64,000 nt of DNA from Clostridium brassicae. Its GTDB lineage: Bacteria > Bacillota > Clostridia > Clostridiales > Clostridiaceae. Below the pieces are notes generated by a model that saw only the letters and a program-made list of their open reading frames with translations, was not told the origin of the DNA and ran no database searches. Both the position numbers and the translations under genes were made by a program. Position 1 is the stretch's first letter. Each line of letters opens with the position of its first letter. Positions 1 through 64,000 of this stretch are shown here, in pieces. The stretch is from positions 1 to 64,000 of the forward strand of contig NZ_JAPQFJ010000003.1 of NCBI RefSeq assembly GCF_026738875.1, in the 5' to 3' direction.

Positions 1-120
1 TAAGGGTGGCAGGTAATAGTTAAATTGCGGCTGGCGAGATTTTTATACGTGCCTTAAGGCATAATGCTGGTAAAGTGCCCTTATAGGGCTTAAGAAAAAC
101 CACCAGCTAAGCTGGTGGAT
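1..120 (+). mobile_element. Possible right end of an IS200/IS605-type (TnpB) element with omega-RNA-like hairpins
   Basis: Three compact hairpins follow one another: the palindrome GCCTTAAGGC (51-60), GCCC/GGGC (77-80 with 86-89) and CCACCAGC/GCTGGTGG with a TAA loop (100-118). A GC-richer stretch with hairpins ending in a strong stem is typical of the 3' end of tnpB elements, which also encodes the guide RNA scaffold. No tnpB coding sequence is visible, so it would lie before base 1. A simple terminator of an upstream gene is the main alternative. Confidence 0.35.
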
Positions 121-125
121 ATTTA

Positions 126-200
126 TTATCCTATGTCTAACTATTTTAATACTCCTATCTCCTTTAAAATGGAACATTAGAATGACTAGACATCGGATAA
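126..200. repeat. Palindromic dispersed repeat, copy 1
   Basis: The left arm (126-150) begins TTATCC and the right arm (176-200) ends GGATAA. The arms are imperfect reverse complements of 25 bases with about 20 matches. The right arm contains TAGACATCGGATAA, shared with copies near 8.6, 43.8 and (variant) 29.4 and 55.3 kb. It lies between the insertion-element-like end and the esterase gene. Confidence 0.7.
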
Positions 201-232
201 AACTAATTGTAATATAATACTTTTTAGTAGTT

Positions 233-1576
233 TTAGTAATCCAGTGTAGGTTCACTAACTTTGTTTATAACAATTAATCCATCATATTGATCTTTAGGTA
301 CAAATAACATAGACATTGGAATAATTGTTTCAGAAGTCATTCCATCTTCTGCTGCAAATATAGGATTAAACATCCATGAATTAGAAGGAGTTTCAGATTT
401 ATGTTTTGATAAATCTACAAAGGTATAGTTATAACCACTTTTTGAAATTACATTTTCAAGACTACCTTTAGGCATAGGAGCTATATCAAATGGTTTTGCA
501 GTAGTTATAGTAGTGGCTTTACCACTGTTCATATAAAATCCTAAAACGTATTCTTTGTCTTTAAGTTTGGAGTTAAGTAACTCTCCCATGCTAGTAAAAC
601 TATTTATCCATTTGCCTTGTTCTTTTGTAAGTATTTTGGATGTGTTTTTAGCCAGATGATCATTATGAGCCCATAAGATTACTTTTTTACCTGGGTATAA
701 GACATTTGTTATCCATTCTACGTTTTCAGTCATTATCCTATCTCTAAATTCGTAACTATTTTTAGTATCAAGCATCATCATATCGATGAATTGTAATCTT
801 CCATTTATAGTTTTCTTTATAATATCAATGATATGTGGATTTTTAGGATAAAGCGCTGTAATTTTAGCTTTATTATCATCAATAAAAGCTAGCAATTTTT
901 TATATTTTGATTGATATTTATTTTTTACCTTGAGCAATTCATCAATATGTTTATATGAATCCTCACCATATTTATTTATTATTGAATATACATCTGGAAT
1001 GTATGAGTTTTCAAAATTGATGTATTCTTGTGCATAATTTTTATCTAGTATATAAAGCAATTTAAACATAAAGAATGAAAAATATCTAGTAGTAGCTTGC
1101 ATGTCATAACCAGCTAAATGAAGAGGACTTTGAGTTTTACTTTGTGCTTTTATATACTTAAACAGATTAAGAGTTTCTTTTGAGTGCCATATAGGAAAAA
1201 TTGAATTTTCCATCATTTGTTTTGGTGTTAATGAATTAATGTCTTGATACACTGTACTACATTCACCTATACCAGATTCAAATGCAATTACCTCAAATCC
1301 AAGATATTGGTGTAAATATTTTATAATTCTCGTTTTCATAGAGCTATAATCGCCAACTCTATGAAAGTTTTCACCAAGACATACTACTGTTTTATCTTTT
1401 AATATAGGTTTTAAAAATTGCAAATCGTCATAATTATTTGAGTTAAGTGATTCTATTTTTTGTGCATCTGATTTTAATAATTCATAGGTATAGGCTGATG
1501 CTGTTATTGGATTAAAAAAAATTACAGCTGATAGAATAATTGTTGTAGCTCTGACTAACAATTTAGTTGTTTTCAT
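233..1576 (-). CDS. Secreted erythromycin esterase-like protein
   Basis: The protein has 447 residues. Residues 1-28 form a signal peptide with an ASA cleavage site, so the enzyme should be exported. The rest resembles the erythromycin esterase (EreA/EreB) superfamily: LGENFH at 67-72 supplies the Glu and His of the active-site region, FESG follows near 99-102, then GYDMQ and a late WAHNDHLAK motif. Family members hydrolyse macrolide lactone rings, but many clostridial homologues have unknown substrates, and the leader peptide suggests an extracellular substrate rather than classical resistance. An SD (AAGGGGGA) precedes the ATG by a suitable distance. The gene is monocistronic. The family assignment is firm; the substrate is unknown. 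Confidence 0.75.
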   Translation of the reverse strand: MKTTKLLVRATTIILSAVIFFNPITASAYTYELLKSDAQKIESLNSNNYDDLQFLKPILKDKTVVCLGENFHRVGDYSSMKTRIIKYLHQYLGFEVIAFESGIGECSTVYQDINSLTPKQMMENSIFPIWHSKETLNLFKYIKAQSKTQSPLHLAGYDMQATTRYFSFFMFKLLYILDKNYAQEYINFENSYIPDVYSIINKYGEDSYKHIDELLKVKNKYQSKYKKLLAFIDDNKAKITALYPKNPHIIDIIKKTINGRLQFIDMMMLDTKNSYEFRDRIMTENVEWITNVLYPGKKVILWAHNDHLAKNTSKILTKEQGKWINSFTSMGELLNSKLKDKEYVLGFYMNSGKATTITTAKPFDIAPMPKGSLENVISKSGYNYTFVDLSKHKSETPSNSWMFNPIFAAEDGMTSETIIPMSMLFVPKDQYDGLIVINKVSEPTLDY

Positions 1577-1851
1577 TAAAAAATCCCCCTTAAAATTTCT
1601 ATTGGTTACAGGCTTTGTATGTTTAAATTACTTTATTAAATTTATGTTAACTATAGATTTATCTAAAATAATATAAGAATAGTTAAAAACTCTACCTGAA
1701 ACCAAGAAAACTGTTTATATACATAATAAAATAAATTTATAAAGAATTTATAAAGAATAATATATTGATTGATCTAATATTTTAATAAAAAATAACTACT
1801 AAGGGTAAAGTATTCTCAAATAGATAAATTAGAAAGTGGGGATAACTTTAT

Positions 1852-3090
1852 ATGAAGAAAAAAGTCATTGCTTTGGTAACTAAAATATTATTAGTATGTT
1901 TAACATTAGGATTAATTAGCTCATTTGTATTAGAGTTTAGAGTAAAGGGTATTGAATTAACGGATCAAAAAGAAAATTTAGTAGAAGAAATATTAAAAAA
2001 TAAGCCTGATGTTTTTGGAAATATACTGAAAGAACCTGATAAGTATGAAGTGCAAATTTTGTATACTCAAATAGATAGGGATTCTAATAATAAGCCTTCT
2101 TTTAAATCTTTTAAATATAGGGTAGATAAGGACAAATACTTTTATCCAGCAAGCTCAGTGAAACTTTCTGCATGCGCTTTAGCTTTAGAAAAATTAAATA
2201 ATTTGAGTATAGATAAAAATACACCTTTAATAATTGAAAAAGGGAGAGAGTCTCAGAGTACAGTAGATAAGGATAGTACATCAGAATCTAAACTTCCAAC
2301 TATAGCAAATTACATTAAAAAAGTTTTGGTAGCTAGTGATAATGATGGATTTGATAGGTTGTATGAATTTTTAGGGCAAGAGTATTATAATGAGACACTT
2401 TGGAAAAAAGGATATAAGGATGTACTCATATTACATAGATTAGGAAATTCTATGAATTTAGAAGAAAATAGATATACAAATCCTATGAAGTTTTATAATA
2501 AAGATAAAGTTATATATAATCAGCCTATGTTATATAATAGTAAATCTTATAAAAATAATATTACAGATACAAAAAAAGGAAAAGCCTATAAGAGTGGAGG
2601 AAGATATATAAATGAACCTAAAGACTTTTCAAATTCAAACTATTTTTCTATAGAATGTTTGCAAGAAGTTCTAAAAGCTATTGTCTTTCCAGAAGCACTA
2701 ACAGAGGAAAAACGATTTAATTTGAAAAAGGAAGACTATGAATTTTTAAAAAAACATATGTGTATGCTTCCAAGAGAGTGTAATAGTCCTAAGTATAGTT
2801 TAAAGGATAGTTATGGAAAGTACTTTATATTTGGTGATAGTAATGACAAAATTCCTGAAAATATAAAAATATATAATAAGATTGGATGTGCTTATGGATA
2901 TTTAATAGACAATGCATACATAGTTGATGAAACTAAGGGCATAGAATTTTTACTTACAGGGGTAATATGTTCAAATAAAAACAAGATTTTTAATGATGGA
3001 AAATATGAATACTATACAGTAGGTATGCCTTTTTTATCAAGCGTAGGAAGAGAAATTTATAAATATGAGGAGAGCAGAAAAAAAGCATAA
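1852..3090 (+). CDS. Membrane-anchored serine hydrolase, class A beta-lactamase-like
   Basis: The 412-residue protein has an N-terminal hydrophobic segment (about 5-28) with no lipobox, so it is probably an anchored exported protein. The SxxK motif is Ser101-Ser-Val-Lys104, followed by an SDN motif in VASDNDGFD and a late K-I-G triad in NKIGCAYG in place of the usual KTG. This motif order is that of class A beta-lactamases and related PBP-like hydrolases (Beta-lactamase2 family). It lacks the compact 260-290-residue size of true lactamases, so a cell-wall peptidase or an enzyme of unknown substrate is equally likely. The SD is GTGGGGA upstream of the ATG. A strong bidirectional hairpin follows. 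Confidence 0.7.
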   Translation: MKKKVIALVTKILLVCLTLGLISSFVLEFRVKGIELTDQKENLVEEILKNKPDVFGNILKEPDKYEVQILYTQIDRDSNNKPSFKSFKYRVDKDKYFYPASSVKLSACALALEKLNNLSIDKNTPLIIEKGRESQSTVDKDSTSESKLPTIANYIKKVLVASDNDGFDRLYEFLGQEYYNETLWKKGYKDVLILHRLGNSMNLEENRYTNPMKFYNKDKVIYNQPMLYNSKSYKNNITDTKKGKAYKSGGRYINEPKDFSNSNYFSIECLQEVLKAIVFPEALTEEKRFNLKKEDYEFLKKHMCMLPRECNSPKYSLKDSYGKYFIFGDSNDKIPENIKIYNKIGCAYGYLIDNAYIVDETKGIEFLLTGVICSNKNKIFNDGKYEYYTVGMPFLSSVGREIYKYEESRKKA

Positions 3091-3101
3091 TGAAAGAAAT
3101 T

Positions 3102-3144
3102 GAGTTCATATAATATTATTACGATTATATGAACTCGATATTTT
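3102..3144. terminator. Bidirectional rho-independent terminator
   Basis: A 13-bp perfect stem (3102-3114 with 3124-3136) and a 9-base loop are followed by a T-rich run on the plus strand. It separates the convergent hydrolase gene and the small membrane protein gene. Confidence 0.85.
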
Positions 3145-3495
3145 TTAAATGGATTCAGGGTCTTTTTTCTTAAGTACTATAAAGATTATTGAAAGGACTA
3201 TAGCTGCTAGATATATAAAGAAGTAAATTATATTTATTAGCCCCACTTTATAGAAGAACTTTATATATATAAATAGAATTAAAGACAATACACACCAAAA
3301 AGCAGATATGTAAGCCATTAGATTATTTCTTCTTTTCCAAGTATCAGGATCTTTCATAGTACCTATTATTTTTTCCTTTTCATTTCCCTCAGATTCAGTT
3401 TTAATCGTCAGTACTTTAAAGTATATAAAAAAAAGTAGCGAAATTAAAAAAACTCCTAAGAAAAGATATGATAAAGAAAAACTAGTTATTTTCAT
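3145..3495 (-). CDS. Small membrane protein, unknown function
   Basis: The 116-residue protein has three hydrophobic segments (about 8-30, 60-80 and 85-107), a charged loop between the first and second, and a Lys-rich C-terminal tail. I do not recognise the family. The ATG is preceded by a GGAGGTG ribosome site about 7 bases upstream. It lies downstream of the TetR-MATE operon on the same strand, about 70 bases after the MATE stop, so it could be transcribed with it by read-through. That location is the only clue to function. Confidence 0.55.
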   Translation of the reverse strand: MKITSFSLSYLFLGVFLISLLFFIYFKVLTIKTESEGNEKEKIIGTMKDPDTWKRRNNLMAYISAFWCVLSLILFIYIKFFYKVGLINIIYFFIYLAAIVLSIIFIVLKKKDPESI

Positions 3496-3563
3496 TGTAA
3501 AGTAACACCTCCAATAGTGGCATTACTTTTATTATGTCCTGATATAAAAAAATAATTATAAAA

Positions 3564-4931
3564 TTATTTATAAGATAATTCTATAGTATTCAAAGTTTTT
3601 TTATAGAAAATAGTAAAGGATATAATGGTTACTATGGAGCCTACTATATCTGCTATTGGTTCTGCAAATAACACTGCAAATAATTTGTCTTCTATAAATA
3701 ATGGAAGTATAAATATAAGTGGTATTAACAATACTATTTTTCTAAGTAAAGCTAATATAAGAGATGACTTTGCTTGTCCTAAAGCCAAAAATGTTTGCTG
3801 ACAGGCTATTTGTGCGCCAAATATACCAATACCTGCAAAATATATCCTTATACTCCAAGATGTAATTGCTACAAGTTCAGGTTTGCTGTTAAATATATTA
3901 ACAAATAGTTTTGGAAGTAGCATCAAAGATCCCCACATAATAATTGTATAGGAAATGCAACATAGTATTAACAATTTAAATGTACTTTTTACTCTTTCTA
4001 TTTTTTTTGCTCCAAAATTATAGCTTATAATAGGTTGAGCTCCTTGGGTTAATCCAATTATTGGAAGAAGTATTATTTGCATAATGCTACTCATTATAGT
4101 CATTGCGCCTACAGCTAAATCACCACCATAGGTTTGTAATTTACTATTTAAAAGTATAAGTACTAAGCTTTCTGTGGATTGCATTACAAAAGGGGAAATT
4201 CCTAAAAGTATAATAGATAAAACTACCTTTTTATTTGGAACTAAATATTTTTTCCTTATTTTGATTATACTTTTCTTGCCTAATAGGAAAAATAATACCC
4301 ATATAGCCGATATACATTGTGATGTAACAGTAGCTATGGCAACTCCTTTAACTCCTAAATTTAATACAAATATAAATAGAGGATCTAAAACTATATTTAT
4401 AAGAGCACCAATCATTACTGTAATCATTCCTGTTTTTGCAAAACCCTGAGTATTTATAAAGGGATTCATTCCTAATGATATTAGAACAAATAGGGTTCCA
4501 ATAAGATATATTGTTAAATAATCTTCGGCAAATCCAATAGTTGAATTACTTGCTCCAAATTTCCAAAGGATTGAATTTTTAAATATTAAAAATACTGTAG
4601 TTAATATTATCGATAATATAACTATAACTGAAAAACTATTACTCATAATTTTTTCAGCGCTATCATTATCGTTTTCTCCCATTTTGATGGCGGCAAGTGG
4701 GGCACCACCCATTCCTATCAAAGCACTAAAGGCTGAAATTATTATGATGACAGGAAAGGCAATTCCTACTCCTGCCATAGCTAGTGCTCCATTTTGCATT
4801 CTTCCTATAAATATTCTATCTACTATGTTATAAAGTACATTCACTATTTGTGCAATTATAGCTGGTGTTGCCAGTTTAAACAATAAATTTCCTACATTAC
4901 CACTCCCTAAATCTGGTGAGTTTTTATTCAT
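3564..4931 (-). CDS. MATE family multidrug/Na+ antiporter
   Basis: An integral membrane protein of 455 residues with about 12 hydrophobic segments in two similar halves, as in MATE efflux pumps. Recognisable features are the N-terminal GNLLFKLATPAIIAQIVN stretch and the repeated Gln/Gly-rich motif (LTQGAQPIISYNFGA) in the second half. MATE proteins export cationic drugs in exchange for Na+ or H+. I place the start at the internal ATG at 4931, because GGAGAG lies 7 bases upstream; an open frame continues 27 codons further with no good ribosome site. A tetR gene lies 155 bases upstream on the same strand, implying local repression and induction by substrate. Confidence 0.85.
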   Translation of the reverse strand: MNKNSPDLGSGNVGNLLFKLATPAIIAQIVNVLYNIVDRIFIGRMQNGALAMAGVGIAFPVIIIISAFSALIGMGGAPLAAIKMGENDNDSAEKIMSNSFSVIVILSIILTTVFLIFKNSILWKFGASNSTIGFAEDYLTIYLIGTLFVLISLGMNPFINTQGFAKTGMITVMIGALINIVLDPLFIFVLNLGVKGVAIATVTSQCISAIWVLFFLLGKKSIIKIRKKYLVPNKKVVLSIILLGISPFVMQSTESLVLILLNSKLQTYGGDLAVGAMTIMSSIMQIILLPIIGLTQGAQPIISYNFGAKKIERVKSTFKLLILCCISYTIIMWGSLMLLPKLFVNIFNSKPELVAITSWSIRIYFAGIGIFGAQIACQQTFLALGQAKSSLILALLRKIVLLIPLIFILPLFIEDKLFAVLFAEPIADIVGSIVTIISFTIFYKKTLNTIELSYK

Positions 4932-5086
4932 GACATTCTCTCCTTTTATATGAAATTTTATAATGTATGATGTTTTACTGTAATATAATATTTTAGCTAT
5001 ATAAATTTTCATAGAAAATAAATTTAAATAGCTATATTTATATTAATGGAGATAATTTCTAAACAGTAATAATTTAAAAATAAAAG

Positions 5087-5716
5087 CTACTTAACTAAAG
5101 CTTTACTTGATTTACTTATATAGAAACCGTTAACTAGTTCCAAAATAAACTTAGTGTTTTCAGCGACTTGATTTAAGGATTGATTGCATAGCACAAAAGC
5201 TGTGGTAATAATACTAAGTATTAATTTATCTCTTTCATTATCATCTAGTTGCAGTTTGTACTTATTTTCTAGTTCTTTCAATAATTTTTCTAAATGATTC
5301 ATTAAGTTATCCTGTATAAATTTTGTAAATTCATTTTGTGATGAATTTTTTATTTCATTTCCACTATGATTGGGTTTTAAGGCCATTTCTTGTATCTTGA
5401 ATATTTGGCGTCCAATTCCATTTCTTCTGTTAAGTTCATTAAATATGCTTTCTAAAAATAACTCTAATTTTTTTCCTACATTGTAATTAGAATTAGTTAC
5501 TTCTTTGAGGATAGAGAAAGTTTTATCCCAGCTATATTTTAAAACACTTATAAATAAGTGATCTTTATTGGAATAATAATTATATATAGTACCTACTGAA
5601 ATGTTTAAATCTTTTGCTATTTTGCGCATACTAACTTCAGAATAGGAACTATGTATGAATTTTTTTTCAGCACAATCTAGTATTTTTTTTTCTAAACCAT
5701 CATATTGTTTGGGCAT
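5087..5716 (-). CDS. TetR family transcriptional regulator
   Basis: The 209-residue protein has an N-terminal DNA-binding domain (about 8-55) with the classic TetR helix-turn-helix (SMRKIAKDLNISVGTIYNYY) and a divergent all-helical ligand domain, as usual for the family. It is the first gene of a minus-strand pair with the MATE pump and probably senses a pump substrate. Its promoter region carries two palindromic operator-like sites (5741-5787), consistent with autorepression and control of the pump. GGAGTG precedes the ATG. The ligand cannot be predicted. Confidence 0.85.
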   Translation of the reverse strand: MPKQYDGLEKKILDCAEKKFIHSSYSEVSMRKIAKDLNISVGTIYNYYSNKDHLFISVLKYSWDKTFSILKEVTNSNYNVGKKLELFLESIFNELNRRNGIGRQIFKIQEMALKPNHSGNEIKNSSQNEFTKFIQDNLMNHLEKLLKELENKYKLQLDDNERDKLILSIITTAFVLCNQSLNQVAENTKFILELVNGFYISKSSKALVK

Positions 5717-5740
5717 TATAAGTCACTCCTTTAAAATAAA

Positions 5741-5787
5741 TTACTGAACGATGTTCAATAAAAATTATAATGAATACTGTTCAGTAA
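5741..5787. promoter_or_regulatory. Two TetR-type operator palindromes
   Basis: Site 1 (5741-5761) has half-sites TTACTGAAC and GTTCAATAA around a 3-base centre. Site 2 (5771-5787) has TGAAT and the same half-site in reverse, GTTCAGTAA. Both lie 25-70 bases upstream of the tetR start and share the TTACTGAAC half-site, as expected for an autoregulated TetR repressor. Binding is inferred, not shown. Confidence 0.6.
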
Positions 5788-5885
5788 GTCAATATAGTTA
5801 ATAGAATTATAATAACTTGTTAAAAATAGTTATATATGAAATATAAATGGTATTATATACAAGAGTGTAAGAGTTATTAAAATTC

Positions 5886-5914
5886 TTGCTATTACGATAG
5901 TATGTCTGTATAAT
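5886..5914 (+). promoter_or_regulatory. SigmaA-type promoter of the ECF transporter locus
   Basis: TTGCTA (5886-5891) and TATAAT (5909-5914) are separated by exactly 17 bases. Transcription would start near 5921, giving a leader of about 185 bases before the first gene. Confidence 0.65.
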
Positions 5915-5920
5915 ATATGT

Positions 5921-6010
5921 GAAATAATAAACGAGAAGTATAAATTACATAAGGGAATGTGTTTTAAATTCACATTAGCTTTGCCCGAGCTCTCCGTGCT
6001 CGGATTTTTA
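5921..6010 (+). promoter_or_regulatory. Structured leader, cobalamin-riboswitch-like core with terminator
   Basis: From 5951, AAGGGAATGTG, then AAATTCACA and GCCCG follow in the order and spacing of the AGGGAA...GGTG..AA..CC....CxGxCCCG core of cobalamin riboswitches. The stem TGTG/CACA is retained. A terminator stem CCGAGC/GCTCGG (5985-5990 with 5998-6003) followed by ATTTTTA overlaps the end of this core. The usual GCCACTG B12 box is absent, so this is either a shortened or divergent variant, or a plain attenuator that resembles one by chance. It precedes a predicted cobalamin transporter, which raises the odds. Confidence 0.35.
5985..6010 (+). terminator. Leader terminator upstream of the ECF operon
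   Basis: Six G/C-rich base pairs (CCGAGC with GCTCGG, 7-base loop) are followed by ATTTTTATTT. It sits between a good promoter and the first gene of the operon, the position of an attenuation terminator. Confidence 0.65.
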
Positions 6011-6104
6011 TTTGTATAGGGAATTATATAGTGTAAGGATTTAGTATTAAATTCAAGCTACTTTATTTTTGAAGTAGAAAATCACCTAATGTAAGGAGGC
6101 AATA

Positions 6105-6965
6105 ATGGATAAGATGCCTTTGAAATTGCATGTAATGACTGCTTGTATAATAGTGACAGTATTAATGATTATTATTTTTTTTACTAATAATCCAATTATT
6201 TTATTTTCGGTGTTTATTTACTGTAGTATAGTTTTTATGTATACAAGGAATAAGAGTAAGTTAGTAAATGGTTTTATTTATTTTATACCTTTCTTATTTG
6301 TTTCTATAATAATAAATTTTTTATTTATAACAGAAGGAAAAATAATTTTGTTTGAGATAAGTAATAAAGTATTCACTTTAGAATCATTAGTATATGCTGT
6401 TATATTTTCTTTTAAACTTCTTCTTATAATTTATATATCTATGATTTTGAATATTTTAGTTGATTCTGATAATGCAATTTCTTTTTTCTCTAGTAAAATA
6501 CCTAAGACAACTTTGCTTGTAATGATAGGAATAAAGTTCTTTCCTATAATGAAGAATAGAATTAATAGTCTAAAAAATATTTATGCAATAAGAGGGGTAG
6601 AGTTTAATGGAAAAAGCTTGAAAGAAAAAATCTTAGCTTACGTACCTATTTTTTCAATATTATTAGAAAACTCACTAGAAGGTGCTTTTGACATAGGAGA
6701 AGCTGCTTATGTTAGAGGATTTCTAAGTAGTACAAGAACTATATATGATAAACAAAAATTTCAATATAAAGACTATATTCTATATGCTGAATGTGCTACT
6801 ACTTTAATATTTGGTATAATATTTAAAATATACAGTTTTTTGGAGTTTGATATTTATGGGGGTATTAATATTAACAAATCTATAAATATAGGAGTTATAA
6901 GTATTTTTATAAGTATTTTGGTTATAGGATTTACAAGTTTTTTTAAAGTAGATAGAATGGAGTAG
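6105..6965 (+). CDS. ECF transporter transmembrane (T) protein
   Basis: The 286-residue integral membrane protein has about six hydrophobic segments and a cytoplasmic region with two short Ala/Arg-Gly signatures (AIRGVEF near 166 and AYVRGFL near 202). These are the coupling-helix motifs of EcfT/CbiQ proteins, which bind the two ATPase domains. It couples ATP hydrolysis to movement of the substrate-binding S protein. AAGGAGG lies 6 bases before the ATG. The ATPase gene starts 4 bases after its stop, so translation is likely coupled. Linkage to a CbrT-like S gene suggests a dedicated cobalamin (CbrV-like) role; that is inference. Confidence 0.85.
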   Translation: MDKMPLKLHVMTACIIVTVLMIIIFFTNNPIILFSVFIYCSIVFMYTRNKSKLVNGFIYFIPFLFVSIIINFLFITEGKIILFEISNKVFTLESLVYAVIFSFKLLLIIYISMILNILVDSDNAISFFSSKIPKTTLLVMIGIKFFPIMKNRINSLKNIYAIRGVEFNGKSLKEKILAYVPIFSILLENSLEGAFDIGEAAYVRGFLSSTRTIYDKQKFQYKDYILYAECATTLIFGIIFKIYSFLEFDIYGGININKSINIGVISIFISILVIGFTSFFKVDRME

Positions 6966-6969
6966 TGAA

Positions 6970-8580
6970 ATGAAATATATAAATATAAGAAACTTGAACT
7001 ACTATTATCCTAGAAGTACCATTAGGGCTTTGAATAATATAAGATTAACCATTAATAAAGGAGAAATAGTATTTATCGCAGGGAAATCAGGTTCAGGTAA
7101 ATCTACTTTGGCCAAATGTATTTCAGGATCTATACCTAATTTTTATGGGGGAAAAATATCAGGGGAAATAAGTATCAATGATGTTTGCATTAATAAAATC
7201 AGCAATAGTGATAGAAGTAAAGAGATTACTATGGTTTTTCAAGACCCAGAAAGACAACTCCTTATGAATAAAGTTCATAGAGAAATAGCATTTGGTTTAG
7301 AAAATATAGCTGTAGAAGCAAAAAATATAAAGAGAAGGGTATTTGAAGCCCTTCAGTTCTCTAACATTTTAGATTTAGCATATAGAGATATAAGTACTTT
7401 ATCAGGAGGGGAAAAGCAGAAGGTAGCTATTGCTTCAGCTATAGCTTATTTACCTCGATGTATAATTTTAGATGAACCTACATCCCAATTAGATCCTGCA
7501 GCTGCAGAAGAAATTATAAAGTTAATAAAAAAGGTAAATGAAGAGCTTGGAATTACAATCATAATAATTGAGCAAAGAATAGACAAATGGTTCGATATAG
7601 CAGATAGAATATTAGTAATGAAAGAAGGAAACATAGGTTTTAGTGGAGACAAAAAAACTTTATATAATATTGAGGACAAGTATATAAGAGATTTTCTTCC
7701 TTCATACATGAAATTTTCTAAATTTATAGGTATGGATAAGATGCCTTTAAGTTTCAAAGATGCAAGATTGAAAATAGAGAAGTTAGGTTTAAATCTAAAA
7801 GAAAGAAAAAGAGAAAATATTAATTTTTCAAATATACTTATTCAAATTAAAAAACTGACCTGTGGTTATGAAAATATATCAGTTCTAAAAAATGTTAGTT
7901 TAGATATAAAAGAAGGGGAATTTATAAGTGTATTAGGAGCAAACGGATCAGGTAAAAGTACTTTGTTAAAGGCTATAATGGGAGTTATAAAATACAAAGG
8001 AAGCATAAAAGTTCTAGAGGAAGAGGTAAAGAAAATTAAAACAAGAAATATATCTAAGAAAATAGGATATGTTTCGCAAAATCCCAATGATTATATTTCT
8101 AAAGATACAGTATATGATGAATTGAAATTTACATTAGATAACTATGGCATAAAAAATTATGAAATTATAGATGAAACATTAAAAAGATTAGATATTTATG
8201 AAATTAGAGATAAGAATCCTAGAGACATAAGTTCTGGAGAAAGACAAAGAGTTGCAATTGCATCTATTCTAGTAATGAAACCTAAAATTTTGATATTAGA
8301 TGAACCTACTAGAGGTCTTGATTATAATGTTAAAATAAATCTAGGTGAAACTTTGAAAGATTTAAATGATAAAGGAACTACTATAATTATGGTCACTCAT
8401 GATATAGAATTTGCAGCTAAATACTGTACAAAGTTTACTCTTATGTTTAATGGAGAAATAGTATGCTATGGAAATTCTGAGGATGTTTTAGGGGAAGGTA
8501 TATATTATACTACTGAAATTAATAAGTTAGTTAGAAGTAAAAATCCTAAAATATTTACTTTAGATGATGTTTTTAAGTAA
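6970..8580 (+). CDS. ECF transporter double ATPase (fused A and A' domains)
   Basis: 536 residues with two complete ABC domains. The first has Walker A GKSGSGKST at 38-46, signature LSGGEKQ and Walker B IILDEPTSQLD. The second has Walker A GANGSGKST at 323-331, a signature SSGERQR (Ser for Gly at the second position) and Walker B ILILDEPTRGLD. Fusion of both ATPases in one chain is known in some ECF systems such as YkoD and CbrU. It powers the adjacent T and S components at the membrane. The start follows the T gene by 4 bases. A dispersed repeat, not a terminator with a clear T-run, separates it from the S gene. Confidence 0.9.
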   Translation: MKYINIRNLNYYYPRSTIRALNNIRLTINKGEIVFIAGKSGSGKSTLAKCISGSIPNFYGGKISGEISINDVCINKISNSDRSKEITMVFQDPERQLLMNKVHREIAFGLENIAVEAKNIKRRVFEALQFSNILDLAYRDISTLSGGEKQKVAIASAIAYLPRCIILDEPTSQLDPAAAEEIIKLIKKVNEELGITIIIIEQRIDKWFDIADRILVMKEGNIGFSGDKKTLYNIEDKYIRDFLPSYMKFSKFIGMDKMPLSFKDARLKIEKLGLNLKERKRENINFSNILIQIKKLTCGYENISVLKNVSLDIKEGEFISVLGANGSGKSTLLKAIMGVIKYKGSIKVLEEEVKKIKTRNISKKIGYVSQNPNDYISKDTVYDELKFTLDNYGIKNYEIIDETLKRLDIYEIRDKNPRDISSGERQRVAIASILVMKPKILILDEPTRGLDYNVKINLGETLKDLNDKGTTIIMVTHDIEFAAKYCTKFTLMFNGEIVCYGNSEDVLGEGIYYTTEINKLVRSKNPKIFTLDDVFK

Positions 8581-8582
8581 AG

Positions 8583-8720
8583 TTAGAATGGCTAGACATC
8601 GGATAAACAGGATTCTTAGGAGTTTTACTCCTTAGAAGCCGTTATCCAGGGTTGTACCATTCTTTATTCTCACTAAAAGGTGAGAGTATTAGAATGGCTA
8701 GACATCGGATAAACAGGATT
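8583..8720. repeat. Palindromic dispersed repeat, copy 2, with flanking 32-base direct repeats
   Basis: A 32-base unit starting TTAGAATGGCTAGACATCGG occurs at 8583-8614 and again at 8689-8720. Between them lie a hairpin (TTAGGAG/CTCCTTA), the left-arm motif GTTATCC and a second stem CCATTC...GAATGG. The layout matches copies 3 and 4. It fills the gap between the ECF ATPase and S-component genes, so it is probably present in the operon mRNA. Confidence 0.8.
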
Positions 8721-8768
8721 GCTCTAGGATTTATTATGAGTTATAAAATATAAATGAGGATAATTAAT

Positions 8769-9458
8769 ATGAGGAAAATTAGCATAGGTGTTGCAATAAG
8801 TACACTGATAATCCTTGTGGTTTTTAGTGTGAAATTTGCCAATAGTAAAAATTTAGGTATATTAATTACTTTAGGGGTATTATTAACATTATTTTTTAGT
8901 TACTTTTATTTTGAAAAAAGTTCTATGGGAACTAAGGAGATAGCATTAATAGCAACGCTAGGCTCTTTTGCAGCAGTTTGTAGAGTACCTTTTGCTATGA
9001 TTCCAAATGTACAGCCAACTACTTTTTTAGTGGCTATTTCGGGGCTTGTATTTGGGAGTTATGAAGGGTTTTTAGTTGGAAGTTTAGCAGCTTTTATATC
9101 TAATATTTTTCTTGGACAGGGACCATGGACACCATGGCAGATGATGGCATGGGGGATAGTTGGAGCTATTTCTGGATTAATAGGTAAGACAAACAAAAAA
9201 ATTTCTAGTGAAAAGTTTTCAGTTATATGTTTTGTATATGGAATTCTATTTGGATGGATTACAAATTTATGGTTTATTGTAGGTAGTTTAAAAATAATAA
9301 ATATAAAAACAATAATGGCGTCTAATTTAACATCTCTGACTTTGGATATAATGCATGCAGGAGGAAATTTTATATTTTGTATTATATTTTTTGATAACAT
9401 TTATAAAGTATTATTTAGATTTAAAGAGAGATTAGAAATCACCTACTTAAAAGACTAA
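8769..9458 (+). CDS. ECF transporter S component, CbrT-like (predicted cobalamin)
   Basis: 229 residues with six or so membrane spans. The segment around IPNVQPTTF and the later FLGQGPWTPWQMMAWG are hallmarks of the S-component group predicted, and in Lactobacillus delbrueckii shown, to bind cobalamin (CbrT). S components capture the vitamin and dock on the T/A module, here encoded just upstream. I choose the ATG at 8769 because GAGGA sits 8 bases upstream; an in-frame ATG at 8754 has no ribosome site. The following surface proteins with transcobalamin-like domains support the substrate. A different corrinoid or another vitamin remains possible. Confidence 0.7.
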   Translation: MRKISIGVAISTLIILVVFSVKFANSKNLGILITLGVLLTLFFSYFYFEKSSMGTKEIALIATLGSFAAVCRVPFAMIPNVQPTTFLVAISGLVFGSYEGFLVGSLAAFISNIFLGQGPWTPWQMMAWGIVGAISGLIGKTNKKISSEKFSVICFVYGILFGWITNLWFIVGSLKIINIKTIMASNLTSLTLDIMHAGGNFIFCIIFFDNIYKVLFRFKERLEITYLKD

Positions 9459-9654
9459 TTTTTATAGTAATTGATTTCTATATATTAGTAATTGACAATT
9501 GGTTAATTTGAATTTTATTTAAAACAGAAATACTTCTAATATTGGTTATTGGGCATTGATTACCAGTTACTATGAAGGGTTGGATGTCAAAACAAATATA
9601 AAATCAATAAGTGTGGTAGATGTTACACTAGATATTAAAGGGAGTGATGTAATA

Positions 9655-11469
9655 ATGAAAAAAAGCAATTATGGAAAAATGAAGATAATGAGCTTCGTTT
9701 TGTTGTTTACTTTTTTTATAACTCAAGGAATACTAGGGAATTTTACAAAAGTAAAAGCCGAAGAAAATATTTCAGTGGAAGTATTGGTAGAGAGTCATAA
9801 TAAGATTTTAGCATTAGACAAAGCTAATAAGGACAATGCCTATGGAGCATTAAAAGAAGTGCTAGATAAGAATAATATAAAAATAGAGGCTCAAGATAGT
9901 CAGTATGGTAAATATATTTCTTCTATAGCAGATGTGAAAGCAGGTAAATTTGGTGGATATGATGGATGGCTTTATGCAGTCTACAGAGATGGAAAATATG
10001 AAAATATAATGACTTCTATTGATGGATTCACTTTAAAAAATGGAGATAAGCTTATAGTATATTATGGAGATATGGGTACTTTACTTGCAAATAAAATTCA
10101 GTATTCTACAAAAGAAGCTAACAAAGAGTTAACTATATCTTTAAATAATTATTATGAAGATTGGCAAACAAAGAAGGAAATTGTTCAACCAATAAAAGGG
10201 ATACAAGTTAAATTAGATGGAAAATCAGTAATTTTAGATGAAAATAAAATTTATTTAAAAGAAGGGCTTGATAAAGGAGAACATTTATTACAATTAATAG
10301 ATTTTAGAGAAGCTAAATGTCCATTAGTAGTAAATGACACTATAAAATTCAAATTAGAACAAGCAGCAGCGATTCCAGGGAATAATAAAGATGAAGATTC
10401 TACAGGTGATGCAAACACTTCAATAGATATAGATAAGGAAATTGCTAGTCTTTCAAAATATATAGCTAAATCAGAAAAATATGATTTATGGGCTGAAATA
10501 AGTATGAATAAGCTAGGAATAAAATCTAATGAAAAATTTATAAATAGTAGAAATCAATATATAGAAGATAATGCAAAAGAGATAGCTAAAAATGGAACAG
10601 AAGATTTCACTAATATAGAATTAGAAAAGTTAATGATGACTTTAGTAAATAATGGGTATAATCCAAGCAGTTTTCAAGGACATGATTTAGCAAAAGATCT
10701 ATATAATAGAGATTTAAAAGAATATTTAATTAATGATAAAGTGTTTGCTCTTATAGCATATGATTATTGCAATATAGAGAATAAAAATAATATAAATCGA
10801 GATAAATTAGTTGAATCTTTATTGAGTGGTAAACTTTCTTATAAGGTTGAAGGTAAAGATATGGTAGGGTGGGCTTTTTATGGTGATAAAGTTGATCCTG
10901 ACATGACAGCAATGGTAATAACAGCTTTATCTAAATATTATAATAACAACTCAAAAGTAAAAGAAACTGTAGATAAAGCTATAAAAACCTTAGCTTATTC
11001 TGAAAATGAAAATGGATATATACAAAGCAATTATGGTATATCAAGTGAAACATTATCAGCAGTTATTGTAGGATTGAAATCTATAGGGGTAGATGTTGAA
11101 AAGGGAGAATTTGCAAAGAATAAAGGAAATCTTCTTTCAGCACTAGTGTCATTTAAAGATGATAATGAAATATACAAACATCTTGTTGAAGACAAAAATG
11201 GTAATTATATGTCTTCAGAACAAGCTTTAAGAGCGTTAATAGCTATTAAAGAATCAAAAGGAGAAAAATACAATTATTATAATAATAATATAAAAACTGA
11301 AAACCTAAAAGAATATACTGTAAAACAAAGCATTGAAAAAGATCAAGATTCAACAGAACTTCCTAAGACAGGAGGATTAGTAGATACTAGTGTGCTAATT
11401 AGTTTAGGAACTTTATTTGTCTTGGTAGGATTATCATTACAACTAAAAAATAGAAGAAAAACTAATTAA
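9655..11469 (+). CDS. LPXTG-anchored DUF4430 protein with helical domain, transcobalamin-like
   Basis: 604 residues from the ATG at 9655, which has AAAGGGAG upstream; the frame is open 33 codons further back without a ribosome site. Residues 1-35 are a signal peptide ending VKA. A DUF4430 domain spans about 45-135, with DGWLYAV at 103-109. A long region, about 240-545, is mostly helical with repeated hairpin-like segments resembling prenyltransferase/alpha-alpha-barrel repeats. The C-terminus has LPKTG at 569-573, a hydrophobic helix and an RRK tail, so sortase should attach it to the wall. Eukaryotic transcobalamin also combines an alpha-alpha barrel with a DUF4430-like beta domain. With the upstream ECF genes this suggests cobalamin capture at the cell surface. 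Confidence 0.7.
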   Translation: MKKSNYGKMKIMSFVLLFTFFITQGILGNFTKVKAEENISVEVLVESHNKILALDKANKDNAYGALKEVLDKNNIKIEAQDSQYGKYISSIADVKAGKFGGYDGWLYAVYRDGKYENIMTSIDGFTLKNGDKLIVYYGDMGTLLANKIQYSTKEANKELTISLNNYYEDWQTKKEIVQPIKGIQVKLDGKSVILDENKIYLKEGLDKGEHLLQLIDFREAKCPLVVNDTIKFKLEQAAAIPGNNKDEDSTGDANTSIDIDKEIASLSKYIAKSEKYDLWAEISMNKLGIKSNEKFINSRNQYIEDNAKEIAKNGTEDFTNIELEKLMMTLVNNGYNPSSFQGHDLAKDLYNRDLKEYLINDKVFALIAYDYCNIENKNNINRDKLVESLLSGKLSYKVEGKDMVGWAFYGDKVDPDMTAMVITALSKYYNNNSKVKETVDKAIKTLAYSENENGYIQSNYGISSETLSAVIVGLKSIGVDVEKGEFAKNKGNLLSALVSFKDDNEIYKHLVEDKNGNYMSSEQALRALIAIKESKGEKYNYYNNNIKTENLKEYTVKQSIEKDQDSTELPKTGGLVDTSVLISLGTLFVLVGLSLQLKNRRKTN

Positions 11470-11500
11470 TAGTAGAGGATTACCTTCTAACTATAAATAG

Positions 11501-11533
11501 CCCCATAATTTATTTTTCTTATGAATTATGGGG
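11501..11533. other. Intergenic hairpin
   Basis: A perfect 10-bp stem (CCCCATAATT with AATTATGGGG) with a 13-base loop lies between the two DUF4430 genes. It has no T-run on either side, so it may be a weak terminator or an mRNA processing or stabilising structure. Confidence 0.45.
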
Positions 11534-11613
11534 TAAGCTAAGTTATGTAGGGTTTATAATAGATAAGATTTATTAGTTGAATGGGTAGTATATATTTAAG
11601 AGGTGATATATAT

Positions 11614-12321
11614 ATGAAGAAAAAAATTAGATTGATTATAGTAATGGTTGCTTTATGTGTAAGTGTAATACTTGGAGTTAAGTATTATCAAACCAATATC
11701 AGTGAACCAAAAAACAATAAAAAAACTGACATAGTTTTAGAAAATGCTCAAGTAAAGGAAAAAGAAGAAAAGACAGTCGATCCTTCTAACAGTGAAATTA
11801 AACATGAGGAAAAACAAGAAGATAAAAAAGCTGTAGTAGAGAATAAGAAAAGTATTAAAAGCGAAGATGAACATAATTCTAAAAATGGATCAAGTACTAG
11901 TTCAAAACAGCAAAGTAGCAATACTTTAATAAAACAAACAAGTAAAAAAGAAACAGATAGTAAACAAGCAGGTAGCAAAGAAACAAATAATAAAGAAGTT
12001 CAACAAATAAAAAATGTTTTAATAAAAGATGAAGTAAGTGGCAAGGTAATTGGGAATATTTATTGTAATCTAGATAATAGAAGTGCAGCGGATGTTACCA
12101 TAGATGTCTTAAATAAAATGGGTATAAGATACAAAGCAGTAGGAAGTGGCGAGACAATATATTTTTCTTCAATAAACGGAATAAAAGAAAGATCTCAAGG
12201 ACCTTTAAGTGGATGGTGTTATTATGTAAATGGAAGTAAGCCATCAGTAGGGGCAGGATTATATAAGCTGAAGAATGGTGACAAGGTTCAGTGGGTATTT
12301 AAAAAAGATGGAGTGAATTAG
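11614..12321 (+). CDS. Membrane-anchored DUF4430 protein
   Basis: 235 residues from the ATG at 11614, which has AGAGGTGA upstream; an ATG 11 codons earlier lacks a ribosome site. An N-terminal transmembrane helix (about 5-24) has no lipobox. A long low-complexity Lys/Glu/Ser/Thr/Asn linker, about 35-130, follows. The C-terminal DUF4430 domain (about 145-235) has GWCYYVNG at 200-207 and ends in a short beta-rich tail. The layout suggests a tethered ligand-binding domain reaching out into the wall. It probably belongs to the upstream ECF/DUF4430 operon and could hand a corrinoid to the S component. Function is inferred from context only. Confidence 0.65.
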   Translation: MKKKIRLIIVMVALCVSVILGVKYYQTNISEPKNNKKTDIVLENAQVKEKEEKTVDPSNSEIKHEEKQEDKKAVVENKKSIKSEDEHNSKNGSSTSSKQQSSNTLIKQTSKKETDSKQAGSKETNNKEVQQIKNVLIKDEVSGKVIGNIYCNLDNRSAADVTIDVLNKMGIRYKAVGSGETIYFSSINGIKERSQGPLSGWCYYVNGSKPSVGAGLYKLKNGDKVQWVFKKDGVN

Positions 12322-12424
12322 TGGAATATTTAGAATTTATTAAATAAAATAATGAAAACCTATTCAATTTTTACATATTTTGGTTTATAATATAGTTACA
12401 AATGTAAACTGGGGGGATATTATA

Positions 12425-12658
12425 ATGTCAAAATGTCCATTTTTATCAACAGATGATAATAAGGTTAATTGTTTTAAAGAATGTTTACTTCATGAATATG
12501 AGAATGATAATGGAGAATGTCCGTTTAAAGCCATTTTAGAATCTATGGAATATGATGGGGTTTTTTTTAATAAATATAAAGAATTTGAAGAGGATAGTTG
12601 CAATGTATTAGAAGAGATATATAGAGAAAATAATTTTTTAGAAATCTTTCAAATTTAA
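12425..12658 (+). CDS. Small Cys-rich protein, unknown function
   Basis: 77 residues from the ATG at 12425, which has GGGGGGA upstream; an upstream in-frame start has no such site. The N-terminal half carries Cys at positions 4, 16, 20 and 32 (SKCPF, NCFKEC and GECPF), a spacing that could hold a metal ion. The remainder is acidic and helical. Proteins with the CPF...CPF pattern are common in clostridia but uncharacterised to my knowledge. It stands alone between the DUF4430 operon and pncB and ends at a shared terminator. Confidence 0.65.
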   Translation: MSKCPFLSTDDNKVNCFKECLLHEYENDNGECPFKAILESMEYDGVFFNKYKEFEEDSCNVLEEIYRENNFLEIFQI

Positions 12659-12660
12659 AA

Positions 12661-12695
12661 AGCAGAGAAAATATCTTTTCTCTCTGCTTTTTATT
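12661..12695. terminator. Bidirectional terminator between the Cys-rich gene and pncB
   Basis: AGCAGAGAAAA (12661-12671) pairs with the segment ending TCTGCT at 12688, with a two-base bulge, followed by TTTTATTTG. A-rich flanks give it a T-run on the minus strand as well. Confidence 0.8.
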
Positions 12696-12703
12696 TGTAT
12701 TTA

Positions 12704-14179
12704 TTATTTATAAAGGTCAGAATATTGATTTAGTAAGTCTTGCTTTAAATTCCATAATCTTCTTGATAAATCTACATAATAAGTATGAGGATTTTCAAAT
12801 CTTAAGACTTCTTCCCATAGTTTATTTGTTTCTTCTTTTGCAAAGTTTTGAATTTCTTTAACAGAAGGACTTTCATAGCATGGAATACCTTTATCAAATA
12901 TTTGTACCATTAGTTCTTTAGCATAATAATTTGTTAGTTTTTTCTTTTTCCATGTATGTACTGGATCAAATATTTCAAGAGGCACTGAATCATCTATTAC
13001 TTCATTGTTTAAACATATTAAGTCTGCAGTAGCTTTATTTGAACATTTATCAAATAATCTATAAATCTTTTTGAAACCAGGGTTTGTTATTTTTTCTTCA
13101 TTTTCACTTATTTTTATTTTAGGAATTACTTCACCATCTTTTTCTACAGCAACTAATTTGTAAACTCCTCCAAAGACTGGTTCTGATCTTGCTGTAATAA
13201 GTCTTTCACCTACTCCAAAGCTATCAATTTGGGCACCTTGACTTAGTACATCTGTTATTATATGTTCATCTAAAGAATTAGAAATTACAATTTGAACATC
13301 AGAGTAGCCGGCTTCATCTAAAAGGGCTCTACATTTTTTAGTTAAGTAGGTTATATCTCCGCTATCTATTCTTATTCCTTTTGGCCTGTATCCCATAGGT
13401 TTTAAAATTTCGTCAAAAACTTTTATAGCGTTAGGAAGACCTGATTTTAAAACATTATATGTGTCTACTAAAAGAAGACAATTGTCAGGATAAGTTTGAG
13501 CCCATGCCTTGAAAGCTTCATATTCTGTTGGAAATAATTGTATCCAACTGTGAGCCATAGTTCCAGAGGCAGGGATATTAAACATTTGCTCAGCTATTGT
13601 ACATGCTGTTGCAGAACATCCACCTATAATAGCAGAACGAGCACCATAAATAGCACCATCATAGCCTTGAGCACGTCTTGATCCAAATTCCATTACAGAT
13701 CTTCCCTCTGCTGCTCTACAAATTCTATTTGCTTTAGTTGCAATTAGCGTCTGATGGTTAATTGTTAAAAGTATCATAGTTTCAACAAATTGAGCTTGAA
13801 TGACAGGACCTCTTACACTAACTAAAGGTTCACCAGGAAATACTGGATTGCCTTCTGGAATAGCCCAAACGTCACATTCAAATTTAAAGTTTTCTAAATA
13901 GTGTAGAAATTCTTCAGAAAAAGTATTTTTACTTTTTAAGTATTCAATATCTTCTTCTGTAAATTTCAAATTAGCTAAATAGTCTATTAATTGTTGAACT
14001 CCTGACATAATGCAGTAACCACCACCATCAGGAACTCTTCTAAAGAACATGTCAAAGTAAGCTATTTTATCTCCAACGTTATTGTCTAAATAACCATTTC
14101 CCATTGTTAACTCATAAAAGTCAACTAACATTGTAAGATTTCTACCATTTTTAATATTCAGAAAATCACTATTAGTCAT
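12704..14179 (-). CDS. pncB: Nicotinate phosphoribosyltransferase
   Basis: 491 residues, the usual length for the long Firmicute form. It converts nicotinate, PRPP and ATP to nicotinate mononucleotide in the NAD salvage (Preiss-Handler) pathway in the cytosol. Recognisable parts are the N-terminal LVDFYELTMGNGY, MEFGSRRAQG, SGTMAHSW and the RIDSGDI phosphate-binding loop of type II phosphoribosyltransferases. AGGGGA precedes the ATG. It is monocistronic and faces the divergent helicase gene across about 260 bases. Confidence 0.92.
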   Translation of the reverse strand: MTNSDFLNIKNGRNLTMLVDFYELTMGNGYLDNNVGDKIAYFDMFFRRVPDGGGYCIMSGVQQLIDYLANLKFTEEDIEYLKSKNTFSEEFLHYLENFKFECDVWAIPEGNPVFPGEPLVSVRGPVIQAQFVETMILLTINHQTLIATKANRICRAAEGRSVMEFGSRRAQGYDGAIYGARSAIIGGCSATACTIAEQMFNIPASGTMAHSWIQLFPTEYEAFKAWAQTYPDNCLLLVDTYNVLKSGLPNAIKVFDEILKPMGYRPKGIRIDSGDITYLTKKCRALLDEAGYSDVQIVISNSLDEHIITDVLSQGAQIDSFGVGERLITARSEPVFGGVYKLVAVEKDGEVIPKIKISENEEKITNPGFKKIYRLFDKCSNKATADLICLNNEVIDDSVPLEIFDPVHTWKKKKLTNYYAKELMVQIFDKGIPCYESPSVKEIQNFAKEETNKLWEEVLRFENPHTYYVDLSRRLWNLKQDLLNQYSDLYK

Positions 14180-14442
14180 ATTTTTCCCCTCTACTTTTAA
14201 AGTATATATGAATTTAATTAAGTATAAAACTTATCTGATATGAAATTTTAGGCTTCTTATCAGTTAAATTCATTAATTTGGTTACAGTAGGCATTAATAA
14301 ATCTATTTTAATACCTAAATTAAATTATTACAACTATTTAAACATTATTTTATTCATTAAGGTGCAAAAATACTCGTCTTATGACTATAATAGAGTAATG
14401 TATATAATGTAAGAAAAAGAATTGAGTAAGAAGGGGAGCATA

Positions 14443-16605
14443 ATGAGTATAGTGGAAGAATTTTGTATACTTAGAGATAAAATAATAGAGAAGAGATATA
14501 AAAATTTAAATAATCAGCAAAGAGAAGCTGTTTTAAATAGTGATAGAAATATAGCATTAATAGCTTGTCCTGGAGCAGGAAAAACTACTACACTTATAAG
14601 GAAAATAGATTATTTAGTTAATTTTGGTAATATATATAAAACAAAAATAGTTCCTGAAAATATTTCGCATAAAGATATATTTTTTTTGAAAAAATATTTA
14701 TATGAAAATTTTACCAACAATAGAATAGAATATTTATTAAGATGTAATTCTATTTCACCTAATAATATAATTATAATAACTTTTACTAGAGCGGCAGCTT
14801 TAACCATGAAAGAAAGATATAAACGAATGAATAAAGGGAAAAGTCCTTTTTTCGGAACTTTTCATGGGTTATTTTATAAGATTTTAAATAGACATTATGG
14901 AAAGATTAATATAATAGACAGTAATACAGCATATAGATTAATTAAAAATGTTTTAGCTACTTATTTAGATGAAATTAGTGATGAAAAAGTAAAAGAAACT
15001 GTTAATGCCATTTCATTTTACAAAACAAATAATATAAGTATGGAAGAATTTAGTCCTAATATGGACAAAAATGTATTTGTAGAGTGTTATAAAACTTATG
15101 AGGAGTATAAAAAGGAAAAAAATTTATTGGATTTTGATGATCTTCAAATTAAATGTAGAGATTTATTCAGAGAAAATGAGCATATTTTAAATGGATATAG
15201 AAGACTTTTTAATTACATTTTAGTGGATGAATTTCAAGATTGTGATGAAATGCAGATAGACATATTAAAATTTTTTAATAATAGTAATATCTTTGCAGTA
15301 GGGGACGAAGATCAATGCATATATTCTTTTAGGGGCGCTAAGCCAGAATGTTTAGTAGGTTTTAAAGAGCACTTTAAAGAAGGAAAGAAACTTTATCTTG
15401 GTAGAAATTACAGGTGTCCTGAAAATGTAGTTCAAATATCTAATAATTTAATTAAAAATAATGTTATGAGAAATAGTAAAGATATAGATGCCCAAAAAAC
15501 AGATAGGCCTAAAATCAGTATTTTAAATCATAGAGATGAAAATACACAGGCAGAAGATATTTCCTTAAATATAATAAAACTAAAACAGATAAATAAGTAT
15601 GAGTATTCTAACAATGCAGTATTATATAGAACCAATATTGAAAGTAGAAGTATAATTGATTGTTTCATAAGGAAGGGGATTCCTTTTAAGTTGTTAGATA
15701 AACAGTATAATTTTTTTGAACATTTTATATGTAGAGATATTTTATCTTATCTAAAATTGAGCATAGATAAAGGAGATAGAGAAAGTTTCTTTAGAATAAT
15801 AAATAAACCTTTTAGATATATAGGCAAAATGAATATTGAAAAAGTAAAAAGAAGTCCCGATAATAAGGACTGTTTTCAGGCATTGAAAGATGTAGAAGGT
15901 ATACCTGTATTTCAACTTAAGGATATAGATAAATTAAAAAAAGATATACAAAATTTAAATAAGATGTCTTTAAGTGGAGCAGTAAATTTTGTGTTAAATG
16001 ATTTAAAATACTACGATTACTTAAAAGAATATAGCAGAAAATTTAAGATGGATATAAAGGAACTAGAAGAAATAGTTGATGAATTTAAATCTTCTTTGCA
16101 AGAATATAGAACAATTATAACATTTTTATCTCATGTAGAAGAAGTAAAGGAAACAATTAAGAATAAGCCTATTGAAGAAAAAGATGCAGTTATACTTAGT
16201 ACAATACATGGAGTTAAGGGAATGGAATTTAAAAATGTGTTTATAATAAATTGTAATGAAGAAAATATTCCTCATATAAATAGTATGGATAAAAATATTG
16301 AAGAAGAGAGAAGACTCTTTTATGTTGGTATTACAAGAACTATAGAAAATTTATGGCTTTCTACATGTAGTAGTATAAGAGGAAAGAATAAAACAGTATC
16401 TAGATTTATAGAGGAATGTAATCTAGCTTCTGTATTAAATGAAGAATTTAAAACTGGAGATAAAATACTTCACAAGACTTTTGGAAGTGGAGAAGTTAAT
16501 TATATAGATAATAAGAGGATAGAAATAAAATTTACTGATGAAGTAATAAGGGCCTTTGACCCTATGGTATTATATAACAATGGTTTGATAGAAAAAAGTA
16601 ACTAG
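14443..16605 (+). CDS. UvrD/PcrA-type superfamily 1 DNA helicase
   Basis: 720 residues from the ATG at 14443 (GGGGAG upstream; a TTG 7 codons earlier is less likely). SF1 helicase motifs occur in order: the Q region NNQQREAV, Walker A ACPGAGKTT at 41-49, ITFTRAAA, LLDFDDL, DEFQD (motif II), GDEDQCIYSFRGA (III), NYRCP (IV), STIHGVKGMEF (V) and RRLFYVGITR (VI). The C-terminus has a GDKILHKTFGSGEV segment like the Tudor-type tail of PcrA that contacts RNA polymerase. It is shorter than housekeeping PcrA and divergent, so it is probably an accessory 3'-5' helicase in repair or replication-transcription conflict. A TATAAT sits near 14385. Confidence 0.88.
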   Translation: MSIVEEFCILRDKIIEKRYKNLNNQQREAVLNSDRNIALIACPGAGKTTTLIRKIDYLVNFGNIYKTKIVPENISHKDIFFLKKYLYENFTNNRIEYLLRCNSISPNNIIIITFTRAAALTMKERYKRMNKGKSPFFGTFHGLFYKILNRHYGKINIIDSNTAYRLIKNVLATYLDEISDEKVKETVNAISFYKTNNISMEEFSPNMDKNVFVECYKTYEEYKKEKNLLDFDDLQIKCRDLFRENEHILNGYRRLFNYILVDEFQDCDEMQIDILKFFNNSNIFAVGDEDQCIYSFRGAKPECLVGFKEHFKEGKKLYLGRNYRCPENVVQISNNLIKNNVMRNSKDIDAQKTDRPKISILNHRDENTQAEDISLNIIKLKQINKYEYSNNAVLYRTNIESRSIIDCFIRKGIPFKLLDKQYNFFEHFICRDILSYLKLSIDKGDRESFFRIINKPFRYIGKMNIEKVKRSPDNKDCFQALKDVEGIPVFQLKDIDKLKKDIQNLNKMSLSGAVNFVLNDLKYYDYLKEYSRKFKMDIKELEEIVDEFKSSLQEYRTIITFLSHVEEVKETIKNKPIEEKDAVILSTIHGVKGMEFKNVFIINCNEENIPHINSMDKNIEEERRLFYVGITRTIENLWLSTCSSIRGKNKTVSRFIEECNLASVLNEEFKTGDKILHKTFGSGEVNYIDNKRIEIKFTDEVIRAFDPMVLYNNGLIEKSN

Positions 16606-16715
16606 ACTAGTAGTAATTAGAGAGAAATGACTAATAATAAAATAGAATATTGCTAATTTGTAAAACATAAAATAATATGTGATATACTATTTTTTCATAT
16701 GTAAGTATAATAATG

Positions 16716-16744
16716 TTGACATATTTATTATAAATGTGTTAAAT
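16716..16744 (+). promoter_or_regulatory. Probable promoter for the 97-residue hypothetical gene
   Basis: TTGACA (16716-16721) is a perfect -35. A weak -10, TTAAAT (16739-16744), lies 17 bases downstream. Confidence is limited by the poor -10. Confidence 0.4.
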
Positions 16745-16809
16745 TATCATTAAGGTAGTGGGCGTAAAGTATTGTTTTTAATATAATATTTTATAAGGAG
16801 TTGTGCAAT

Positions 16810-17103
16810 ATGGTACCGTTTAAAAAGATGTGGGAAGATGCTTTCGGAATTATTTCAAAAGATGAAGTTGAAGACATATATATAGTAGAAAAATATAGTA
16901 CTGGGTTTGTTATAGAAGAAGAAGGAATAACTAAATTTATTACAAAAGATGATTTTGTAGATTTTTGGTGTAGAATGTTATGTTTTAAAGAATTTTCTAA
17001 GGAAGATGCAAACAAGCAAGATAAGTTTAAATATGTTTATCATGTAGTTAAAAAGCTTCCTTATATAAAAGAAAATTCAGGAGTTTTACAGTTAGTAGAC
17101 TAA
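16810..17103 (+). CDS. Conserved-looking small protein, unknown function
   Basis: 97 residues from the ATG at 16810, with AAGGAG ending 9 bases upstream; a TTG at 16801 abuts the SD and is excluded. The protein is soluble, acidic in the middle and ends in a Lys-rich stretch. The segment VVEDIYIVEKYSTGF-like (about 18-33) and TKDDFVDFWCRML suggest an alpha/beta fold, but I recognise no family. It is flanked by its own promoter-like element and a strong terminator, so it is a single-gene unit. Confidence 0.6.
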   Translation: MVPFKKMWEDAFGIISKDEVEDIYIVEKYSTGFVIEEEGITKFITKDDFVDFWCRMLCFKEFSKEDANKQDKFKYVYHVVKKLPYIKENSGVLQLVD

Positions 17104-17160
17104 TGACTTATTTGCAAGTGTTTTGTTGAATAAAGTAGAATAATATTATATAATTTTAGT

Positions 17161-17191
17161 AAGCTCATATTCTAAGAATATGAGCTTTTAT
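17161..17191. terminator. Rho-independent terminator
   Basis: AAGCTCATATT (17161-17171) pairs perfectly with AATATGAGCTT (17177-17187) and is followed by TTATATT. It ends the 97-residue gene. Confidence 0.8.
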
Positions 17192-17476
17192 ATTATGCTA
17201 TGTTTTAATAAATTGTTAAGTTCGTATAATTTCAAAAACAATTCTAAATTTAGTTTAAGCAATATGGCTAAAATTTCATAACTCGTATAACTCAAACAAT
17301 GAAATTTCTTAACGCTCAATTACCTAAACTAAATAAGAATTGTAACTTTTCATTATAATGAACTCAATAATTTAAAACATATCCTTAGGACTACTAAATG
17401 AAGTCTTAAAAGAGTGTAAAAAACAACATTCTTTTAAAACAGAATTATATATTATGCTATGTTTTAATAAATTGTT
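17189..17476. repeat. Non-coding block bounded by 29-base direct repeats with an internal inverted repeat
   Basis: The direct repeat beginning TATATTATGCTATG occurs at 17189-17217 and 17448-17476. Inside, 17239-17257 and 17325-17342 are near-perfect inverted repeats (CAATTCTAAATTTAGTTTA and its complement with one base missing). Bases 17382-17447 form a short open stretch related to one near 48.6 kb. The block fills the gap before the FtsA-like gene and looks like a decayed insertion. Confidence 0.55.
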
Positions 17477-17513
17477 GATTTTATATTATGTTTTATAAAG
17501 AGGGAGATAGAAT

Positions 17514-19781
17514 ATGGATTTACTTAATATTAACCCTAAAGATGTGATCTTTGCTTTAGACATAGGAACACGTTCTATTATAGGAACGGTTGGTATGATA
17601 AAAGATAAAAAATTTAATGTTATTTGTGACAAATATATAGAACATGAAGAAAGAGCAATGGTAGATGGTCAAATTCATGATATTAATTTAGTAGCATCTA
17701 CTGTTAGAAAAGTAAAAAAAGAATTGGAAAAAGAAATCAATATACCATTAGGAGAAGTTGCAATAGCTGCAGCAGGAAGATTTTTAAGAACGGTAGAAGT
17801 TAAAGTAGATCTTGATATAGATGAGAGTAAAGAAATAGATAAAGAAATTATTAGAAGTTTAGAATTGACAGGAGTAAAAAGAGCCGAAGAAGAAGTAAAT
17901 AAGAGTACAAAAGGTAAGCTTTATTGTGTAGGTTATAGTGTTAAAAATTATTATTTAAATGGATATGTAATATCTAATTTGATATCTCAAAAAGGAGATA
18001 AGATTTCTGCAGATTTGATAGTTACATTTCTTCCGAGATCGGTTGTAGATAGTCTTTATTCAGTAATAGAAAAGGTAGATTTAAAGGTGAATAATTTAAC
18101 TTTAGAACCTATAGCGGCTATAGAAGCTGTCATCCCTAAAAAATTAAGGCTTTTAAATTTAGCATTAGTAGATGTGGGGGCAGGTACGTCAGATATAGCT
18201 ATAAGCAGTAATAATGCTATAAGTGCTTATGGAATGGTACCTGTAGCGGGAGATGAAATTACTGAATGTATAGTGCAGAATTATTTAGTGGATTTTAATA
18301 CGGCTGAAGATATAAAAAGACAATGTTCTTGTAATGATATTGTAAAATATACGGATATATTAGGAATGGAAAATGAAGTTACCTCTGATCAAATAATAAA
18401 AACTATAAATCCATTTACACAAAAGTTATGCAATGAAGTTGCAAATAAGATAGTAGAATTAAATGGTGGTAAAGCTCCTAATGCAGTATTTTTAGTTGGA
18501 GGAGGAGCCCATACTCCAAATTTTAAAGATTTTCTAGCGGAAAAATTAAATCTGCCATATGAAAGAATAGCTATAAAAGGTAGAGATGCAGTTATAGATT
18601 GTATAACATTGGATGATACTCTTGGAAGTGTTGGAGTTACTGTTATAGGTATTGCTCTTATTAGAATAAAACAATCAGGTACTGATTTTATAAATGTAAC
18701 TTTAAATGATGAGGTTATAAGTCTTTTTAATTCACATAAACATACAGTTATGGATGCAATGATACAAGCAGGAATTAATCATAAGATGCTTATGGCTAAG
18801 AATGGAAAAAATATTAGATTTTTATTAAACGGTATAAAAAGAGTGGCTTTTGGGAGCTTTGGTGAGGGTGCAGTAATAAAAGTGAATGATGTAGAGGCTA
18901 ACATAGACAGTAATATAGGAGAAGGCGATAATATAGAGATTATTTTTGCAAAAGACGGAAAAGAAGCTTCTCCAAAGTTGATTGAATATGTAAAAAAGAT
19001 AAATTCTTTAAGTTTTTACCTAAATGATGTAATTCATAATTTAGATCCAGTTGGATTTATAAATAAAGAAATTGTAGATATGGAACAAACTATAAAAGAA
19101 GAAGATGAGGTTGAAATTATTTTTCCTTCTACTTTAGGGGAATATATTGAATATTATGAAGATGATAAAGAACAATATGTATATTATTTAAAAGATAAAG
19201 AAATATTTAAAGATTACATCATAAAAGAAGGAGATAGAATATATAAGAGAAAAGTTGAGTATATAAATAATGAAGAGAGTAATATTAAAGAAAATGAGAT
19301 TGATGAAAACAATATAAATGGGGAGAATAAAGTACAACATATAGAAGACTTACCTCAAAATGACCTTCACAATACTGACACATTTATGAAAACACGAATT
19401 AATAATGAATGTACTGTTAACAATGCAGATGATGAAGCGGCAATAGATAATATTAAAGAAGATGACAATATATACATTGAAAAAAAATTAGATAATATAA
19501 ATGAAAAAGAAAATAATAACCAATTAATTTCAAAAAAATCTGATGAAGAAAATTTAGAAGAACAAAAAAATTCTGATTTAGTAAAAGTTATTGTAAATGA
19601 TAAGCCTGTAGTTTTAGAAGGAAAACAAGAGTATATCTTTATAGATATATTCTCAAAAATTCAATTTGATCTATCTGTGGCAAGGGGTAAACTTATACTT
19701 ACTTTAAATGATAAAAAAGCAGGTTATTATGATAAGCTAAAAAATGGAGATGTAATAAGAGTATATTGGGATGTAGTGTAA
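17514..19781 (+). CDS. FtsA-like actin-fold protein with long C-terminal extension
   Basis: 755 residues, far longer than FtsA (about 420). Residues 10-395 form an FtsA/PilM-type ATPase fold: ALDIGTRSIIGTVG at 14-27 (phosphate 1), DVGAGTSDIAI near 220 (phosphate 2) and FLVGGGAHTPN near 325 (adenosine motif). A second part (about 400-580) contains beta-rich segments, followed by a highly charged Asn/Glu/Lys linker (about 585-685). The last 70 residues look like a beta-grasp fold. There is no amphipathic membrane-targeting helix like that of FtsA at the extreme C-terminus. It probably has a cell-envelope or division role distinct from canonical FtsA. GAGGGAGA precedes the ATG. Confidence 0.75.
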   Translation: MDLLNINPKDVIFALDIGTRSIIGTVGMIKDKKFNVICDKYIEHEERAMVDGQIHDINLVASTVRKVKKELEKEINIPLGEVAIAAAGRFLRTVEVKVDLDIDESKEIDKEIIRSLELTGVKRAEEEVNKSTKGKLYCVGYSVKNYYLNGYVISNLISQKGDKISADLIVTFLPRSVVDSLYSVIEKVDLKVNNLTLEPIAAIEAVIPKKLRLLNLALVDVGAGTSDIAISSNNAISAYGMVPVAGDEITECIVQNYLVDFNTAEDIKRQCSCNDIVKYTDILGMENEVTSDQIIKTINPFTQKLCNEVANKIVELNGGKAPNAVFLVGGGAHTPNFKDFLAEKLNLPYERIAIKGRDAVIDCITLDDTLGSVGVTVIGIALIRIKQSGTDFINVTLNDEVISLFNSHKHTVMDAMIQAGINHKMLMAKNGKNIRFLLNGIKRVAFGSFGEGAVIKVNDVEANIDSNIGEGDNIEIIFAKDGKEASPKLIEYVKKINSLSFYLNDVIHNLDPVGFINKEIVDMEQTIKEEDEVEIIFPSTLGEYIEYYEDDKEQYVYYLKDKEIFKDYIIKEGDRIYKRKVEYINNEESNIKENEIDENNINGENKVQHIEDLPQNDLHNTDTFMKTRINNECTVNNADDEAAIDNIKEDDNIYIEKKLDNINEKENNNQLISKKSDEENLEEQKNSDLVKVIVNDKPVVLEGKQEYIFIDIFSKIQFDLSVARGKLILTLNDKKAGYYDKLKNGDVIRVYWDVV

Positions 19782-19805
19782 ATATTATAAAATGGGGGCA
19801 AAAGA

Positions 19806-20975
19806 ATGGATTTTTTAAATGCGGCAAAAGGGATACAAAATGAATTAATTTCAATAAGAAGAGATTTTCATATGAATCCTGAATTGGACTTTGATTTAAA
19901 TAGGACTGTAGAAAAAATAAAATGTTTTTTAGATAAAGAAGGAATAGAATATTTTGAAACATCTAGAAATGGTATTTGTGGAATAATAAAAGGAAATGGA
20001 TCAAAAACAATAGGAATAAGAGCTGATATGGATGCTCTTCCTATGGATGAAAAAAGAGAATGTGATTATTCATCTAAAATTAAAGGAAGAATGCATGCTT
20101 GTGGCCACGATGCACATACTACGGTATTACTTGGAACAGCAAAAATATTAAATAGTATGAAAGATAAATTAAAGGGTAATGTGAAGTTATTTTTTGAGCC
20201 AGCAGAAGAAACAACAGGTGGGGCTATTCACATGATAGAAGAAGGCGTTCTAGATAATCCTAAAGTTGATGCAGTTATAGGACTTCATGTAGAGCCTAAT
20301 ATAAAATGCGGTAAAATAGGTATTAAAAGGGGAGTAGTCAATGCAGCGTCTAATCCATTTAATATTAAAATAAAAGGAAAAGGAGGACATGGAGCTCATC
20401 CTCATAGCACCATAGATCCAATAGTAATAAGTGCTAATGTTATTACAGCCATTCAATCAATAGTTAGTAGAGAAATACCCCCAACCGATCCAGCAGTTAT
20501 AACTATAGGTTCTATTCATGGAGGAACTACCCAAAATATAATACCAGATGAAGTTGAGATTTCTGGTATTATAAGAACTATGACTTTAGAACATAGAGAA
20601 TATGTAAAAAAGAGAATTGTAGAATTGACTAAGGGTATTTGTGAATCTATGAGAGGCGGATGTGAAATAAATATACAAGAGAGTTACCCTTGTCTTTATA
20701 ATAATGATGATGTAGTAGATATATTAAAAAAATCTGGGGATGAAATTTTAGGAGAAGAGAATATAGTAATACTTGAAAAACCAACTATGGGGGTTGAGAG
20801 TTTTGCTTATTTTTCCATAGAAAGACCTTCAGCCTTCTACTATTTAGGTACAGGAAATAAAGAAAAAGACACAGAGTACCCTCTACATAGTAGTTACTTT
20901 GATGTAGATGAGGATAGTATAATTAATGGAGTTATAGTTAATTGCAAGACAGTAATAAACTTTCTTAACAATTAA
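19806..20975 (+). CDS. M20 family metallo-amidohydrolase (N-acyl amino acid hydrolase type)
   Basis: 389 residues, typical of the M20D subfamily (hippurate hydrolase, IAA-amino acid hydrolase and N-acetyl-amino acid deacetylase relatives). Metal-site motifs are IRADMDALPM, HACGHDAH at 97-104 with its Cys and two His, EPAEE near 132-136 with the catalytic Glu, and a late LHSSYFDVDED. It removes acyl groups from amino acids or peptides in the cytosol; the exact substrate cannot be read from sequence. It starts 24 bases after the FtsA-like gene, with GGGGGC as ribosome site, so the two are probably cotranscribed. Confidence 0.85.
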   Translation: MDFLNAAKGIQNELISIRRDFHMNPELDFDLNRTVEKIKCFLDKEGIEYFETSRNGICGIIKGNGSKTIGIRADMDALPMDEKRECDYSSKIKGRMHACGHDAHTTVLLGTAKILNSMKDKLKGNVKLFFEPAEETTGGAIHMIEEGVLDNPKVDAVIGLHVEPNIKCGKIGIKRGVVNAASNPFNIKIKGKGGHGAHPHSTIDPIVISANVITAIQSIVSREIPPTDPAVITIGSIHGGTTQNIIPDEVEISGIIRTMTLEHREYVKKRIVELTKGICESMRGGCEINIQESYPCLYNNDDVVDILKKSGDEILGEENIVILEKPTMGVESFAYFSIERPSAFYYLGTGNKEKDTEYPLHSSYFDVDEDSIINGVIVNCKTVINFLNN

Positions 20976-21040
20976 TAAACGAATTGTTCATTGCTAATTT
21001 AGGTTAGTTGATATATAATTCTTTATGTTGTTTTACGTTA

Positions 21041-21066
21041 GCACAGCTTTTATTATTATGCTGTGC
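21041..21066 (+). terminator. Hairpin after the M20 gene
   Basis: GCACAGC (21041-21047) pairs with GCTGTGC (21060-21066) across an AT loop, followed by AATATTTTGG. The T-run is weak and ends in the next gene's ribosome site, so termination may be partial. Confidence 0.5.
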
Positions 21067-21085
21067 AATATTTTGGAGGTAAAAA

Positions 21086-22054
21086 ATGAGAATAGAGATT
21101 GGAACAAATGAAGCTGGACAGAGAATAGATAAATTTGCTAGAAAGTGGCTAAACGATGTGCCTTTAGGAGCTATATTTAAAGGTATAAGAAAAGGTGATA
21201 TAAGAGTTAATGGAAAAAAAGTAAAGCAAAATTATTTTTTAGATGAAGGGGATATTGTAGAAGTTAAATATATAAATTCAAATGCACAATCTAGAGGTAA
21301 AAAACTTAATTTTGAGCAAGTAGATTATAGTGGAATGAAAATTACATATGAAGATGAAAACATGGTTATTGTAGAAAAATGGCCTGGAGTTTTAGTTCAT
21401 TCAGATAAAAAAATAGGCGAACCAACACTAACAGATTATGTACTTACTTATTTATATCAGAAAGATGATTACGATCCAGAAAAAGAGATAACTTTTACTC
21501 CTGCTCCATGTAATAGGTTAGATAGAAATACTTCTGGTTTGGTTATATTTGGAAAGAATTATCAGAGTTTAAAAATATTAAATGAAATGATAAGGGAAAG
21601 AAAAATAAATAAATATTATTATGCACTTGTTAAAGGAAAGATAAAAGATGGGTACTATGAAGCATATATTTCTAAAGATGCCCAAAATAATATATCCAAG
21701 ATTTATGATAATGAACAACCAGATACAAAAAAGATAGCTATGGAAGTAAAGGTAATAGATACTGTGGGAAGCTATTCTTTTTTAGAGCTTGACTTGATAA
21801 CTGGAAGAAGCCATCAATTAAGAGCTCATCTTGCTCATCTTGGAAACTATATAATTGGGGATGACAAGTATGGAGATAAAAAGTTAAATAGCTTTTTTAA
21901 TAATAAATATGGTTTAAACTATCAATTTTTATATGCATATAAACTTATTTTTAAAGATTGCTCTGAAGAATTATCTTATTTGAAAAATAAGACAATTATA
22001 GAAACTATGCCGCCGATATTTAAAAGAATAAAAAATGATGCGTTGAAATTTTAA
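21086..22054 (+). CDS. RluC/RluD-family pseudouridine synthase
   Basis: 322 residues. An N-terminal S4 RNA-binding domain (about 1-60, with KGDIRVNGKKVKQNYFL) precedes the catalytic domain, where the conserved Asp is D146 in NRLDRNTSG. The RSHQLRAHLAHLG motif is the other family signature. These enzymes convert specific uridines of 23S rRNA to pseudouridine. The specific site (RluC- or RluD-type) cannot be assigned from sequence alone. GGAGGT lies 6 bases before the ATG. The flippase gene follows 45 bases downstream. Confidence 0.9.
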   Translation: MRIEIGTNEAGQRIDKFARKWLNDVPLGAIFKGIRKGDIRVNGKKVKQNYFLDEGDIVEVKYINSNAQSRGKKLNFEQVDYSGMKITYEDENMVIVEKWPGVLVHSDKKIGEPTLTDYVLTYLYQKDDYDPEKEITFTPAPCNRLDRNTSGLVIFGKNYQSLKILNEMIRERKINKYYYALVKGKIKDGYYEAYISKDAQNNISKIYDNEQPDTKKIAMEVKVIDTVGSYSFLELDLITGRSHQLRAHLAHLGNYIIGDDKYGDKKLNSFFNNKYGLNYQFLYAYKLIFKDCSEELSYLKNKTIIETMPPIFKRIKNDALKF

Positions 22055-22099
22055 GATTTATTTAGAATTGTTAATTTTACACGGGGGAGTAGTATTATT

Positions 22100-23716
22100 A
22101 TGAAGAAACAGTCAACCACTAAGGGTTTTGCTATATTATCAGCTGCAAGCATGATTGTAAAAATATTATCTTTGCTTTATATACCGTTTTTGGTTAATGT
22201 TATTGGTACACAGGGATGGGGAATATATTCTTCAGCATATCAGATTTATGCATTTGCATATGTTCTCACAAACTCTGGTATACCTATAGCTATCTCAAAA
22301 TCAGTATCAGAATATATGGCGTTACAAAGATATAAAGATGCGGTAAAAAGCTTTAAAATAGCTAGATTATTAATGCTTGTTATAGGATCTATTATGGCTG
22401 TACTCATGTTTGTTCTAGCAGGACCTATATCAAAAGCAACTAATAGCGAAAGCGCAAAACTGGCTATAATGGCGTTAGCACCTACTATTTTTATAACATC
22501 CATAGTATCTACATATAGGGGATATTTTCAAGGAAGAGGAAATATGACCCCTACAGGAGTTTCACAGGTTATAGAGCAAGTATTAAATACTATTTTTACT
22601 CTTGTATTTGCTGCTTTACTTTTGAAATACGGAGTAGAGGCTGCTTGTGCAGGTGGAACTATAGGTACTGCTATGGGATCCTTAGGTGCCATGATATACT
22701 TAATAATTGTGTATGAGAAAAATAAAAAAATAGTTGTACCTAAAGGATATAAGAATATAAAACATCCAACACATTCTAATAAATTAATACTAAAAAAAAT
22801 AATTTATTATGGTCTTCCAATAGTTATATGTGTAGGCTTACAGAATGTGGGTGAAATAGTAGACTTAGCGATTGTTAAAAGCAGACTTTTACATGGGGTA
22901 GGGTTTCCTCAAAAATTAGCTGATATTAAGTACGGAGTATTCAGACAATACAGGCAACTCTTAGGTGTGCCTATTGCATTAGTTTCAGCATTATCAGCTT
23001 CTGTACTTCCGTCATTATCTGGAACATTTGCTCTTAAGGATAAAAAGGAATTAGAAAATAAGATAAGTAATACATTTAGATTATGCCTTCTTGTTGCAGT
23101 ACCTTCAGCAGTGGGACTTTCTGTATTAAGTAATCCAATTTTTAAATTACTTTTTCCAAGTTCTCAAGAGGGATGGAAGCTTTTACTTTTTGGATCTATA
23201 GTTTTGGTATTAACTTCTATAGTTCAGATCCAAATTACAATACTTCAAAGTATAAGTAGATTATACATATCTACGTTTTTTATGATACTTGGAGTTGTGG
23301 GTAAGATAGTTGCTAATTACTTCTTTGTTGGAATACCTAAAATAAACATTGTAGGTGCTGTATTTGGTAATATGATATGTTTTATGATTCCTCTTGTATT
23401 AAATTATATTTTTATAAATAAATCATTAAAAATAAAAATGAAGATACTTAATCATGCTGTAAAACCAGTAATTTCATCTGCATTAATGGGAGTAATGGCT
23501 TATGGTTCTTATTTAGGGTTAAGTGTTCTAATTGAAAATTTTGTAAAGGGATATCTAAATAATGCTATTTCATGTATTGGAGCTATAGCAATAGGTGCAT
23601 TTTCATATATGTATGGACTAGCATTAACAGGAGGAATAACTCAAAGTGATTTCAAGGTTTTACCAGGGCCTATTAGAAGAATGGTTCCAAAGATTATTAA
23701 AAAGAAAATGAAGTGA
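22100..23716 (+). CDS. Polysaccharide/lipid II flippase, MurJ/YtgP-like
   Basis: 538 residues with about 14 hydrophobic segments, belonging to the MOP exporter superfamily (MurJ, SpoVB and Wzx relatives). The N-terminus (KGFAILSAASMIVKILSLLY) and the GIPIAISKSVSEY and YFQGRGNMTPTGVSQVIEQ segments match the YtgP/SpoVB-like group of Firmicutes, whose YtgP (MurJ) member flips lipid II for peptidoglycan. It contrasts with the clearly sporulation-type SpoVB encoded convergently next door, so I favour the vegetative flippase role. GGGGGAG is upstream of the ATG. Confidence 0.75.
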   Translation: MKKQSTTKGFAILSAASMIVKILSLLYIPFLVNVIGTQGWGIYSSAYQIYAFAYVLTNSGIPIAISKSVSEYMALQRYKDAVKSFKIARLLMLVIGSIMAVLMFVLAGPISKATNSESAKLAIMALAPTIFITSIVSTYRGYFQGRGNMTPTGVSQVIEQVLNTIFTLVFAALLLKYGVEAACAGGTIGTAMGSLGAMIYLIIVYEKNKKIVVPKGYKNIKHPTHSNKLILKKIIYYGLPIVICVGLQNVGEIVDLAIVKSRLLHGVGFPQKLADIKYGVFRQYRQLLGVPIALVSALSASVLPSLSGTFALKDKKELENKISNTFRLCLLVAVPSAVGLSVLSNPIFKLLFPSSQEGWKLLLFGSIVLVLTSIVQIQITILQSISRLYISTFFMILGVVGKIVANYFFVGIPKINIVGAVFGNMICFMIPLVLNYIFINKSLKIKMKILNHAVKPVISSALMGVMAYGSYLGLSVLIENFVKGYLNNAISCIGAIAIGAFSYMYGLALTGGITQSDFKVLPGPIRRMVPKIIKKKMK

Positions 23717-23781
23717 TTTCAAAATATATATCTAGCTTACAAGAAAACGTTAGAGTTCTTAAAACTAGATAAAACAATAAA

Positions 23782-23812
23782 AAAGAAAGTGTTAATAAAC
23801 ACCTTCTTTTTT
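23782..23812. terminator. Bidirectional terminator between the two flippase genes
   Basis: AAAGAAAGTGTT and AACACCTTCTTT form a stem with an AATA loop and one mismatch, flanked by A-rich and T-rich runs. It overlaps the last codons of spoVB. Confidence 0.75.
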
Positions 23813-25318
23813 TATTGTTTTATTTACCACAAAGTATAACAAGAAGAATAATAAAAATCCTGAGAAAATTAGCATTGCTGTTTTAAGTTTAAAGAGTGTA
23901 TTTGGAACTAAAAAATTTATAATGTTTAAAGAAAAATAGACTAACAGGCTTATAAGCATATCTATAAATATTTCTTCAAAAGAGAAGTTTATGTAAAGCT
24001 TCTTTTTTATTTCATACATATTCATAATTAAACTTGTTATAGAAGTGATTGTAAGGCTTAGTCCGTAACCTAATATGTTTATTGATGGGATAGATGTCAA
24101 AACATATAAAAGAATGACTTCTTCAATAGACATAATTATAGAATTTCTAAGAAGAACACCTTGTTTTCCTAGTCCATTTAATATACTAAAAGTAGTAGCA
24201 GCTGTATAAGAGAAGGGAGCACATATTGCTGCGATTTTTATATAAAGAGCTAGGTCTTCTCTTGCAAAAAATAATTTTCCAAGTAAATTAGGAATACTAA
24301 AACAAATTATAAGGGTAGATATTCCTAATAAAAAAGAAATTTTTAATACATTTCTTATTCTAGATTCTAAATTCATATAGTCTTTTTTTTCTAAGGTTTC
24401 TGCTAGGTCTGGAATTAAAACTATAGACATAGATGTAACTATAATTAGTGGAAAAAATATAATTGTCAAAGCCATTCCAGAAAATTTACCTATCATCTCT
24501 AGAGATGTGGTGTGAGTGAATCCAGCGATTAAAAGTCTTCTAGGCAAAATTAGTGTTGAAATAGCAGAAAGAGCAGTCGATAAGAAACCATTGATGCATA
24601 AAGGGACTGCCATAATCAAAATATTAAATAATAGTTGAGCACGTCCTTCTCTTGAAAAATCAATTTGGGATATTCTTATATCTTTATCTTTATTTAATCT
24701 ATAAAATATATATAAGAGAATAAAACTTATGAATTCTCCAGCGGATAAAGCTCCATATACTACAGATACTGTACTTTGAATATCTTTATGTGGAAGAGTT
24801 CTTACTGCCAAAATGGTTATAGCTATTCTAACTGTTTTTTCTAAAATATCTATAATAGAAGGTATATTTACCCTAGAAGTACCGTAAAAATATCCTTTTA
24901 TAATAGAAGATAAAGATAAGAATATTAAAGCTGGACATATAAAAATAAGACTTTGAAGGCTTCTAGTATCTTTAATTATATTTATGCTTATATATTTTGA
25001 ATTTGCAAATACAAATATAACTATTAGTAAAGACCAAATAAAATCAAATATAAGAGAAATATGAACAGATTTATGCAAACTTACATAATCATCTTTACTT
25101 TGATATAAAGAAGACTCTTTCGATAATGCTGTCATCATACCTCCACAAGTAAGACAAGCAAATAAATCATATATAGGCATTATCAATGCATAAAGACCCA
25201 TGCCTTCTGCGCCAAGTTCTCTTGATAATATTATGGAAAATACAAATTTTAATACTCCTGTAGTGGAGTTGGAAATTGTAAGCAGTATGGAATTTTTTAG
25301 AAAATTATCTTTCTTCAC
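23792..25318 (-). CDS. spoVB: Stage V sporulation protein B-like flippase
   Basis: 508 residues with about 14 membrane segments, a MOP-superfamily flippase. The N-terminus (NSILLTISNSTTGVLKFVFS) and GAEGMGLYALIMP, GGMMTALSK and SIIKGYFYGTSRV are typical of SpoVB, which is needed for spore cortex synthesis in Bacillus, presumably by exporting a peptidoglycan precursor in the mother cell. Convergent with the MurJ-like gene, so the two paralogues sit tail to tail. The ATG is preceded by a modest GAGGT-type site. Confidence 0.8.
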   Translation of the reverse strand: MKKDNFLKNSILLTISNSTTGVLKFVFSIILSRELGAEGMGLYALIMPIYDLFACLTCGGMMTALSKESSLYQSKDDYVSLHKSVHISLIFDFIWSLLIVIFVFANSKYISINIIKDTRSLQSLIFICPALIFLSLSSIIKGYFYGTSRVNIPSIIDILEKTVRIAITILAVRTLPHKDIQSTVSVVYGALSAGEFISFILLYIFYRLNKDKDIRISQIDFSREGRAQLLFNILIMAVPLCINGFLSTALSAISTLILPRRLLIAGFTHTTSLEMIGKFSGMALTIIFFPLIIVTSMSIVLIPDLAETLEKKDYMNLESRIRNVLKISFLLGISTLIICFSIPNLLGKLFFAREDLALYIKIAAICAPFSYTAATTFSILNGLGKQGVLLRNSIIMSIEEVILLYVLTSIPSINILGYGLSLTITSITSLIMNMYEIKKKLYINFSFEEIFIDMLISLLVYFSLNIINFLVPNTLFKLKTAMLIFSGFLLFFLLYFVVNKTIKKEGVY

Positions 25319-25508
25319 TTATAGTACCTCAATTAATTAGTAACATTAATAATTATGAGAATAAAGGGTATTATATTCTTAGAATTATTAAATGCGATAA
25401 TTAAAGAGTATTTTAATTATATATATTACATTTTAAACAAAAATTCGAAATATTATTGCAATTTATTTTTATATGATTTATATTTAAAGAAATGATATAA
25501 CCCGAAAA

Positions 25509-25522
25509 TGAAAACGTTTAAA
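25509..25522. promoter_or_regulatory. cre-like site
   Basis: TGAAAACGTTTAAA matches the CcpA consensus TGWAANCGNTNWCA at all but one position. It lies 15 bases before the start of a 57-residue membrane protein gene. A single AT-rich match of this kind can arise by chance. Confidence 0.3.
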
Positions 25523-25536
25523 TAAGGGGGATTGTT

Positions 25537-25710
25537 ATGGTTAAGAAAGATGATAGTACAATTGTGTATTTTAGCGGTTTTTTAGTTACAGTATTAGGAT
25601 TTCAAATAGGCATAGCAATACCCATACTAAGCAGACTACAAACGCTTATACTTATGATTATAGGTTGTGGCATTATGACTATAGGAATTATAATGCCAGA
25701 TGAAGAATAG
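25537..25710 (+). CDS. Small two-helix membrane protein, unknown function
   Basis: 57 residues from the ATG at 25537, with AAGGGGGA 7 bases upstream. Residues about 10-30 and 35-52 are hydrophobic, connected by a short SRLQ turn, with acidic ends (KKDDS at the N-terminus, PDEE at the C-terminus). I know no family. The strong ribosome site and clean two-helix layout argue that it is a real gene. Confidence 0.6.
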   Translation: MVKKDDSTIVYFSGFLVTVLGFQIGIAIPILSRLQTLILMIIGCGIMTIGIIMPDEE

Positions 25711-25740
25711 AATAATATTACGACTTAATAATGGATAACG

Positions 25741-25984
25741 GCAGAGGAATAGGTTTTCTAAATATATGTAGTTATCCATTAAACCTTCAGCACGCAAAGA
25801 AGTACTAAAGGCGTAGCCTTCTAAAAATTCTACCCTCACTATATGTCATCCATGACGCAGTTCGGCTGCAGAAGTCCATTCCTGCAATTACGGATTTTTA
25901 GAATTCTACACTTTAAGTACTTCTAATTGCTACTTCAAAGTTTAATATGCTAACTACATATATAAGAAAACCTTGTTCCTCTGC
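25741..25984. repeat. Long inverted-repeat element (about 245 bases)
   Basis: The outer arms 25741-25777 (GCAGAGGAATAGG...) and 25949-25984 (...CCTTGTTCCTCTGC) are reverse complements over some 36 bases with few mismatches. Inner arms 25799-25832 and 25896-25923 (GAAGTACT...) also pair. Upstream, ATGGATAACGG resembles the GTTATCC end of the dispersed palindrome family. It has the structure of a MITE-like element. The minus-strand open stretch through it is not a credible gene. Confidence 0.7.
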
Positions 25985-26387
25985 TTTGATTTTTTATAAT
26001 TAATATAGTTAAAAATGTATATTGGGGAGGAGAGGAACACTAAAGGATGATTTTCCTCCTAACGTCAGAAAATCTTTAAACTAAACCGTTTAGCGGTATT
26101 ATGTATGTTTATTCAGTTTTTTATAGCAACTATCTTTTAATCTTAAATTAAGAGATAACTCCCATAAGCTATTGATTTTAAGAGCTTATCAGCTCTCTTG
26201 TTTAAGTCAAAAACAAATATCATAATGCAAAATTAAATTTTCATCATGAACTTATTCCTTTACTATTCACTATTCACTGTTCACTAATCTCTATAATAAT
26301 GTTGCGTCACAACATTATTATAATATGTATTATATATAGTTAATGTGGTAATATAATAACTATAAAAAATACTTGGGAGTGATTTAT
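25985..26387. other. Intergenic region with hairpins, no gene seen
   Basis: This stretch holds a purine/pyrimidine pair (GGGAGGA...TTCCTCC, 26024-26060), a hairpin ATAAGCT/AGCTTAT (26164-26189), a short repeated motif (TATTCACTATTCACTGTTCAC, 26261-26283) and a perfect 13-bp hairpin TATAATAATGTTG/CAACATTATTATA (26292-26322). The last lies about 65 bases before the next gene and could be a terminator or an operator. Confidence 0.4.
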
Positions 26388-26774
26388 ATGAATAAAAAAC
26401 AGATAATAGAATACTTAAGCGATAATGGAATCGATGATATAGAAGAGATAATATCGAAAGAAGATACTTTGGTGTTAAAATTTTATTATTATTATGATGA
26501 GATAGAAATTGCAGCTGCTGAAAATTATGCTGTAGAAGAAAGTGAAGAAGATGAAGAAGAAAAATGGAGAGATGACTTTTACATACCTTATTTAATAGAT
26601 ATAGCAGAAGACAATGTAGGAGAAATAATAGAAGAGATTTGTGAAAAATTTGATTTAGTTGGAGAGTTTGTTTCTAGAGGAATAGATGATGAGGAAGATA
26701 ATAATGAGTTTATAGTAGCTTTTTCAAAAAATGAGGTTGATATAGAAAGTATTATAGAGAAGTTAGAAATCTAA
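26388..26774 (+). CDS. Acidic protein, unknown function
   Basis: 128 residues from the ATG at 26388, with GGGAGTGA upstream; a TTG five codons earlier overlaps the ribosome site and is rejected. It is very acidic, with an EESEEDEEEK stretch about 50-60. The two halves look alpha/beta, with alternating hydrophobic residues. No family recognised. The reductase gene starts within about 20 bases of its stop, so the two are probably one operon. Confidence 0.6.
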   Translation: MNKKQIIEYLSDNGIDDIEEIISKEDTLVLKFYYYYDEIEIAAAENYAVEESEEDEEEKWRDDFYIPYLIDIAEDNVGEIIEEICEKFDLVGEFVSRGIDDEEDNNEFIVAFSKNEVDIESIIEKLEI

Positions 26775-26792
26775 CATTTGGTGGTGAATAGT

Positions 26793-27341
26793 TTGAAGAC
26801 TTTAATATTTACAGCTTCCCCTAATAAACAAGGAAATACTGAAATTATGACAAAAGCTTTTTTAGAAAAACTAAGTGGGGAAAGTTATGTGATTAATTCA
26901 TATAATGTCAACATTGAACCTTGTATTGATTGCAAATTTTGTTATTCAAATGAAGGAGAATGTTCTATAAAAGATGATATGACAAAAATTTATCAATTAA
27001 TAGAAGAAAGCGATAACATAGTTGTTTTTTCACCTATGTACTTTGCTTCCTATCCAGGTACATTTAAAAATATTATAGATAGAACTCAGATTTATTGGAG
27101 TAAAAAACATATATTAAACATTAAAGAAAATAAGAAAAGAAGAGGAATACTATTTATAAATGCTGGAAGTGAGTGGGAAGGAATGTTTAATCATATGGAA
27201 AAAATGTTTAAATATTTTATGAAAGGTCTTAATGGTGAATTGGTGTATAATTTATATGTACCAAATACAGATAACTTTTCTGTAAAAGAAAACAATGAGG
27301 TTATTGAAAAAATATATAATATCGCTAAAAAAATAAGTTAA
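26793..27341 (+). CDS. NADPH-dependent FMN reductase / flavodoxin-like protein
   Basis: 182 residues from the TTG at 26793, chosen because GGTGGTGA lies 5 bases upstream; TTG at 26778 would overlap the ribosome site. The flavodoxin-like fold shows the FMN phosphate loop SPNKQGNTE, then CIDCKFC with two Cys residues as in iron-sulfur flavoprotein-type reductases, and SPMYFASYPGTFKNIIDR, which contacts the flavin. It transfers electrons from NAD(P)H to FMN or a bound acceptor in the cytosol; the physiological acceptor is unknown. It follows the acidic protein gene. Confidence 0.82.
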   Translation: MKTLIFTASPNKQGNTEIMTKAFLEKLSGESYVINSYNVNIEPCIDCKFCYSNEGECSIKDDMTKIYQLIEESDNIVVFSPMYFASYPGTFKNIIDRTQIYWSKKHILNIKENKKRRGILFINAGSEWEGMFNHMEKMFKYFMKGLNGELVYNLYVPNTDNFSVKENNEVIEKIYNIAKKIS

Positions 27342-27380
27342 GCACAGGTTTATAAAAAAGACTTGTGCTGTGTTTTTAGG
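27341..27380 (+). terminator. Rho-independent terminator
   Basis: AGCACAGGT pairs with ACTTGTGCT around an A-rich loop, followed by GTGTTTTTAG. It ends the reductase operon and lies just after the convergent Spo0E-like gene's stop. Confidence 0.75.
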
Positions 27381-27579
27381 CAATATATTCATAATTGTTT
27401 TTGATAATATTATTATTTTTTAATTTATTATATTCGTTTAAATACTTGTCCAATTGTTGGCTTACATTAACGACTATTTCATTTGTGGGTTCAAGGGTAA
27501 TCAGCAAATGATTAAGTATATCTCTTATGAAGTCTATTTTATATTCTATAAAAATCACTAAAGATTCATTGTTTTTCAT
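27376..27579 (-). CDS. Spo0E-like aspartyl-phosphate phosphatase
   Basis: 67 residues, the size of Spo0E/YnzD/YisI proteins, which dephosphorylate Spo0A-P and restrain sporulation. The two-helix hairpin layout is visible: IEYKIDFIRDILNHLL, a short loop, then the characteristic VSQQLDKYLNEYNKL (family pattern SxxLDxLIxxY). AAAGGAGA lies 8 bases before the ATG. Single gene. In clostridia, which lack a full phosphorelay, such proteins would act directly on Spo0A-P; that point is inference. Confidence 0.7.
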   Translation of the reverse strand: MKNNESLVIFIEYKIDFIRDILNHLLITLEPTNEIVVNVSQQLDKYLNEYNKLKNNNIIKNNYEYIA

Positions 27580-27955
27580 TTTATGATCTCCTTTCTATGG
27601 TGTAGTTATATTTTAACAAATTTTTGAAAAGATGTGAAGGAATTTTTATACCTATATTAGTACAAAACTAACTATTAAAAGTTAAAATAATACATAAATT
27701 ATTTATAAATACTTTTTTTAAAGGGAAAGAGGAAACATAAAGCATTCTATTTACATAAAATGTAATTATTAGTTTTTTTAATTTTGTGTAAATTTAAAAA
27801 ACTAATAAATATGTCAAAATGTTATACAATAATCTTGTATAAATAGATATATGTGATATAATATTTAACGTAATATGTGTGCATTATTATGTTTTGATTA
27901 TACTTAATTTGATAATATAGGAATTATTATACTGAGATATAGTGGAGGTTAACAT
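27580..27955. other. Intergenic region between Spo0E-like gene and glpX
   Basis: AT-rich (poly-A/T tracts). It should hold the Spo0E-like promoter at its left end and a glpX promoter at 27835-27862. No open reading frame or hairpin of note. Confidence 0.4.
27835..27862 (+). promoter_or_regulatory. Probable glpX promoter
   Basis: TTGTAT (27835-27840) and TATAAT (27857-27862) are separated by 16 bases. The start codon is about 90 bases downstream. Confidence 0.5.
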
Positions 27956-28924
27956 ATGATTAATACAGATGTAGCTATGGGTTTAGTTAGAGTTACTGAA
28001 GCTGCTGCTCTTAGAGGAGCTAAGCTTATGGGAAGAGGAGATAAAAATGCTGCTGACCAAGAAGCTGTTAATGGAATGCAGGATGCATTTAATATGATGC
28101 CTATTAGAGGTAAAGTTGTTATTGGAGAAGGAGAAATGGACGAAGCTCCTATGCTTTATATAGGTCAAGAAGTAGGATTAGGACATGAAGATATGCCTGA
28201 AATGGATATAGCGGTTGATCCTATTGATGGTACAATCCTTATAGCTAAGGGATTACCAAATTCTATAGCTGTAGTTGCAATGGGACCTAAGGGTAGTCTT
28301 TTACATGCTCCAGATATGTATATGAAAAAAATCGCTGTAGGAGAAGGAGCAAAAGGGGCTATAGATATTAAAAAATCACCAAAAGAAAATATAATTAATG
28401 TTGCTAAAGCTTTAAATAAAGATGTTACGGACTTGACAGTAATTGTACAAGAAAGAGATAGACATGATTACATTGTAGAACAAGCAAGAGAAGTTGGAGC
28501 AAGAGTAAAATTATTTGGAGAGGGAGATGTAGCAGCTATTTTAGCATGCGGATTTGAAGATACTGGTATAGATTTAATGATAGGAACTGGTGGAGCTCCT
28601 GAAGGTGTAATAGCAGCAGCAGCTATTAAATGTATGGGTGGAGAAATGCAAGCTATGCTTGAACCACATACTGAAGAAGAAAAAGAAAGATGTATTGGCA
28701 TGGGAATAAAAGACTTTGATAAAGTACTTACTATAGATGATTTAGTAAAATCAGATGATGTTTATTTTGCTGCTACAGCTTTAACTGATTGTGATTTATT
28801 AAAAGGCGTAGTGTATTCTAAAAATGATAAAGCAAAAACTCATTCAATTGTTATGAGATCTAAGACAAGAACTATTAGATTTGTTGAAGCAGTACATCAT
28901 GTAGATAGGACTTGCTTATTATAA
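27956..28924 (+). CDS. glpX: Fructose-1,6-bisphosphatase class II
   Basis: 322 residues, matching GlpX. It hydrolyses fructose 1,6-bisphosphate to fructose 6-phosphate in gluconeogenesis, in the cytosol, with a divalent metal. Visible motifs are GKVVIGEGEMDEAPMLY, the metal-binding DPIDGT at 88-93, GTGGAPEGVIAAAAI and the C-terminal RTIRFVEAVHH. GGAGGT lies 6 bases before the ATG. It stands alone before hprK, which in Firmicutes links carbon control to sugar phosphates. Confidence 0.95.
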   Translation: MINTDVAMGLVRVTEAAALRGAKLMGRGDKNAADQEAVNGMQDAFNMMPIRGKVVIGEGEMDEAPMLYIGQEVGLGHEDMPEMDIAVDPIDGTILIAKGLPNSIAVVAMGPKGSLLHAPDMYMKKIAVGEGAKGAIDIKKSPKENIINVAKALNKDVTDLTVIVQERDRHDYIVEQAREVGARVKLFGEGDVAAILACGFEDTGIDLMIGTGGAPEGVIAAAAIKCMGGEMQAMLEPHTEEEKERCIGMGIKDFDKVLTIDDLVKSDDVYFAATALTDCDLLKGVVYSKNDKAKTHSIVMRSKTRTIRFVEAVHHVDRTCLL

Positions 28925-29060
28925 GATTACGTATATAAGTAAAAATTAATTAATATATAGGTATAAGCATTAAATAACTTTCTGTTTTATATAAAATATT
29001 AAATTAAGTTATGTTTTTAAAGTATATATTTGAAATGTAATTTTAAATTTAAATAAGAAG

Positions 29061-29100
29061 AAGCTAATGAAAAATTTAATTTTTTGTTAGCTTTTGTTGT
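29061..29100 (+). terminator. Terminator after glpX
   Basis: AAGCTAA and TTAGCTT form the base of a stem whose upper part is A-run/T-run pairs; TTTGTTGTT follows. Confidence 0.6.
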
Positions 29101-29228
29101 TATTTAAAAAAATATTGAGTATAAGTATTTGAAAAAATATATTTAATAAAATTGAAATGTAATATTATTTTAATATTTTTATGTTTTAAATTATAGATAA
29201 ATGATTTAGTATATTGTAAAATATATAA

Positions 29229-29410
29229 ACAGGGTTCTTGGATTCAGAGGGAGTTTTTACTTCCACTAAAGATTATTAACAGAATCCTTAGGAGCTTTAT
29301 TTCTTATAAGTCGTTATCCTTTAGGGAAACCGTTATCTACGGAATTACTTGCTCTTTACTCCAACTTTGGAGAAGATGGGAGTAAAGAGCGGGTAGTCAT
29401 CGGATAAATA
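29229..29410. repeat. Palindromic dispersed repeat, copy 3 (divergent)
   Basis: Holds the modules of copies 2 and 4: AGAATCCTTAGGAGC, CGTTATCCTTTAGGGAAACC, a 12-bp hairpin GCTCTTTACTCC/GGAGTAAAGAGC (29351-29390) and an end CATCGGATAA. The hairpin B sequence differs from copies 2 and 4, but the pairing is kept, suggesting structure rather than sequence is preserved. Confidence 0.7.
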
Positions 29411-29515
29411 AGAATTACATAAGTAGTTATTAATACTATGTTACTAAGGTTAAGCTAAGACTAAGGTAATATTAGTGAATATAGTTATGAAACTTTAGAA
29501 GAGAGAGGAAAATAA

Positions 29516-30433
29516 ATGGCAATATCAGTTGAAAAATTAGTTGAAGAATTAGAGCTTGAAGTATTAGTTGAAGGTAAAAAAACTTCACAAGTAAAAACAA
29601 GTGATATAAATAGACCAGGGCTTCAGTTTGCTGGTTACTATAGCTATTTCGCTAATGAAAGAATTCAAATAGTAGGAATGGCAGAATGGAGTTTTCTTGA
29701 AACAATGCATATTGAGGTTCTGAAAAAGAGAATGAAAAAATTTTTTAAATTTGAAACTCCATGTGTAATTATAGCAAGGGATTTAGAACCTCACAAAGAG
29801 TGTATAGAATATGCAAAGTTAAATGAGAGGTGGATTCTTAGAACTAAGTTACTTACCACTCAGCTTGTAACAAAATTAAAAAATTATCTTGACGCAGAAC
29901 TAGCACCTGAAACTAGATTACATGGTGTATTAGTAGATGTGTATGGTATTGGAATTTTGATAACAGGAGAAAGTGGGATAGGGAAAAGTGAGACTGCTCT
30001 TGAACTTATAAAAAGAGGACATAGACTTGTAGCAGATGATGCTGTTGATATTAAAGAAATCGATGGAAATTTAGTAGGAACAGCTCCTTATATAACCTCG
30101 GGAATGATGGAAGTTAGGGGAATGGGAATAATTGATGTTCCGGCTTTATATGGATTAAGTTCTATATTAAAACAAAAGACCATAAATTTTGTTATATATT
30201 TAGAACAATGGAGGCCAGAACAGAATTATGATAGGTTAGGTATTGATGGGGAGTATTTAGAAATACTAAATATTCCAATTAAGAAAATAACTGTGCCTAT
30301 AAGACCTGGAAGAAACATAGCAGTTATAATAGAAGCAGCAGCGGCAAATTATAGATATGGATTACACTCTAAAATATCTCCAGTAGAAACCATAGATAAA
30401 AGAATGGAAGAGATGTTTAGAAATGAAGAATAA
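29516..30433 (+). CDS. hprK: HPr kinase/phosphorylase
   Basis: 305 residues. It phosphorylates HPr on Ser46 and reverses the reaction with inorganic phosphate, controlling carbon catabolite repression through CcpA. An N-terminal domain precedes the kinase domain, which has Walker A GESGIGKSE at 151-159, ADDAVDI, the HprK signature MEVRGMGIIDVPALYG and a C-terminal PIRPGRNIAVIIEAAA. The family-specific Walker A and MEVRGxG motifs make the call firm. It overlaps the next gene by 11 bases. The same window carries its likely downstream players, ptsG and cre-like sites. Confidence 0.95.
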   Translation: MAISVEKLVEELELEVLVEGKKTSQVKTSDINRPGLQFAGYYSYFANERIQIVGMAEWSFLETMHIEVLKKRMKKFFKFETPCVIIARDLEPHKECIEYAKLNERWILRTKLLTTQLVTKLKNYLDAELAPETRLHGVLVDVYGIGILITGESGIGKSETALELIKRGHRLVADDAVDIKEIDGNLVGTAPYITSGMMEVRGMGIIDVPALYGLSSILKQKTINFVIYLEQWRPEQNYDRLGIDGEYLEILNIPIKKITVPIRPGRNIAVIIEAAAANYRYGLHSKISPVETIDKRMEEMFRNEE

Positions 30434-30971
30434 AAAAGAGATAAGAGATTATGTAAAAATAAAGCGAAATGAATTAAAATTAGAAGAAAAAAATAAATTT
30501 GATAAACGTATATTCAACAAACTCATAGAGAGTGAAGATTATTCTAAAGCGAAAAATATTTTTATATATGTAAGTTTTGAAGGTGAAGTAGATACGTATA
30601 GAATTATTAAACATGCATTTAAAAATCATAAACGTGTATATGTACCTAAAGTTATTTCAAAAGAATTAGGTATGAAAGCTGTTGAGATAAAAACTTTAAA
30701 GGATTTAAAAATTGGTGCTTACGGTATTTATGAGCCGGACAGTTTTGATAATGCCGTAGATGAAAATATTATAGAATTGGTAATAGTACCAGGAGTAGCT
30801 TTTGATTTATCAGGGGGAAGAGTCGGGTATGGGGGCGGATTTTATGACAGATTTCTTAAAAAATTAAGCCCAAATGCTGCTAAATTTGCTTTAGCTTATG
30901 ATTTTCAACTTATGAATGAGGTCGTAATGAAAGAACATGATATAAGGGTAGATAGAATAATAACCAACTAA
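30423..30971 (+). CDS. 5-formyltetrahydrofolate cyclo-ligase
   Basis: 182 residues, the usual length. It uses ATP to convert 5-formyl-THF to 5,10-methenyl-THF, recycling an inhibitory folate form. Seen are an N-terminal KxxIRxxVKxKRNEL-like start, YVSFEGEVDT, and the family motif PGVAFDLSGGRVGYGGGFYDRFL around 118-140. It starts within the last codons of hprK (11-base overlap), implying coupled translation. The folate synthesis operon lies 6 kb downstream, separately transcribed. Confidence 0.9.
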   Translation: MKNKKEIRDYVKIKRNELKLEEKNKFDKRIFNKLIESEDYSKAKNIFIYVSFEGEVDTYRIIKHAFKNHKRVYVPKVISKELGMKAVEIKTLKDLKIGAYGIYEPDSFDNAVDENIIELVIVPGVAFDLSGGRVGYGGGFYDRFLKKLSPNAAKFALAYDFQLMNEVVMKEHDIRVDRIITN

Positions 30972-31124
30972 AAAGCAAAGACTAAGTATGATATTATAAA
31001 TTTGGTATTAAATGAATGTTTAATTTAAAACATTTATTTTAAGCAAAGTGTTAGAACAAATTTATGATATAATGGGTAATGTATGCAAATAAAGTACATA
31101 ATAACAAGAATAGGGGGAAACATT

Positions 31125-32531
31125 ATGGAAAAAGAAAAAAGGTTAGAAAAAAAATATGAATACGCATGGAACAAGTATACTAAGGAAGATTTAGAAAAGG
31201 TCTTTGAGTTAAATGATAGATATATAGATTTTATGTCTAAATGCAAGACAGAAAGAGAATGTGTAAATGAATTTATATTAATGGCAGAAAAAGAAGGCTA
31301 TAGAAATATACAAGATATAATAAAGAAAAATGGTAGTTTAAAACATGGAGATAAAGTTTATGCAAATAACATGGGGAAAACTTTAGCTTTGTTTGTAATA
31401 GGAGAAAAATCATTAGAAAATGGTATGAGTATATTAGGAGCGCATGTAGATTCTCCAAGATTAGATTTAAAACAGAATCCGTTATATGAAGATACTGACC
31501 TAGCTTTATTAGATACACATTATTATGGTGGTATTAAGAAATATCAATGGGTAACATTACCTCTTGCAATACATGGTGTTATGATTAAAAAAGATGGAAC
31601 TAAAATAAATGTAGTTATAGGAGAAGATAAAGAGGATCCAGTAGTAGGTATTTCCGATTTACTTGTTCATTTATCAGCAGATCAACTTCAAAAGAAGTTA
31701 GCTAAAGGAATTGAAGGAGAAGATTTGAACATATTAGTTGGAAGTATTCCAATAGAAGACAAAGAAGCTAAAAGTAGAGTTAAACAAAATATATTAAAAA
31801 TATTAAATGAAAAATATGATATAGATGAAGAAGATTTTGTATCTGCAGAACTTGAAGTGGTTCCAGCTGGTTCCGCAAGACATTATGGACTTGATAGAAG
31901 TATGGTTATGGCGTATGGTCATGATGATAGAGTATGTTCATTTACTTCTTTTGAAGCTATGTTAAAAATAGGAAAACCAGTAAAAACATGTGTAACATTA
32001 TTAGTTGATAAAGAAGAAGTTGGAAGTATTGGTGCTACAGGAATGCAATCCAGATTCTTTGAAAATACAGTTGCAGAAGTTATGAGTTTATGCGGAGACT
32101 ATAGTGAATTGAAGGTAAGACGTGCTCTTACAAATTCTAAAATGCTTTCATCAGATGTAAGTGCTGCTTATGATCCAAACTATCCATCAGTAATGGAAAA
32201 AAGAAATTGTGCTTATTTTGGAAAAGGTATAGTATTTAATAAATATACTGGGGCAAGAGGAAAATCAGGTTGTAATGATGCTAATCCAGAGTACATAGCT
32301 GAAATAAGAGCTATGATGGAAAAACATAATGTATCATGGCAAACTGCAGAACTTGGAAAAGTAGACCAAGGTGGCGGAGGTACTATTGCTTATATACTTG
32401 CTGAATATGGTATGGAAGTTATAGATTGTGGTGTTGCTGTTCAAAACATGCATGCTCCATGGGAAGTTGTATCTAAAGCGGATGTATATGAGACAATGAG
32501 AGGATATTATGCATTTTTACAAGAAGCTTAA
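31125..32531 (+). CDS. M18 family zinc aminopeptidase
   Basis: 468 residues from the ATG at 31125, with GGGGGAA upstream; an open frame extends 14 codons back without a ribosome site. It is an aminopeptidase I type (M18) enzyme that trims N-terminal residues from peptides in the cytosol. Metal and catalytic motifs are HVDSPRLDLK, GHDDRVCSF, DKEEVGSIGATGMQ and the late QNMHAPWEV. The large self-compartmentalised structure is known for the family. Specificity (often acidic or hydrophobic residues) cannot be decided here. Single gene, ending at a strong terminator. Confidence 0.9.
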   Translation: MEKEKRLEKKYEYAWNKYTKEDLEKVFELNDRYIDFMSKCKTERECVNEFILMAEKEGYRNIQDIIKKNGSLKHGDKVYANNMGKTLALFVIGEKSLENGMSILGAHVDSPRLDLKQNPLYEDTDLALLDTHYYGGIKKYQWVTLPLAIHGVMIKKDGTKINVVIGEDKEDPVVGISDLLVHLSADQLQKKLAKGIEGEDLNILVGSIPIEDKEAKSRVKQNILKILNEKYDIDEEDFVSAELEVVPAGSARHYGLDRSMVMAYGHDDRVCSFTSFEAMLKIGKPVKTCVTLLVDKEEVGSIGATGMQSRFFENTVAEVMSLCGDYSELKVRRALTNSKMLSSDVSAAYDPNYPSVMEKRNCAYFGKGIVFNKYTGARGKSGCNDANPEYIAEIRAMMEKHNVSWQTAELGKVDQGGGGTIAYILAEYGMEVIDCGVAVQNMHAPWEVVSKADVYETMRGYYAFLQEA

Positions 32532-32587
32532 TTAAGTGTATTGAAACATAGTATTTAATATTTGTAAAATAGATAATAATAAATAAG

Positions 32588-32630
32588 GTTCAGATAAAGG
32601 TAAGACTTTATCTGAACTAAGTTTTATTTT
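32588..32630 (+). terminator. Rho-independent terminator
   Basis: GTTCAGATAAAG (32588-32599) pairs perfectly with CTTTATCTGAAC (32606-32617), followed by TAAGTTTTATTTT. It closes the aminopeptidase transcript. Confidence 0.85.
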
Positions 32631-32641
32631 ACGGAGATGTT

Positions 32642-32779
32642 ATGGTGGAGAAATTTTTTCAGTATTTAAACAATCCAAACAACAAAGAAAAAATATACAT
32701 ATTTTTTGTAGTTGTAGGTTTAGGATTAATAACTAAAACTATAAAAAGAATTATGGATGAAATAAAAAAGAAAAAATAA
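32642..32779 (+). CDS. Small single-helix membrane protein, unknown function
   Basis: 45 residues from the ATG at 32642, with ACGGAGAT about 5 bases upstream. A hydrophobic stretch (about 18-30, IYIFFVVVGLGLI) follows an Asn-rich N-terminus, and the C-terminus is Lys-rich (KKKK), so a one-helix topology with the tail in the cytosol is likely. It begins 25 bases after a terminator, so it needs its own promoter or read-through; this lowers confidence. No family known. Confidence 0.4.
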   Translation: MVEKFFQYLNNPNNKEKIYIFFVVVGLGLITKTIKRIMDEIKKKK

Positions 32780-32861
32780 TAAAACATTTTGTAAGAAAAT
32801 GTAAACAAAACAAAAATGAAAATATATGTTATTGAAAATATATATTGTTATTAAAAAAGCA

Positions 32862-32903
32862 TTGAAAACTAATTTTTAAAGTGCTATAATGAAAACGTAG
32901 ACA
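32862..32903 (+). promoter_or_regulatory. ptsG promoter with overlapping cre-like site
   Basis: TTGAAA (32862-32867) and TATAAT (32885-32890) are 17 bases apart. TGAAAACGTAGACA (32890-32903) overlaps the start site and matches the CcpA operator consensus TGWAANCGNTNWCA at all but one position. Repression here would couple ptsG to HPr-Ser-P made by HprK. Confidence 0.55.
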
Positions 32904-32944
32904 ACTTAAAGATTAATAATCCATATACTAACGTATTGGTTTAT

Positions 32945-33085
32945 GCGTGTTACTGATTCGATCAGGCAAGGCATGTTCAACGGTTAGGCATAAGGAGGTT
33001 TATATTTGTTTATACTAATTTTATATTATTAGTTTAGACAAATATAAACAGCCTTGTACTAGCATTGATCATGTCTTTTATTTTG
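32945..33085 (+). promoter_or_regulatory. GlcT/BglG-type antiterminator (RAT) and terminator in the ptsG leader
   Basis: GTGTTACTGATTCGATCAGG (32947-32966) has the TACTGATTCGATCAGGCA pattern of ribonucleic antiterminators bound by GlcT/LicT-type proteins. A larger terminator structure follows: GTTTATATTTGT (32998-33009) pairs with ACAAATATAAAC (33038-33049), GCAAGGC and GCCTTG extend the pairing, and GTCTTTTATTTT supplies a T-rich tail. The promoter lies at 32862-32890 and the ptsG start at 33132. This is the known scheme for ptsG control in Bacillus; the antiterminator gene itself is outside this window. Confidence 0.65.
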
Positions 33086-33131
33086 CAAAAAAATAGGTTA
33101 AAAAATAAAGGATTATGAAAGGAGAAAAATT

Positions 33132-35156
33132 ATGTTTAAAAAATCATTTGGTGTTTTACAACAAGTAGGTAAAGCTTTAATGCTTCCAGTAGCTTTGCTT
33201 CCTGCTGCTGGATTATTGCTTGCTTTTGGTACGTTGTTTCAAGGTGAACAGTTTTTAGGTGCTTTTCCAGCAGCAAATGTTGCTTGGTTTCAACAATTAG
33301 CTAGTGTTATGGCACAAGCAGGCGGTATTATATTTAGCAATCTTTCTTTATTATTTGCAGTAGGTGTTGCAGTTGGTTTATCGGATGGAGATGGAGTTGC
33401 AGGAATAGCAGCCATTGTTGGATTTTTAATTATGAATGTAACCATGGGTATATTTGCTCATATAACTCCAGAACTAATAGGACCTAAACACCCAGAATTT
33501 GCAAGTGTGCTTGGTGTACCAACTCTTCAAACAGGTGTTTTTGGAGGTATTATAATTGGTATTTTGGCAGCACAAGTGTATAAAAAATATTACAATATTG
33601 AATTGCCACCTTACCTAGGATTCTTTGCAGGAAAAAGATTCGTTCCGATAGCTACATCAGTTTTTGCACTTATATTAGGAATTATAATGGTATTTATTTG
33701 GCCACCTATTCAAGGAGGATTGAATACATTTTCTCAAAACATGGTTTATGCAAACCAAACTGTATCAGCGTTTGTATTTGGTGTAATTGAACGTTCGTTA
33801 ATTCCGTTTGGACTACATCATATTTTCTATAATCCATTCTGGTTCCAATTTGGTGAATATGTAGATAAAGCAGGAAATTTAGTGAATGGTGACAACTTGA
33901 TTTGGTTTGCTCAATTAAAAGATGGAGTTCCATTTACGGCAGGTACATTTATGACTGGTAAATTCCCATTCATGATGTTTGGACTTCCAGCAGCAGCTCT
34001 TGCAATGTATCAAGAAGCAAGACCTGAAAAGAAAAAACTTGCAGCAGGTATATTAGCATCTGCGGCATTAACTTCTTTTTTAACAGGTATTACAGAACCA
34101 CTTGAGTTTTCATTTTTATTTGTAGCACCAGTTTTATTTGGAATACACTGTTTATTTGCTGGTTTATCTTTTATGTTAATGCAAATATTAAATGTTAAAA
34201 TAGGTATGACATTTTCAGGTGGTGTAATTGACTTTATCATGTTTGGTATAGTTCCAAATCGTACACCATGGTATTTAGTAATTGTAGTAGGATTAGGATT
34301 TGCTGTATTATATTATTTTGGTTTCCGTTTTGCAATAAGAAAATGGAATCTTATGACTCCAGGACGTGAAGCTGATGTAGCATCTACAACTAATTCAAAA
34401 TTAAAAGGATCAGAACTTGCAGAAGGAGTATTAAAAGCTTTAGGTGGAAAAGAAAATATAGCAAAATTAGATGCTTGTATAACTAGACTTCGTGTAAGTG
34501 TAAATGATATTAAAAATGTAGATAAAGAAGAATTAAAGAACTTAGGTGCTTCTGGTGTTATGGAAATAGGAAATAACATACAAGCTATTTTTGGACCAAA
34601 GTCAGATCAATTAAAGAATCAAATAAAGGATGTTATAGCAGGAAGAGTACCAACAGCGAAAATAGAAGAAGAAGTCAAAGAAGTTATTGTTAAGATAGCA
34701 AAAGATGATGAGTTTGTAGCTCCAATAGAAGGTGAAATTTTAGAATTATCAGAAGTTCCTGATGCAGTATTTTCACAAAAATTGATGGGTGATGGATTTG
34801 CTGTGTATCCAGAAAATGGAGAAGTGGTTTCACCTGTAGATGGAACAATAACTACGCTATTCCCAACAAAGCATGCTATAGGAATAACAGCAGATAATGG
34901 TCTTGAATTATTAATTCATTTTGGTATTGATACTGTAAATCTTCAGGGAGAAGGTTTTGAAGCTCTTATAAATCAAGATGACAAAGTTAAAGCTGGTCAA
35001 TCAATACTTAAAGTTGATTTAGATAAAGTTACAGATAAGGTCCCATCAATTATTACTCCAGTTATATTTACAAATTTATCTGAGGATAAAAAACTTTTAG
35101 TTGAATTTGGAAAGAAAGTAAATCGTGGAGAAAAAGGATTCGTGACTATAAAGTAA
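33132..35156 (+). CDS. ptsG: PTS glucose (or related sugar) transporter subunit IICBA
   Basis: 674 residues with domain order IIC-IIB-IIA. IIC (about 1-400) is the multi-span membrane permease starting MFKKSFGVLQQVGKALMLPV. IIB carries the phosphorylated Cys449 in KLDACITRLR. IIA has the phosphoryl-accepting His596 in ELLIHFGIDTVNLQGEGF. It imports sugar while phosphorylating it from phosphoenolpyruvate via EI and HPr. Its GlcT-type leader favours glucose, though N-acetylglucosamine or maltose-type paralogues share the fold. AAGGAGAA precedes the ATG. Monocistronic, ending at the hairpin after 35200. Confidence 0.85.
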   Translation: MFKKSFGVLQQVGKALMLPVALLPAAGLLLAFGTLFQGEQFLGAFPAANVAWFQQLASVMAQAGGIIFSNLSLLFAVGVAVGLSDGDGVAGIAAIVGFLIMNVTMGIFAHITPELIGPKHPEFASVLGVPTLQTGVFGGIIIGILAAQVYKKYYNIELPPYLGFFAGKRFVPIATSVFALILGIIMVFIWPPIQGGLNTFSQNMVYANQTVSAFVFGVIERSLIPFGLHHIFYNPFWFQFGEYVDKAGNLVNGDNLIWFAQLKDGVPFTAGTFMTGKFPFMMFGLPAAALAMYQEARPEKKKLAAGILASAALTSFLTGITEPLEFSFLFVAPVLFGIHCLFAGLSFMLMQILNVKIGMTFSGGVIDFIMFGIVPNRTPWYLVIVVGLGFAVLYYFGFRFAIRKWNLMTPGREADVASTTNSKLKGSELAEGVLKALGGKENIAKLDACITRLRVSVNDIKNVDKEELKNLGASGVMEIGNNIQAIFGPKSDQLKNQIKDVIAGRVPTAKIEEEVKEVIVKIAKDDEFVAPIEGEILELSEVPDAVFSQKLMGDGFAVYPENGEVVSPVDGTITTLFPTKHAIGITADNGLELLIHFGIDTVNLQGEGFEALINQDDKVKAGQSILKVDLDKVTDKVPSIITPVIFTNLSEDKKLLVEFGKKVNRGEKGFVTIK

Positions 35157-35201
35157 TTGGAAAAAACATGTGTAATTAAAAATATAGTTAACTAAAATGA
35201 A

Positions 35202-35240
35202 TAGAACCTCATGCGTTGGCATGGGGTTCTATAGTATTAT
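35202..35240 (+). terminator. Terminator after ptsG
   Basis: TAGAACCTCATGC (35202-35214) pairs with GCATGGGGTTCTA (35219-35231), one G-T pair included, with a GTTG loop. The T-run is short. Confidence 0.6.
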
Positions 35241-35315
35241 AAGTAAAAAATAAGGTCAGTATAGTATAGATGATCACATGGGTTTTATAGTCTTATGAGT
35301 AAAAATAAGAAGTGT

Positions 35316-35480
35316 TTAAGGTTTATTTTTATATTTTTTCACAGCTAAGATAACTACGGAGCTAATACAGAATATAAACAAATAAAAAATCAAATTTCTC
35401 CAATTGGCTGGTGGAAAAAATAAATTTAATATTAGTGAAGTAATTATAAATGCTAGTATACTTATCACTAAATTCTTCAT
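35316..35480 (-). CDS. Small two-helix membrane protein, unknown function
   Basis: 54 residues, start at 35480. AAGGAGG lies 6 bases upstream, one of the best ribosome sites in the window. Two hydrophobic segments (about 3-22 and 31-46) are joined by a loop with PPANWRN, ending KKYKNKP. No family is known to me. It is divergent from ptsG's end and upstream of the TfoX-type gene on the same strand, but too short and isolated for functional inference. Confidence 0.6.
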   Translation of the reverse strand: MKNLVISILAFIITSLILNLFFPPANWRNLIFYLFIFCISSVVILAVKKYKNKP

Positions 35481-35638
35481 ATTAGCCTCCTTAATATATT
35501 ATACATAAACAATTTTAACATTTAGAATTACTTTGGAATTACATGAACTCAGCAATTTTTTAAAACATAGACTAAAGTAAATTCACAATGAAATTTGTAT
35601 GCAGTTATGTTGTTTTGAAATTATAAAACTGTATACAA

Positions 35639-35902
35639 TTATTTTAGTGATTGAAAAAATACTTTTAATTGTTGTTTAGTTGACTCATCTAAGTGATGCC
35701 ATCTTATTCCTTGAATTGCACCTTCTAGAGAACACAACATATTGTAACAAGCACTGTCATCAAGCATTTTTATTCTTATGAAGGCCTCCTTACTTCCTAA
35801 ACTAATTAATTCTTCAGGTGATTTTATATCTGCATCTATTAGTTTGTTTTCTAATGTATTGCCAATATTAGGCATTCTGCTAAGCTTATTCAAATCAATC
35901 AC
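35639..35902 (-). CDS. TfoX/Sxy C-terminal domain protein
   Basis: 87 residues consisting almost entirely of the TfoX C-terminal (helix-hairpin-helix-like) domain: LSRMPNIGNTLENKLIDADIKSPEEL, then LGSKEAFIRIK and a GIRWHHLDESTKQQLKVFF tail. In Proteobacteria the full-length protein activates competence; in Firmicutes the free domain has no assigned role. The start lies about 15 bases after the PHP gene's stop, on the same strand, so the two form an operon. Confidence 0.75.
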   Translation of the reverse strand: MIDLNKLSRMPNIGNTLENKLIDADIKSPEELISLGSKEAFIRIKMLDDSACYNMLCSLEGAIQGIRWHHLDESTKQQLKVFFQSLK

Positions 35903-35917
35903 ATCCTATTAAATTTT

Positions 35918-36748
35918 TTATATTACTTTTAAAAATCTATCTAAATCTTCACCTTCTAGTGTAGAGCTACCAATATAGCCATGTTTTTTATCACTTTTAT
36001 CTAATCCATGGTAATCAGAACCACCAGTTATAAGTTTGTTGTATTTTAAGCAGATTTCTCTGAATTTTTTTTCCTCATTAGGTTTATTTAATGGATAAAT
36101 ACCTTCAATTCCATGAAAATTGTATTTCATAAGATCTTCTATTTTAGATTTGTTTATAAGAGTAGGATGGGCTAAGGATACAAATGCATTAACAGATTTA
36201 AGAATATCTAAACCTTCTTGTATACTTATATCTTTATTAGGAACATATGCAGGGCTTGTATTGCCAATCATATTATGAAAAATATAATTCCAATCGTAAT
36301 GGTATCCTGCATCAATTATAGCTTTAGCAATATGGGGTCTTGCAATAATTCCATTGTTATTATTATTTAATATTTTTTCGTAGTCAAGAGATATATTAAA
36401 AAATTTTTTCAAATTGTATACTATTTTTTCTCCTCTTTTTATTCTATGTTCCTGAAGTTCAATGAGATAGTTTTGAAAAGTGGAAGAATCATAACTATTT
36501 TCTTTAAAATAGCCTAATAAGTGAATACTTTCACCATTGTGACGTGTAGTAAGTTCTATACCAGGAATAATTTTTAATCCTATTTCATTTCCTTTTATCA
36601 AGCCTTCTTCTAAACCGTAAGTATTATCATGATCAGTTATAGCTATAATATCTAATTCTTGTTTTTTAGCTAGTGTTACTAATTGACTTGGTGTTAATTT
36701 ACCATCTGATGCAGTAGTATGATTATGTAGATCAGCTTTTTTATACAT
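35918..36748 (-). CDS. PHP domain phosphoesterase
   Basis: 276 residues. PHP-family motifs are ADLHNHTTASDG at 5-16, AITDHDNTYGLEEG about 36-49, IIPGIELTTRH and the late GGSDYHGL, the four metal-binding boxes. It resembles the 3',5'-nucleoside bisphosphate phosphatase / RNase AM (YciV-type) group, which acts in RNA end trimming or pAp recycling. GAGGTGA precedes the ATG. Cotranscribed with the TfoX-domain gene. The exact substrate is uncertain. Confidence 0.82.
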   Translation of the reverse strand: MYKKADLHNHTTASDGKLTPSQLVTLAKKQELDIIAITDHDNTYGLEEGLIKGNEIGLKIIPGIELTTRHNGESIHLLGYFKENSYDSSTFQNYLIELQEHRIKRGEKIVYNLKKFFNISLDYEKILNNNNNGIIARPHIAKAIIDAGYHYDWNYIFHNMIGNTSPAYVPNKDISIQEGLDILKSVNAFVSLAHPTLINKSKIEDLMKYNFHGIEGIYPLNKPNEEKKFREICLKYNKLITGGSDYHGLDKSDKKHGYIGSSTLEGEDLDRFLKVI

Positions 36749-36984
36749 AAATTCACCTCGTTTTTTATAAAGGGTTGCAGTAAATATTTAGCATATATTA
36801 ATTTAGTATATATTAAAATCTTTATTTAATCAAAGGGTTTAATATACACCCTTTAAAAAGGTTTTGATATAATAGAACTAATTTTTGTTTATTTGTTAAT
36901 TTTATTTATGATATGGTTTTAGTTAAAAATCTGCTTTTTAGATAAGTATGTTATATTATATTAATAGAAAGAAGGAATGTAAAT

Positions 36985-37557
36985 ATGATTTTAATGATAG
37001 ATAATTATGACTCATTTGTATATAATTTAGTTCGGTATCTTGAAGAACTAGAAGAAAAAGTTTGTGTATATAGAAATGATAAAATTACTATTAAAGATAT
37101 AGAGAAGATAAATCCAGAAGGAATAATAATATCACCAGGTCCTAAAGATCCTAAGGATACAGGAATTTCAGTAGAAATAATAAAAAAATTTAAAGGCAAG
37201 ATTCCTATTTTAGGTATATGTCTTGGACATCAAACTATAGGTTATGCTTTTGGTGGTAATATAGTAAAGGGCGATAGGCCTATGCATGGAAAAATATCAG
37301 AAGTGTTTCATAATGGAAAAGGTATATTTGAAAATATAAAAAAGCCTTTGAAGGTTACAAGATATCATTCTTTAATTGTGGAAAAAGAGAGTTTGCCTAA
37401 GTGCTTTTCCATAACATGTGAGACAAAGGATGGAGTTATTATGGGAATTAAGCACAAGGAGTATGATATAGAAGGGGTTCAATTTCATCCAGAAGCAGAG
37501 CTTACAGAAGAAGGGCATGAAATGCTAAAAAATTTTATTAAGAGGTGTAGAAAATGA
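36985..37557 (+). CDS. pabA: Aminodeoxychorismate synthase, glutamine amidotransferase subunit
   Basis: 190 residues, a class I glutamine amidotransferase. Nucleophile Cys79 lies in GICLGHQ, with the oxyanion region ISPGPKDPKD and the His-Glu pair in QFHPEAELTEEGH. It supplies ammonia to PabB to make 4-amino-4-deoxychorismate. It could in principle be TrpG, but the downstream pabB and folate genes settle the role. AAGGAATG precedes the ATG. First gene of the pab-fol operon; the stop overlaps pabB by 4 bases (ATGA). Confidence 0.92.
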   Translation: MILMIDNYDSFVYNLVRYLEELEEKVCVYRNDKITIKDIEKINPEGIIISPGPKDPKDTGISVEIIKKFKGKIPILGICLGHQTIGYAFGGNIVKGDRPMHGKISEVFHNGKGIFENIKKPLKVTRYHSLIVEKESLPKCFSITCETKDGVIMGIKHKEYDIEGVQFHPEAELTEEGHEMLKNFIKRCRK

Positions 37558-38918
37558 TAAATCCTTTAATAAAAGAAATTACTACAGAACTTGATTCTTT
37601 TAGTATATATTCAATATTTAAAGATGAAAAAGAAAGTGTATTTTTAGATAGTGCAAGAGATAAAAAAACTTTAGGGAAATACTCATTTATAGGAATAAAT
37701 CCATTTATAACATTTAAATCAAAAAATAGTATGTGTTTTATGAATGGGAAACAGTATAAGGGAGATGCTTTTGAAGAATTAAAAAAGATTATAGAAAAAT
37801 ATAAATTTTTGAACTATACTAAATTACCTTTTGTATCAGGTGGAATAGGATATTTTTCTTATGACATAGGAAGAAAAATAGAAAGCTTACCTAATTATGC
37901 AAAAGAAGATATAGAGATACCTGATTGCTATTTTAATTTTTATGACAATGTTATTATAATAGATCATGTAAATGATAAAGTACATATATCAGCCCTAGGA
38001 ATATTGCAAAATAAGGATAAAAGTATTGAGATTATAGAGAAAAAGATATTGAAGAGTGAAAAAATTGATATATTACAAATTAATGATTATGATAAAATTG
38101 AGTTTAAATCCAATTTTACAAAAGATGAATATATAGATTGTGTAGAAAAGGTTAGAAACTACATAGAAGAGGGAGAGATATATATAACAAATTTAACTCA
38201 GAGGTTTAATTGTAAAATCGAAGAGGATCCATATGAGATATATAAAGTGTTAAGAAACATAAATCCAGCTCCTTTTGCAGCTTATATGAAGCTAGAAGAG
38301 TTTAGTATAGTATGTTCGTCTCCTGAGAGATTTCTTCAAATTAAAAATGGAATTGTAGAAACAAGGCCTATAAAAGGAACTCGTCCTAGAGGAAAGAATA
38401 AAGAGGAAGATTTAATAAATAAAAACGAACTTTTAAATAGTGAAAAAGATAAATCGGAACTTTTAATGATTGTTGATCTTGAGAGAAATGATTTAAGCAA
38501 GGTTTGTAAACCTAATTCTGTTAAAGTTACAGAACTATTTAAATTAGAAGAATATAGTACAGTATATCATTTAGTATCCACAATAGTGGGAGAGCTTAAA
38601 AATAATGCTACTTCTATAGATTGCGTTAAAGCTTGTTTCCCTGGGGGATCTATAACAGGTGCACCTAAGATACGTTCTATGGAAATAATAGATGAATTAG
38701 AGAATGTAAGAAGAAATATTTATACTGGATCTATAGGATATATAGGGTTTGATAATAGTTTAGATTTAAATATTGTTATAAGAACAATATTAATAAAAGA
38801 TAATGAAGCCTACATGGGGGTAGGTGGGGGTATAACTTGGGAGTCAGATTCTTTAGCAGAATATGAGGAAACATTGGACAAAGCTAAAGCTTTATTTAGA
38901 GCTATATCTAGTAAATAA
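37554..38918 (+). CDS. pabB: Aminodeoxychorismate synthase component I
   Basis: 454 residues of the chorismate-binding enzyme family. Motifs PIKGTRPRG, ERNDLSKVC, GSITGAPKIRSMEIIDELE and SIGYIGF are present and in order. It adds ammonia from PabA to chorismate. The PIKGTRPRG motif, with its Lys, distinguishes PabB from anthranilate synthase. It overlaps pabA by 4 bases, indicating translational coupling. The pabC lyase gene follows about 130 bases downstream. Confidence 0.92.
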   Translation: MINPLIKEITTELDSFSIYSIFKDEKESVFLDSARDKKTLGKYSFIGINPFITFKSKNSMCFMNGKQYKGDAFEELKKIIEKYKFLNYTKLPFVSGGIGYFSYDIGRKIESLPNYAKEDIEIPDCYFNFYDNVIIIDHVNDKVHISALGILQNKDKSIEIIEKKILKSEKIDILQINDYDKIEFKSNFTKDEYIDCVEKVRNYIEEGEIYITNLTQRFNCKIEEDPYEIYKVLRNINPAPFAAYMKLEEFSIVCSSPERFLQIKNGIVETRPIKGTRPRGKNKEEDLINKNELLNSEKDKSELLMIVDLERNDLSKVCKPNSVKVTELFKLEEYSTVYHLVSTIVGELKNNATSIDCVKACFPGGSITGAPKIRSMEIIDELENVRRNIYTGSIGYIGFDNSLDLNIVIRTILIKDNEAYMGVGGGITWESDSLAEYEETLDKAKALFRAISSK

Positions 38919-39052
38919 TAATCAGGTCTAAGGTATTAGGATAAAAAATAATCGTTAGTTGATAATCGCTAATGGATAAAAGAGAATTAAAGAACTTTTT
39001 AAACAAAGCATTTAGAGATTAGAGACTATTAAGTAACTAATGGGGTGATTTT

Positions 39053-39808
39053 GTGATAATAGTTAATCAAGAGATTTCAAACGAAAATAGTATAGAATTA
39101 GATAGTGGTTTTTTATTGGGAAAGGCATTATTTGAAACTATTCTACTTAAAGATAAACCTATTTTTTTTAAGGAGCATTTACAAAGAATAAATAAAGGAC
39201 TTTTAAAAATTGGTTTAAAAACACAAGTTTCTGAAGAGTATTTTATAAATAATATTAGTAAGGTCGGATGGAAGAATTGTGCAGTAAGATTAACAGTTAG
39301 CGAAAAAAATATTATCTTCACTAAAAGGGAAATAGGTTATAAAGAAAAAGATTATATTAGTGGATTTAAAACTAAACTAAGCCACATTTATAGAAATCCT
39401 AAGTCTCATTTTACATATTTAAAATCTGTAAATTATATAGATAATTTAATTGAAAGAGAGAAGGCTATAAATGAAGGCTATAACGAGGTTATATTTTTAA
39501 ATTATGAAAAATACCTAAGTGAAGGAAGCGTTTCTAATTTATTTTGGATTAAAAATAAAAAAATATATACTCCCTCTTTAGAATGTGGACTTCTTGATGG
39601 AGTAGTTAGAAAATGGGTTGTTTCTAATTTTGAGGTATGTGAAGGTAAGTTTCAGTTAAATGATCTTTTAAATAGTGATGGGGCTTTTTTTACAAATAGT
39701 TTGATGGGCGTTATGAAGGTTGAAAGAGTAAATGAAAAACTTTTAAAAAAAAGTGATATAATAAATGATATTAGATTAACATATGAAGATTATATTGCTA
39801 AATTATGA
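39053..39808 (+). CDS. pabC: Aminodeoxychorismate lyase
   Basis: 251 residues, a fold-type IV PLP enzyme. It removes pyruvate from 4-amino-4-deoxychorismate to release p-aminobenzoate. The PLP lysine is in FTYLKSVNYIDNLIER; the later EGSVSNLFWIKNKKIYTP and GLLDGVVRKWV are family features. Branched-chain aminotransferases share the fold, but the small size and position after pabAB point to PabC. GTG start with GGGGTGA upstream. folE follows 15 bases later. Confidence 0.88.
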   Translation: MIIVNQEISNENSIELDSGFLLGKALFETILLKDKPIFFKEHLQRINKGLLKIGLKTQVSEEYFINNISKVGWKNCAVRLTVSEKNIIFTKREIGYKEKDYISGFKTKLSHIYRNPKSHFTYLKSVNYIDNLIEREKAINEGYNEVIFLNYEKYLSEGSVSNLFWIKNKKIYTPSLECGLLDGVVRKWVVSNFEVCEGKFQLNDLLNSDGAFFTNSLMGVMKVERVNEKLLKKSDIINDIRLTYEDYIAKL

Positions 39809-39823
39809 TAGGAGCGAGATACA

Positions 39824-40375
39824 ATGATAGATGAAATAAAAATAAAAGAAGCTGTAAAAATGATAATAGAAGCTATAGGAGAAGATCCTGAAAGAGAAGG
39901 ACTTCTTGAAACGCCTGATAGAATAGCGAAGATGTATTCTGAAATTTTTTCAGGAATGAATGAGGATCCAGTATCTCATCTTTTAAAACAATTTTCGGTA
40001 GAAAATGATGATATCATTTTAGAGAAAGATATTTATTTTTATTCTATGTGTGAACATCATTTTCTTCCTTTTTACGGTAAAGCTCATATAGCTTATATTC
40101 CAAATGGAAAGGTAGCAGGGTTAAGTAAATTAGCAAGAACTGTTGAAGTATATGCTAAAAGGCCTCAGCTTCAAGAAAGAATGACTGCACAAATAGCAGA
40201 TGCTATTATGGAAAATTTAGATGCTAAAGGAGCAATGATTGTGATTGAAGCAGAGCATATGTGTATGACTATGAGAGGTGTAAAAAAACCTGGAGCTAAA
40301 ACATCTACTATAGTGACAAGAGGAAGGTTTAAGGAAGATATTAATCTTAGAAACGAGGTTTTAAGATTAATTTAG
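39824..40375 (+). CDS. folE: GTP cyclohydrolase I
   Basis: 183 residues, close to the family norm. It converts GTP to dihydroneopterin triphosphate, the first step of pterin synthesis. Zinc ligands lie in [20 protein letters not shown] (Cys and His) and the second Cys in [13 protein letters not shown]. The [24 protein letters not shown] stretch is diagnostic. GGAGCGAG precedes the ATG; 15 bases separate it from pabC. Confidence 0.95.
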
Positions 40376-40455
40376 GCACTAGGTAATAGATATTTGTTGA
40401 AAATTTTACAAAAGCTAAGATACTTGTAGCATCTAGTAAAAAGTGAGGTTTTTAA

Positions 40456-40956
40456 ATGAACTTAGAAAGAGTAAATAAAATTTTACATCATGATAAATAT
40501 AAAGAATATTTAAGTAAAATACTTAAACATGAGGAGAAAAGAGAGTTTTGTAAGCATGATATGATACATTTTCTAGATGCGGCTAGGATTACTTATATTT
40601 TAAATTTAGAAAATAATTTAGGTATAGACAAGGAAGTAATTTATGCATTAGGATTACTTCATGATATTGGGAGATGGAAGGAATACGAGGAAGGAGTACC
40701 TCATAATATTGCAAGCTGTGATTTAAGTGATGAAATTTTAATCGATAGCGGTTTTACACAAAATGAAAGAGAACAAATAAAAAATGCAATATTAAATCAT
40801 AGAAATAGTAATGAAAATAAGGATAAATTAGAAAATAATTCTCTTGGAGAAATTTTTTATAGGGCAGATAAACTTTCTAGAAGTTGTTTTAGTTGCGGGA
40901 ATAGAGAAAAATGTAATTGGACAGATGAAAAGAAAAATGTAAATATATATTATTAA
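40456..40956 (+). CDS. HD-domain phosphohydrolase in the folate operon
   Basis: 166 residues with an HD metal-dependent phosphohydrolase fold. Visible metal-site residues are KHDMIHFLDAARI, HD in LLHDIGRW, HN in PHNIASC, NHRN and the late RADKLSR. A short Cys cluster (SCFSCGNREKCNW) near the C-terminus is unusual. HD proteins often hydrolyse nucleotide phosphates. Its place between folE and folP, with no Nudix enzyme in the operon, makes it a candidate for the missing dihydroneopterin triphosphate phosphohydrolase. That role is inference. Confidence 0.8.
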   Translation: MNLERVNKILHHDKYKEYLSKILKHEEKREFCKHDMIHFLDAARITYILNLENNLGIDKEVIYALGLLHDIGRWKEYEEGVPHNIASCDLSDEILIDSGFTQNEREQIKNAILNHRNSNENKDKLENNSLGEIFYRADKLSRSCFSCGNREKCNWTDEKKNVNIYY

Positions 40957-40989
40957 TTATATTTAGATAGTTTAAGGGGGATAAAAAAA

Positions 40990-41802
40990 GTGATAATAGG
41001 AAATAAACAATTTAATTTAGGAGAAAGAACTTACATAATGGGTATATTAAATGTTACTCCTGATTCTTTCTCTGATGGTGGAAGATATAACAATATAGAT
41101 GCTGCTATAATTCATGCTAAAAAGATGATAGAAGAAGGAGCAGATATAATAGATATTGGGGGAGAATCTACAAGACCAGGGCATATTTTTGTACCAGAAG
41201 ATGAAGAAATAAAAAGAGTAGTTCCAATAATTAAAGCTTTATCAAAGGAAATAGATGTACCTATTTCTATAGATACTTATAAAGCAGAAGTAGCTAGGGA
41301 AGCTGTAAAAGCAGGAGCAAGTCTTATAAATGATGTTTGGGGATTTAAGAGAGAAAAAGAAATAGCAAAGGTAGCTGCTGAATATAAGGTAGCTTGTTGC
41401 CTTATGCATAATAGAGAAGATAAAAATTACAATAACATAATGGAAGATATGTTGAAAGACCTAAGGGAAAGTATAGAGATAGCGTTAAAGGCAGGTGTAG
41501 AAAAAGATAAGATAATGATAGACCCTGGTATAGGGTTTGCAAAAACTTATGAGGATAATTTAAAGGTTATGCAAAATCTTGAGAAGTTTAATACTTTGGG
41601 ATATCCAGTTTTACTAGGAACATCTAGAAAATCAATGATAGGATTTGCTTTGGATTTGCCAACAGATGAAAGAGTAGAGGGAACTCTTGCAACTACGGTT
41701 ATAGGAATAACAAAAGGTTGTGATTTTGTGAGAGTACATGATGTTAAAGAAAATAAAAGGGCTTCCATGATGACGGATAAAATTATGAGAAGCGTTTTTT
41801 AG
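40990..41802 (+). CDS. folP: Dihydropteroate synthase
   Basis: 270 residues, the normal length. It condenses p-aminobenzoate with hydroxymethyldihydropterin diphosphate; it is the sulfonamide target. Family motifs are GILNVTPDSFSDGG at about 18-31, IDIGGESTRPG, SIDTYKAEVA, LINDVWGF, DPGIGFAKT, LLGTSRKSMIG and the terminal RVHDVKENK. GTG start with AAGGGGGA upstream. Part of the pab-fol operon. Confidence 0.95.
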   Translation: MIIGNKQFNLGERTYIMGILNVTPDSFSDGGRYNNIDAAIIHAKKMIEEGADIIDIGGESTRPGHIFVPEDEEIKRVVPIIKALSKEIDVPISIDTYKAEVAREAVKAGASLINDVWGFKREKEIAKVAAEYKVACCLMHNREDKNYNNIMEDMLKDLRESIEIALKAGVEKDKIMIDPGIGFAKTYEDNLKVMQNLEKFNTLGYPVLLGTSRKSMIGFALDLPTDERVEGTLATTVIGITKGCDFVRVHDVKENKRASMMTDKIMRSVF

Positions 41803-41845
41803 AAAACATACCTTAATTAATAAAATTACAGGAGGAAGTGACGTA

Positions 41846-42664
41846 ATGGATAAGATTTACATAGAAGATTTAGAAGTTTATGCTTTCCATGGAGTTAACC
41901 AAGAAGAAAAAAATATGGGTCAAAGGTTTTTTATTTCTGTTCAAGTATATTTAGATTTGAGTCCTGCAGGCATAAGTGATGATTTAACAAAAACAATTAG
42001 TTATGCACAGCTTTGTGTAGAAATTGAAGAAGAGTTTAAAAAAAGTAAATATGATTTAATTGAAAAGGCAGCTGAAGAACTTGCTAAGTTCATGCTTTTA
42101 AAATATGAAACTATAAAGAGAGTTAAGCTTATGATAAAGAAACCTTGGGCACCTATAGGAAAGCCAATAAAGTATGCGGCGGTAGAAGTAGATAGAAAAT
42201 GGCATACTGTATACATAGGCGTAGGTTCTAATATAGGGAATAAAGAAGACAATATAGAACAAGCTATTAAAAAAATAAACTTATCAAAACTTACTAGGGT
42301 AACAAAGGTCGCGAATATGTATGTTACAAAGCCAGTAGGTTATACAGATCAAGATGATTTTTTAAATACAGCATTAGAAGTTAAAACTTTACTTCATCCA
42401 AAAGATTTGATTAATCTACTATTAGGAATTGAAAAGGAATTAAAAAGAGAAAGAATAATAAAATGGGGTCCTAGAACTATTGATTTAGATATTCTTCTTT
42501 ATGATAATTTAATAACAGATTTCGAGGAAGCTATAATACCTCATCCTAGGATGCATGAAAGAAACTTTGTGTTAAAGCCTCTTTCGGATATAGCACCGTA
42601 TCTAATACATCCTATATTAAATAAAAGAATATATCAACTAAGAGATGAATCTGAAAAAAAATAA
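41846..42664 (+). CDS. folB-folK: Bifunctional dihydroneopterin aldolase / HPPK
   Basis: 272 residues that fuse two consecutive enzymes. FolB, about 1-118, starts MDKIYIEDLEVYAFHGVNQEE and cleaves dihydroneopterin to hydroxymethyldihydropterin. FolK, about 122-265 (VYIGVGSNIGNKEDN, DFLNTALEVKT, GPRTIDLDILLYDN), adds pyrophosphate from ATP. The fusion is common in clostridia. GGAGGAAG precedes the ATG. The last gene of the folate operon, followed by a separate transporter gene. Confidence 0.93.
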   Translation: MDKIYIEDLEVYAFHGVNQEEKNMGQRFFISVQVYLDLSPAGISDDLTKTISYAQLCVEIEEEFKKSKYDLIEKAAEELAKFMLLKYETIKRVKLMIKKPWAPIGKPIKYAAVEVDRKWHTVYIGVGSNIGNKEDNIEQAIKKINLSKLTRVTKVANMYVTKPVGYTDQDDFLNTALEVKTLLHPKDLINLLLGIEKELKRERIIKWGPRTIDLDILLYDNLITDFEEAIIPHPRMHERNFVLKPLSDIAPYLIHPILNKRIYQLRDESEKK

Positions 42665-42777
42665 TTCATATGTGAATTTAGAGTTAAAGAAAAATAATGA
42701 TAAATAATTATAAATACTATTATTAGGGCAATCACTCTTAACAAGTTTAATTATAGACAAGCAAAGGGGCGAAGTTA

Positions 42778-43689
42778 ATGAAACAAATAGACAAAAAAAA
42801 GAGTATTATAGCAGATATATCATTGTTTCTAGTAGCTGTTATGTGGGGAGGTGGCTTTGTAGCAACAAAAGGGGCGTTAGACAGTATATCACCTTTTTAT
42901 ATTACAGCAGCTAGATTTATAATAGCTACTTTTTTATTGAGTATAATATTTTTTAAGAAAGTAAGAAATATAGATAAAAAGCATATAAAAGGTGGTTTTG
43001 TAGTTGGAGTATTTTTGTTTGGGGGATTTGCGACCCAAACCATAGGACTACAATATACAACAGCAGGGAAACAATCTTTCCTTACTGCTACTTATGTGGT
43101 TTTAGTTCCTTTTTTATATTGGATTGTTAGTAAAAAAAGACCAGATGTATATTCTACTATAGCGGCATTTTTAAATTTAATTGGTATAGGAATGTTAAGT
43201 TTAGAAAGTGGTTTAAGTATAGGATTAGGAGATAGCCTTACACTTTTGTGCGCAGTTTTATTTGCAGCACAAATAGTTGCAATAGAGTTTTATACCCATG
43301 ATTTAGATCCTATAATATTAACTATAGTACAATTAGGGGTATGTGGTATTTTGTCAGCTATGTGTGCTATTATATTTGAATCAGTCCCTAAAGGGTTTAC
43401 TACAGATGGAATTATGTCTATTTTATATTTAGCGATTTTTAGTACTATGCTTGGCTTAATAGTTCAAAATGTAGCACAAAAATATACATATGCAACACAT
43501 GCAGCAATCATCCTTTCTTTGGAATCACTATTTGGAAGCTTATTAGCTGTAATTATATTAGGAGAAGCTTTTACTATAAAAATGGTTTGGGGATGTGCAT
43601 TTATATTAATAGCTGTTATAACAGCTGAAACTAAATGGGGATTTTTAAAAACAAAAAATCAAAATGAAATAGTTAAAGAAGAGAATTAG
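42778..43689 (+). CDS. EamA-type drug/metabolite transporter (DMT)
   Basis: 303 residues with ten predicted membrane spans in two EamA repeats: the first contains WGGGFVATKGALDSISPFY and the second QNVAQKYTYATHAAIILSLE with GEAFTIKMVWG near the end. Members of this family (RhaT/EamA) export or import amino acids, nucleotides or drugs; no substrate can be assigned. AAGGGGCGA precedes the ATG. It is 113 bases after the folate operon without an obvious terminator, so read-through is possible, but function may be unrelated. A perfect 15-bp hairpin follows the stop. Confidence 0.85.
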   Translation: MKQIDKKKSIIADISLFLVAVMWGGGFVATKGALDSISPFYITAARFIIATFLLSIIFFKKVRNIDKKHIKGGFVVGVFLFGGFATQTIGLQYTTAGKQSFLTATYVVLVPFLYWIVSKKRPDVYSTIAAFLNLIGIGMLSLESGLSIGLGDSLTLLCAVLFAAQIVAIEFYTHDLDPIILTIVQLGVCGILSAMCAIIFESVPKGFTTDGIMSILYLAIFSTMLGLIVQNVAQKYTYATHAAIILSLESLFGSLLAVIILGEAFTIKMVWGCAFILIAVITAETKWGFLKTKNQNEIVKEEN

Positions 43690-44026
43690 TTATTAAAGGC
43701 TTCTAAGGAGTTCTACTCCTTAGAAGCCTTTATCCTTTAGGGAAAACCGTTATCCAGAGTCTTGTGCCATTTTTTACTCCAACTTTAAAGAAAATGGGAA
43801 TAAAGAATGGTTAGACATCGGATAAGTTATGTAGCAACCTAATTATTTTGGGAAAATTCAGGGAAAATTTACAATTAATTATAATATATAGAATGTTTAA
43901 GATATATAGCACATATATTTTATTATGAAAAATAACATAAGTAAACTCTATCTATAATTAATTAAAATATTAGACTATTATAAGCATAGTAAATGAGAGT
44001 TAGTATTAAAAAATGGAGGGAGAATA
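43690..44026. other. Intergenic region between the DMT and sugar ABC genes
   Basis: The left half is the dispersed repeat copy 4 (43696-43826); the right half (43830-44010) is AT-rich with no hairpins or ORFs and probably holds the promoter of the ABC operon. GGAGG at 44014-44018 belongs to the ABC permease start. Confidence 0.4.
43696..43826. repeat. Palindromic dispersed repeat, copy 4 (most complete)
   Basis: Hairpin A is 15 perfect base pairs (43696-43710 with 43716-43730), beginning AAGGCTTCTAAGGAG. The linker carries TTATCC and GTTATCC. Hairpin B (CCATTTTTTACTCC with GGGAATAAAGAATGG) is followed by TTAGACATCGGATAA. The outer arms TTATCCAGAGTCTT...CCATT and AATGG...AGACATCGGATAA also pair, making a nested palindrome. 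It follows the DMT stop directly and could act as its terminator. Confidence 0.75.
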
Positions 44027-44950
44027 GTGAATGAAATAGATATTGTAAAGAGTAAAAATTTACAAAAAAACAAAAAACATAAGATACCAATTAAAGATAG
44101 GATAAAAATTATAGAACCTTACTTATACATTTTACCTGCTTTAATTATTTTTTCATTATTTATTTTTTATCCTTTTATTAAAACTATATATTTAAGTCTA
44201 AATTCAACAGATTCTCAAGGTAAGGTAAGTAGTTTTATAGGGTTACAAAACTATATAGACCTTTTTAAGTCCATTTCTTTTAAAAATAGTTTAATAGTTA
44301 CAGGTAAATTTGTTGTCTTTACTGTAATTCCATCTATGATAATAGGATTTATATCTGCACTTCTTGCAAATGCAAAAATAAAGGGAGTTGGAATATTTAG
44401 AACAATATATGCACTTCCTATGGCAATCTCATCTGCTTCAGCTGCAATTATATGGATGTTTCTTTTTCACCCCAGTATAGGAATAATTAATTATGTACTT
44501 AGAGCGAATATAGGATGGCTTACAGATGAAAAATGGGGACTAATAGCTGTGTCATTGGTTACTGTTTGGCTTAACATAGGTATAAATTTTATATTTACTA
44601 TAGCTGCTCTTCAAGGAGTTCCACAGGATTTATATGAAAGTGCTGCAATAGATGGGGCAGGAGTATTTAGGAAACATTTAAATATAACAATTCCTTGTAT
44701 ATCTCCAACAATATTTTTTCTGTTAGTAATAAATATTATAAATACCTTCCAAGCTTTTGGACAAATAAATATAATGACCTCTGGAGGACCAGGTGAATCA
44801 ACAAATGTTCTTGTACATTCTATATATAGAGAAGCATTTTTTAATAATAGATTTGGTGTTGCTAGTGCTCAATCAATAATTCTCTTTATAATTTTATTAG
44901 TTCTTACGTTAATCCAGTTTAGGGTTGGAGAAAGAAAGGTGAATTATTAA
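44027..44950 (+). CDS. ugpA: ABC transporter permease, UgpA-like
   Basis: 307 residues with six or seven membrane helices of the MalF/UgpA type. The cytoplasmic EAA loop is YESAAIDGAGVFRKHLNITIP, which contacts the ATPase. Substrate is inferred from the UgpB-like binding protein in the same cluster: glycerol-3-phosphate or glycerophosphodiesters. GTG start at 44027 with GGAGGG upstream; a nearby ATG is out of frame. The stop overlaps the next start by one base (TAATG). No ATPase gene is present. Confidence 0.78.
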   Translation: MNEIDIVKSKNLQKNKKHKIPIKDRIKIIEPYLYILPALIIFSLFIFYPFIKTIYLSLNSTDSQGKVSSFIGLQNYIDLFKSISFKNSLIVTGKFVVFTVIPSMIIGFISALLANAKIKGVGIFRTIYALPMAISSASAAIIWMFLFHPSIGIINYVLRANIGWLTDEKWGLIAVSLVTVWLNIGINFIFTIAALQGVPQDLYESAAIDGAGVFRKHLNITIPCISPTIFFLLVINIINTFQAFGQINIMTSGGPGESTNVLVHSIYREAFFNNRFGVASAQSIILFIILLVLTLIQFRVGERKVNY

Positions 44951-45774
44951 TGAAAACAAAAAATACTTCTAAATTTATAGTGTATGCCTTGAATATTATG
45001 ATTTCAATTTTGATTTTAGGGCCTATTTTATACACTTTAGGGGTCAGTTTTATGACACCAGAACAGATTTTTGAGTATCCTCCTAGGTTTATCCCAAGGT
45101 CATTGTATATTAAAAATTACAAAGAAGCGTTAGAAATAGCACCTATAGGTAGATTTATCTTTAATAGTTTTATAATGTCTGTAGCAATAACTGCTGGACA
45201 AATAATAACAGGAATGTTAGCTGCATATGCTTTTTCTTTTATGGAGTTTAAGGGGAAAAAAATTTTATTTATAGTTATACTATCTACGCTTATGATTCCA
45301 GGGCAAGCAGTAATTATTGCAAATTATTTAACTATAAGCTCTCTTGGATTATTAGATACGTTTAGAGCTCTTATTTTACCATATTTAACATCTGCTCTTG
45401 GTATATTTCTTTTTAGACAATTTTTTTTATCTATACCAAAAGAGTTATATGAAGCTGCCGTTATAGATGGATGTGGAAATTTTAGGTTTTTAATTAGTAT
45501 TGTAATACCGCTTTCTAAACCAGCCATAGGATCACTTGGAATATATACTTTTCTACATGCGTGGAATATGTATATGTGGCCATTGCTTACTACTAACAGA
45601 GATGGAATGAGAACAGTACAAATAGGAATAAGTATGCTTGAAAATGTAGATTCACAAGCATTTGGACCTGTAATGGCAGGCATAATTATGATAATTTTAC
45701 CGTCTATTATAGCATTCATTTTAGGCCAAAAACAATTAATAGAGGGATTAACAGCTGGATCTGTTAAAAGTTAA
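44950..45774 (+). CDS. ugpE: ABC transporter permease, UgpE-like
   Basis: 274 residues, six membrane helices, MalG/UgpE type. EAA loop: YEAAVIDGCGNFRFLISIVIP. It pairs with the preceding permease to form the membrane channel of a glycerol-phosphate-type importer, judged by the binding protein. Translation starts from an ATG overlapping the ugpA stop codon. The binding protein gene follows after about 160 bases, perhaps with its own promoter. Confidence 0.78.
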   Translation: MKTKNTSKFIVYALNIMISILILGPILYTLGVSFMTPEQIFEYPPRFIPRSLYIKNYKEALEIAPIGRFIFNSFIMSVAITAGQIITGMLAAYAFSFMEFKGKKILFIVILSTLMIPGQAVIIANYLTISSLGLLDTFRALILPYLTSALGIFLFRQFFLSIPKELYEAAVIDGCGNFRFLISIVIPLSKPAIGSLGIYTFLHAWNMYMWPLLTTNRDGMRTVQIGISMLENVDSQAFGPVMAGIIMIILPSIIAFILGQKQLIEGLTAGSVKS

Positions 45775-45827
45775 ATAATTTAAATTAGATAGTTTAAAAG
45801 AAAAACATGAGATAAAGGATATATTTT

Positions 45828-45841
45828 TATAAACGTTTTCA
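45828..45841. promoter_or_regulatory. cre-like site before the binding-protein gene
   Basis: The complement of 45828-45841 reads TGAAAACGTTTATA, differing from the CcpA consensus TGWAANCGNTNWCA at one position. It lies about 95 bases before the UgpB-like gene. A weak prediction. Confidence 0.3.
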
Positions 45842-45935
45842 TAAATGGTGCTTGGCGTGTAGTTAATGTAAATTCATTTATAACATCTTTAAATTTGTGT
45901 ATTAAATAAATATGTAATTAAAGGAGGAATATATT

Positions 45936-47318
45936 ATGAAATTAAAAAAAATTCTTTCAATTACTTTAGCAACATCAATAGTATTTTCTTTAGTAGGATG
46001 TGGGGCAAACAACGCTGGAAAGGCAGATAATAGGCCAACTGATTCAAAAGAGACGTCCAACGGAAAGGTTATAGAGCTTAAGTTTTGGCATTCAATGGGA
46101 GGAGTTAATGGAGAAGCAGTAAAAACCATGACAGATAACTTTAATAAAACCCATAAGAACATACATGTTACTGCTCAGTACCAAGGAAAATACGATGATG
46201 CTTTAACGAAACTTAAAACTGCTATGCAGGGAAAATCAGGCCCTGATATTTGCCAAGTCTATGATATAGGAACTAGATTTATGATAGACAGTGGTTGGAC
46301 AGTTCCTATGCAAAATTTTATTGATAAAGATAAACAATTTGATATTTCTCAATTGGAGCCTAACCTTTTAGGATATTATACTGTTGATAACAAACTATGT
46401 TCAATGCCTTTTAATTCTTCTACCCCTATACTTTATTATAACAAAACTGCTTTTAAAGAAGCTGGGCTTGATCCCAATAAACCACCTAAGAATTTTAAAG
46501 AAATAGAAGAGTATAGTAAAAAACTTGTAAAAAAAGATGGAGACAAGATATCACAATATGGATTTTCAATGTGTATATATGGATGGTTTTTTGAACAATT
46601 GTTAGCAAAACAAGGAGCTTTCTATGGAAATAATGAAAATGGAAGGAAAGGTAAAGTAACACAAGTTGAATGGGATAAAAATGGAACTGGTTTGAATATA
46701 TTAAGAGAATGGAAAAAGCTTATTGATACTGGTGCTGTAGGAAATTTTGGAAGAAAAGTAGATGATACTAAAAATGCTTTTACAGCAGGTAGAAGTGCAA
46801 TGATACTTGAATCTACTGCTTGTTTAGGAGGATTCTTAAAAGGCGTTGGAAACAGATTTGAAATTGGAACTGCATATCTTCCAAGTATAACAGATACAGA
46901 CAAGGGAGGAGTAGTAATTGGTGGAGGATCTTTATGGGCGCTTGACAATGGTTCTGAAGAGAAGAAAAATGCAACATGGGAATTTATAAAGTATATATCT
47001 TCTCCAGAACAGCAAGTGTATTGGAATAGTAAGAGTGGGTATTTCCCAATAACTAAAAAAGCTTATGATGTTCCTGAAATGAATGATCATTTAAAGAAAT
47101 ATCCTCAATTTAAAACAGCTATAGACCAATTACATGATACTCCAGTAAATTCTGTTACACAGGGAGCTTTGTTAGGAATATTCTCAGAAGCAAGACAGAC
47201 TATAGAAATGAATATTGAGAAAATGATTCAAGGAACTCAAACTCCAGAGCAATCAATACAAAATGCAGCTGAAAAAATAAATGGAGCAATAAAAAATTAT
47301 AATCAAAATAATAAGTAA
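45936..47318 (+). CDS. ugpB: Extracellular solute-binding lipoprotein, UgpB-like
   Basis: 460 residues. A lipoprotein signal ends in LVGC with Cys22, so it is tethered to the outer face of the membrane. The mature part closely follows the Escherichia coli UgpB layout: KFWHSMGG, QVYDIGTRFM, the FNSSTPILYYNKTAFKEAGL block, VIGGGSLWALDNG and GYFPITKKAYDVPE. That family binds glycerol-3-phosphate and glycerophosphocholine. AAAGGAGGAA precedes the ATG. It follows the two permease genes; the ATPase (UgpC or an MsmX-like multi-user ATPase) must come from elsewhere. Confidence 0.82.
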   Translation: MKLKKILSITLATSIVFSLVGCGANNAGKADNRPTDSKETSNGKVIELKFWHSMGGVNGEAVKTMTDNFNKTHKNIHVTAQYQGKYDDALTKLKTAMQGKSGPDICQVYDIGTRFMIDSGWTVPMQNFIDKDKQFDISQLEPNLLGYYTVDNKLCSMPFNSSTPILYYNKTAFKEAGLDPNKPPKNFKEIEEYSKKLVKKDGDKISQYGFSMCIYGWFFEQLLAKQGAFYGNNENGRKGKVTQVEWDKNGTGLNILREWKKLIDTGAVGNFGRKVDDTKNAFTAGRSAMILESTACLGGFLKGVGNRFEIGTAYLPSITDTDKGGVVIGGGSLWALDNGSEEKKNATWEFIKYISSPEQQVYWNSKSGYFPITKKAYDVPEMNDHLKKYPQFKTAIDQLHDTPVNSVTQGALLGIFSEARQTIEMNIEKMIQGTQTPEQSIQNAAEKINGAIKNYNQNNK

Positions 47319-47402
47319 AGGCAGAAGAACTAATTTTTTTGCACTAGTTTTTATAAAAATGTAATTTTTGATAAATATATAATATTAGAATATTGATTAA
47401 TA

Positions 47403-47444
47403 AAAAATAGCTTATTGTTTAAAATTTAATAATAAGCTATTTTT
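47403..47444. terminator. Bidirectional terminator
   Basis: AAAAATAGCTTATT pairs with AATAAGCTATTTTT around an A/T-rich loop. It serves ugpB and, in reverse, the pentapeptide gene. Confidence 0.8.
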
Positions 47445-47462
47445 ACATATCAAAGTACTTAA

Positions 47463-48314
47463 TTACTTTGACCAATAAGGTGGACGAACTAGCATTATAG
47501 GTAGTTTAGTATTGGAATCGCCCTTAGCCGTGTTGATTTGGGCTTGGGTAAGAAAGATGCTATTTGTCAGATTAGCTCCACTAAGGTCAGCATCTCTCAA
47601 ATCAGCACCGATGAGGTCAGCTCCACTCAAATCTACTCCTCTAAGGTTTGAAGCAATGAGGCATGCGCCCCTAAGATCCGTACCTTTAAGATTAGTTTTT
47701 CTAAGGTCTGCGCCAAAATAATCTAATCGTTTAGGGGTTGATTTCTGATTTCTTAAAGAATTATTTTTTGTGCCTATAGCTTTAGTACGTACTAGTTCAC
47801 TTGTACTTCTAAGTAATATGTTAACTTTGCTTCGATGAGCTTCTAAATCTAGTACTAATAAAGAATCAGGGTTAAGAAGGGTGAGACGTTCAGTATTGTC
47901 TATCAATGAACTTATTTCCTGTTGGGCACAGTGGTCTTTTTGTAGGATAAATGCTTGAGTAAGATACCATAACATTTCATGAAGCTGTCTCATAATTAGA
48001 AATACTTCAAACATTTCTTTAGCAGATTCAGGGTTTTGTTGCCAGTCTTGGCCAGCGTAAGTAATTTGAGCTACCTTTTGACCAGCACCAAAACAGTCAT
48101 AGGCAGTACATCCCTTAAGGCCTTTAGCCCTAAGATTTTTGTGAACAGAACAGGTAAAGTTTGATTGTAAGTTTATACAAGGCTTACCGGCGTCTTTGTT
48201 GGTGGGAAAACCTTCTGAAGCTGAAAAGTATAATGCTACACAACATAGACCAAAACATTTTTTGCAGTCAACTCTAAATTCTTTATTAAGTTTATCTTTA
48301 TTTTTATATATCAT
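47463..48314 (-). CDS. Pentapeptide-repeat protein with Cys-rich N-terminus
   Basis: 283 residues. The N-terminus has Cys17, Cys20, Cys24 and Cys25 (CKKCFGLCC) and further Cys in GKPCINL, FTCSVHK, GCTAYDCFG, so it may bind a metal or an iron-sulfur cluster. A helical middle follows (about 90-190). From about 210 to 255 pentapeptide repeats, with A(D/N)Lxx-type units such as DLRGACLIASNLRGVDLSG, form a right-handed beta-helix. No enzyme motif is seen. Base composition is a little more GC-rich over the repeats. Pentapeptide proteins can mimic DNA and protect gyrase, but nothing here proves that. The SD is weak. Confidence 0.7.
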   Translation of the reverse strand: MIYKNKDKLNKEFRVDCKKCFGLCCVALYFSASEGFPTNKDAGKPCINLQSNFTCSVHKNLRAKGLKGCTAYDCFGAGQKVAQITYAGQDWQQNPESAKEMFEVFLIMRQLHEMLWYLTQAFILQKDHCAQQEISSLIDNTERLTLLNPDSLLVLDLEAHRSKVNILLRSTSELVRTKAIGTKNNSLRNQKSTPKRLDYFGADLRKTNLKGTDLRGACLIASNLRGVDLSGADLIGADLRDADLSGANLTNSIFLTQAQINTAKGDSNTKLPIMLVRPPYWSK

Positions 48315-48840
48315 ATTTAGTACCTCATATTAGAAAAATATAAATAAATTTTACTTTTAAATTATAACATATACATGGTGTGTTTCAACATCAATATACC
48401 AAGCCATCTAAGTAATAAATAAATCTATTTTATATTTTCTATTGTTTGGTATTTAAATTAAGGATTGACTATATAGTTATAATGTTAATTTGAGTAAAAC
48501 ACATATATATTTAAATTAGACTATGGTTTAGCAAATTTTTGATTTTGTATAATTTTAAATATAGTATTAGGACTATTAAAGGAAGTTTTAGAAGAAAGAT
48601 ATTTACATTCTTTAAAAATAGAGTCTTAAATTAAAGATTATTAGGTATTAAAAAGTAGAAAAAGGTGAATTTTATATATAGGAACAATTTGTTTAAATGA
48701 AAGACTTAAAAATAAAGATTTAAAAGAAAATTATTTTATAAGTTTATAAAGATTTAAAAGAAAATTGCATAAGTGTATATTTTTTAGAGAAAGTTTTGGT
48801 AGAATATATAATATATACATATAGATTAGGAGGAGATTTA
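48315..48840. other. Long intergenic region, no gene seen
   Basis: AT-rich. It holds the pentapeptide gene's promoter on the left and AGGAGGAGA of the next gene on the right. Bases 48564-48629 read as an open stretch (VLGLLKEVLEE...) ending in a stop that resembles 17382-17447. No start codon or ribosome site precedes it, so it is a remnant at best. Confidence 0.35.
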
Positions 48841-51768
48841 ATGGAATTTGAAGTAAACAAAGAATATCATGGTTTTAAGTTAATAGAAGAAAATCATGTA
48901 AAAGAAATAAATTCAAAGGTTAGAGTATTTTTTCATGAAAAGAGTGGAGCTAAACTTTTAAGTCTAGAAAATGACGATGACAATAAAGTTTTTGCAATAG
49001 GATTTAGAACACCACCAGAGGATAGTACGGGGGTTCCTCACATATTAGAACATTCAGTTTTATGTGGTTCTAGAAAATTTCCAATTAAAGATCCTTTTGT
49101 AGAATTAGCTAAAGGTTCATTGAATACTTTTTTAAATGCAATGACTTTTTCAGATAAAACTATATATCCTATAGCAAGTAAAAATGACAAAGATTTTTTA
49201 AATTTAATGGATGTTTACTTGGATGCAGTTTTTCATCCTAACATATATAAATATCCAGAGATATTAGCTCAAGAAGGATGGCACTATGAATTAAACAGTA
49301 AGGATGAAGAAATAACATATAAAGGTGTAGTATATAATGAAATGAAAGGAGCTTTTTCATCCCCTGAAGATGCTCTTTATAGAAAAATTCAAGAATCTTT
49401 ATTCCCAGATACAACTTATGGTGTAGAATCTGGAGGAGATCCTAGTGATATACCAAACCTTACTTATGAGCAATTTATAGGATTTCATAAAAAATATTAT
49501 CATCCATCAAATAGTTATATTTATTTGTATGGTGATGGAGATTTAGATAAACAACTTAAATTTATAAATGATGAGTATTTAAATGAATTTGATAAAATGG
49601 AGATAGATTCTCACATAGATATTCAAAAAACTTTTAATGGTATAAAAGAGGTTAATGGAGATTACCCAGTATCACCTAATGATAATGGGAAAGATAAGGC
49701 TTTTTTAAGTTTAAACTTTGTAGTAGGTGAGTGTACAAATCCTGAAATATCTATGGCTTTTGAAATATTGGAATATTTATTATTAGAGACATCTGCAGCA
49801 CCTCTTAAAAAAGCTCTTATAGATGCTGGGATAGGTAAAGATGTTTACGGATTTTATGATAATAGTATACTTCAACCAGTATTTAGTATAGTAGTTAAAA
49901 ATTCTGATGAAAGCAAAAAAGAACAATTTAAGAATATAGTTTTTGATACTTTAAGAGAACTTTCCGAAAAAGGCTTAGATAAAAAGTTAATAGAGGCTTC
50001 TATAAATATAAAGGAATTTAGATTAAGAGAAGGGGATACAAGAACTTATCCTAAAGGATTATTATATTATACAAAAGCTATGGATAGCTGGCTTCACGAT
50101 AAAGATCCTTTAATTCATCTTAGATATGAAGCACCTTTAGAAAAAATAAAGGCAGCTCTTACTACAGATTATTTTGAAAAACTTATAAAGCAATATTTAA
50201 TAGATAGTAATCATTGCAGTTTACTTTTATTAAAACCAAGACCTGGTATGGCTGAAGAAAGGGCAGATGTAGTACGAAAAAAATTAAGTGATTACAAAAA
50301 ATCTCTTAGTGATGTAGAGATAGATAAATTAGTTAAGGACACAATAGCTTTAAGAGAAAGACAAATTACTGGAGAAAAGCCAGAAGATTTAGAAAAGATT
50401 CCACTACTTTCTTTAAAAGACATAGAGCCTAAAATAGAAGATCTTCCAATAGAGGAGAAAGATATTTGTGGAAATAAGGTATTACTTCATCCAATGTTTA
50501 CTAATAAAATTGCTTATTTAAGGCTTATATTTGATACTAAGACAGTTGAACAGCAAGACATACCTTATATTGGATTATTATCTGCAGTTTTAGGTAAAAT
50601 GGGAACTGAAAATTATAATTATATGGATTTATCAAATGAAATTAATATCTCTACTGGTGGAATAGGATATGCTTCAGTAACCTATCTAATAAATAATACC
50701 CCAGGAGAATATGTACCGAAGTTTTTAGTTAAATCTAAATCATTAGTAGATAAATTACCAAGATTATGTGAGTTGTTAGAAGAAGTAATTCTTAAAACTA
50801 AATTTGATGATAAAAAAAGATTAAAGGAGATTATACAAGAATTAAAATCTAGATTAGAAATGGCTATTTTTGATGGTGGTCATATTGTTGCAGCTAATAG
50901 GTTATTTTCATATTTTTCACCTATAGGATTTTATGAAGAAAATATATCAGGATTGAATTTTTATAAGTTTATAGAAGAATTAGATGAAAAATTTGATTCC
51001 AAATCTGATGAAATAATTTCTAAATTATCAAAGGTGTCTAAGGAAATATTTAATAAAAATAACTTATTATTAAGTGCAGCTGTAGAAAAAGAAGATTATA
51101 AAAAAGTAGAAGAAAATATATGTTCTTTTGTGAATAGATTGAGTAAGGATAAAGTTGAATCTAAAAATTATAATTTTGATATTAAAGCTTATAATGAAGG
51201 ACTTATGACTCAAGGAGATGTACAATATGTAGCAAAAGGATCTAATTATAGAAAATTAGGTTATGAGTATAGCGGAAGTCTTCAAGTTTTAAAAACAATA
51301 GTGAGTCTAGATTATTTATGGAATAAGGTTAGAGTTTTAGGTGGTGCATATGGAGCTTTTGCTTCTTTCGGAAGAAGTGGAAATATGTTTTTTGGATCTT
51401 ATCGTGATCCTAATTTAAAGGAAACATTAGAAGTTTATGATAAGTTATATGAGTATTTAGAAAACTTTGAAGCTGATGAGAGAGAGATGACAAAATATAT
51501 AATAGGAACTATAAGTAATTTAGATACACCGCTAACTCCTCCTATGAAGGCAGATAAGGCATTAGCTTATTATTTAAGTAATATTACTGCTGAAGATGTT
51601 CAAAGAGAAAGAAATGAGGTCTTGAATACATCTAGAGAAGACATAAAAGGTTTTGCTAAGATGATAAAAGAGGGGTTAAGTGAAAATTATATATGTGTCC
51701 TTGGAAACGAATCTAAATTAAGACAAAATGAGGATGTATTTTATAATTTAGTGGATGTATTTAATTAA
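48841..51768 (+). CDS. M16C insulinase-family zinc protease
   Basis: 975 residues from the ATG at 48841, where AGGAGGAG lies 6 bases upstream; the open frame extends further back from TTG without support. The inverted zinc motif HILEH is at 67-71, with the distal Glu expected in VYNEMKGAFSSPEDAL. The M16C-associated linker region follows, then an inactive second half with GGAYGAFASFG and PPMKADKAL. These enzymes degrade peptides, resembling PreP and the clostridial PreP-like proteases. No signal peptide, so it is cytosolic. Monocistronic. Confidence 0.9.
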   Translation: MEFEVNKEYHGFKLIEENHVKEINSKVRVFFHEKSGAKLLSLENDDDNKVFAIGFRTPPEDSTGVPHILEHSVLCGSRKFPIKDPFVELAKGSLNTFLNAMTFSDKTIYPIASKNDKDFLNLMDVYLDAVFHPNIYKYPEILAQEGWHYELNSKDEEITYKGVVYNEMKGAFSSPEDALYRKIQESLFPDTTYGVESGGDPSDIPNLTYEQFIGFHKKYYHPSNSYIYLYGDGDLDKQLKFINDEYLNEFDKMEIDSHIDIQKTFNGIKEVNGDYPVSPNDNGKDKAFLSLNFVVGECTNPEISMAFEILEYLLLETSAAPLKKALIDAGIGKDVYGFYDNSILQPVFSIVVKNSDESKKEQFKNIVFDTLRELSEKGLDKKLIEASINIKEFRLREGDTRTYPKGLLYYTKAMDSWLHDKDPLIHLRYEAPLEKIKAALTTDYFEKLIKQYLIDSNHCSLLLLKPRPGMAEERADVVRKKLSDYKKSLSDVEIDKLVKDTIALRERQITGEKPEDLEKIPLLSLKDIEPKIEDLPIEEKDICGNKVLLHPMFTNKIAYLRLIFDTKTVEQQDIPYIGLLSAVLGKMGTENYNYMDLSNEINISTGGIGYASVTYLINNTPGEYVPKFLVKSKSLVDKLPRLCELLEEVILKTKFDDKKRLKEIIQELKSRLEMAIFDGGHIVAANRLFSYFSPIGFYEENISGLNFYKFIEELDEKFDSKSDEIISKLSKVSKEIFNKNNLLLSAAVEKEDYKKVEENICSFVNRLSKDKVESKNYNFDIKAYNEGLMTQGDVQYVAKGSNYRKLGYEYSGSLQVLKTIVSLDYLWNKVRVLGGAYGAFASFGRSGNMFFGSYRDPNLKETLEVYDKLYEYLENFEADEREMTKYIIGTISNLDTPLTPPMKADKALAYYLSNITAEDVQRERNEVLNTSREDIKGFAKMIKEGLSENYICVLGNESKLRQNEDVFYNLVDVFN

Positions 51769-51900
51769 GTGAGGAAATTGAATAATTCTATAGATATATA
51801 ACTTCATGCAAGTTTTATTGTTAACTGTTTAGAAAAATTCTTTTTTTAAATGAAACTTGCATTACGTAATTCAAATTTTTAATTATGCAATTGAAAATAA

Positions 51901-51937
51901 GCCACTATGAATAAAAGAAATTTCATAGTGGCTTTTA
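51901..51937. terminator. Terminator after the M16C gene
   Basis: GCCACTATGAA (51901-51911) pairs with TTTCATAGTGGC (51921-51932), followed by TTTTAGG. A second, longer hairpin at about 51807-51863 (GCAAGTTT / AAACTTGC) precedes it. Confidence 0.75.
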
Positions 51938-51962
51938 GGATTTACTTTAAAAGAGTATTATT

Positions 51963-52442
51963 CTAAATATTGGGCTGTTTAACAAAAGAATCTTTACATA
52001 GAGAATACATATTATATCTTACAGGAATATTTTTCATATCTATGTAATCCATATAAAAATCGCCATCCCAAGGATATACAGATATAAATTCGTTGTCGTA
52101 TACATTTATTATGTATTTTTCATTAGTGTCTTGAAATGTGAAAAATATTTTGTACTCAGGTTTTTTATTTAAAGTTACAGGTTTTTGAATAAAGTTAGGT
52201 TTTCTAAGTTGTTTTAAAAAATGTCTAATTATTTGAATGTCTTCTCCAGATAGTGTTTCAGTTTTATAGAAGTTAGTATCAAGAACTTTTATTTCATATT
52301 TATCAGATAATGTAATATTTTTTGCTAATAAATTTGTATAGAAGTAGTTTGATGGTTTTTCTCTACCTAGATACATTTTAAAGCTTATAAAGATTGATAA
52401 TAAAAGGGTTAATATCAACACTATAAGGCTACCTTTTTTCAA
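51963..52442 (-). CDS. Membrane-anchored protein, unknown function
   Basis: 159 residues when started at the TTG at 52442, supported by GAGGTGA 8 bases upstream; a longer open frame starts at 52493 without one. One N-terminal hydrophobic helix (about 5-22) precedes an extracellular alpha/beta region with EDIQIIRHFLKQLR and KYIINVYDNEFISVYPW. The pattern resembles small clostridial proteins with a substrate-binding-like fold, but I recognise no family. It lies on the same strand as brnQ with a terminator-like hairpin between them. Confidence 0.55.
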   Translation of the reverse strand: MKKGSLIVLILTLLLSIFISFKMYLGREKPSNYFYTNLLAKNITLSDKYEIKVLDTNFYKTETLSGEDIQIIRHFLKQLRKPNFIQKPVTLNKKPEYKIFFTFQDTNEKYIINVYDNEFISVYPWDGDFYMDYIDMKNIPVRYNMYSLCKDSFVKQPNI

Positions 52443-52514
52443 TTTTAAAGTCACCTCATTTTTATTTGTATATAACAAAATATGTTTATACAAAAAGGTT
52501 TATTACTCAATAAA

Positions 52515-52539
52515 AAAAATGTTGCATAGCAACATTTTT
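52515..52539. terminator. Terminator after brnQ
   Basis: AAAAATGTTGC and GCAACATTTTT form an 11-bp perfect stem with an ATA loop; the A-run and T-run make it active in both directions. Confidence 0.8.
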
Positions 52540-53862
52540 CTAAGATACTCTTTCCGCTGAATTATTTGTGTTTATAGAAGTTTTTTTTTTATTGTTTAGA
52601 ACAAAGAAAGAAATAATAAAAGCAATTAATGCAGGGATTACCCAAGCAAATCCAAGAGAAGATAAAGGTATAAATTTTAATAAGCTCTCAAATAAAGATA
52701 CCTTAATTCCCATATTACTTACTGTACTTATAATAGAAATTAATAAAGTCACATATACTGTTATTTCTATAATCTTATTGTTTTTAATAAAATCAGTAAG
52801 TAAGTTGGAAATAATTAAAACAATTACTATTGGATATAGTATTTGCAATATTGGGTCTGCTAAAGCTACTATTTTATCCACACCTCTTAATGCAATAATC
52901 ATACTTATTACAGTTATTATAATTGCATTAAATTGATATGAAATTTTATTTTTAAAAAGGTTTGTAAAAAATTGAGAAGCAGTGGCAATTAATCCGATTG
53001 AAGTAGTTAAGCATGCTACTCCAACAGAAATACTTAATGCTATTCCACCAAAATTCCCAAGAGCCTTTTGAGATATTTCCATAACTAGCTTTGTTTTAGG
53101 AATATTATCAGCATACAAAGTTGCAGTTTGAGATCCTAAATATAAAAGTCCGCCATAAATAAAACTAAGTCCTATAACTGCAACAAAACCAGATTTTATA
53201 GTTGCAGAAGAAATTTCTTTGTCAGAAGTATAACCTTTTCTTTTAACAGAAGAAATTATAATTGAAGCAAAAATTACAGATGCCATAGCATCCATTGTTT
53301 GGTACCCCATTAACAATGAGCTAGAAAAAACATTTGTATAACCTGTATTAATAATAGGACCTATAGGGGAAATAAAACCTTTTATGATTATTAAGCTCAA
53401 CATAAATAAAAGTATAGGAGTTAAAAATTTACCTATATTATCAATTAATGAAGTTGGTCTTAATACAAAGCATAAGTTTATCAAAAAGAACACTGATACA
53501 GCTACAAAAGGACTTATACTAGGAAATAAAGGTTGAATACTAAGTTCAAAAGTTGTAGCTGCTGTTCTTGGTATAGCCAACATAGGGCCAATTGATAAAA
53601 TCAAGGCAGTTGTGGCAATCACAGCAAAAGGTTTATTTACTTTGGAAGCCATTTTTTCAAAGCTTCCTCCACTTTTAACACAAGCGACTATGCCCAGTAA
53701 AGGGAGCCCAACCCCTGTTATTATAAAACCTATTGAAGATATTAAATATGATGAGCCAACTGATTTTCCTAATGATGGAGGGAAGATTAAGTTGCCAGCA
53801 CCAAAGAACATTGCAAATAATGCAAATCCTATTATTGCAAAATCTTTAAATTTTTTATTCAT
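52540..53862 (-). CDS. brnQ: Branched-chain amino acid:cation symporter
   Basis: 440 residues from the ATG at 53862, supported by AAGGAGG upstream; the open frame to 53958 is not supported. Twelve or so membrane helices with the BrnQ signature IIGFALFAMFFGAGNLIFPPSLG near the N-terminus, IPRTAATTFE and GYQTMDAMASVIFA. It imports leucine, isoleucine and valine with Na+. Monocistronic. No T-box-like leader is visible upstream, so regulation is not evident from sequence. Confidence 0.9.
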   Translation of the reverse strand: MNKKFKDFAIIGFALFAMFFGAGNLIFPPSLGKSVGSSYLISSIGFIITGVGLPLLGIVACVKSGGSFEKMASKVNKPFAVIATTALILSIGPMLAIPRTAATTFELSIQPLFPSISPFVAVSVFFLINLCFVLRPTSLIDNIGKFLTPILLFMLSLIIIKGFISPIGPIINTGYTNVFSSSLLMGYQTMDAMASVIFASIIISSVKRKGYTSDKEISSATIKSGFVAVIGLSFIYGGLLYLGSQTATLYADNIPKTKLVMEISQKALGNFGGIALSISVGVACLTTSIGLIATASQFFTNLFKNKISYQFNAIIITVISMIIALRGVDKIVALADPILQILYPIVIVLIISNLLTDFIKNNKIIEITVYVTLLISIISTVSNMGIKVSLFESLLKFIPLSSLGFAWVIPALIAFIISFFVLNNKKKTSINTNNSAERVS

Positions 53863-54100
53863 AAATAGCCTCCTTAAAAAGTAAATACAAAAAAAATGAT
53901 AACATATAAACCCATAGTTATTCAAATAAAAAAAATTGGGATTATTGAAAACAAACATATGTTCCTATATAATAATATCAAGTGATTTTAATTTTAAGTT
54001 AAAGTTTATAGAAATTAATATTTTAATTTATTTTAAATATATAAAGACTTGGTTATGGAAGTTATTATTTTATAAAAATATAAAAAGAGAGGGAATTATA

Positions 54101-55210
54101 ATGAAAAATGAGATTAATAAAATTATTTTTCATATAGATACAAATTCAGCTTTTTTGTCTTGGGAAGCCACACATAGATTGAAAATGGGAGACAAATTAG
54201 ATTTAAGGACTATTCCTTCTATAGTTGGAGGAGATAGACAGAAAAGAAGAGGGGTTGTTTTAGCTAAATCAGTACCAGCTACAAAATATAACATAAAAAC
54301 AGGGGAACCTATAGCTACAGCTCTTAAAAAGTGCCCTGATTTAAAGATTGTTCCACCTAATTTTGATGTTTATATAGAATATAGTAAAAAAATGTTTAAC
54401 ATATTGAAACAATATTCTTCCAAAGTGGAGAGATATTCAATAGATGAGGGGTTTATTGATTATGGACATATTAAATATTCTTTTAAAAATTATATAGAAG
54501 CAGCCAATAGTATAAAAGAGTCAATAAAGAATAATTTAGGTTTTACAGTGAATATTGGTATAGGAAGTAATAAACTATTAGCTAAGATGGCTTCGGATTT
54601 TGAAAAACCAGATAAGATTCATACTTTATTTGATTTTGAAGTAAAGAAAAAGATGTGGTCTATGCCTATAGAAAAGTTATTTATGGTTGGCAAGGCGACA
54701 TCTAGTAAGCTTAGAGAGTTAAATATAAATACTATTGGAGAGCTAGCTTTATATGATCTAGAAATACTACAATATAAATTTAAAAGATATGGAATACTTA
54801 TTTGGAACTATGCCAATGGTATAGACGAGTCAATAGTAGGAGAAAAAATAGAGGCAAAAATGAAGGGGATAGGAAATTCAACTACTATACCTTATGATGT
54901 TAAGGAGAAAGATAAAGCTTATGAGATTTTATATTATTTAGTGAATAAAGTTACATCTAGGTTAAGAAATTCTAAAAATTCATGTGCATCTATCAGTGTT
55001 ACTATTAAAAATAGTTCCTTTGAAACATACTCACACCAAAGAAAGTTAGACCAGTATGTCAATTCTAAAGAGGAGATTTTAAAAATTACAAAAGAATTGT
55101 TTGATGAAGTTTGGAGGAAAGATCCAATAAGACTTTTAGGGGTAAGGGTATCAAGTTTATCACCACAGGATTCTTTTCAAATTTCATTTTTTGATAATGA
55201 ACAATCATAA
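54101..55210 (+). CDS. Y-family DNA polymerase (DinB/UmuC-like)
   Basis: 369 residues from the ATG at 54101, supported by GAGGGAA; the 55 upstream codons lack a ribosome site. Catalytic acids are D13 in FHIDTNSAF and D115/E116 in YSIDEGFID. Helix-hairpin-helix-like GIGSNKLLAKMASDFEKPDK follows in the palm/thumb region. The C-terminal QISFF resembles a beta-clamp-binding motif. It is a lesion-bypass polymerase. It has DTN instead of the DMD typical of Pol IV, so it belongs to a clostridial subgroup and I leave the symbol blank. No lexA box was identified. Confidence 0.82.
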   Translation: MKNEINKIIFHIDTNSAFLSWEATHRLKMGDKLDLRTIPSIVGGDRQKRRGVVLAKSVPATKYNIKTGEPIATALKKCPDLKIVPPNFDVYIEYSKKMFNILKQYSSKVERYSIDEGFIDYGHIKYSFKNYIEAANSIKESIKNNLGFTVNIGIGSNKLLAKMASDFEKPDKIHTLFDFEVKKKMWSMPIEKLFMVGKATSSKLRELNINTIGELALYDLEILQYKFKRYGILIWNYANGIDESIVGEKIEAKMKGIGNSTTIPYDVKEKDKAYEILYYLVNKVTSRLRNSKNSCASISVTIKNSSFETYSHQRKLDQYVNSKEEILKITKELFDEVWRKDPIRLLGVRVSSLSPQDSFQISFFDNEQS

Positions 55211-55263
55211 GTTATAAGCTGAAAATAAACATGAAAATATTTCTTATTTAAAATCAAATTTTA

Positions 55264-55282
55264 ACGGTTAGACATCGGATCA
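55264..55282. repeat. Half copy of the dispersed palindrome (copy 5)
   Basis: CGGTTAGACATCGGATCA matches the right end of copies 1-4 with one change (A to C in GGATAA). No left arm is visible within 150 bases. It precedes the CotF-like gene. Confidence 0.5.
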
Positions 55283-55342
55283 AAAAGAATAAAAAAGCTT
55301 ATATTACATAAACTAAGGGGGAAAAAGAGAGGAGGAAATATT

Positions 55343-55819
55343 ATGAATATAAATTTAACACAGAAAGAAAGAAATCTTTTAGAGGATCAAAAAAGCCATG
55401 AACAATTGTGTATTGACAAATATACAGATTATACAAATCAAGCTACAGACCCTCAACTTAAACAAATATTTACAAGTAATTTAAATCAAGAAAAGGAACA
55501 TCTAAATAGCATTAACCAATTATTAAGTGGTCAAATTCCAAATATGAATTCACAAGGAACAAATCAACAAGCTGCTCAAGCTATGCCTGCAAATACAGCT
55601 AATGCAGGGGCTGGATTAAATGTTGTTGCTGATTCTAAATTATGTGAAGATATATTAATGACTGAAAAATATGTTTCATCAACTTATGATACAACTATTT
55701 TTGAATTTAGAGATACTAATGCTAGAGATTTGCTAAACCATATACAAAAAGAAGAACAAAAACATGGGGAAGCTGTATATAAGTATATGGAAAGTAAAGG
55801 AATGTATAATCCTAAATAA
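55343..55819 (+). CDS. Spore coat protein, CotF/ferritin-like
   Basis: 158 residues forming a ferritin-like four-helix layout in two halves joined by a Gln/Asn/Ala-rich linker (about 70-95, NMNSQGTNQQAAQAMPAN). The second half has DSKLCEDILMTEKYVSSTYDTTIFEF and ends HIQKEEQKHGEAVYKYMESKGMYNPK, characteristic of the CotF-type coat proteins of Firmicutes. Such proteins accumulate on the spore surface. AGGAGGAA precedes the ATG. A small basic gene follows within 60 bases and could be cotranscribed. Confidence 0.8.
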   Translation: MNINLTQKERNLLEDQKSHEQLCIDKYTDYTNQATDPQLKQIFTSNLNQEKEHLNSINQLLSGQIPNMNSQGTNQQAAQAMPANTANAGAGLNVVADSKLCEDILMTEKYVSSTYDTTIFEFRDTNARDLLNHIQKEEQKHGEAVYKYMESKGMYNPK

Positions 55820-55880
55820 CCGGAGTACTTAGCTAAAAAACAATAAAATATATAATAATTTTAAAAGGAAGGTAAGTATA

Positions 55881-56042
55881 ATGGGAAAAAGAAAAAAATT
55901 AAATAGGGAGAATAATAATATAGAGGCAGAGAAAATACATAGAAAGCTTGAAAAAGTTAATATGGAAGCTGCTGGTGAATTTCAAATAGAAGATGCTAAA
56001 AAACAAACTGGAAAAGGAAATCCTAAAAATCAAAAAAGATAG
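55881..56042 (+). CDS. Small basic protein, possibly sporulation-associated
   Basis: 53 residues from the ATG at 55881 with AGGAAGGTAAG upstream. Lys-rich at both ends (MGKRKKLNRE and GKGNPKNQKR), with a central helical AEKIHRKLEKVNMEAAGEF stretch. No family recognised with certainty; the size and composition resemble small spore proteins, but that is not proof. It follows the CotF-like gene and precedes a terminator, suggesting the same transcript. Confidence 0.55.
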   Translation: MGKRKKLNRENNNIEAEKIHRKLEKVNMEAAGEFQIEDAKKQTGKGNPKNQKR

Positions 56043-56136
56043 ATTCTAGAAACAAATTACTATGTAATTTATATGTAGTAATGGTGATTTTAAATTAAGT
56101 GAATATTACTATAGTAATAAAAGATTAAGATACTAT

Positions 56137-56165
56137 AAAAAGCTGCTAGCAAGCAGCTTTTTATA
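56137..56165. terminator. Rho-independent terminator
   Basis: AAAAAGCTGCT (56137-56147) pairs perfectly with AGCAGCTTTTT (56152-56162). It ends the CotF-like/basic protein unit. Confidence 0.85.
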
Positions 56166-56300
56166 GTTAAATTAGTAACTCAAAATAAATAATTTTAAGT
56201 TAACATTTTTTTAAAAATTATCAAATGAAGTATATTATATTATCAATGTGTGGTATAATACGTCATAAGTATTTTAGTATTAATATAGGTGGAATTTAAT

Positions 56301-56552
56301 ATGAAAATTGATTTTAATAATTCGCTATATATTTTTTTATGTATAAGTTTTTTTATTGTTACCTTATCGTACATAAAGTTTTCTATTAATAAACTAAAGA
56401 ATGAGATAGTAAGTGAGAATATTAATGAAAGTCAGATTGCTAAGGTATCTCAATTTTTAAACAAGCTTATTATAGAGGATTATGTATCTTATGAGAAATA
56501 TGATGTATGGCGATTTTGTGTTGAAAGCAGATTTGTGAAAGTAGTGGTTTAA
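56301..56552 (+). CDS. Small membrane protein upstream of yidC
   Basis: 83 residues from the ATG at 56301, with AGGTGG 8 bases upstream; a GTG four codons earlier overlaps that site. One hydrophobic helix (about 5-25), then a charged helical region and a cytoplasmic tail ending RFVKVVV. No family recognised. It starts about 140 bases after the preceding terminator and is followed 30 bases later by the YidC-like gene, so the two probably form an operon. Confidence 0.55.
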   Translation: MKIDFNNSLYIFLCISFFIVTLSYIKFSINKLKNEIVSENINESQIAKVSQFLNKLIIEDYVSYEKYDVWRFCVESRFVKVVV

Positions 56553-56582
56553 ATTCTAAATTATTTTAAAGGAGATTAGAAA

Positions 56583-57224
56583 ATGAACATTATTTTCACA
56601 GTATTTAACAACATATTTAATGGATTATATGGTATAACTGGAGACTATGGTATTGCTATAATTATTTTGACTTTATTGGTAAAAAGTTTATTTTTACCAA
56701 TGTCTATAAAACAAAAAAAGATTATGGAAAAACAGCAGGAAACCTCAAAAAAAATAGAAATGATAAAAGAAAAATATAAACACAATAAAGTTAAATTAGA
56801 TGAGGAACTTCAAAAAATCTATTTGGGTAATTCAGTAAATTTATTAGGATGTCTTCCTATGCTTACGCAGATACCAATAATGTATTCATTATATAAAGTA
56901 TTTTCATCTATGGTGGTAGAGGTAGGAACAAAGTTAGTTCCTTGGATTTCAACTTTAAATGTTGCAGATCCATATTTTATACTTCCTATGTTTACTGCGA
57001 TAGTTCAATTGTTACCCAATATATTGCGTACTATTGGAATTCTTAAGAACACATCAATTGGTAAACTTACTCCTATGAATCTAGTAATGATAGGGGGATT
57101 CAGCATTTTATTTTTAGTAAAAGCTCCAGCAGCTATAGCCTTATATATGATAGCTACTAGTCTTTATTCTGCGGCAGAGCAAATAATATATTCAATATAT
57201 TCAAATAAAAAATGTGTAGCTTAA
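56583..57224 (+). CDS. YidC/Oxa1 family membrane insertase
   Basis: 213 residues, the short Gram-positive form. Five membrane segments with the Oxa1 signature IAIIILTLLVKSLFLPMSIKQ early, a charged cytoplasmic hairpin (MEKQQETSKKIEMIKEKYK), then GCLPMLTQIPIMYSLYKVF. Insertases of this type fold and insert proteins in the membrane. No signal peptide with lipobox is seen, and the usual rnpA-yidC-jag neighbours are absent, so this is an extra paralogue. GGAGAT precedes the ATG. Confidence 0.85.
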   Translation: MNIIFTVFNNIFNGLYGITGDYGIAIIILTLLVKSLFLPMSIKQKKIMEKQQETSKKIEMIKEKYKHNKVKLDEELQKIYLGNSVNLLGCLPMLTQIPIMYSLYKVFSSMVVEVGTKLVPWISTLNVADPYFILPMFTAIVQLLPNILRTIGILKNTSIGKLTPMNLVMIGGFSILFLVKAPAAIALYMIATSLYSAAEQIIYSIYSNKKCVA

Positions 57225-57566
57225 AATTATGTTTTAAGAAATGACTATTATGATATAAAGGTTTGAAATATAATTTTGATACTAAGATTATTAAAAAGTA
57301 AAATAATAAATATTACTCCCTTTAAAATACATATGTATTTTAAAGGGAGATTGCATTTTATTATGTAATGTAAATATATTACTTTACTAAATGTTGAAAT
57401 GAGTTTTTCGAAATGAAACAATAAATACAATAATTAGACAAATTACTACAAATATACTTGAATTTAAATATAGAATCATTTATAATATGTTTTTGATATT
57501 ATAGGGAATAATAATTTTATAACTTAACGATAAAATATTCGGAACAATCAGGAGTGGGTAAAATTT
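57225..57566. other. Intergenic region with a palindrome
   Basis: Contains the 34-base palindrome (57316-57349). The rest is AT-rich with no supported gene; a possible 30-codon ORF on the minus strand (about 57390-57480) has no ribosome site. Confidence 0.35.
57316..57356. terminator. Perfect 34-base palindrome, terminator-like
   Basis: CTCCCTTTAAAATACAT and its exact reverse complement are contiguous at 57316-57349, followed by ATTGCATTTTA. It has no loop bases, so the helix would open at the centre; it follows yidC and probably terminates it. Confidence 0.6.
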
Positions 57567-59726
57567 ATGAAAAATGCATTGAAAGTTTACAAAAGAGATG
57601 TAAAAAAGGTAGTTACAAATTGGGTTGCTTTAGTAATAATTACAGGACTCATGATTTTACCATCACTGTATGCTTGGTTCAATATAGAGGCTTCTTGGGA
57701 CCCCTATTCTAATACCAATGGCATAGCTGTTGCTGTAGTAAATAAGGATAATGGTGCTAATTTTAAAGATATTAGAGTAGATGCAGGAAAAGACATAGTA
57801 AAACAACTTGAAAGTAATGATAAAATAGGATGGAAATTTGTTGATGAAAAAGAAGCTAAGGCTGGTGTTGAAACTGGGAAATACTATGCAAGTGTGCTTA
57901 TACCAGAGGATTTTTCAGAGAAACTTTTAACGATAGTAAAAGATAAGCAGGAAAAGCCTAGTTTAATTTACTCTGTAAATGAAAAAGTTAATGCTATAGC
58001 ACCTAAGATTACTAGTAAAGGAGTAACTACTGTACAAAGTGAAGTATCAAAGACTTTTGTTAAAATGGTAAATGGGAAGGTCTTAGAAATTGTTAACAAA
58101 TTAGGTATAGAACTTGATGAAAGTAAGCCTAAACTCAAAGAATTAATTAGTATGATATTATATGTAGATGATAGAATGCCTGAAATAAACAAAGGGATAG
58201 ATGCGCTAGAAAAAGGTACTGTTACTCTAGAAGAATTTTTAGGAAATGTAAAAAAAGATATTCCATTACTTCAAGATACTATTCTTAAAGCAAAGGGTAT
58301 AGTAAATACTAGCGTAGTATTTTTAAATAAAGCAAAAGATGGATTACAGAAAACTGCTCCTTATATAAAGGAAGATTTAATACTTGCTAGAGATTTAACT
58401 AGTAGTGCAGAATCACTAACAAGAGAGGGAATAGATGTAATATCTCAAAGTGCACCTAAAGCTAAGGAGTTTTTTGTAAGGGCAAGGGAAAAGTATGTTA
58501 ATGCTGTTGATAATATAAATAGTATAATGGATTTATTAAATTATCTAGATAGAGACAATAGTAATGGAACTTTAAATAGAATCAAAGAAAATCTTGCTTC
58601 TATAAAGAATAATTTAAACGGTAAAATAGATACATTAAACAATGTAATAGCTTCTATAGATAAAGGACAACAACCGTCTATGGATTTATTGAATAAGCTT
58701 GGAGATAGATCTCAAAGTGCTTCATCATCTTTAGAAGGAATTATAGGAAGATATGATTCAGAGATAGTACCTGCTATAAATGATACGATTAATCAATTAA
58801 CAAGTGTAGCTGATAGTACTATAACAATATTAAACAATGCTAATTCAAGTTTACCACAACTAACAGGATTATTAGATAAGGGTGCGGATGGTACAAAAAA
58901 AGCTAATGAACTTATCAAAGTACTCAAAGAAAAACTTCCACCTATACAAAAGTCAATTCATGAGGTGGCAGGTAAACTTAGAAAATTAGATGCAGATTCG
59001 CAGTTAAATGAAATTATATCATTAATGAAAAATGATGCAATAAGCGAGAGTAACTTTATATCTAACCCTATAGATATAAAAGAGAATAAAATATTTCCGA
59101 TTCCAAACTATGGATCAGGTATGTCACCTTTCTTTACAACATTATCTTTATGGGTAGGAGCATTACTTTTAGTTTCACTTCTTTCAACTCATGTAGGAGA
59201 AATGGAAGGAGTGAAGTTAAGTACCTCAGATATATATTTTGGAAGATATTTAACATTTGTGACTATAGCTATATGTCAAGCATTAATTGTTAGTATAGGA
59301 GATATATTCTTACTGAAAACCTATGTTGCACATAAATTAGCATTTGTGCTAATGTCTGTATTTATAAGTATAGTGTTTTCCATGATAGTATATTCTTTAG
59401 TTTCTATTTTTGGAAATGTAGGTAAAGCGATTGGAGTAGTTCTTTTAGTACTTCAGATATCTGCATCTGGGGGTACTTTTCCGATACAGGTAACTCCAAC
59501 ATTTTTCCAGATGTTAAATCCTTTTTTACCATTTACGTATGCTATAGGAGGAATGAGGGAAACTGTGGGAGGAATTATAAAGAATGTACTTGTTAAAGAT
59601 GTAGCTACTTTGAATGTATATTTTATTATACCTTTAATATTAAGTGTTCAATTAAAAGGTAAGTTACAAAATATGAATGAAAAACTAGTAAGTAAATTAA
59701 AGGAATGTGGATTAGTAGGACATTAA
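57567..59726 (+). CDS. YhgE/Pip-type membrane protein
   Basis: 719 residues. An N-terminal membrane helix (about 18-38, after KRDVKKVVTNW) precedes a long extracellular region (about 45-510) with the YhgE/Pip start NTNGIAVAVVNKDNGA and many coiled-coil-forming heptads; the C-terminal 200 residues hold about six membrane helices of the ABC-2 permease type (SPFFTTLSLWVGALLL). Lactococcal Pip is a phage receptor, and in other species relatives belong to type VII secretion or membrane modules. AGGAGTGGG is upstream. No ESX genes are nearby. Monocistronic. Confidence 0.8.
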   Translation: MKNALKVYKRDVKKVVTNWVALVIITGLMILPSLYAWFNIEASWDPYSNTNGIAVAVVNKDNGANFKDIRVDAGKDIVKQLESNDKIGWKFVDEKEAKAGVETGKYYASVLIPEDFSEKLLTIVKDKQEKPSLIYSVNEKVNAIAPKITSKGVTTVQSEVSKTFVKMVNGKVLEIVNKLGIELDESKPKLKELISMILYVDDRMPEINKGIDALEKGTVTLEEFLGNVKKDIPLLQDTILKAKGIVNTSVVFLNKAKDGLQKTAPYIKEDLILARDLTSSAESLTREGIDVISQSAPKAKEFFVRAREKYVNAVDNINSIMDLLNYLDRDNSNGTLNRIKENLASIKNNLNGKIDTLNNVIASIDKGQQPSMDLLNKLGDRSQSASSSLEGIIGRYDSEIVPAINDTINQLTSVADSTITILNNANSSLPQLTGLLDKGADGTKKANELIKVLKEKLPPIQKSIHEVAGKLRKLDADSQLNEIISLMKNDAISESNFISNPIDIKENKIFPIPNYGSGMSPFFTTLSLWVGALLLVSLLSTHVGEMEGVKLSTSDIYFGRYLTFVTIAICQALIVSIGDIFLLKTYVAHKLAFVLMSVFISIVFSMIVYSLVSIFGNVGKAIGVVLLVLQISASGGTFPIQVTPTFFQMLNPFLPFTYAIGGMRETVGGIIKNVLVKDVATLNVYFIIPLILSVQLKGKLQNMNEKLVSKLKECGLVGH

Positions 59727-59736
59727 ATAAACTTAA

Positions 59737-59771
59737 ACATCTCATGTTGTTACATGGGGTGTTTTTTTATT
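59737..59771 (+). terminator. Terminator after the YhgE/Pip gene
   Basis: ACATCTCATGT pairs with ACATGGGGTGT (one G-T and one internal mismatch), followed by seven T bases. Confidence 0.75.
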
Positions 59772-59945
59772 TAGGTTATGTAAATAAATATATTGAAAAC
59801 TTTATTTAATAGGTTAAAGATGTGTGTAAATCAAAATAATATAGCATATTAAAAGAAAGGATGCATAAAAAATACATTTATGTATGTATATCGGAATATA
59901 GTTAGACCATATAGTAATATATAAGAATATTTGGGAGGGCTTTTT

Positions 59946-61154
59946 ATGGCAGATTATAAGAAAATGAATAGTAAATCAATAGTTGAATATATAAGAAATT
60001 TGAACTTAAATATCTTTTATAAAGAGAAAAATCTTAAAGCAGAAGAAATAGGTGATGGAAATTTAAATTTAGTTTTTAGAATTAAAGGAGAAAACAGTGG
60101 AAAGTCCGTTATAGTAAAACAAGCTTTGCCTTATTTAAGAATAGCAGGAGAAGGGTGGAAGTTAACTTTAGATAGAAATAGAATAGAAGCTGAGGCTATG
60201 TTTGAACAGGAAAAAGCTTGCCATGGATTTGTTCCTAAAATATATAAAGTGGACAAGGATAATTGTCTTTATGTTGCTGAAGATTTAGGGAGTATGGATA
60301 TTTTAAGAACAGGTTTTATGGAGATGAAAAGATATCCTAATCTTTCAAAACAGATAGGAAAGTTTTTATCTAGAAATCTTTTTTATACATCAGATTTAGG
60401 CGTTGGTCCTATTGAGAAAAAGAAAATGATAAGTAAATTTATAAACCCTGAATTATGTGATATAACTGAAAAATTAGTTTTAACAGATCCATATATGAAT
60501 GCAGAATCGAATAATGTAAATCCATATATTATGGAAGATGCTAAAATACTATGGAAAAATGAAAAGGTTAGGTTGGAAACAAGTAAATTAAAGAATCTTT
60601 TTATGACTAAAGCATAGGCGCTATTACATGGGGACTTACATACAGGTTCGATTTTTGTTTCTGAGAATAGAATAGTTATTTTTGATACTGAATTTGCTTT
60701 TTATGGTCCCTATGGATATGATATAGGATTACTATTTGCAAACTATATATTAAATTATTCTTCTTGGGAAGGTAGAAAAGATAAATCAAATAAGCAAATT
60801 GAAGATTTTAGAGAATATTTATTAGAGTCTATTAAAGAAATATGGAATGAATTTGAAAGAGATTTTGGGCAGCTTTGGGATAATGATTCCAAAGAAATTA
60901 CAACTGGAGTCAAGGGATATAAAGAGTATTATATAAACAATTTGTTACATGAGACTATAGGTTTTGCTTCTTGTGAAATAATGAGAAGAGTTTTGGGAAT
61001 GGCACATGTACCAGACTTAGATTTTATAAAGAATGAAGAAGAGAGAGCTGAGGCTCAAAGGCTTGCTTTAAATATAGGACAAGAAATGCTGATTAGAAGA
61101 AATGAAATAAATAGTATAGGTGGATTAGTTAAGTTAATTAAAGAACAAATATAA
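59946..61154 (+). pseudogene. mtnK: Methylthioribose kinase, interrupted by an in-frame amber codon
   Basis: Bases 59946-61154 read as one continuous frame of 402 sense codons except for TAG at 60615-60617 (codon 224), between MTKA and ALLHGDLHTGS. Most MtnK proteins have Gln (CAG) in KAQALLHGDLH, so a single C-to-T change explains it. The catalytic loop HGDLHTGS and the metal motif DTEF lie after the stop, so the 223-residue product cannot be active. The ATG at 59946 has GGGAGG upstream; the TTG at 59931 is rejected. MtnK phosphorylates 5-methylthioribose in methionine salvage. An intact mtnA follows 13 bases later. Sequencing error is the main alternative to true inactivation. Confidence 0.85.
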
Positions 61155-61167
61155 AGGAGGATTTTGT

Positions 61168-62208
61168 ATGGAAGGACTACTTGCAATTAAATGGGATGAT
61201 AATAGAGATAAATTGATATTACTGGACCAAACTAAACTTCCAAATGCAATCGAATACATTGAGTATGATTCAATAGAAGGTGTTTGGACAGCTATTAAAG
61301 ATATGATTGTAAGAGGAGCACCAGCTATAGGTGTTGCTGCTGGATATGGATTATATTTCGGAATAAAAGATGTACCAGAAGAAAGCTTTTGGATAATTAT
61401 AAATGAAAAAGCAGATTATTTGAATTCTAGTAGACCTACAGCAGTTAATCTTTCCTGGGCTCTTAATAGGATGAAGAAAAAAGCAGAAGAATCAAGAGAA
61501 AAACCTATATCAGAAATAAAGAAAATTTTGAGAGAGGAAGCTAAAAGAATTCATAAAGAAGACATTGAAATTTGCAGATCTATTGGGGAAAACTTTATGC
61601 CATTAATAAAAAATAATATGGGTATTTTAACTCATTGCAATGCTGGACAACTAGCTACTTCAATGTATGGTACGGCAACTTCGCCAATTTATCTTGCTTA
61701 TGAAAAAGGATGGCATATAAAGGTTTACTCAGATGAAACAAGACCAAGACTACAAGGTTCTACTTTAACTGCCTTAGAACTATATCAAGCAGGAATTGAT
61801 GTAACCACTATAACTGATAATATGGCGGCAGTTGTCATGGCACAAGGAAAAGTAGATGCAGTTATAGTTGGGTGCGATAGAGTAGCTGCTAATGGAGATA
61901 CTGCAAATAAAATAGGAACATTTAATGTATCAATTTTAGCTAAATATTTTAGAATACCTATGTATATAGCTGCTCCAACACCAACAATTGATCTAAGTAC
62001 ACCAACAGGAGATGAAATTCCCATAGAAGAAAGAGGTTCAAAAGAAATTACTTGTAGATTTGGTGTGTGGACAGCACCTAAAGGGGTAAAAACCTATAAT
62101 CCTTCTTTTGATGTTACTCCTCATGAAAATATAACTGCAATAGTTACTGAAAAGGGAATTGTTTATCCTCCATTTAAAGAAAATCTAAAAAAGTTATTTA
62201 AAAAATAA
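61168..62208 (+). CDS. mtnA: 5-Methylthioribose-1-phosphate isomerase
   Basis: 346 residues, the normal length. It isomerises methylthioribose-1-phosphate to methylthioribulose-1-phosphate in methionine salvage. Family landmarks are [16 protein letters not shown], the catalytic-Cys region [29 protein letters not shown], and [17 protein letters not shown] with its catalytic Asp. AAAGGAGGA lies 9 bases before the ATG. It is downstream of mtnK, whose amber codon should remove its substrate unless another route exists. Related eIF2B-like proteins share the fold, but the motifs favour MtnA. Confidence 0.93.
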
Positions 62209-62423
62209 TGAATAATTATTCACGTATATGCAATGAATACACGATACATATACTGTAAAAATAACAAAATTATGCTATAATAATTCATATAAATTTTAAG
62301 GAGAGGATTAAGAAAAATTTTTTATTAAAACTAAGTCTAATGTTTATGATTGCTTTATTTACTATTATATTTGCTAATGATATTAAACATTATCTATCTA
62401 AATTATGAAAAGGAGTAAGCGAT

Positions 62424-62630
62424 TTGAAGACACACATGTATAAAATTATTTTTTTTATTGATTTGCTCTTTATTTTTTTTATTCCAATTTCATCCAAAAT
62501 ATTTACTAGAAGTGGCAGTACTTTAGATTATGTAATACCTTATTGCAGTAGTTTTTTATCTTTTCTAACAATAGGAATACTAGTTGGTGTTCTATGTATA
62601 AAAAAAATTCTTAATACAAAAAAGGAGTGA
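62424..62630 (+). CDS. Small membrane protein, unknown function
   Basis: 68 residues from a TTG at 62424 with AAGGAGT 8 bases upstream. Two hydrophobic segments (about 6-24 and 40-60) with a short polar turn SKIFTRSGSTLD and a Lys-rich tail. No family recognised. The start codon is TTG, which is common in this window. It lies after mtnA without a clear terminator. Confidence 0.5.
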   Translation: MKTHMYKIIFFIDLLFIFFIPISSKIFTRSGSTLDYVIPYCSSFLSFLTIGILVGVLCIKKILNTKKE

Positions 62631-62894
62631 AATTTCACTTCTTTTTAGTTTTGTAAAAAATCATAATTGATTTGAATTATTTATGAAGTTAAAATATATT
62701 TTTATAGCAACATAAATAGGGTTTGGGTTTGAAAAATTTAAAAATAATCCCTAAAAGACAAATTAGTATAACAAATTCAAGACTACTGATAAGCATATTT
62801 TATCATTAGTCTTATTATATTTGAGGAAATTGCATGAGAATTAGAATAAAACACTTATTTCAGAGGAAAATTAATTTTGAAAGGAGAGAGTCTA

Positions 62895-63080
62895 GTGAAT
62901 AGAAAAAGAAATAAAAATATTGAAATAGATCTTGGAGACTTGCCAAGTAATTATGTTTTAAAAATAGAGGATGATTTTATAGCTAATAAAAAAGAAAATA
63001 TTGATACACTTCCAGAGGAGTTTTCTGATGAAAATAATATTATAAATAAAATAGATGTATATGATAATAAAAAGAATTAG
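62895..63080 (+). CDS. Small acidic protein, unknown function
   Basis: 61 residues from a GTG at 62895 with AAGGAGAG 6 bases upstream; an earlier TTG abuts the same site. N-terminal VNRKRNKNIEIDLGDLPSNY is basic then acidic, the remainder rich in Asn, Asp and Glu. No family. It is the first of three closely spaced tiny genes (62895, 63148, 63373). Confidence 0.45.
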   Translation: MNRKRNKNIEIDLGDLPSNYVLKIEDDFIANKKENIDTLPEEFSDENNIINKIDVYDNKKN

Positions 63081-63147
63081 AAAGCTATTTATTAACAGTA
63101 TAAGAATTTTTATTTACGGAAATATTAGATTTGAGAGGAGTGGTGTT

Positions 63148-63339
63148 ATGCAATTAAATACAAAAGATATAATAAAACAAAAAGTGCTTGATGCACAAGA
63201 AAACGTGAGAGATTATCAAGAATATGCAAAGCAAGTAGATAGCCAAGAAGTAAATGAAGCATTTAAAAATTTTGCAGAAGAGTGCGCTTATCAAGCTCAA
63301 AAACTTCAACAATTACTTTCAAAGTATGAAGGGAAATAA
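63148..63339 (+). CDS. Small helical protein, unknown function
   Basis: 63 residues from the ATG at 63148 with GAGGAGTGG upstream; the frame is open 31 codons further without a site. Predicted as two amphipathic helices, with Gln/Glu-rich KQKVLDAQENVRDYQEYAKQV and ACAYQAQKL-like C-terminal half. It resembles half of a ferritin-like or spore coat helix pair, but I cannot name it. It lies in the tiny-gene cluster. Confidence 0.5.
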   Translation: MQLNTKDIIKQKVLDAQENVRDYQEYAKQVDSQEVNEAFKNFAEECAYQAQKLQQLLSKYEGK

Positions 63340-63372
63340 TTTGATATTTTATTCTAGAAAGGGTAATAAAGT

Positions 63373-63510
63373 ATGAAAAAAGAGATGTTAAAAGGTGAAG
63401 CCCATAAAAAAGGTGGAAAACATGATGGAGTGAAACCTAAAGATAGGCCATTAGGAAATAAAAAAAATCCTTCCGAATATAAAAGTTTTAACGGAGAAAT
63501 AATTGATTAG
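63373..63510 (+). CDS. Small Lys/Gly-rich protein, unknown function
   Basis: 45 residues from the ATG at 63373, preceded by AAAGGGTAAT. The sequence is basic and Gly-rich at the start (KGEAHKKGGKHDG), then KPKDRPLGNKKNPSEY. No family known. The following strong terminator supports it as the last gene of the unit. Composition resembles small spore proteins. Confidence 0.45.
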   Translation: MKKEMLKGEAHKKGGKHDGVKPKDRPLGNKKNPSEYKSFNGEIID

Positions 63511-63524
63511 TATAATTGCATAAG

Positions 63525-63572
63525 AAGGCTGTCAAATATGATTAAAATATCGTATTTGACAGCCTTTTCTTT
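63525..63572. terminator. Rho-independent terminator
   Basis: AAGGCTGTCAAATA (63525-63538) pairs perfectly with TATTTGACAGCCTT (63553-63566), followed by TTCTTTTG. Confidence 0.9.
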
Positions 63573-63699
63573 TGAAATGATAAATATTTTTATAGGTTAT
63601 AGTATAAAAATGAATATTGTAGAATATAAAATTTACAAAGAGGATATCAGTAAGAATATAAGATTTCAGTTTAGAAAATCAATCTTTGGGGGAGAGTAT

Positions 63700-64000
63700 A
63701 TGGATTTTTTTAGTGTTATTATTTTATCTATGATATGTGAGGCTACATGGGAAACTATTAAAATGGCTATACCATTTAAGATAGAAAAATGGGTTGATAG
63801 AGTATGTGCTATGGCTATAGGTATATTTTTAGCAATTGCAAGTGAAGTAGACTTTTTATATATGGTAGGTATACAACTATCAATTCCTTATTTAGGAATG
63901 ATTTTAACAGGACTATTAATAAGCAGAGGAAGCAACTTTATGCATGATATTTTATCAACTATAAGCAATGTTCACCAAAGTACAAAGACGAATAATAAGC
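63700..64000 (+). CDS. Membrane protein, partial at the window end
   Basis: At least 100 codons from the ATG at 63700, with GGGGGAGAG upstream, still open at base 64000. The first 90 residues hold two or three hydrophobic segments (about 3-13, 35-48 and 52-75) and a polar C-terminal region SNFMHDILSTISNVHQ. Overall size and layout resemble holin-like or small channel-type membrane proteins, but no motif confirms this. Nothing can be said of its end. Confidence 0.55.
   Translation, partial: MDFFSVIILSMICEATWETIKMAIPFKIEKWVDRVCAMAIGIFLAIASEVDFLYMVGIQLSIPYLGMILTGLLISRGSNFMHDILSTISNVHQSTKTNNK

Follow-up and report, generated by a model that had tools for sequence, protein, structure and literature searches.

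A predicted cobalamin ECF importer operon with its own surface DUF4430 proteins and a riboswitch remnant in Clostridium brassicae

Related cobalamin capture and uptake systems

The idea of bacterial transcobalamin-like capture is not new. The available portion of Burroughs et al. 2007 (PMC1796856) describes a transcobalamin-like SLBB clade of Gram-positive bacteria for which B12 scavenging was proposed. In that clade the SLBB (DUF4430-type) domain is fused to an alpha/alpha toroid on either side and carries a Gram-positive anchor, and the operon holds a second SLBB protein together with CbiO and CbiQ homologues. The locus presented here is alike in these respects and in the job proposed for it. 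Its two surface proteins belong to the SLBB clade (DUF4430, PF14478) by the curated cut-off (24.4 and 64.4 vs 23.8 bits). A further mark of the clade is a beta-hairpin insert that follows the helix and contacts the base of B12. Unlike our account, the Burroughs text, as far as available, names no S component, and its main text as searched contains none of the terms riboswitch, BioY, energy-coupling or S-layer (homology). A literature search, with subscription journals mostly outside its range, returned no later work on bacterial transcobalamin-like surface proteins in the portions available.

On the membrane side, the closest described protein is CbrT of Lactobacillus delbrueckii, which according to the accessible part of Santos et al. 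2018 (PMC5997447) transports cobalamin and cobinamide, shares its ECF module with other S components and is encoded in nrdJ-cbrS-cbrT-pduO. In the present locus the operon includes T and A, and the S protein is longer by ~50 N-terminal residues before the matched part. The human transcobalamins and intrinsic factor (PDB 4kki, 5no0, 2pmv) likewise combine a toroid and a beta-grasp domain in one chain, and their DUF4430 likeness is recovered by profile; in our capture protein, however, the domain order is reversed (DUF4430 N-terminal) and the protein is wall-anchored. Animals rely on receptor-mediated uptake, whereas the present locus has a predicted ECF importer. Surface B12-binding lipoproteins of Bacteroides (PMC6143338, seen in part) are comparable in that B12 is captured at the surface ahead of an importer, but they belong to a Gram-negative system. 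Two further papers, in the parts available, deal with fish DUF4430-only proteins (PMC4350170) and with C. difficile, in which cobalamin riboswitches precede cbiMNQO, synthesis genes and a homologue of BtuCDF (PMC11477304), with no further bearing here.

The transporter and the surface proteins

The window, i.e. the whole stretch of 64,000 nucleotides that was analysed, carries five plus-strand genes at 6105-12321. The T protein, fused ATPases, S component, LPXTG protein and tethered protein listed in the preliminary description are all present. The features are as follows.

5886..5914, + strand: sigma-70-like promoter sequence, TTGCTA-17-TATAAT (consensus 10/12)
5940..5979, + strand: putative cobalamin riboswitch remnant, 5' GGGAA / first-hairpin segment; rest of aptamer missing
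5985..6012, + strand: predicted intrinsic terminator, 6-bp stem (5 G-C) then ATTTTTATTT
6105..6965, + strand: EcfT (CbiQ family) membrane coupling protein (CbiQ 25.9 bits vs cut-off 25)
6970..8580, + strand: fused EcfA-EcfA' ATPase (two ABC_tran stretches)
8585..8720, + strand: interspersed genomic repeat, 106-bp period, between the A and S genes, outside the system
8754..9458, + strand: CbrT-like S component, predicted substrate-binding membrane protein (homology to CbrT 6fnp)
9655..11469, + strand: predicted wall-anchored capture protein (DUF4430, Gram_pos_anchor, toroid profile)
11614..12321, + strand: membrane-tethered DUF4430 protein (DUF4430 64.4 bits)

The double ATPase matched TIGR04520 (391 bits) and TIGR04521 (370 bits), both above cut-off; the T protein gave no match in an NCBIfam search. 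With T, S and both ATPases sharing an operon and a strand (6105-9458), these genes are predicted to form a group I (dedicated) ECF transporter. When the S component was compared as a single sequence with solved structures, the sole PDB match was 6fnp, the cobalamin S component CbrT (E 4.8e-12, homology over 166 residues). Its profile again selected 6fnp (E 3.1e-22), with 4hzu next best at 0.076. Both motifs that had been read as CbrT-type, IPNVQPTTF and a second one, are present, and CbrT aligns IPNVQPVTD and FLGFGIWTLPQIFAYA with them; IPNVQP and FLG.G.WT are common to the two proteins. Pfam matches above cut-off were ECF-ribofla_trS (43.1 bits) and ECF_trnsprt (34.1 bits), so that the riboflavin S model ranks first among the Pfam families, in a table that holds no model of CbrT. 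The NCBIfam search gave no model over cut-off, the riboflavin model scoring 27.6 vs 99, far below. By comparison with solved structures, the S component is closer in sequence to CbrT than to other S components.

The capture protein is composed, in order, of a signal peptide (called by eye), DUF4430, a linker region, an alpha/alpha toroid and an LPKTG sorting signal. DUF4430 scores barely above cut-off (24.4 vs 23.8 bits), as does Gram_pos_anchor (20.1 vs 20). The C-terminus ELPKTGG...LKNRRKTN comprises an LPXTG motif, a hydrophobic stretch and a basic tail, making the protein a predicted sortase substrate. In a profile built from 34 homologues, the DUF4430 half matched transcobalamin-1 (E 1.4e-5), transcobalamin-2 and intrinsic factor, and the toroid half, noticed at first as a helical repeat region, matched squalene cyclases down to E 1.2e-14. 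This toroid half gave no match to the toroid of transcobalamin itself, and none of the window proteins matched PF01122, the eukaryotic cobalamin-binding protein family, at E 0.1. Taken alone, the window capture protein reaches no Pfam toroid family with its toroid, and single-sequence PDB searches with either surface protein returned no match. The tethered protein has an N-terminal hydrophobic segment with no lipobox match, a hydrophilic linker of ~125 residues and a DUF4430 domain (64.4 vs 23.8 bits) that starts at residue 157 of 235. The two window domains are the only DUF4430 matches in the whole genome (E <= 0.001).

All five reading frames are open both here and in G295, the nearest relative compared, which has the same operon. 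As point estimates without a test against neutrality, dN/dS values lie between 0.09 and 0.43 at dS 0.17-0.32: 0.094 for the S component (the lowest), 0.21 for the fused ATPase, 0.27 for EcfT and 0.43 for the tethered protein (the highest).

Conservation among relatives

The preliminary description had proposed searching for conserved co-occurrence of DUF4430 with CbrT. We found DUF4430 in 100 of 104 Clostridia genomes with a CbrT-like S component vs 33 of 187 without (n=291), so co-occurrence is near-universal in this sample; Fisher's test on these counts ignores shared ancestry. A listed DUF4430 lies <=10 kb from S at no fewer than 77 of 109 S places, the other 32 having no listed one, and these proximity counts are lower bounds from 150 DUF4430 places compared. 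Among the best 80 of at least 574 loci ranked by S similarity, DUF4430 is present in 74 and a toroid in 68, and 59 have a match to the cobalamin riboswitch (sequence profile of 26 RF00174 hits, E < 1e-4, anywhere in loci <=20.7 kb). In all six loci lacking DUF4430, S is <=2.4 kb from a contig end. Gene picking dropped S from the map in 6 of these 80 loci; in the 74 with S on the map, the riboswitch match is 5' of S on the same strand in 52. Three pairs of loci are copies of one genome region (L087/L090, L088/L132 and L044/L098).

RF00174 was found <=15 kb from S in 27 of 39 genomes, a non-random part of the 104 made up of the best S scores and chosen genomes, several of them picked for a same-contig DUF4430. 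Twelve had none within that distance, some on short contigs, and two had no RF00174 match at all. In the same-genus genomes G145 and G292, RF00174 stands directly before the T gene. The genomic tie of CbrT-like S components to cobalamin is thus seen in relatives, and the window locus retains only a riboswitch remnant.

The preliminary description had also considered DUF4430 genes beside S components for other vitamins. In six of the 33 S-less DUF4430 genomes, which were examined individually, no clear case was seen. One pair (L183) has a divergent S component. A cobalamin-riboswitch match occurs in three of the six. In a fourth, DUF4430 belongs to a corrinoid-methyltransferase operon that includes a short CbrT-like S; the fifth is represented by a 7-kb contig bearing DUF4430 and toroid genes and nothing else, and the last encodes a DUF4430 lipoprotein but has no S, toroid or riboswitch.

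Of 124 sequences scanned with a toroid-seeded profile, 105 had matching ORFs; the 124 were the window and 123 loci, a few of which are overlapping copies of one genome. The toroid set comprised 93 ORFs in 80 loci, reduced by 12 (length) and by 11 more to 70, plus the window protein. At E 0.01, 42 of these 71 proteins matched SQHop_cyclase_C and 40 matched Prenyltrans. The toroid-plus-DUF4430 core is constant; in relatives SLH or CWB2 may take the place of the LPXTG anchor. The small single-DUF4430 protein adjoins a T, A or S gene in at least 49 of 74 loci, a figure kept low by some T genes being overlooked, and 29 of 83 such proteins have a lipobox-like motif. SEED annotation includes an 'additional lipoprotein component of predicted cobalamin ECF transporter'. 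In Bacteroides, BtuG, which captures B12, and BtuB, the outer-membrane importer, are not known to be related in fold. Ten genes upstream of the transporter in one relative (G210), suspected from their sizes of cobalamin synthesis, match other families or none.

To the Burroughs 2007 text as searched, this survey adds an S component of CbrT type, the presence of cobalamin riboswitches close to the majority of loci, SLH/CWB2 anchors and a decayed switch with its genes kept.

Leader region, host metabolism and alternative readings

Position 5886, where the preliminary description began the locus, is the first base of a promoter-like hexamer pair. Six such pairs were found vs 3.2 in shuffles, and the consensus match at 5886-5914 is in itself no evidence of function; it is kept in G295 along with the whole leader. 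Downstream, a segment of ~40 nt (5940-5979) is the best nhmmer match in the 64-kb window to a profile of twelve relatives' riboswitches (E 0.085). With the same profile the G295 locus gave a best match of E 0.0035, and 0 of 2000 dinucleotide shuffles of either leader reached the remnant match. RF00174 does not recognise the remnant and, at gathering score, has no match before the operon, in the window or anywhere in the genome, nor anywhere in the G295 genome. An Rfam riboswitch scan of the window at gathering and relaxed thresholds returned only weak unrelated matches. The terminator-like hairpin at 5985-6003 was found once vs 0 in shuffles. In G145 and other relatives a terminator lies 3' of the aptamer at the same place (by eye), and the one at 5985-6012 was probably kept over from a riboswitch leader. 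In the window species and in G295 the riboswitch therefore appears to have lost most of its aptamer with the terminator intact, so that cobalamin repression of the operon is probably gone. The remnant of this clade is absent from the available Burroughs 2007 text (PMC1796856).

The window genome encodes a MetH-type protein (486 bits vs a metH cut-off of 1011, covering positions 2-855 of 1182), a B12-binding radical-SAM protein (below cut-off for all NCBIfam models listed) and a CobA/BtuR-type adenosyltransferase. PF01923 is absent in 8 of 8 genus members. CobS, the one gene from which cobalamin biosynthesis was judged, was searched in the window genome and is absent, so the host probably cannot finish making cobalamin. 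G295 has no MetH-type match and only the B12-binding radical-SAM one. The comparison of cobalamin genes covered CobS, two adenosyltransferase families and the B12-binding domain.

We consider it very probable (about 0.87) that the locus encodes a group I ECF importer of cobalamin, or of a closely related corrinoid, together with surface capture proteins of its own, and that its riboswitch is mostly lost. Since no recognisable cobalamin riboswitch stands at the operon or elsewhere in the genome, the ligand is inferred from the relatives; their co-occurrence pattern and the cobalamin riboswitches usually near their loci support the cobalamin or corrinoid reading first proposed. The LPXTG protein would hold the ligand in the cell wall between the beta-grasp DUF4430 and the alpha/alpha toroid, as in transcobalamin. 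The tethered protein, with its hydrophobic N-terminus and long linker, would take the ligand over and present it to the CbrT-like S component, import being powered by EcfT and the double ATPase; the product would serve the MetH-type and B12-binding radical-SAM enzymes. The idea having been published in 2007, this reading is probably right but not new. The compact operon, with coordinates for the S, wall and membrane proteins, lets the 2007 prediction be tested protein by protein.

Instead of complete cobalamin, the transporter might import cobalt, or a precursor or component of the vitamin (cobinamide, cobyrinate diamide, dimethylbenzimidazole). T and A do resemble CbiQ and CbiO, one review (PMC8123684, in the part available) lists CbrUVT as a cobyrinate diamide uptake signature, and CbrT also takes cobinamide according to the accessible text of PMC5997447. 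However, a host without CobS could probably make no use of late precursors, the S component is CbrT-like, and a clamp of toroid plus DUF4430 would fit a large ligand. We regard this alternative as unlikely. We regard it as slightly less probable again that only the ECF part is vitamin-related and that the surface proteins are adhesins or enzymes sharing transcobalamin folds, the least favoured of the alternatives. The toroid's best solved matches are indeed squalene/hopene cyclases, with weak ones to alpha-2-macroglobulin; TED_complement is matched by 19 of the 71 toroid proteins, and relatives add Ig-like, SLH and other surface domains. Against this stand the near-universal co-occurrence with a CbrT-like S in the sample, the common riboswitch-led runs of these genes, the matches of DUF4430 to transcobalamin and intrinsic factor and its presence in a corrinoid-methyltransferase operon.

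A decaying operon, left over after riboswitch loss and no longer contributing, is scarcely more probable. It would account for a genome without cobalamin riboswitch or CobS, for the terminator still standing in the leader and for the highest dN/dS (0.43) in the tethered protein, but all five frames remain open in both species, the point estimates are low, with S the lowest, and a MetH-type protein is still encoded in the window genome. Apart from decay, the cobalamin importer may have undergone a regulatory escape, in which two species kept the operon while its riboswitch shrank to a stub attached to the former terminator. We propose this tentatively, with the odds leaning somewhat against it. 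If true, the rate of B12 import would no longer be set by cobalamin, or would follow a new signal that acts on the shortened leader, and the locus would be a natural experiment in which a riboswitch was lost without losing its operon.

A regulatory RNA was also considered as an explanation of the repeat that separates the A and S genes, but was rejected because this repeat is interspersed genome-wide: a 30-mer from it occurs at 20 places in its own genome (<=3 mismatches; reversed control 0), and a single copy lies at the same position in G295.

Gene content and surface proteins of the locus

All five genes of the preliminary description were found on the basis of sequence and family matches, in the following locus:

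6105-12321, + strand: five-gene locus encoding EcfT (T), a double (fused) ECF ATPase (A), an S component (S), an LPXTG-anchored DUF4430 protein and a membrane-tethered DUF4430 protein

At E 0.001, its two DUF4430 matches are the only ones in the genome, which comprises 4.1 Mb on 71 contigs. The start of the LPXTG protein, previously placed at 9655, was retained: it is most likely the ATG at this position because the counterpart ORF in the nearest relative compared, G295, has the same length (604 residues). Several Clostridium relatives have their genes arranged as in the window (T, A, S, large, small); another order is frequent in the locus maps (riboswitch, large DUF4430/toroid protein, small DUF4430 protein, T, A, S). 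Between the window species and G295, point estimates of dN/dS obtained by counting on these two species were 0.27 for T, 0.21 for A, 0.09 for S, 0.19 for the LPXTG protein and 0.43 for the tethered protein. Between the A and S genes, the stretch 8585-8720 carries two repeat copies 106 bp apart and shows strong predicted RNA folding (z -3.85); the 30-mer of this repeat occurs at 20 genomic places with at most 3 mismatches, frequently as tandem copies spaced by 106-128 bp, and a single copy is present at the A-S site of G295.

A 34-sequence profile covering DUF4430 and the helical half of the LPXTG protein was searched against solved structures. Through its DUF4430 part it matched transcobalamin-1 (1.4e-5), transcobalamin-2 (2.8e-4) and intrinsic factor (0.0018), as well as the bacterial solved domain 3u7z (5e-6). 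The helical half matched squalene cyclases (best E 1.2e-14) and, weakly, alpha-2-macroglobulin (0.005), and therefore the helical repeat region noticed beside DUF4430 is, as predicted by profile, an alpha/alpha toroid. No match to the toroid of transcobalamin was obtained with this profile, and the window LPXTG protein searched alone reached no toroid family. With a profile seeded on the helical half of the LPXTG protein, the domain was found in ORFs of 105 of 124 sequences (123 loci and the window). The anchor type varies among loci and the toroid/DUF4430 core is constant: among 71 toroid proteins (that of the window and 70 out of 81 candidates 300-1250 residues long), the LPXTG anchor is matched by 18 and the SLH domain by 16 (E 0.01), and in another compared genome, G210, CWB2 repeats are present in one protein of each type, toroid and DUF4430.

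The S component and its association with DUF4430

When the S component was searched as a single sequence against all solved structures, one protein was matched, CbrT of L. delbrueckii (6fnp, E 4.8e-12). A nine-sequence S profile gave 3.1e-22 for the same structure, the next chain being 4hzu (0.076), and the two CbrT-type motifs named beforehand both align with CbrT. CbrT has been shown to import both cobalamin and cobinamide (PMC5997447). The top Pfam family of the S component is the riboflavin S component model (43.1 bits, above cut-off), which counts against a CbrT identity; the NCBIfam riboflavin model scored 27.6 bits, far below its cut-off of 99. In many Clostridia (L060, L062, L064, L066, L082 and other fetched loci), ATPases and S component form a single ORF of about 800-870 residues. 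A CbrT-like S component also lies on three Thermoplasmatota MAG contigs (L137, L145, L153), two of which carry DUF4430, T and A as well, without a riboswitch match.

Co-occurrence of DUF4430 with CbrT, put forward as a check, was borne out. Among 291 genomes of the class, the S component was detected in 104 (E <= 1e-10) and DUF4430 in 133; the latter was present in 100 of the 104 S-bearing genomes versus 33 of the 187 others, counts that are uncorrected for ancestry. In the best 80 of at least 574 loci of the genome collection, ranked by S similarity, 74 contain DUF4430, 68 the toroid and 59 a cobalamin-riboswitch match. The S gene appears on the map of 74 loci, and 52 of these have such a match 5' of it on the same strand. 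In all six loci devoid of DUF4430 the S gene is at most 2.4 kb from a contig end, so that the DUF4430 neighbour may just be missing. SEED annotation reportedly links CbrT with an added lipoprotein.

Six DUF4430 loci were fetched from 6 of the 33 DUF4430 genomes without an S match, and three of them (L181, L183 and L184) contain a cobalamin-riboswitch match. In L179, an operon (10032-14234) combines genes for a short CbrT-like S component and a DUF4430 lipoprotein with those for a corrinoid protein that binds B12, a URO-D-type protein and a RACo-type activator; as judged from its genes, it is an independent corrinoid context for DUF4430 and a CbrT-like S component. In L183, a riboswitch-led toroid and DUF4430 pair lies upstream of a stretch (7215-13825) where a second DUF4430 protein adjoins a divergent S component and TrkA/TrkH potassium-transport genes. 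L180, a 7-kb contig, holds nothing but toroid and DUF4430 genes, and L182 has a DUF4430 lipoprotein with S, toroid and riboswitch match all absent.

Cobalamin riboswitches and the window leader

Rfam's own cobalamin riboswitch model, RF00174, was detected in 37 of 39 S-bearing genomes (the best by S score and chosen others, a non-random part of the 104). In 27 of the 39 it is no more than 15 kb away from S, and the remaining 12 include several short contigs. G145 belongs to the same genus and its S component is 67% identical; here a complete riboswitch (79 bits) stops 89 bases short of the T gene, with a terminator in the gap; the same arrangement is seen in G292, also of this genus.

No meaningful Rfam match was obtained in the 388 bases 5' of the window T gene. 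This leader is similar to the 5' portion of riboswitches in relatives (window ATAAGGGAATGTGTTTTAAATTCACATTAGC, G295 ATAAGGGAATGTGTTTTGAATCCACATTAGC versus ATAAGGGAATGTGGTGAGAATCCACAACAGC in the fetched locus L102). A profile of twelve such riboswitches had its best match in the entire window at 5940-5979 (E 0.085) and likewise its best match in the G295 locus at this place (E 0.0035); 0 of 2000 dinucleotide shuffles scored as high as the real leader in either species.

5940-5979, + strand: riboswitch remnant (profile of twelve relatives' riboswitches)
5985-6012, + strand: terminator (by eye, in place of the relatives' terminator)

The aptamer beyond the remnant is missing and the sequence passes directly into the terminator; having lost the remaining stems, the truncated aptamer should not bind cobalamin. 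Neither such a riboswitch stub nor the pairing of transcobalamin-like proteins with CbrT and cobalamin riboswitches was found in print within a partial coverage of the literature.

Directly upstream of the leader, both species carry a MATE/TetR gene pair. In the window this pair, for a MATE-type efflux protein and a TetR regulator, spans 3564-5716 and is divergent from the operon; the genes just upstream of the riboswitch in G145 and G292 differ from it. Farther upstream in the window lie genes for an erythromycin esterase family protein (233-1576, minus strand; Pfam E 3.4e-35) and a Beta-lactamase2-family protein (1852-3090; Pfam E 6.2e-9; 93% identical in G295).

Probable B12 use by the host and proposed function

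The window genome encodes a MetH-type protein of 795 aa, which scores 486 bits with the metH model (cut-off 1011) over model positions 2-855 of 1182. It also encodes a CobA/BtuR-type adenosyltransferase and a radical-SAM protein that contains a B12-binding domain. Neither CobS, a PF01923 adenosyltransferase nor RF00174 was found in this genome; the RF00174 search was positive in 8 of 14 control genomes and therefore works. CobS and RF00174 were likewise not found in G295 (S 96% identical), where, of the MetH-type and radical-SAM proteins, only the latter was matched. Among eight genus members, CobS is present in all three that have no S component and absent from three of the five S-bearing ones, a distribution that fits a scavenger, the synthesis side being judged on CobS.

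The sequence comparisons show homology, context and low dN/dS; the ligand, the clamp and the order of relay are inferred. Most likely, cobalamin would be caught by the wall protein between its DUF4430 and toroid domains, relayed from wall to membrane by the tethered DUF4430 protein and imported by the CbrT-like ECF transporter. The Pfam riboflavin match of S and the metH score below cut-off lower the confidence in this reading very slightly. In Burroughs et al. 2007 (PMC1796856), the transcobalamin-type domain is already described in Gram-positive bacteria, fused to toroids on either side, with a Gram-positive anchor, and in operons that also encode another protein of this type and homologues of CbiO/CbiQ. 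The window locus shares the toroid fusion, the anchor, the second DUF4430 protein and the CbiO/CbiQ-type partners, and it therefore belongs to an already known kind of system. According to the same text, key B12 synthesis enzymes are usually absent from such bacteria; B12 scavenging is described there as well, and the animal carrier is proposed to have been acquired from bacteria.
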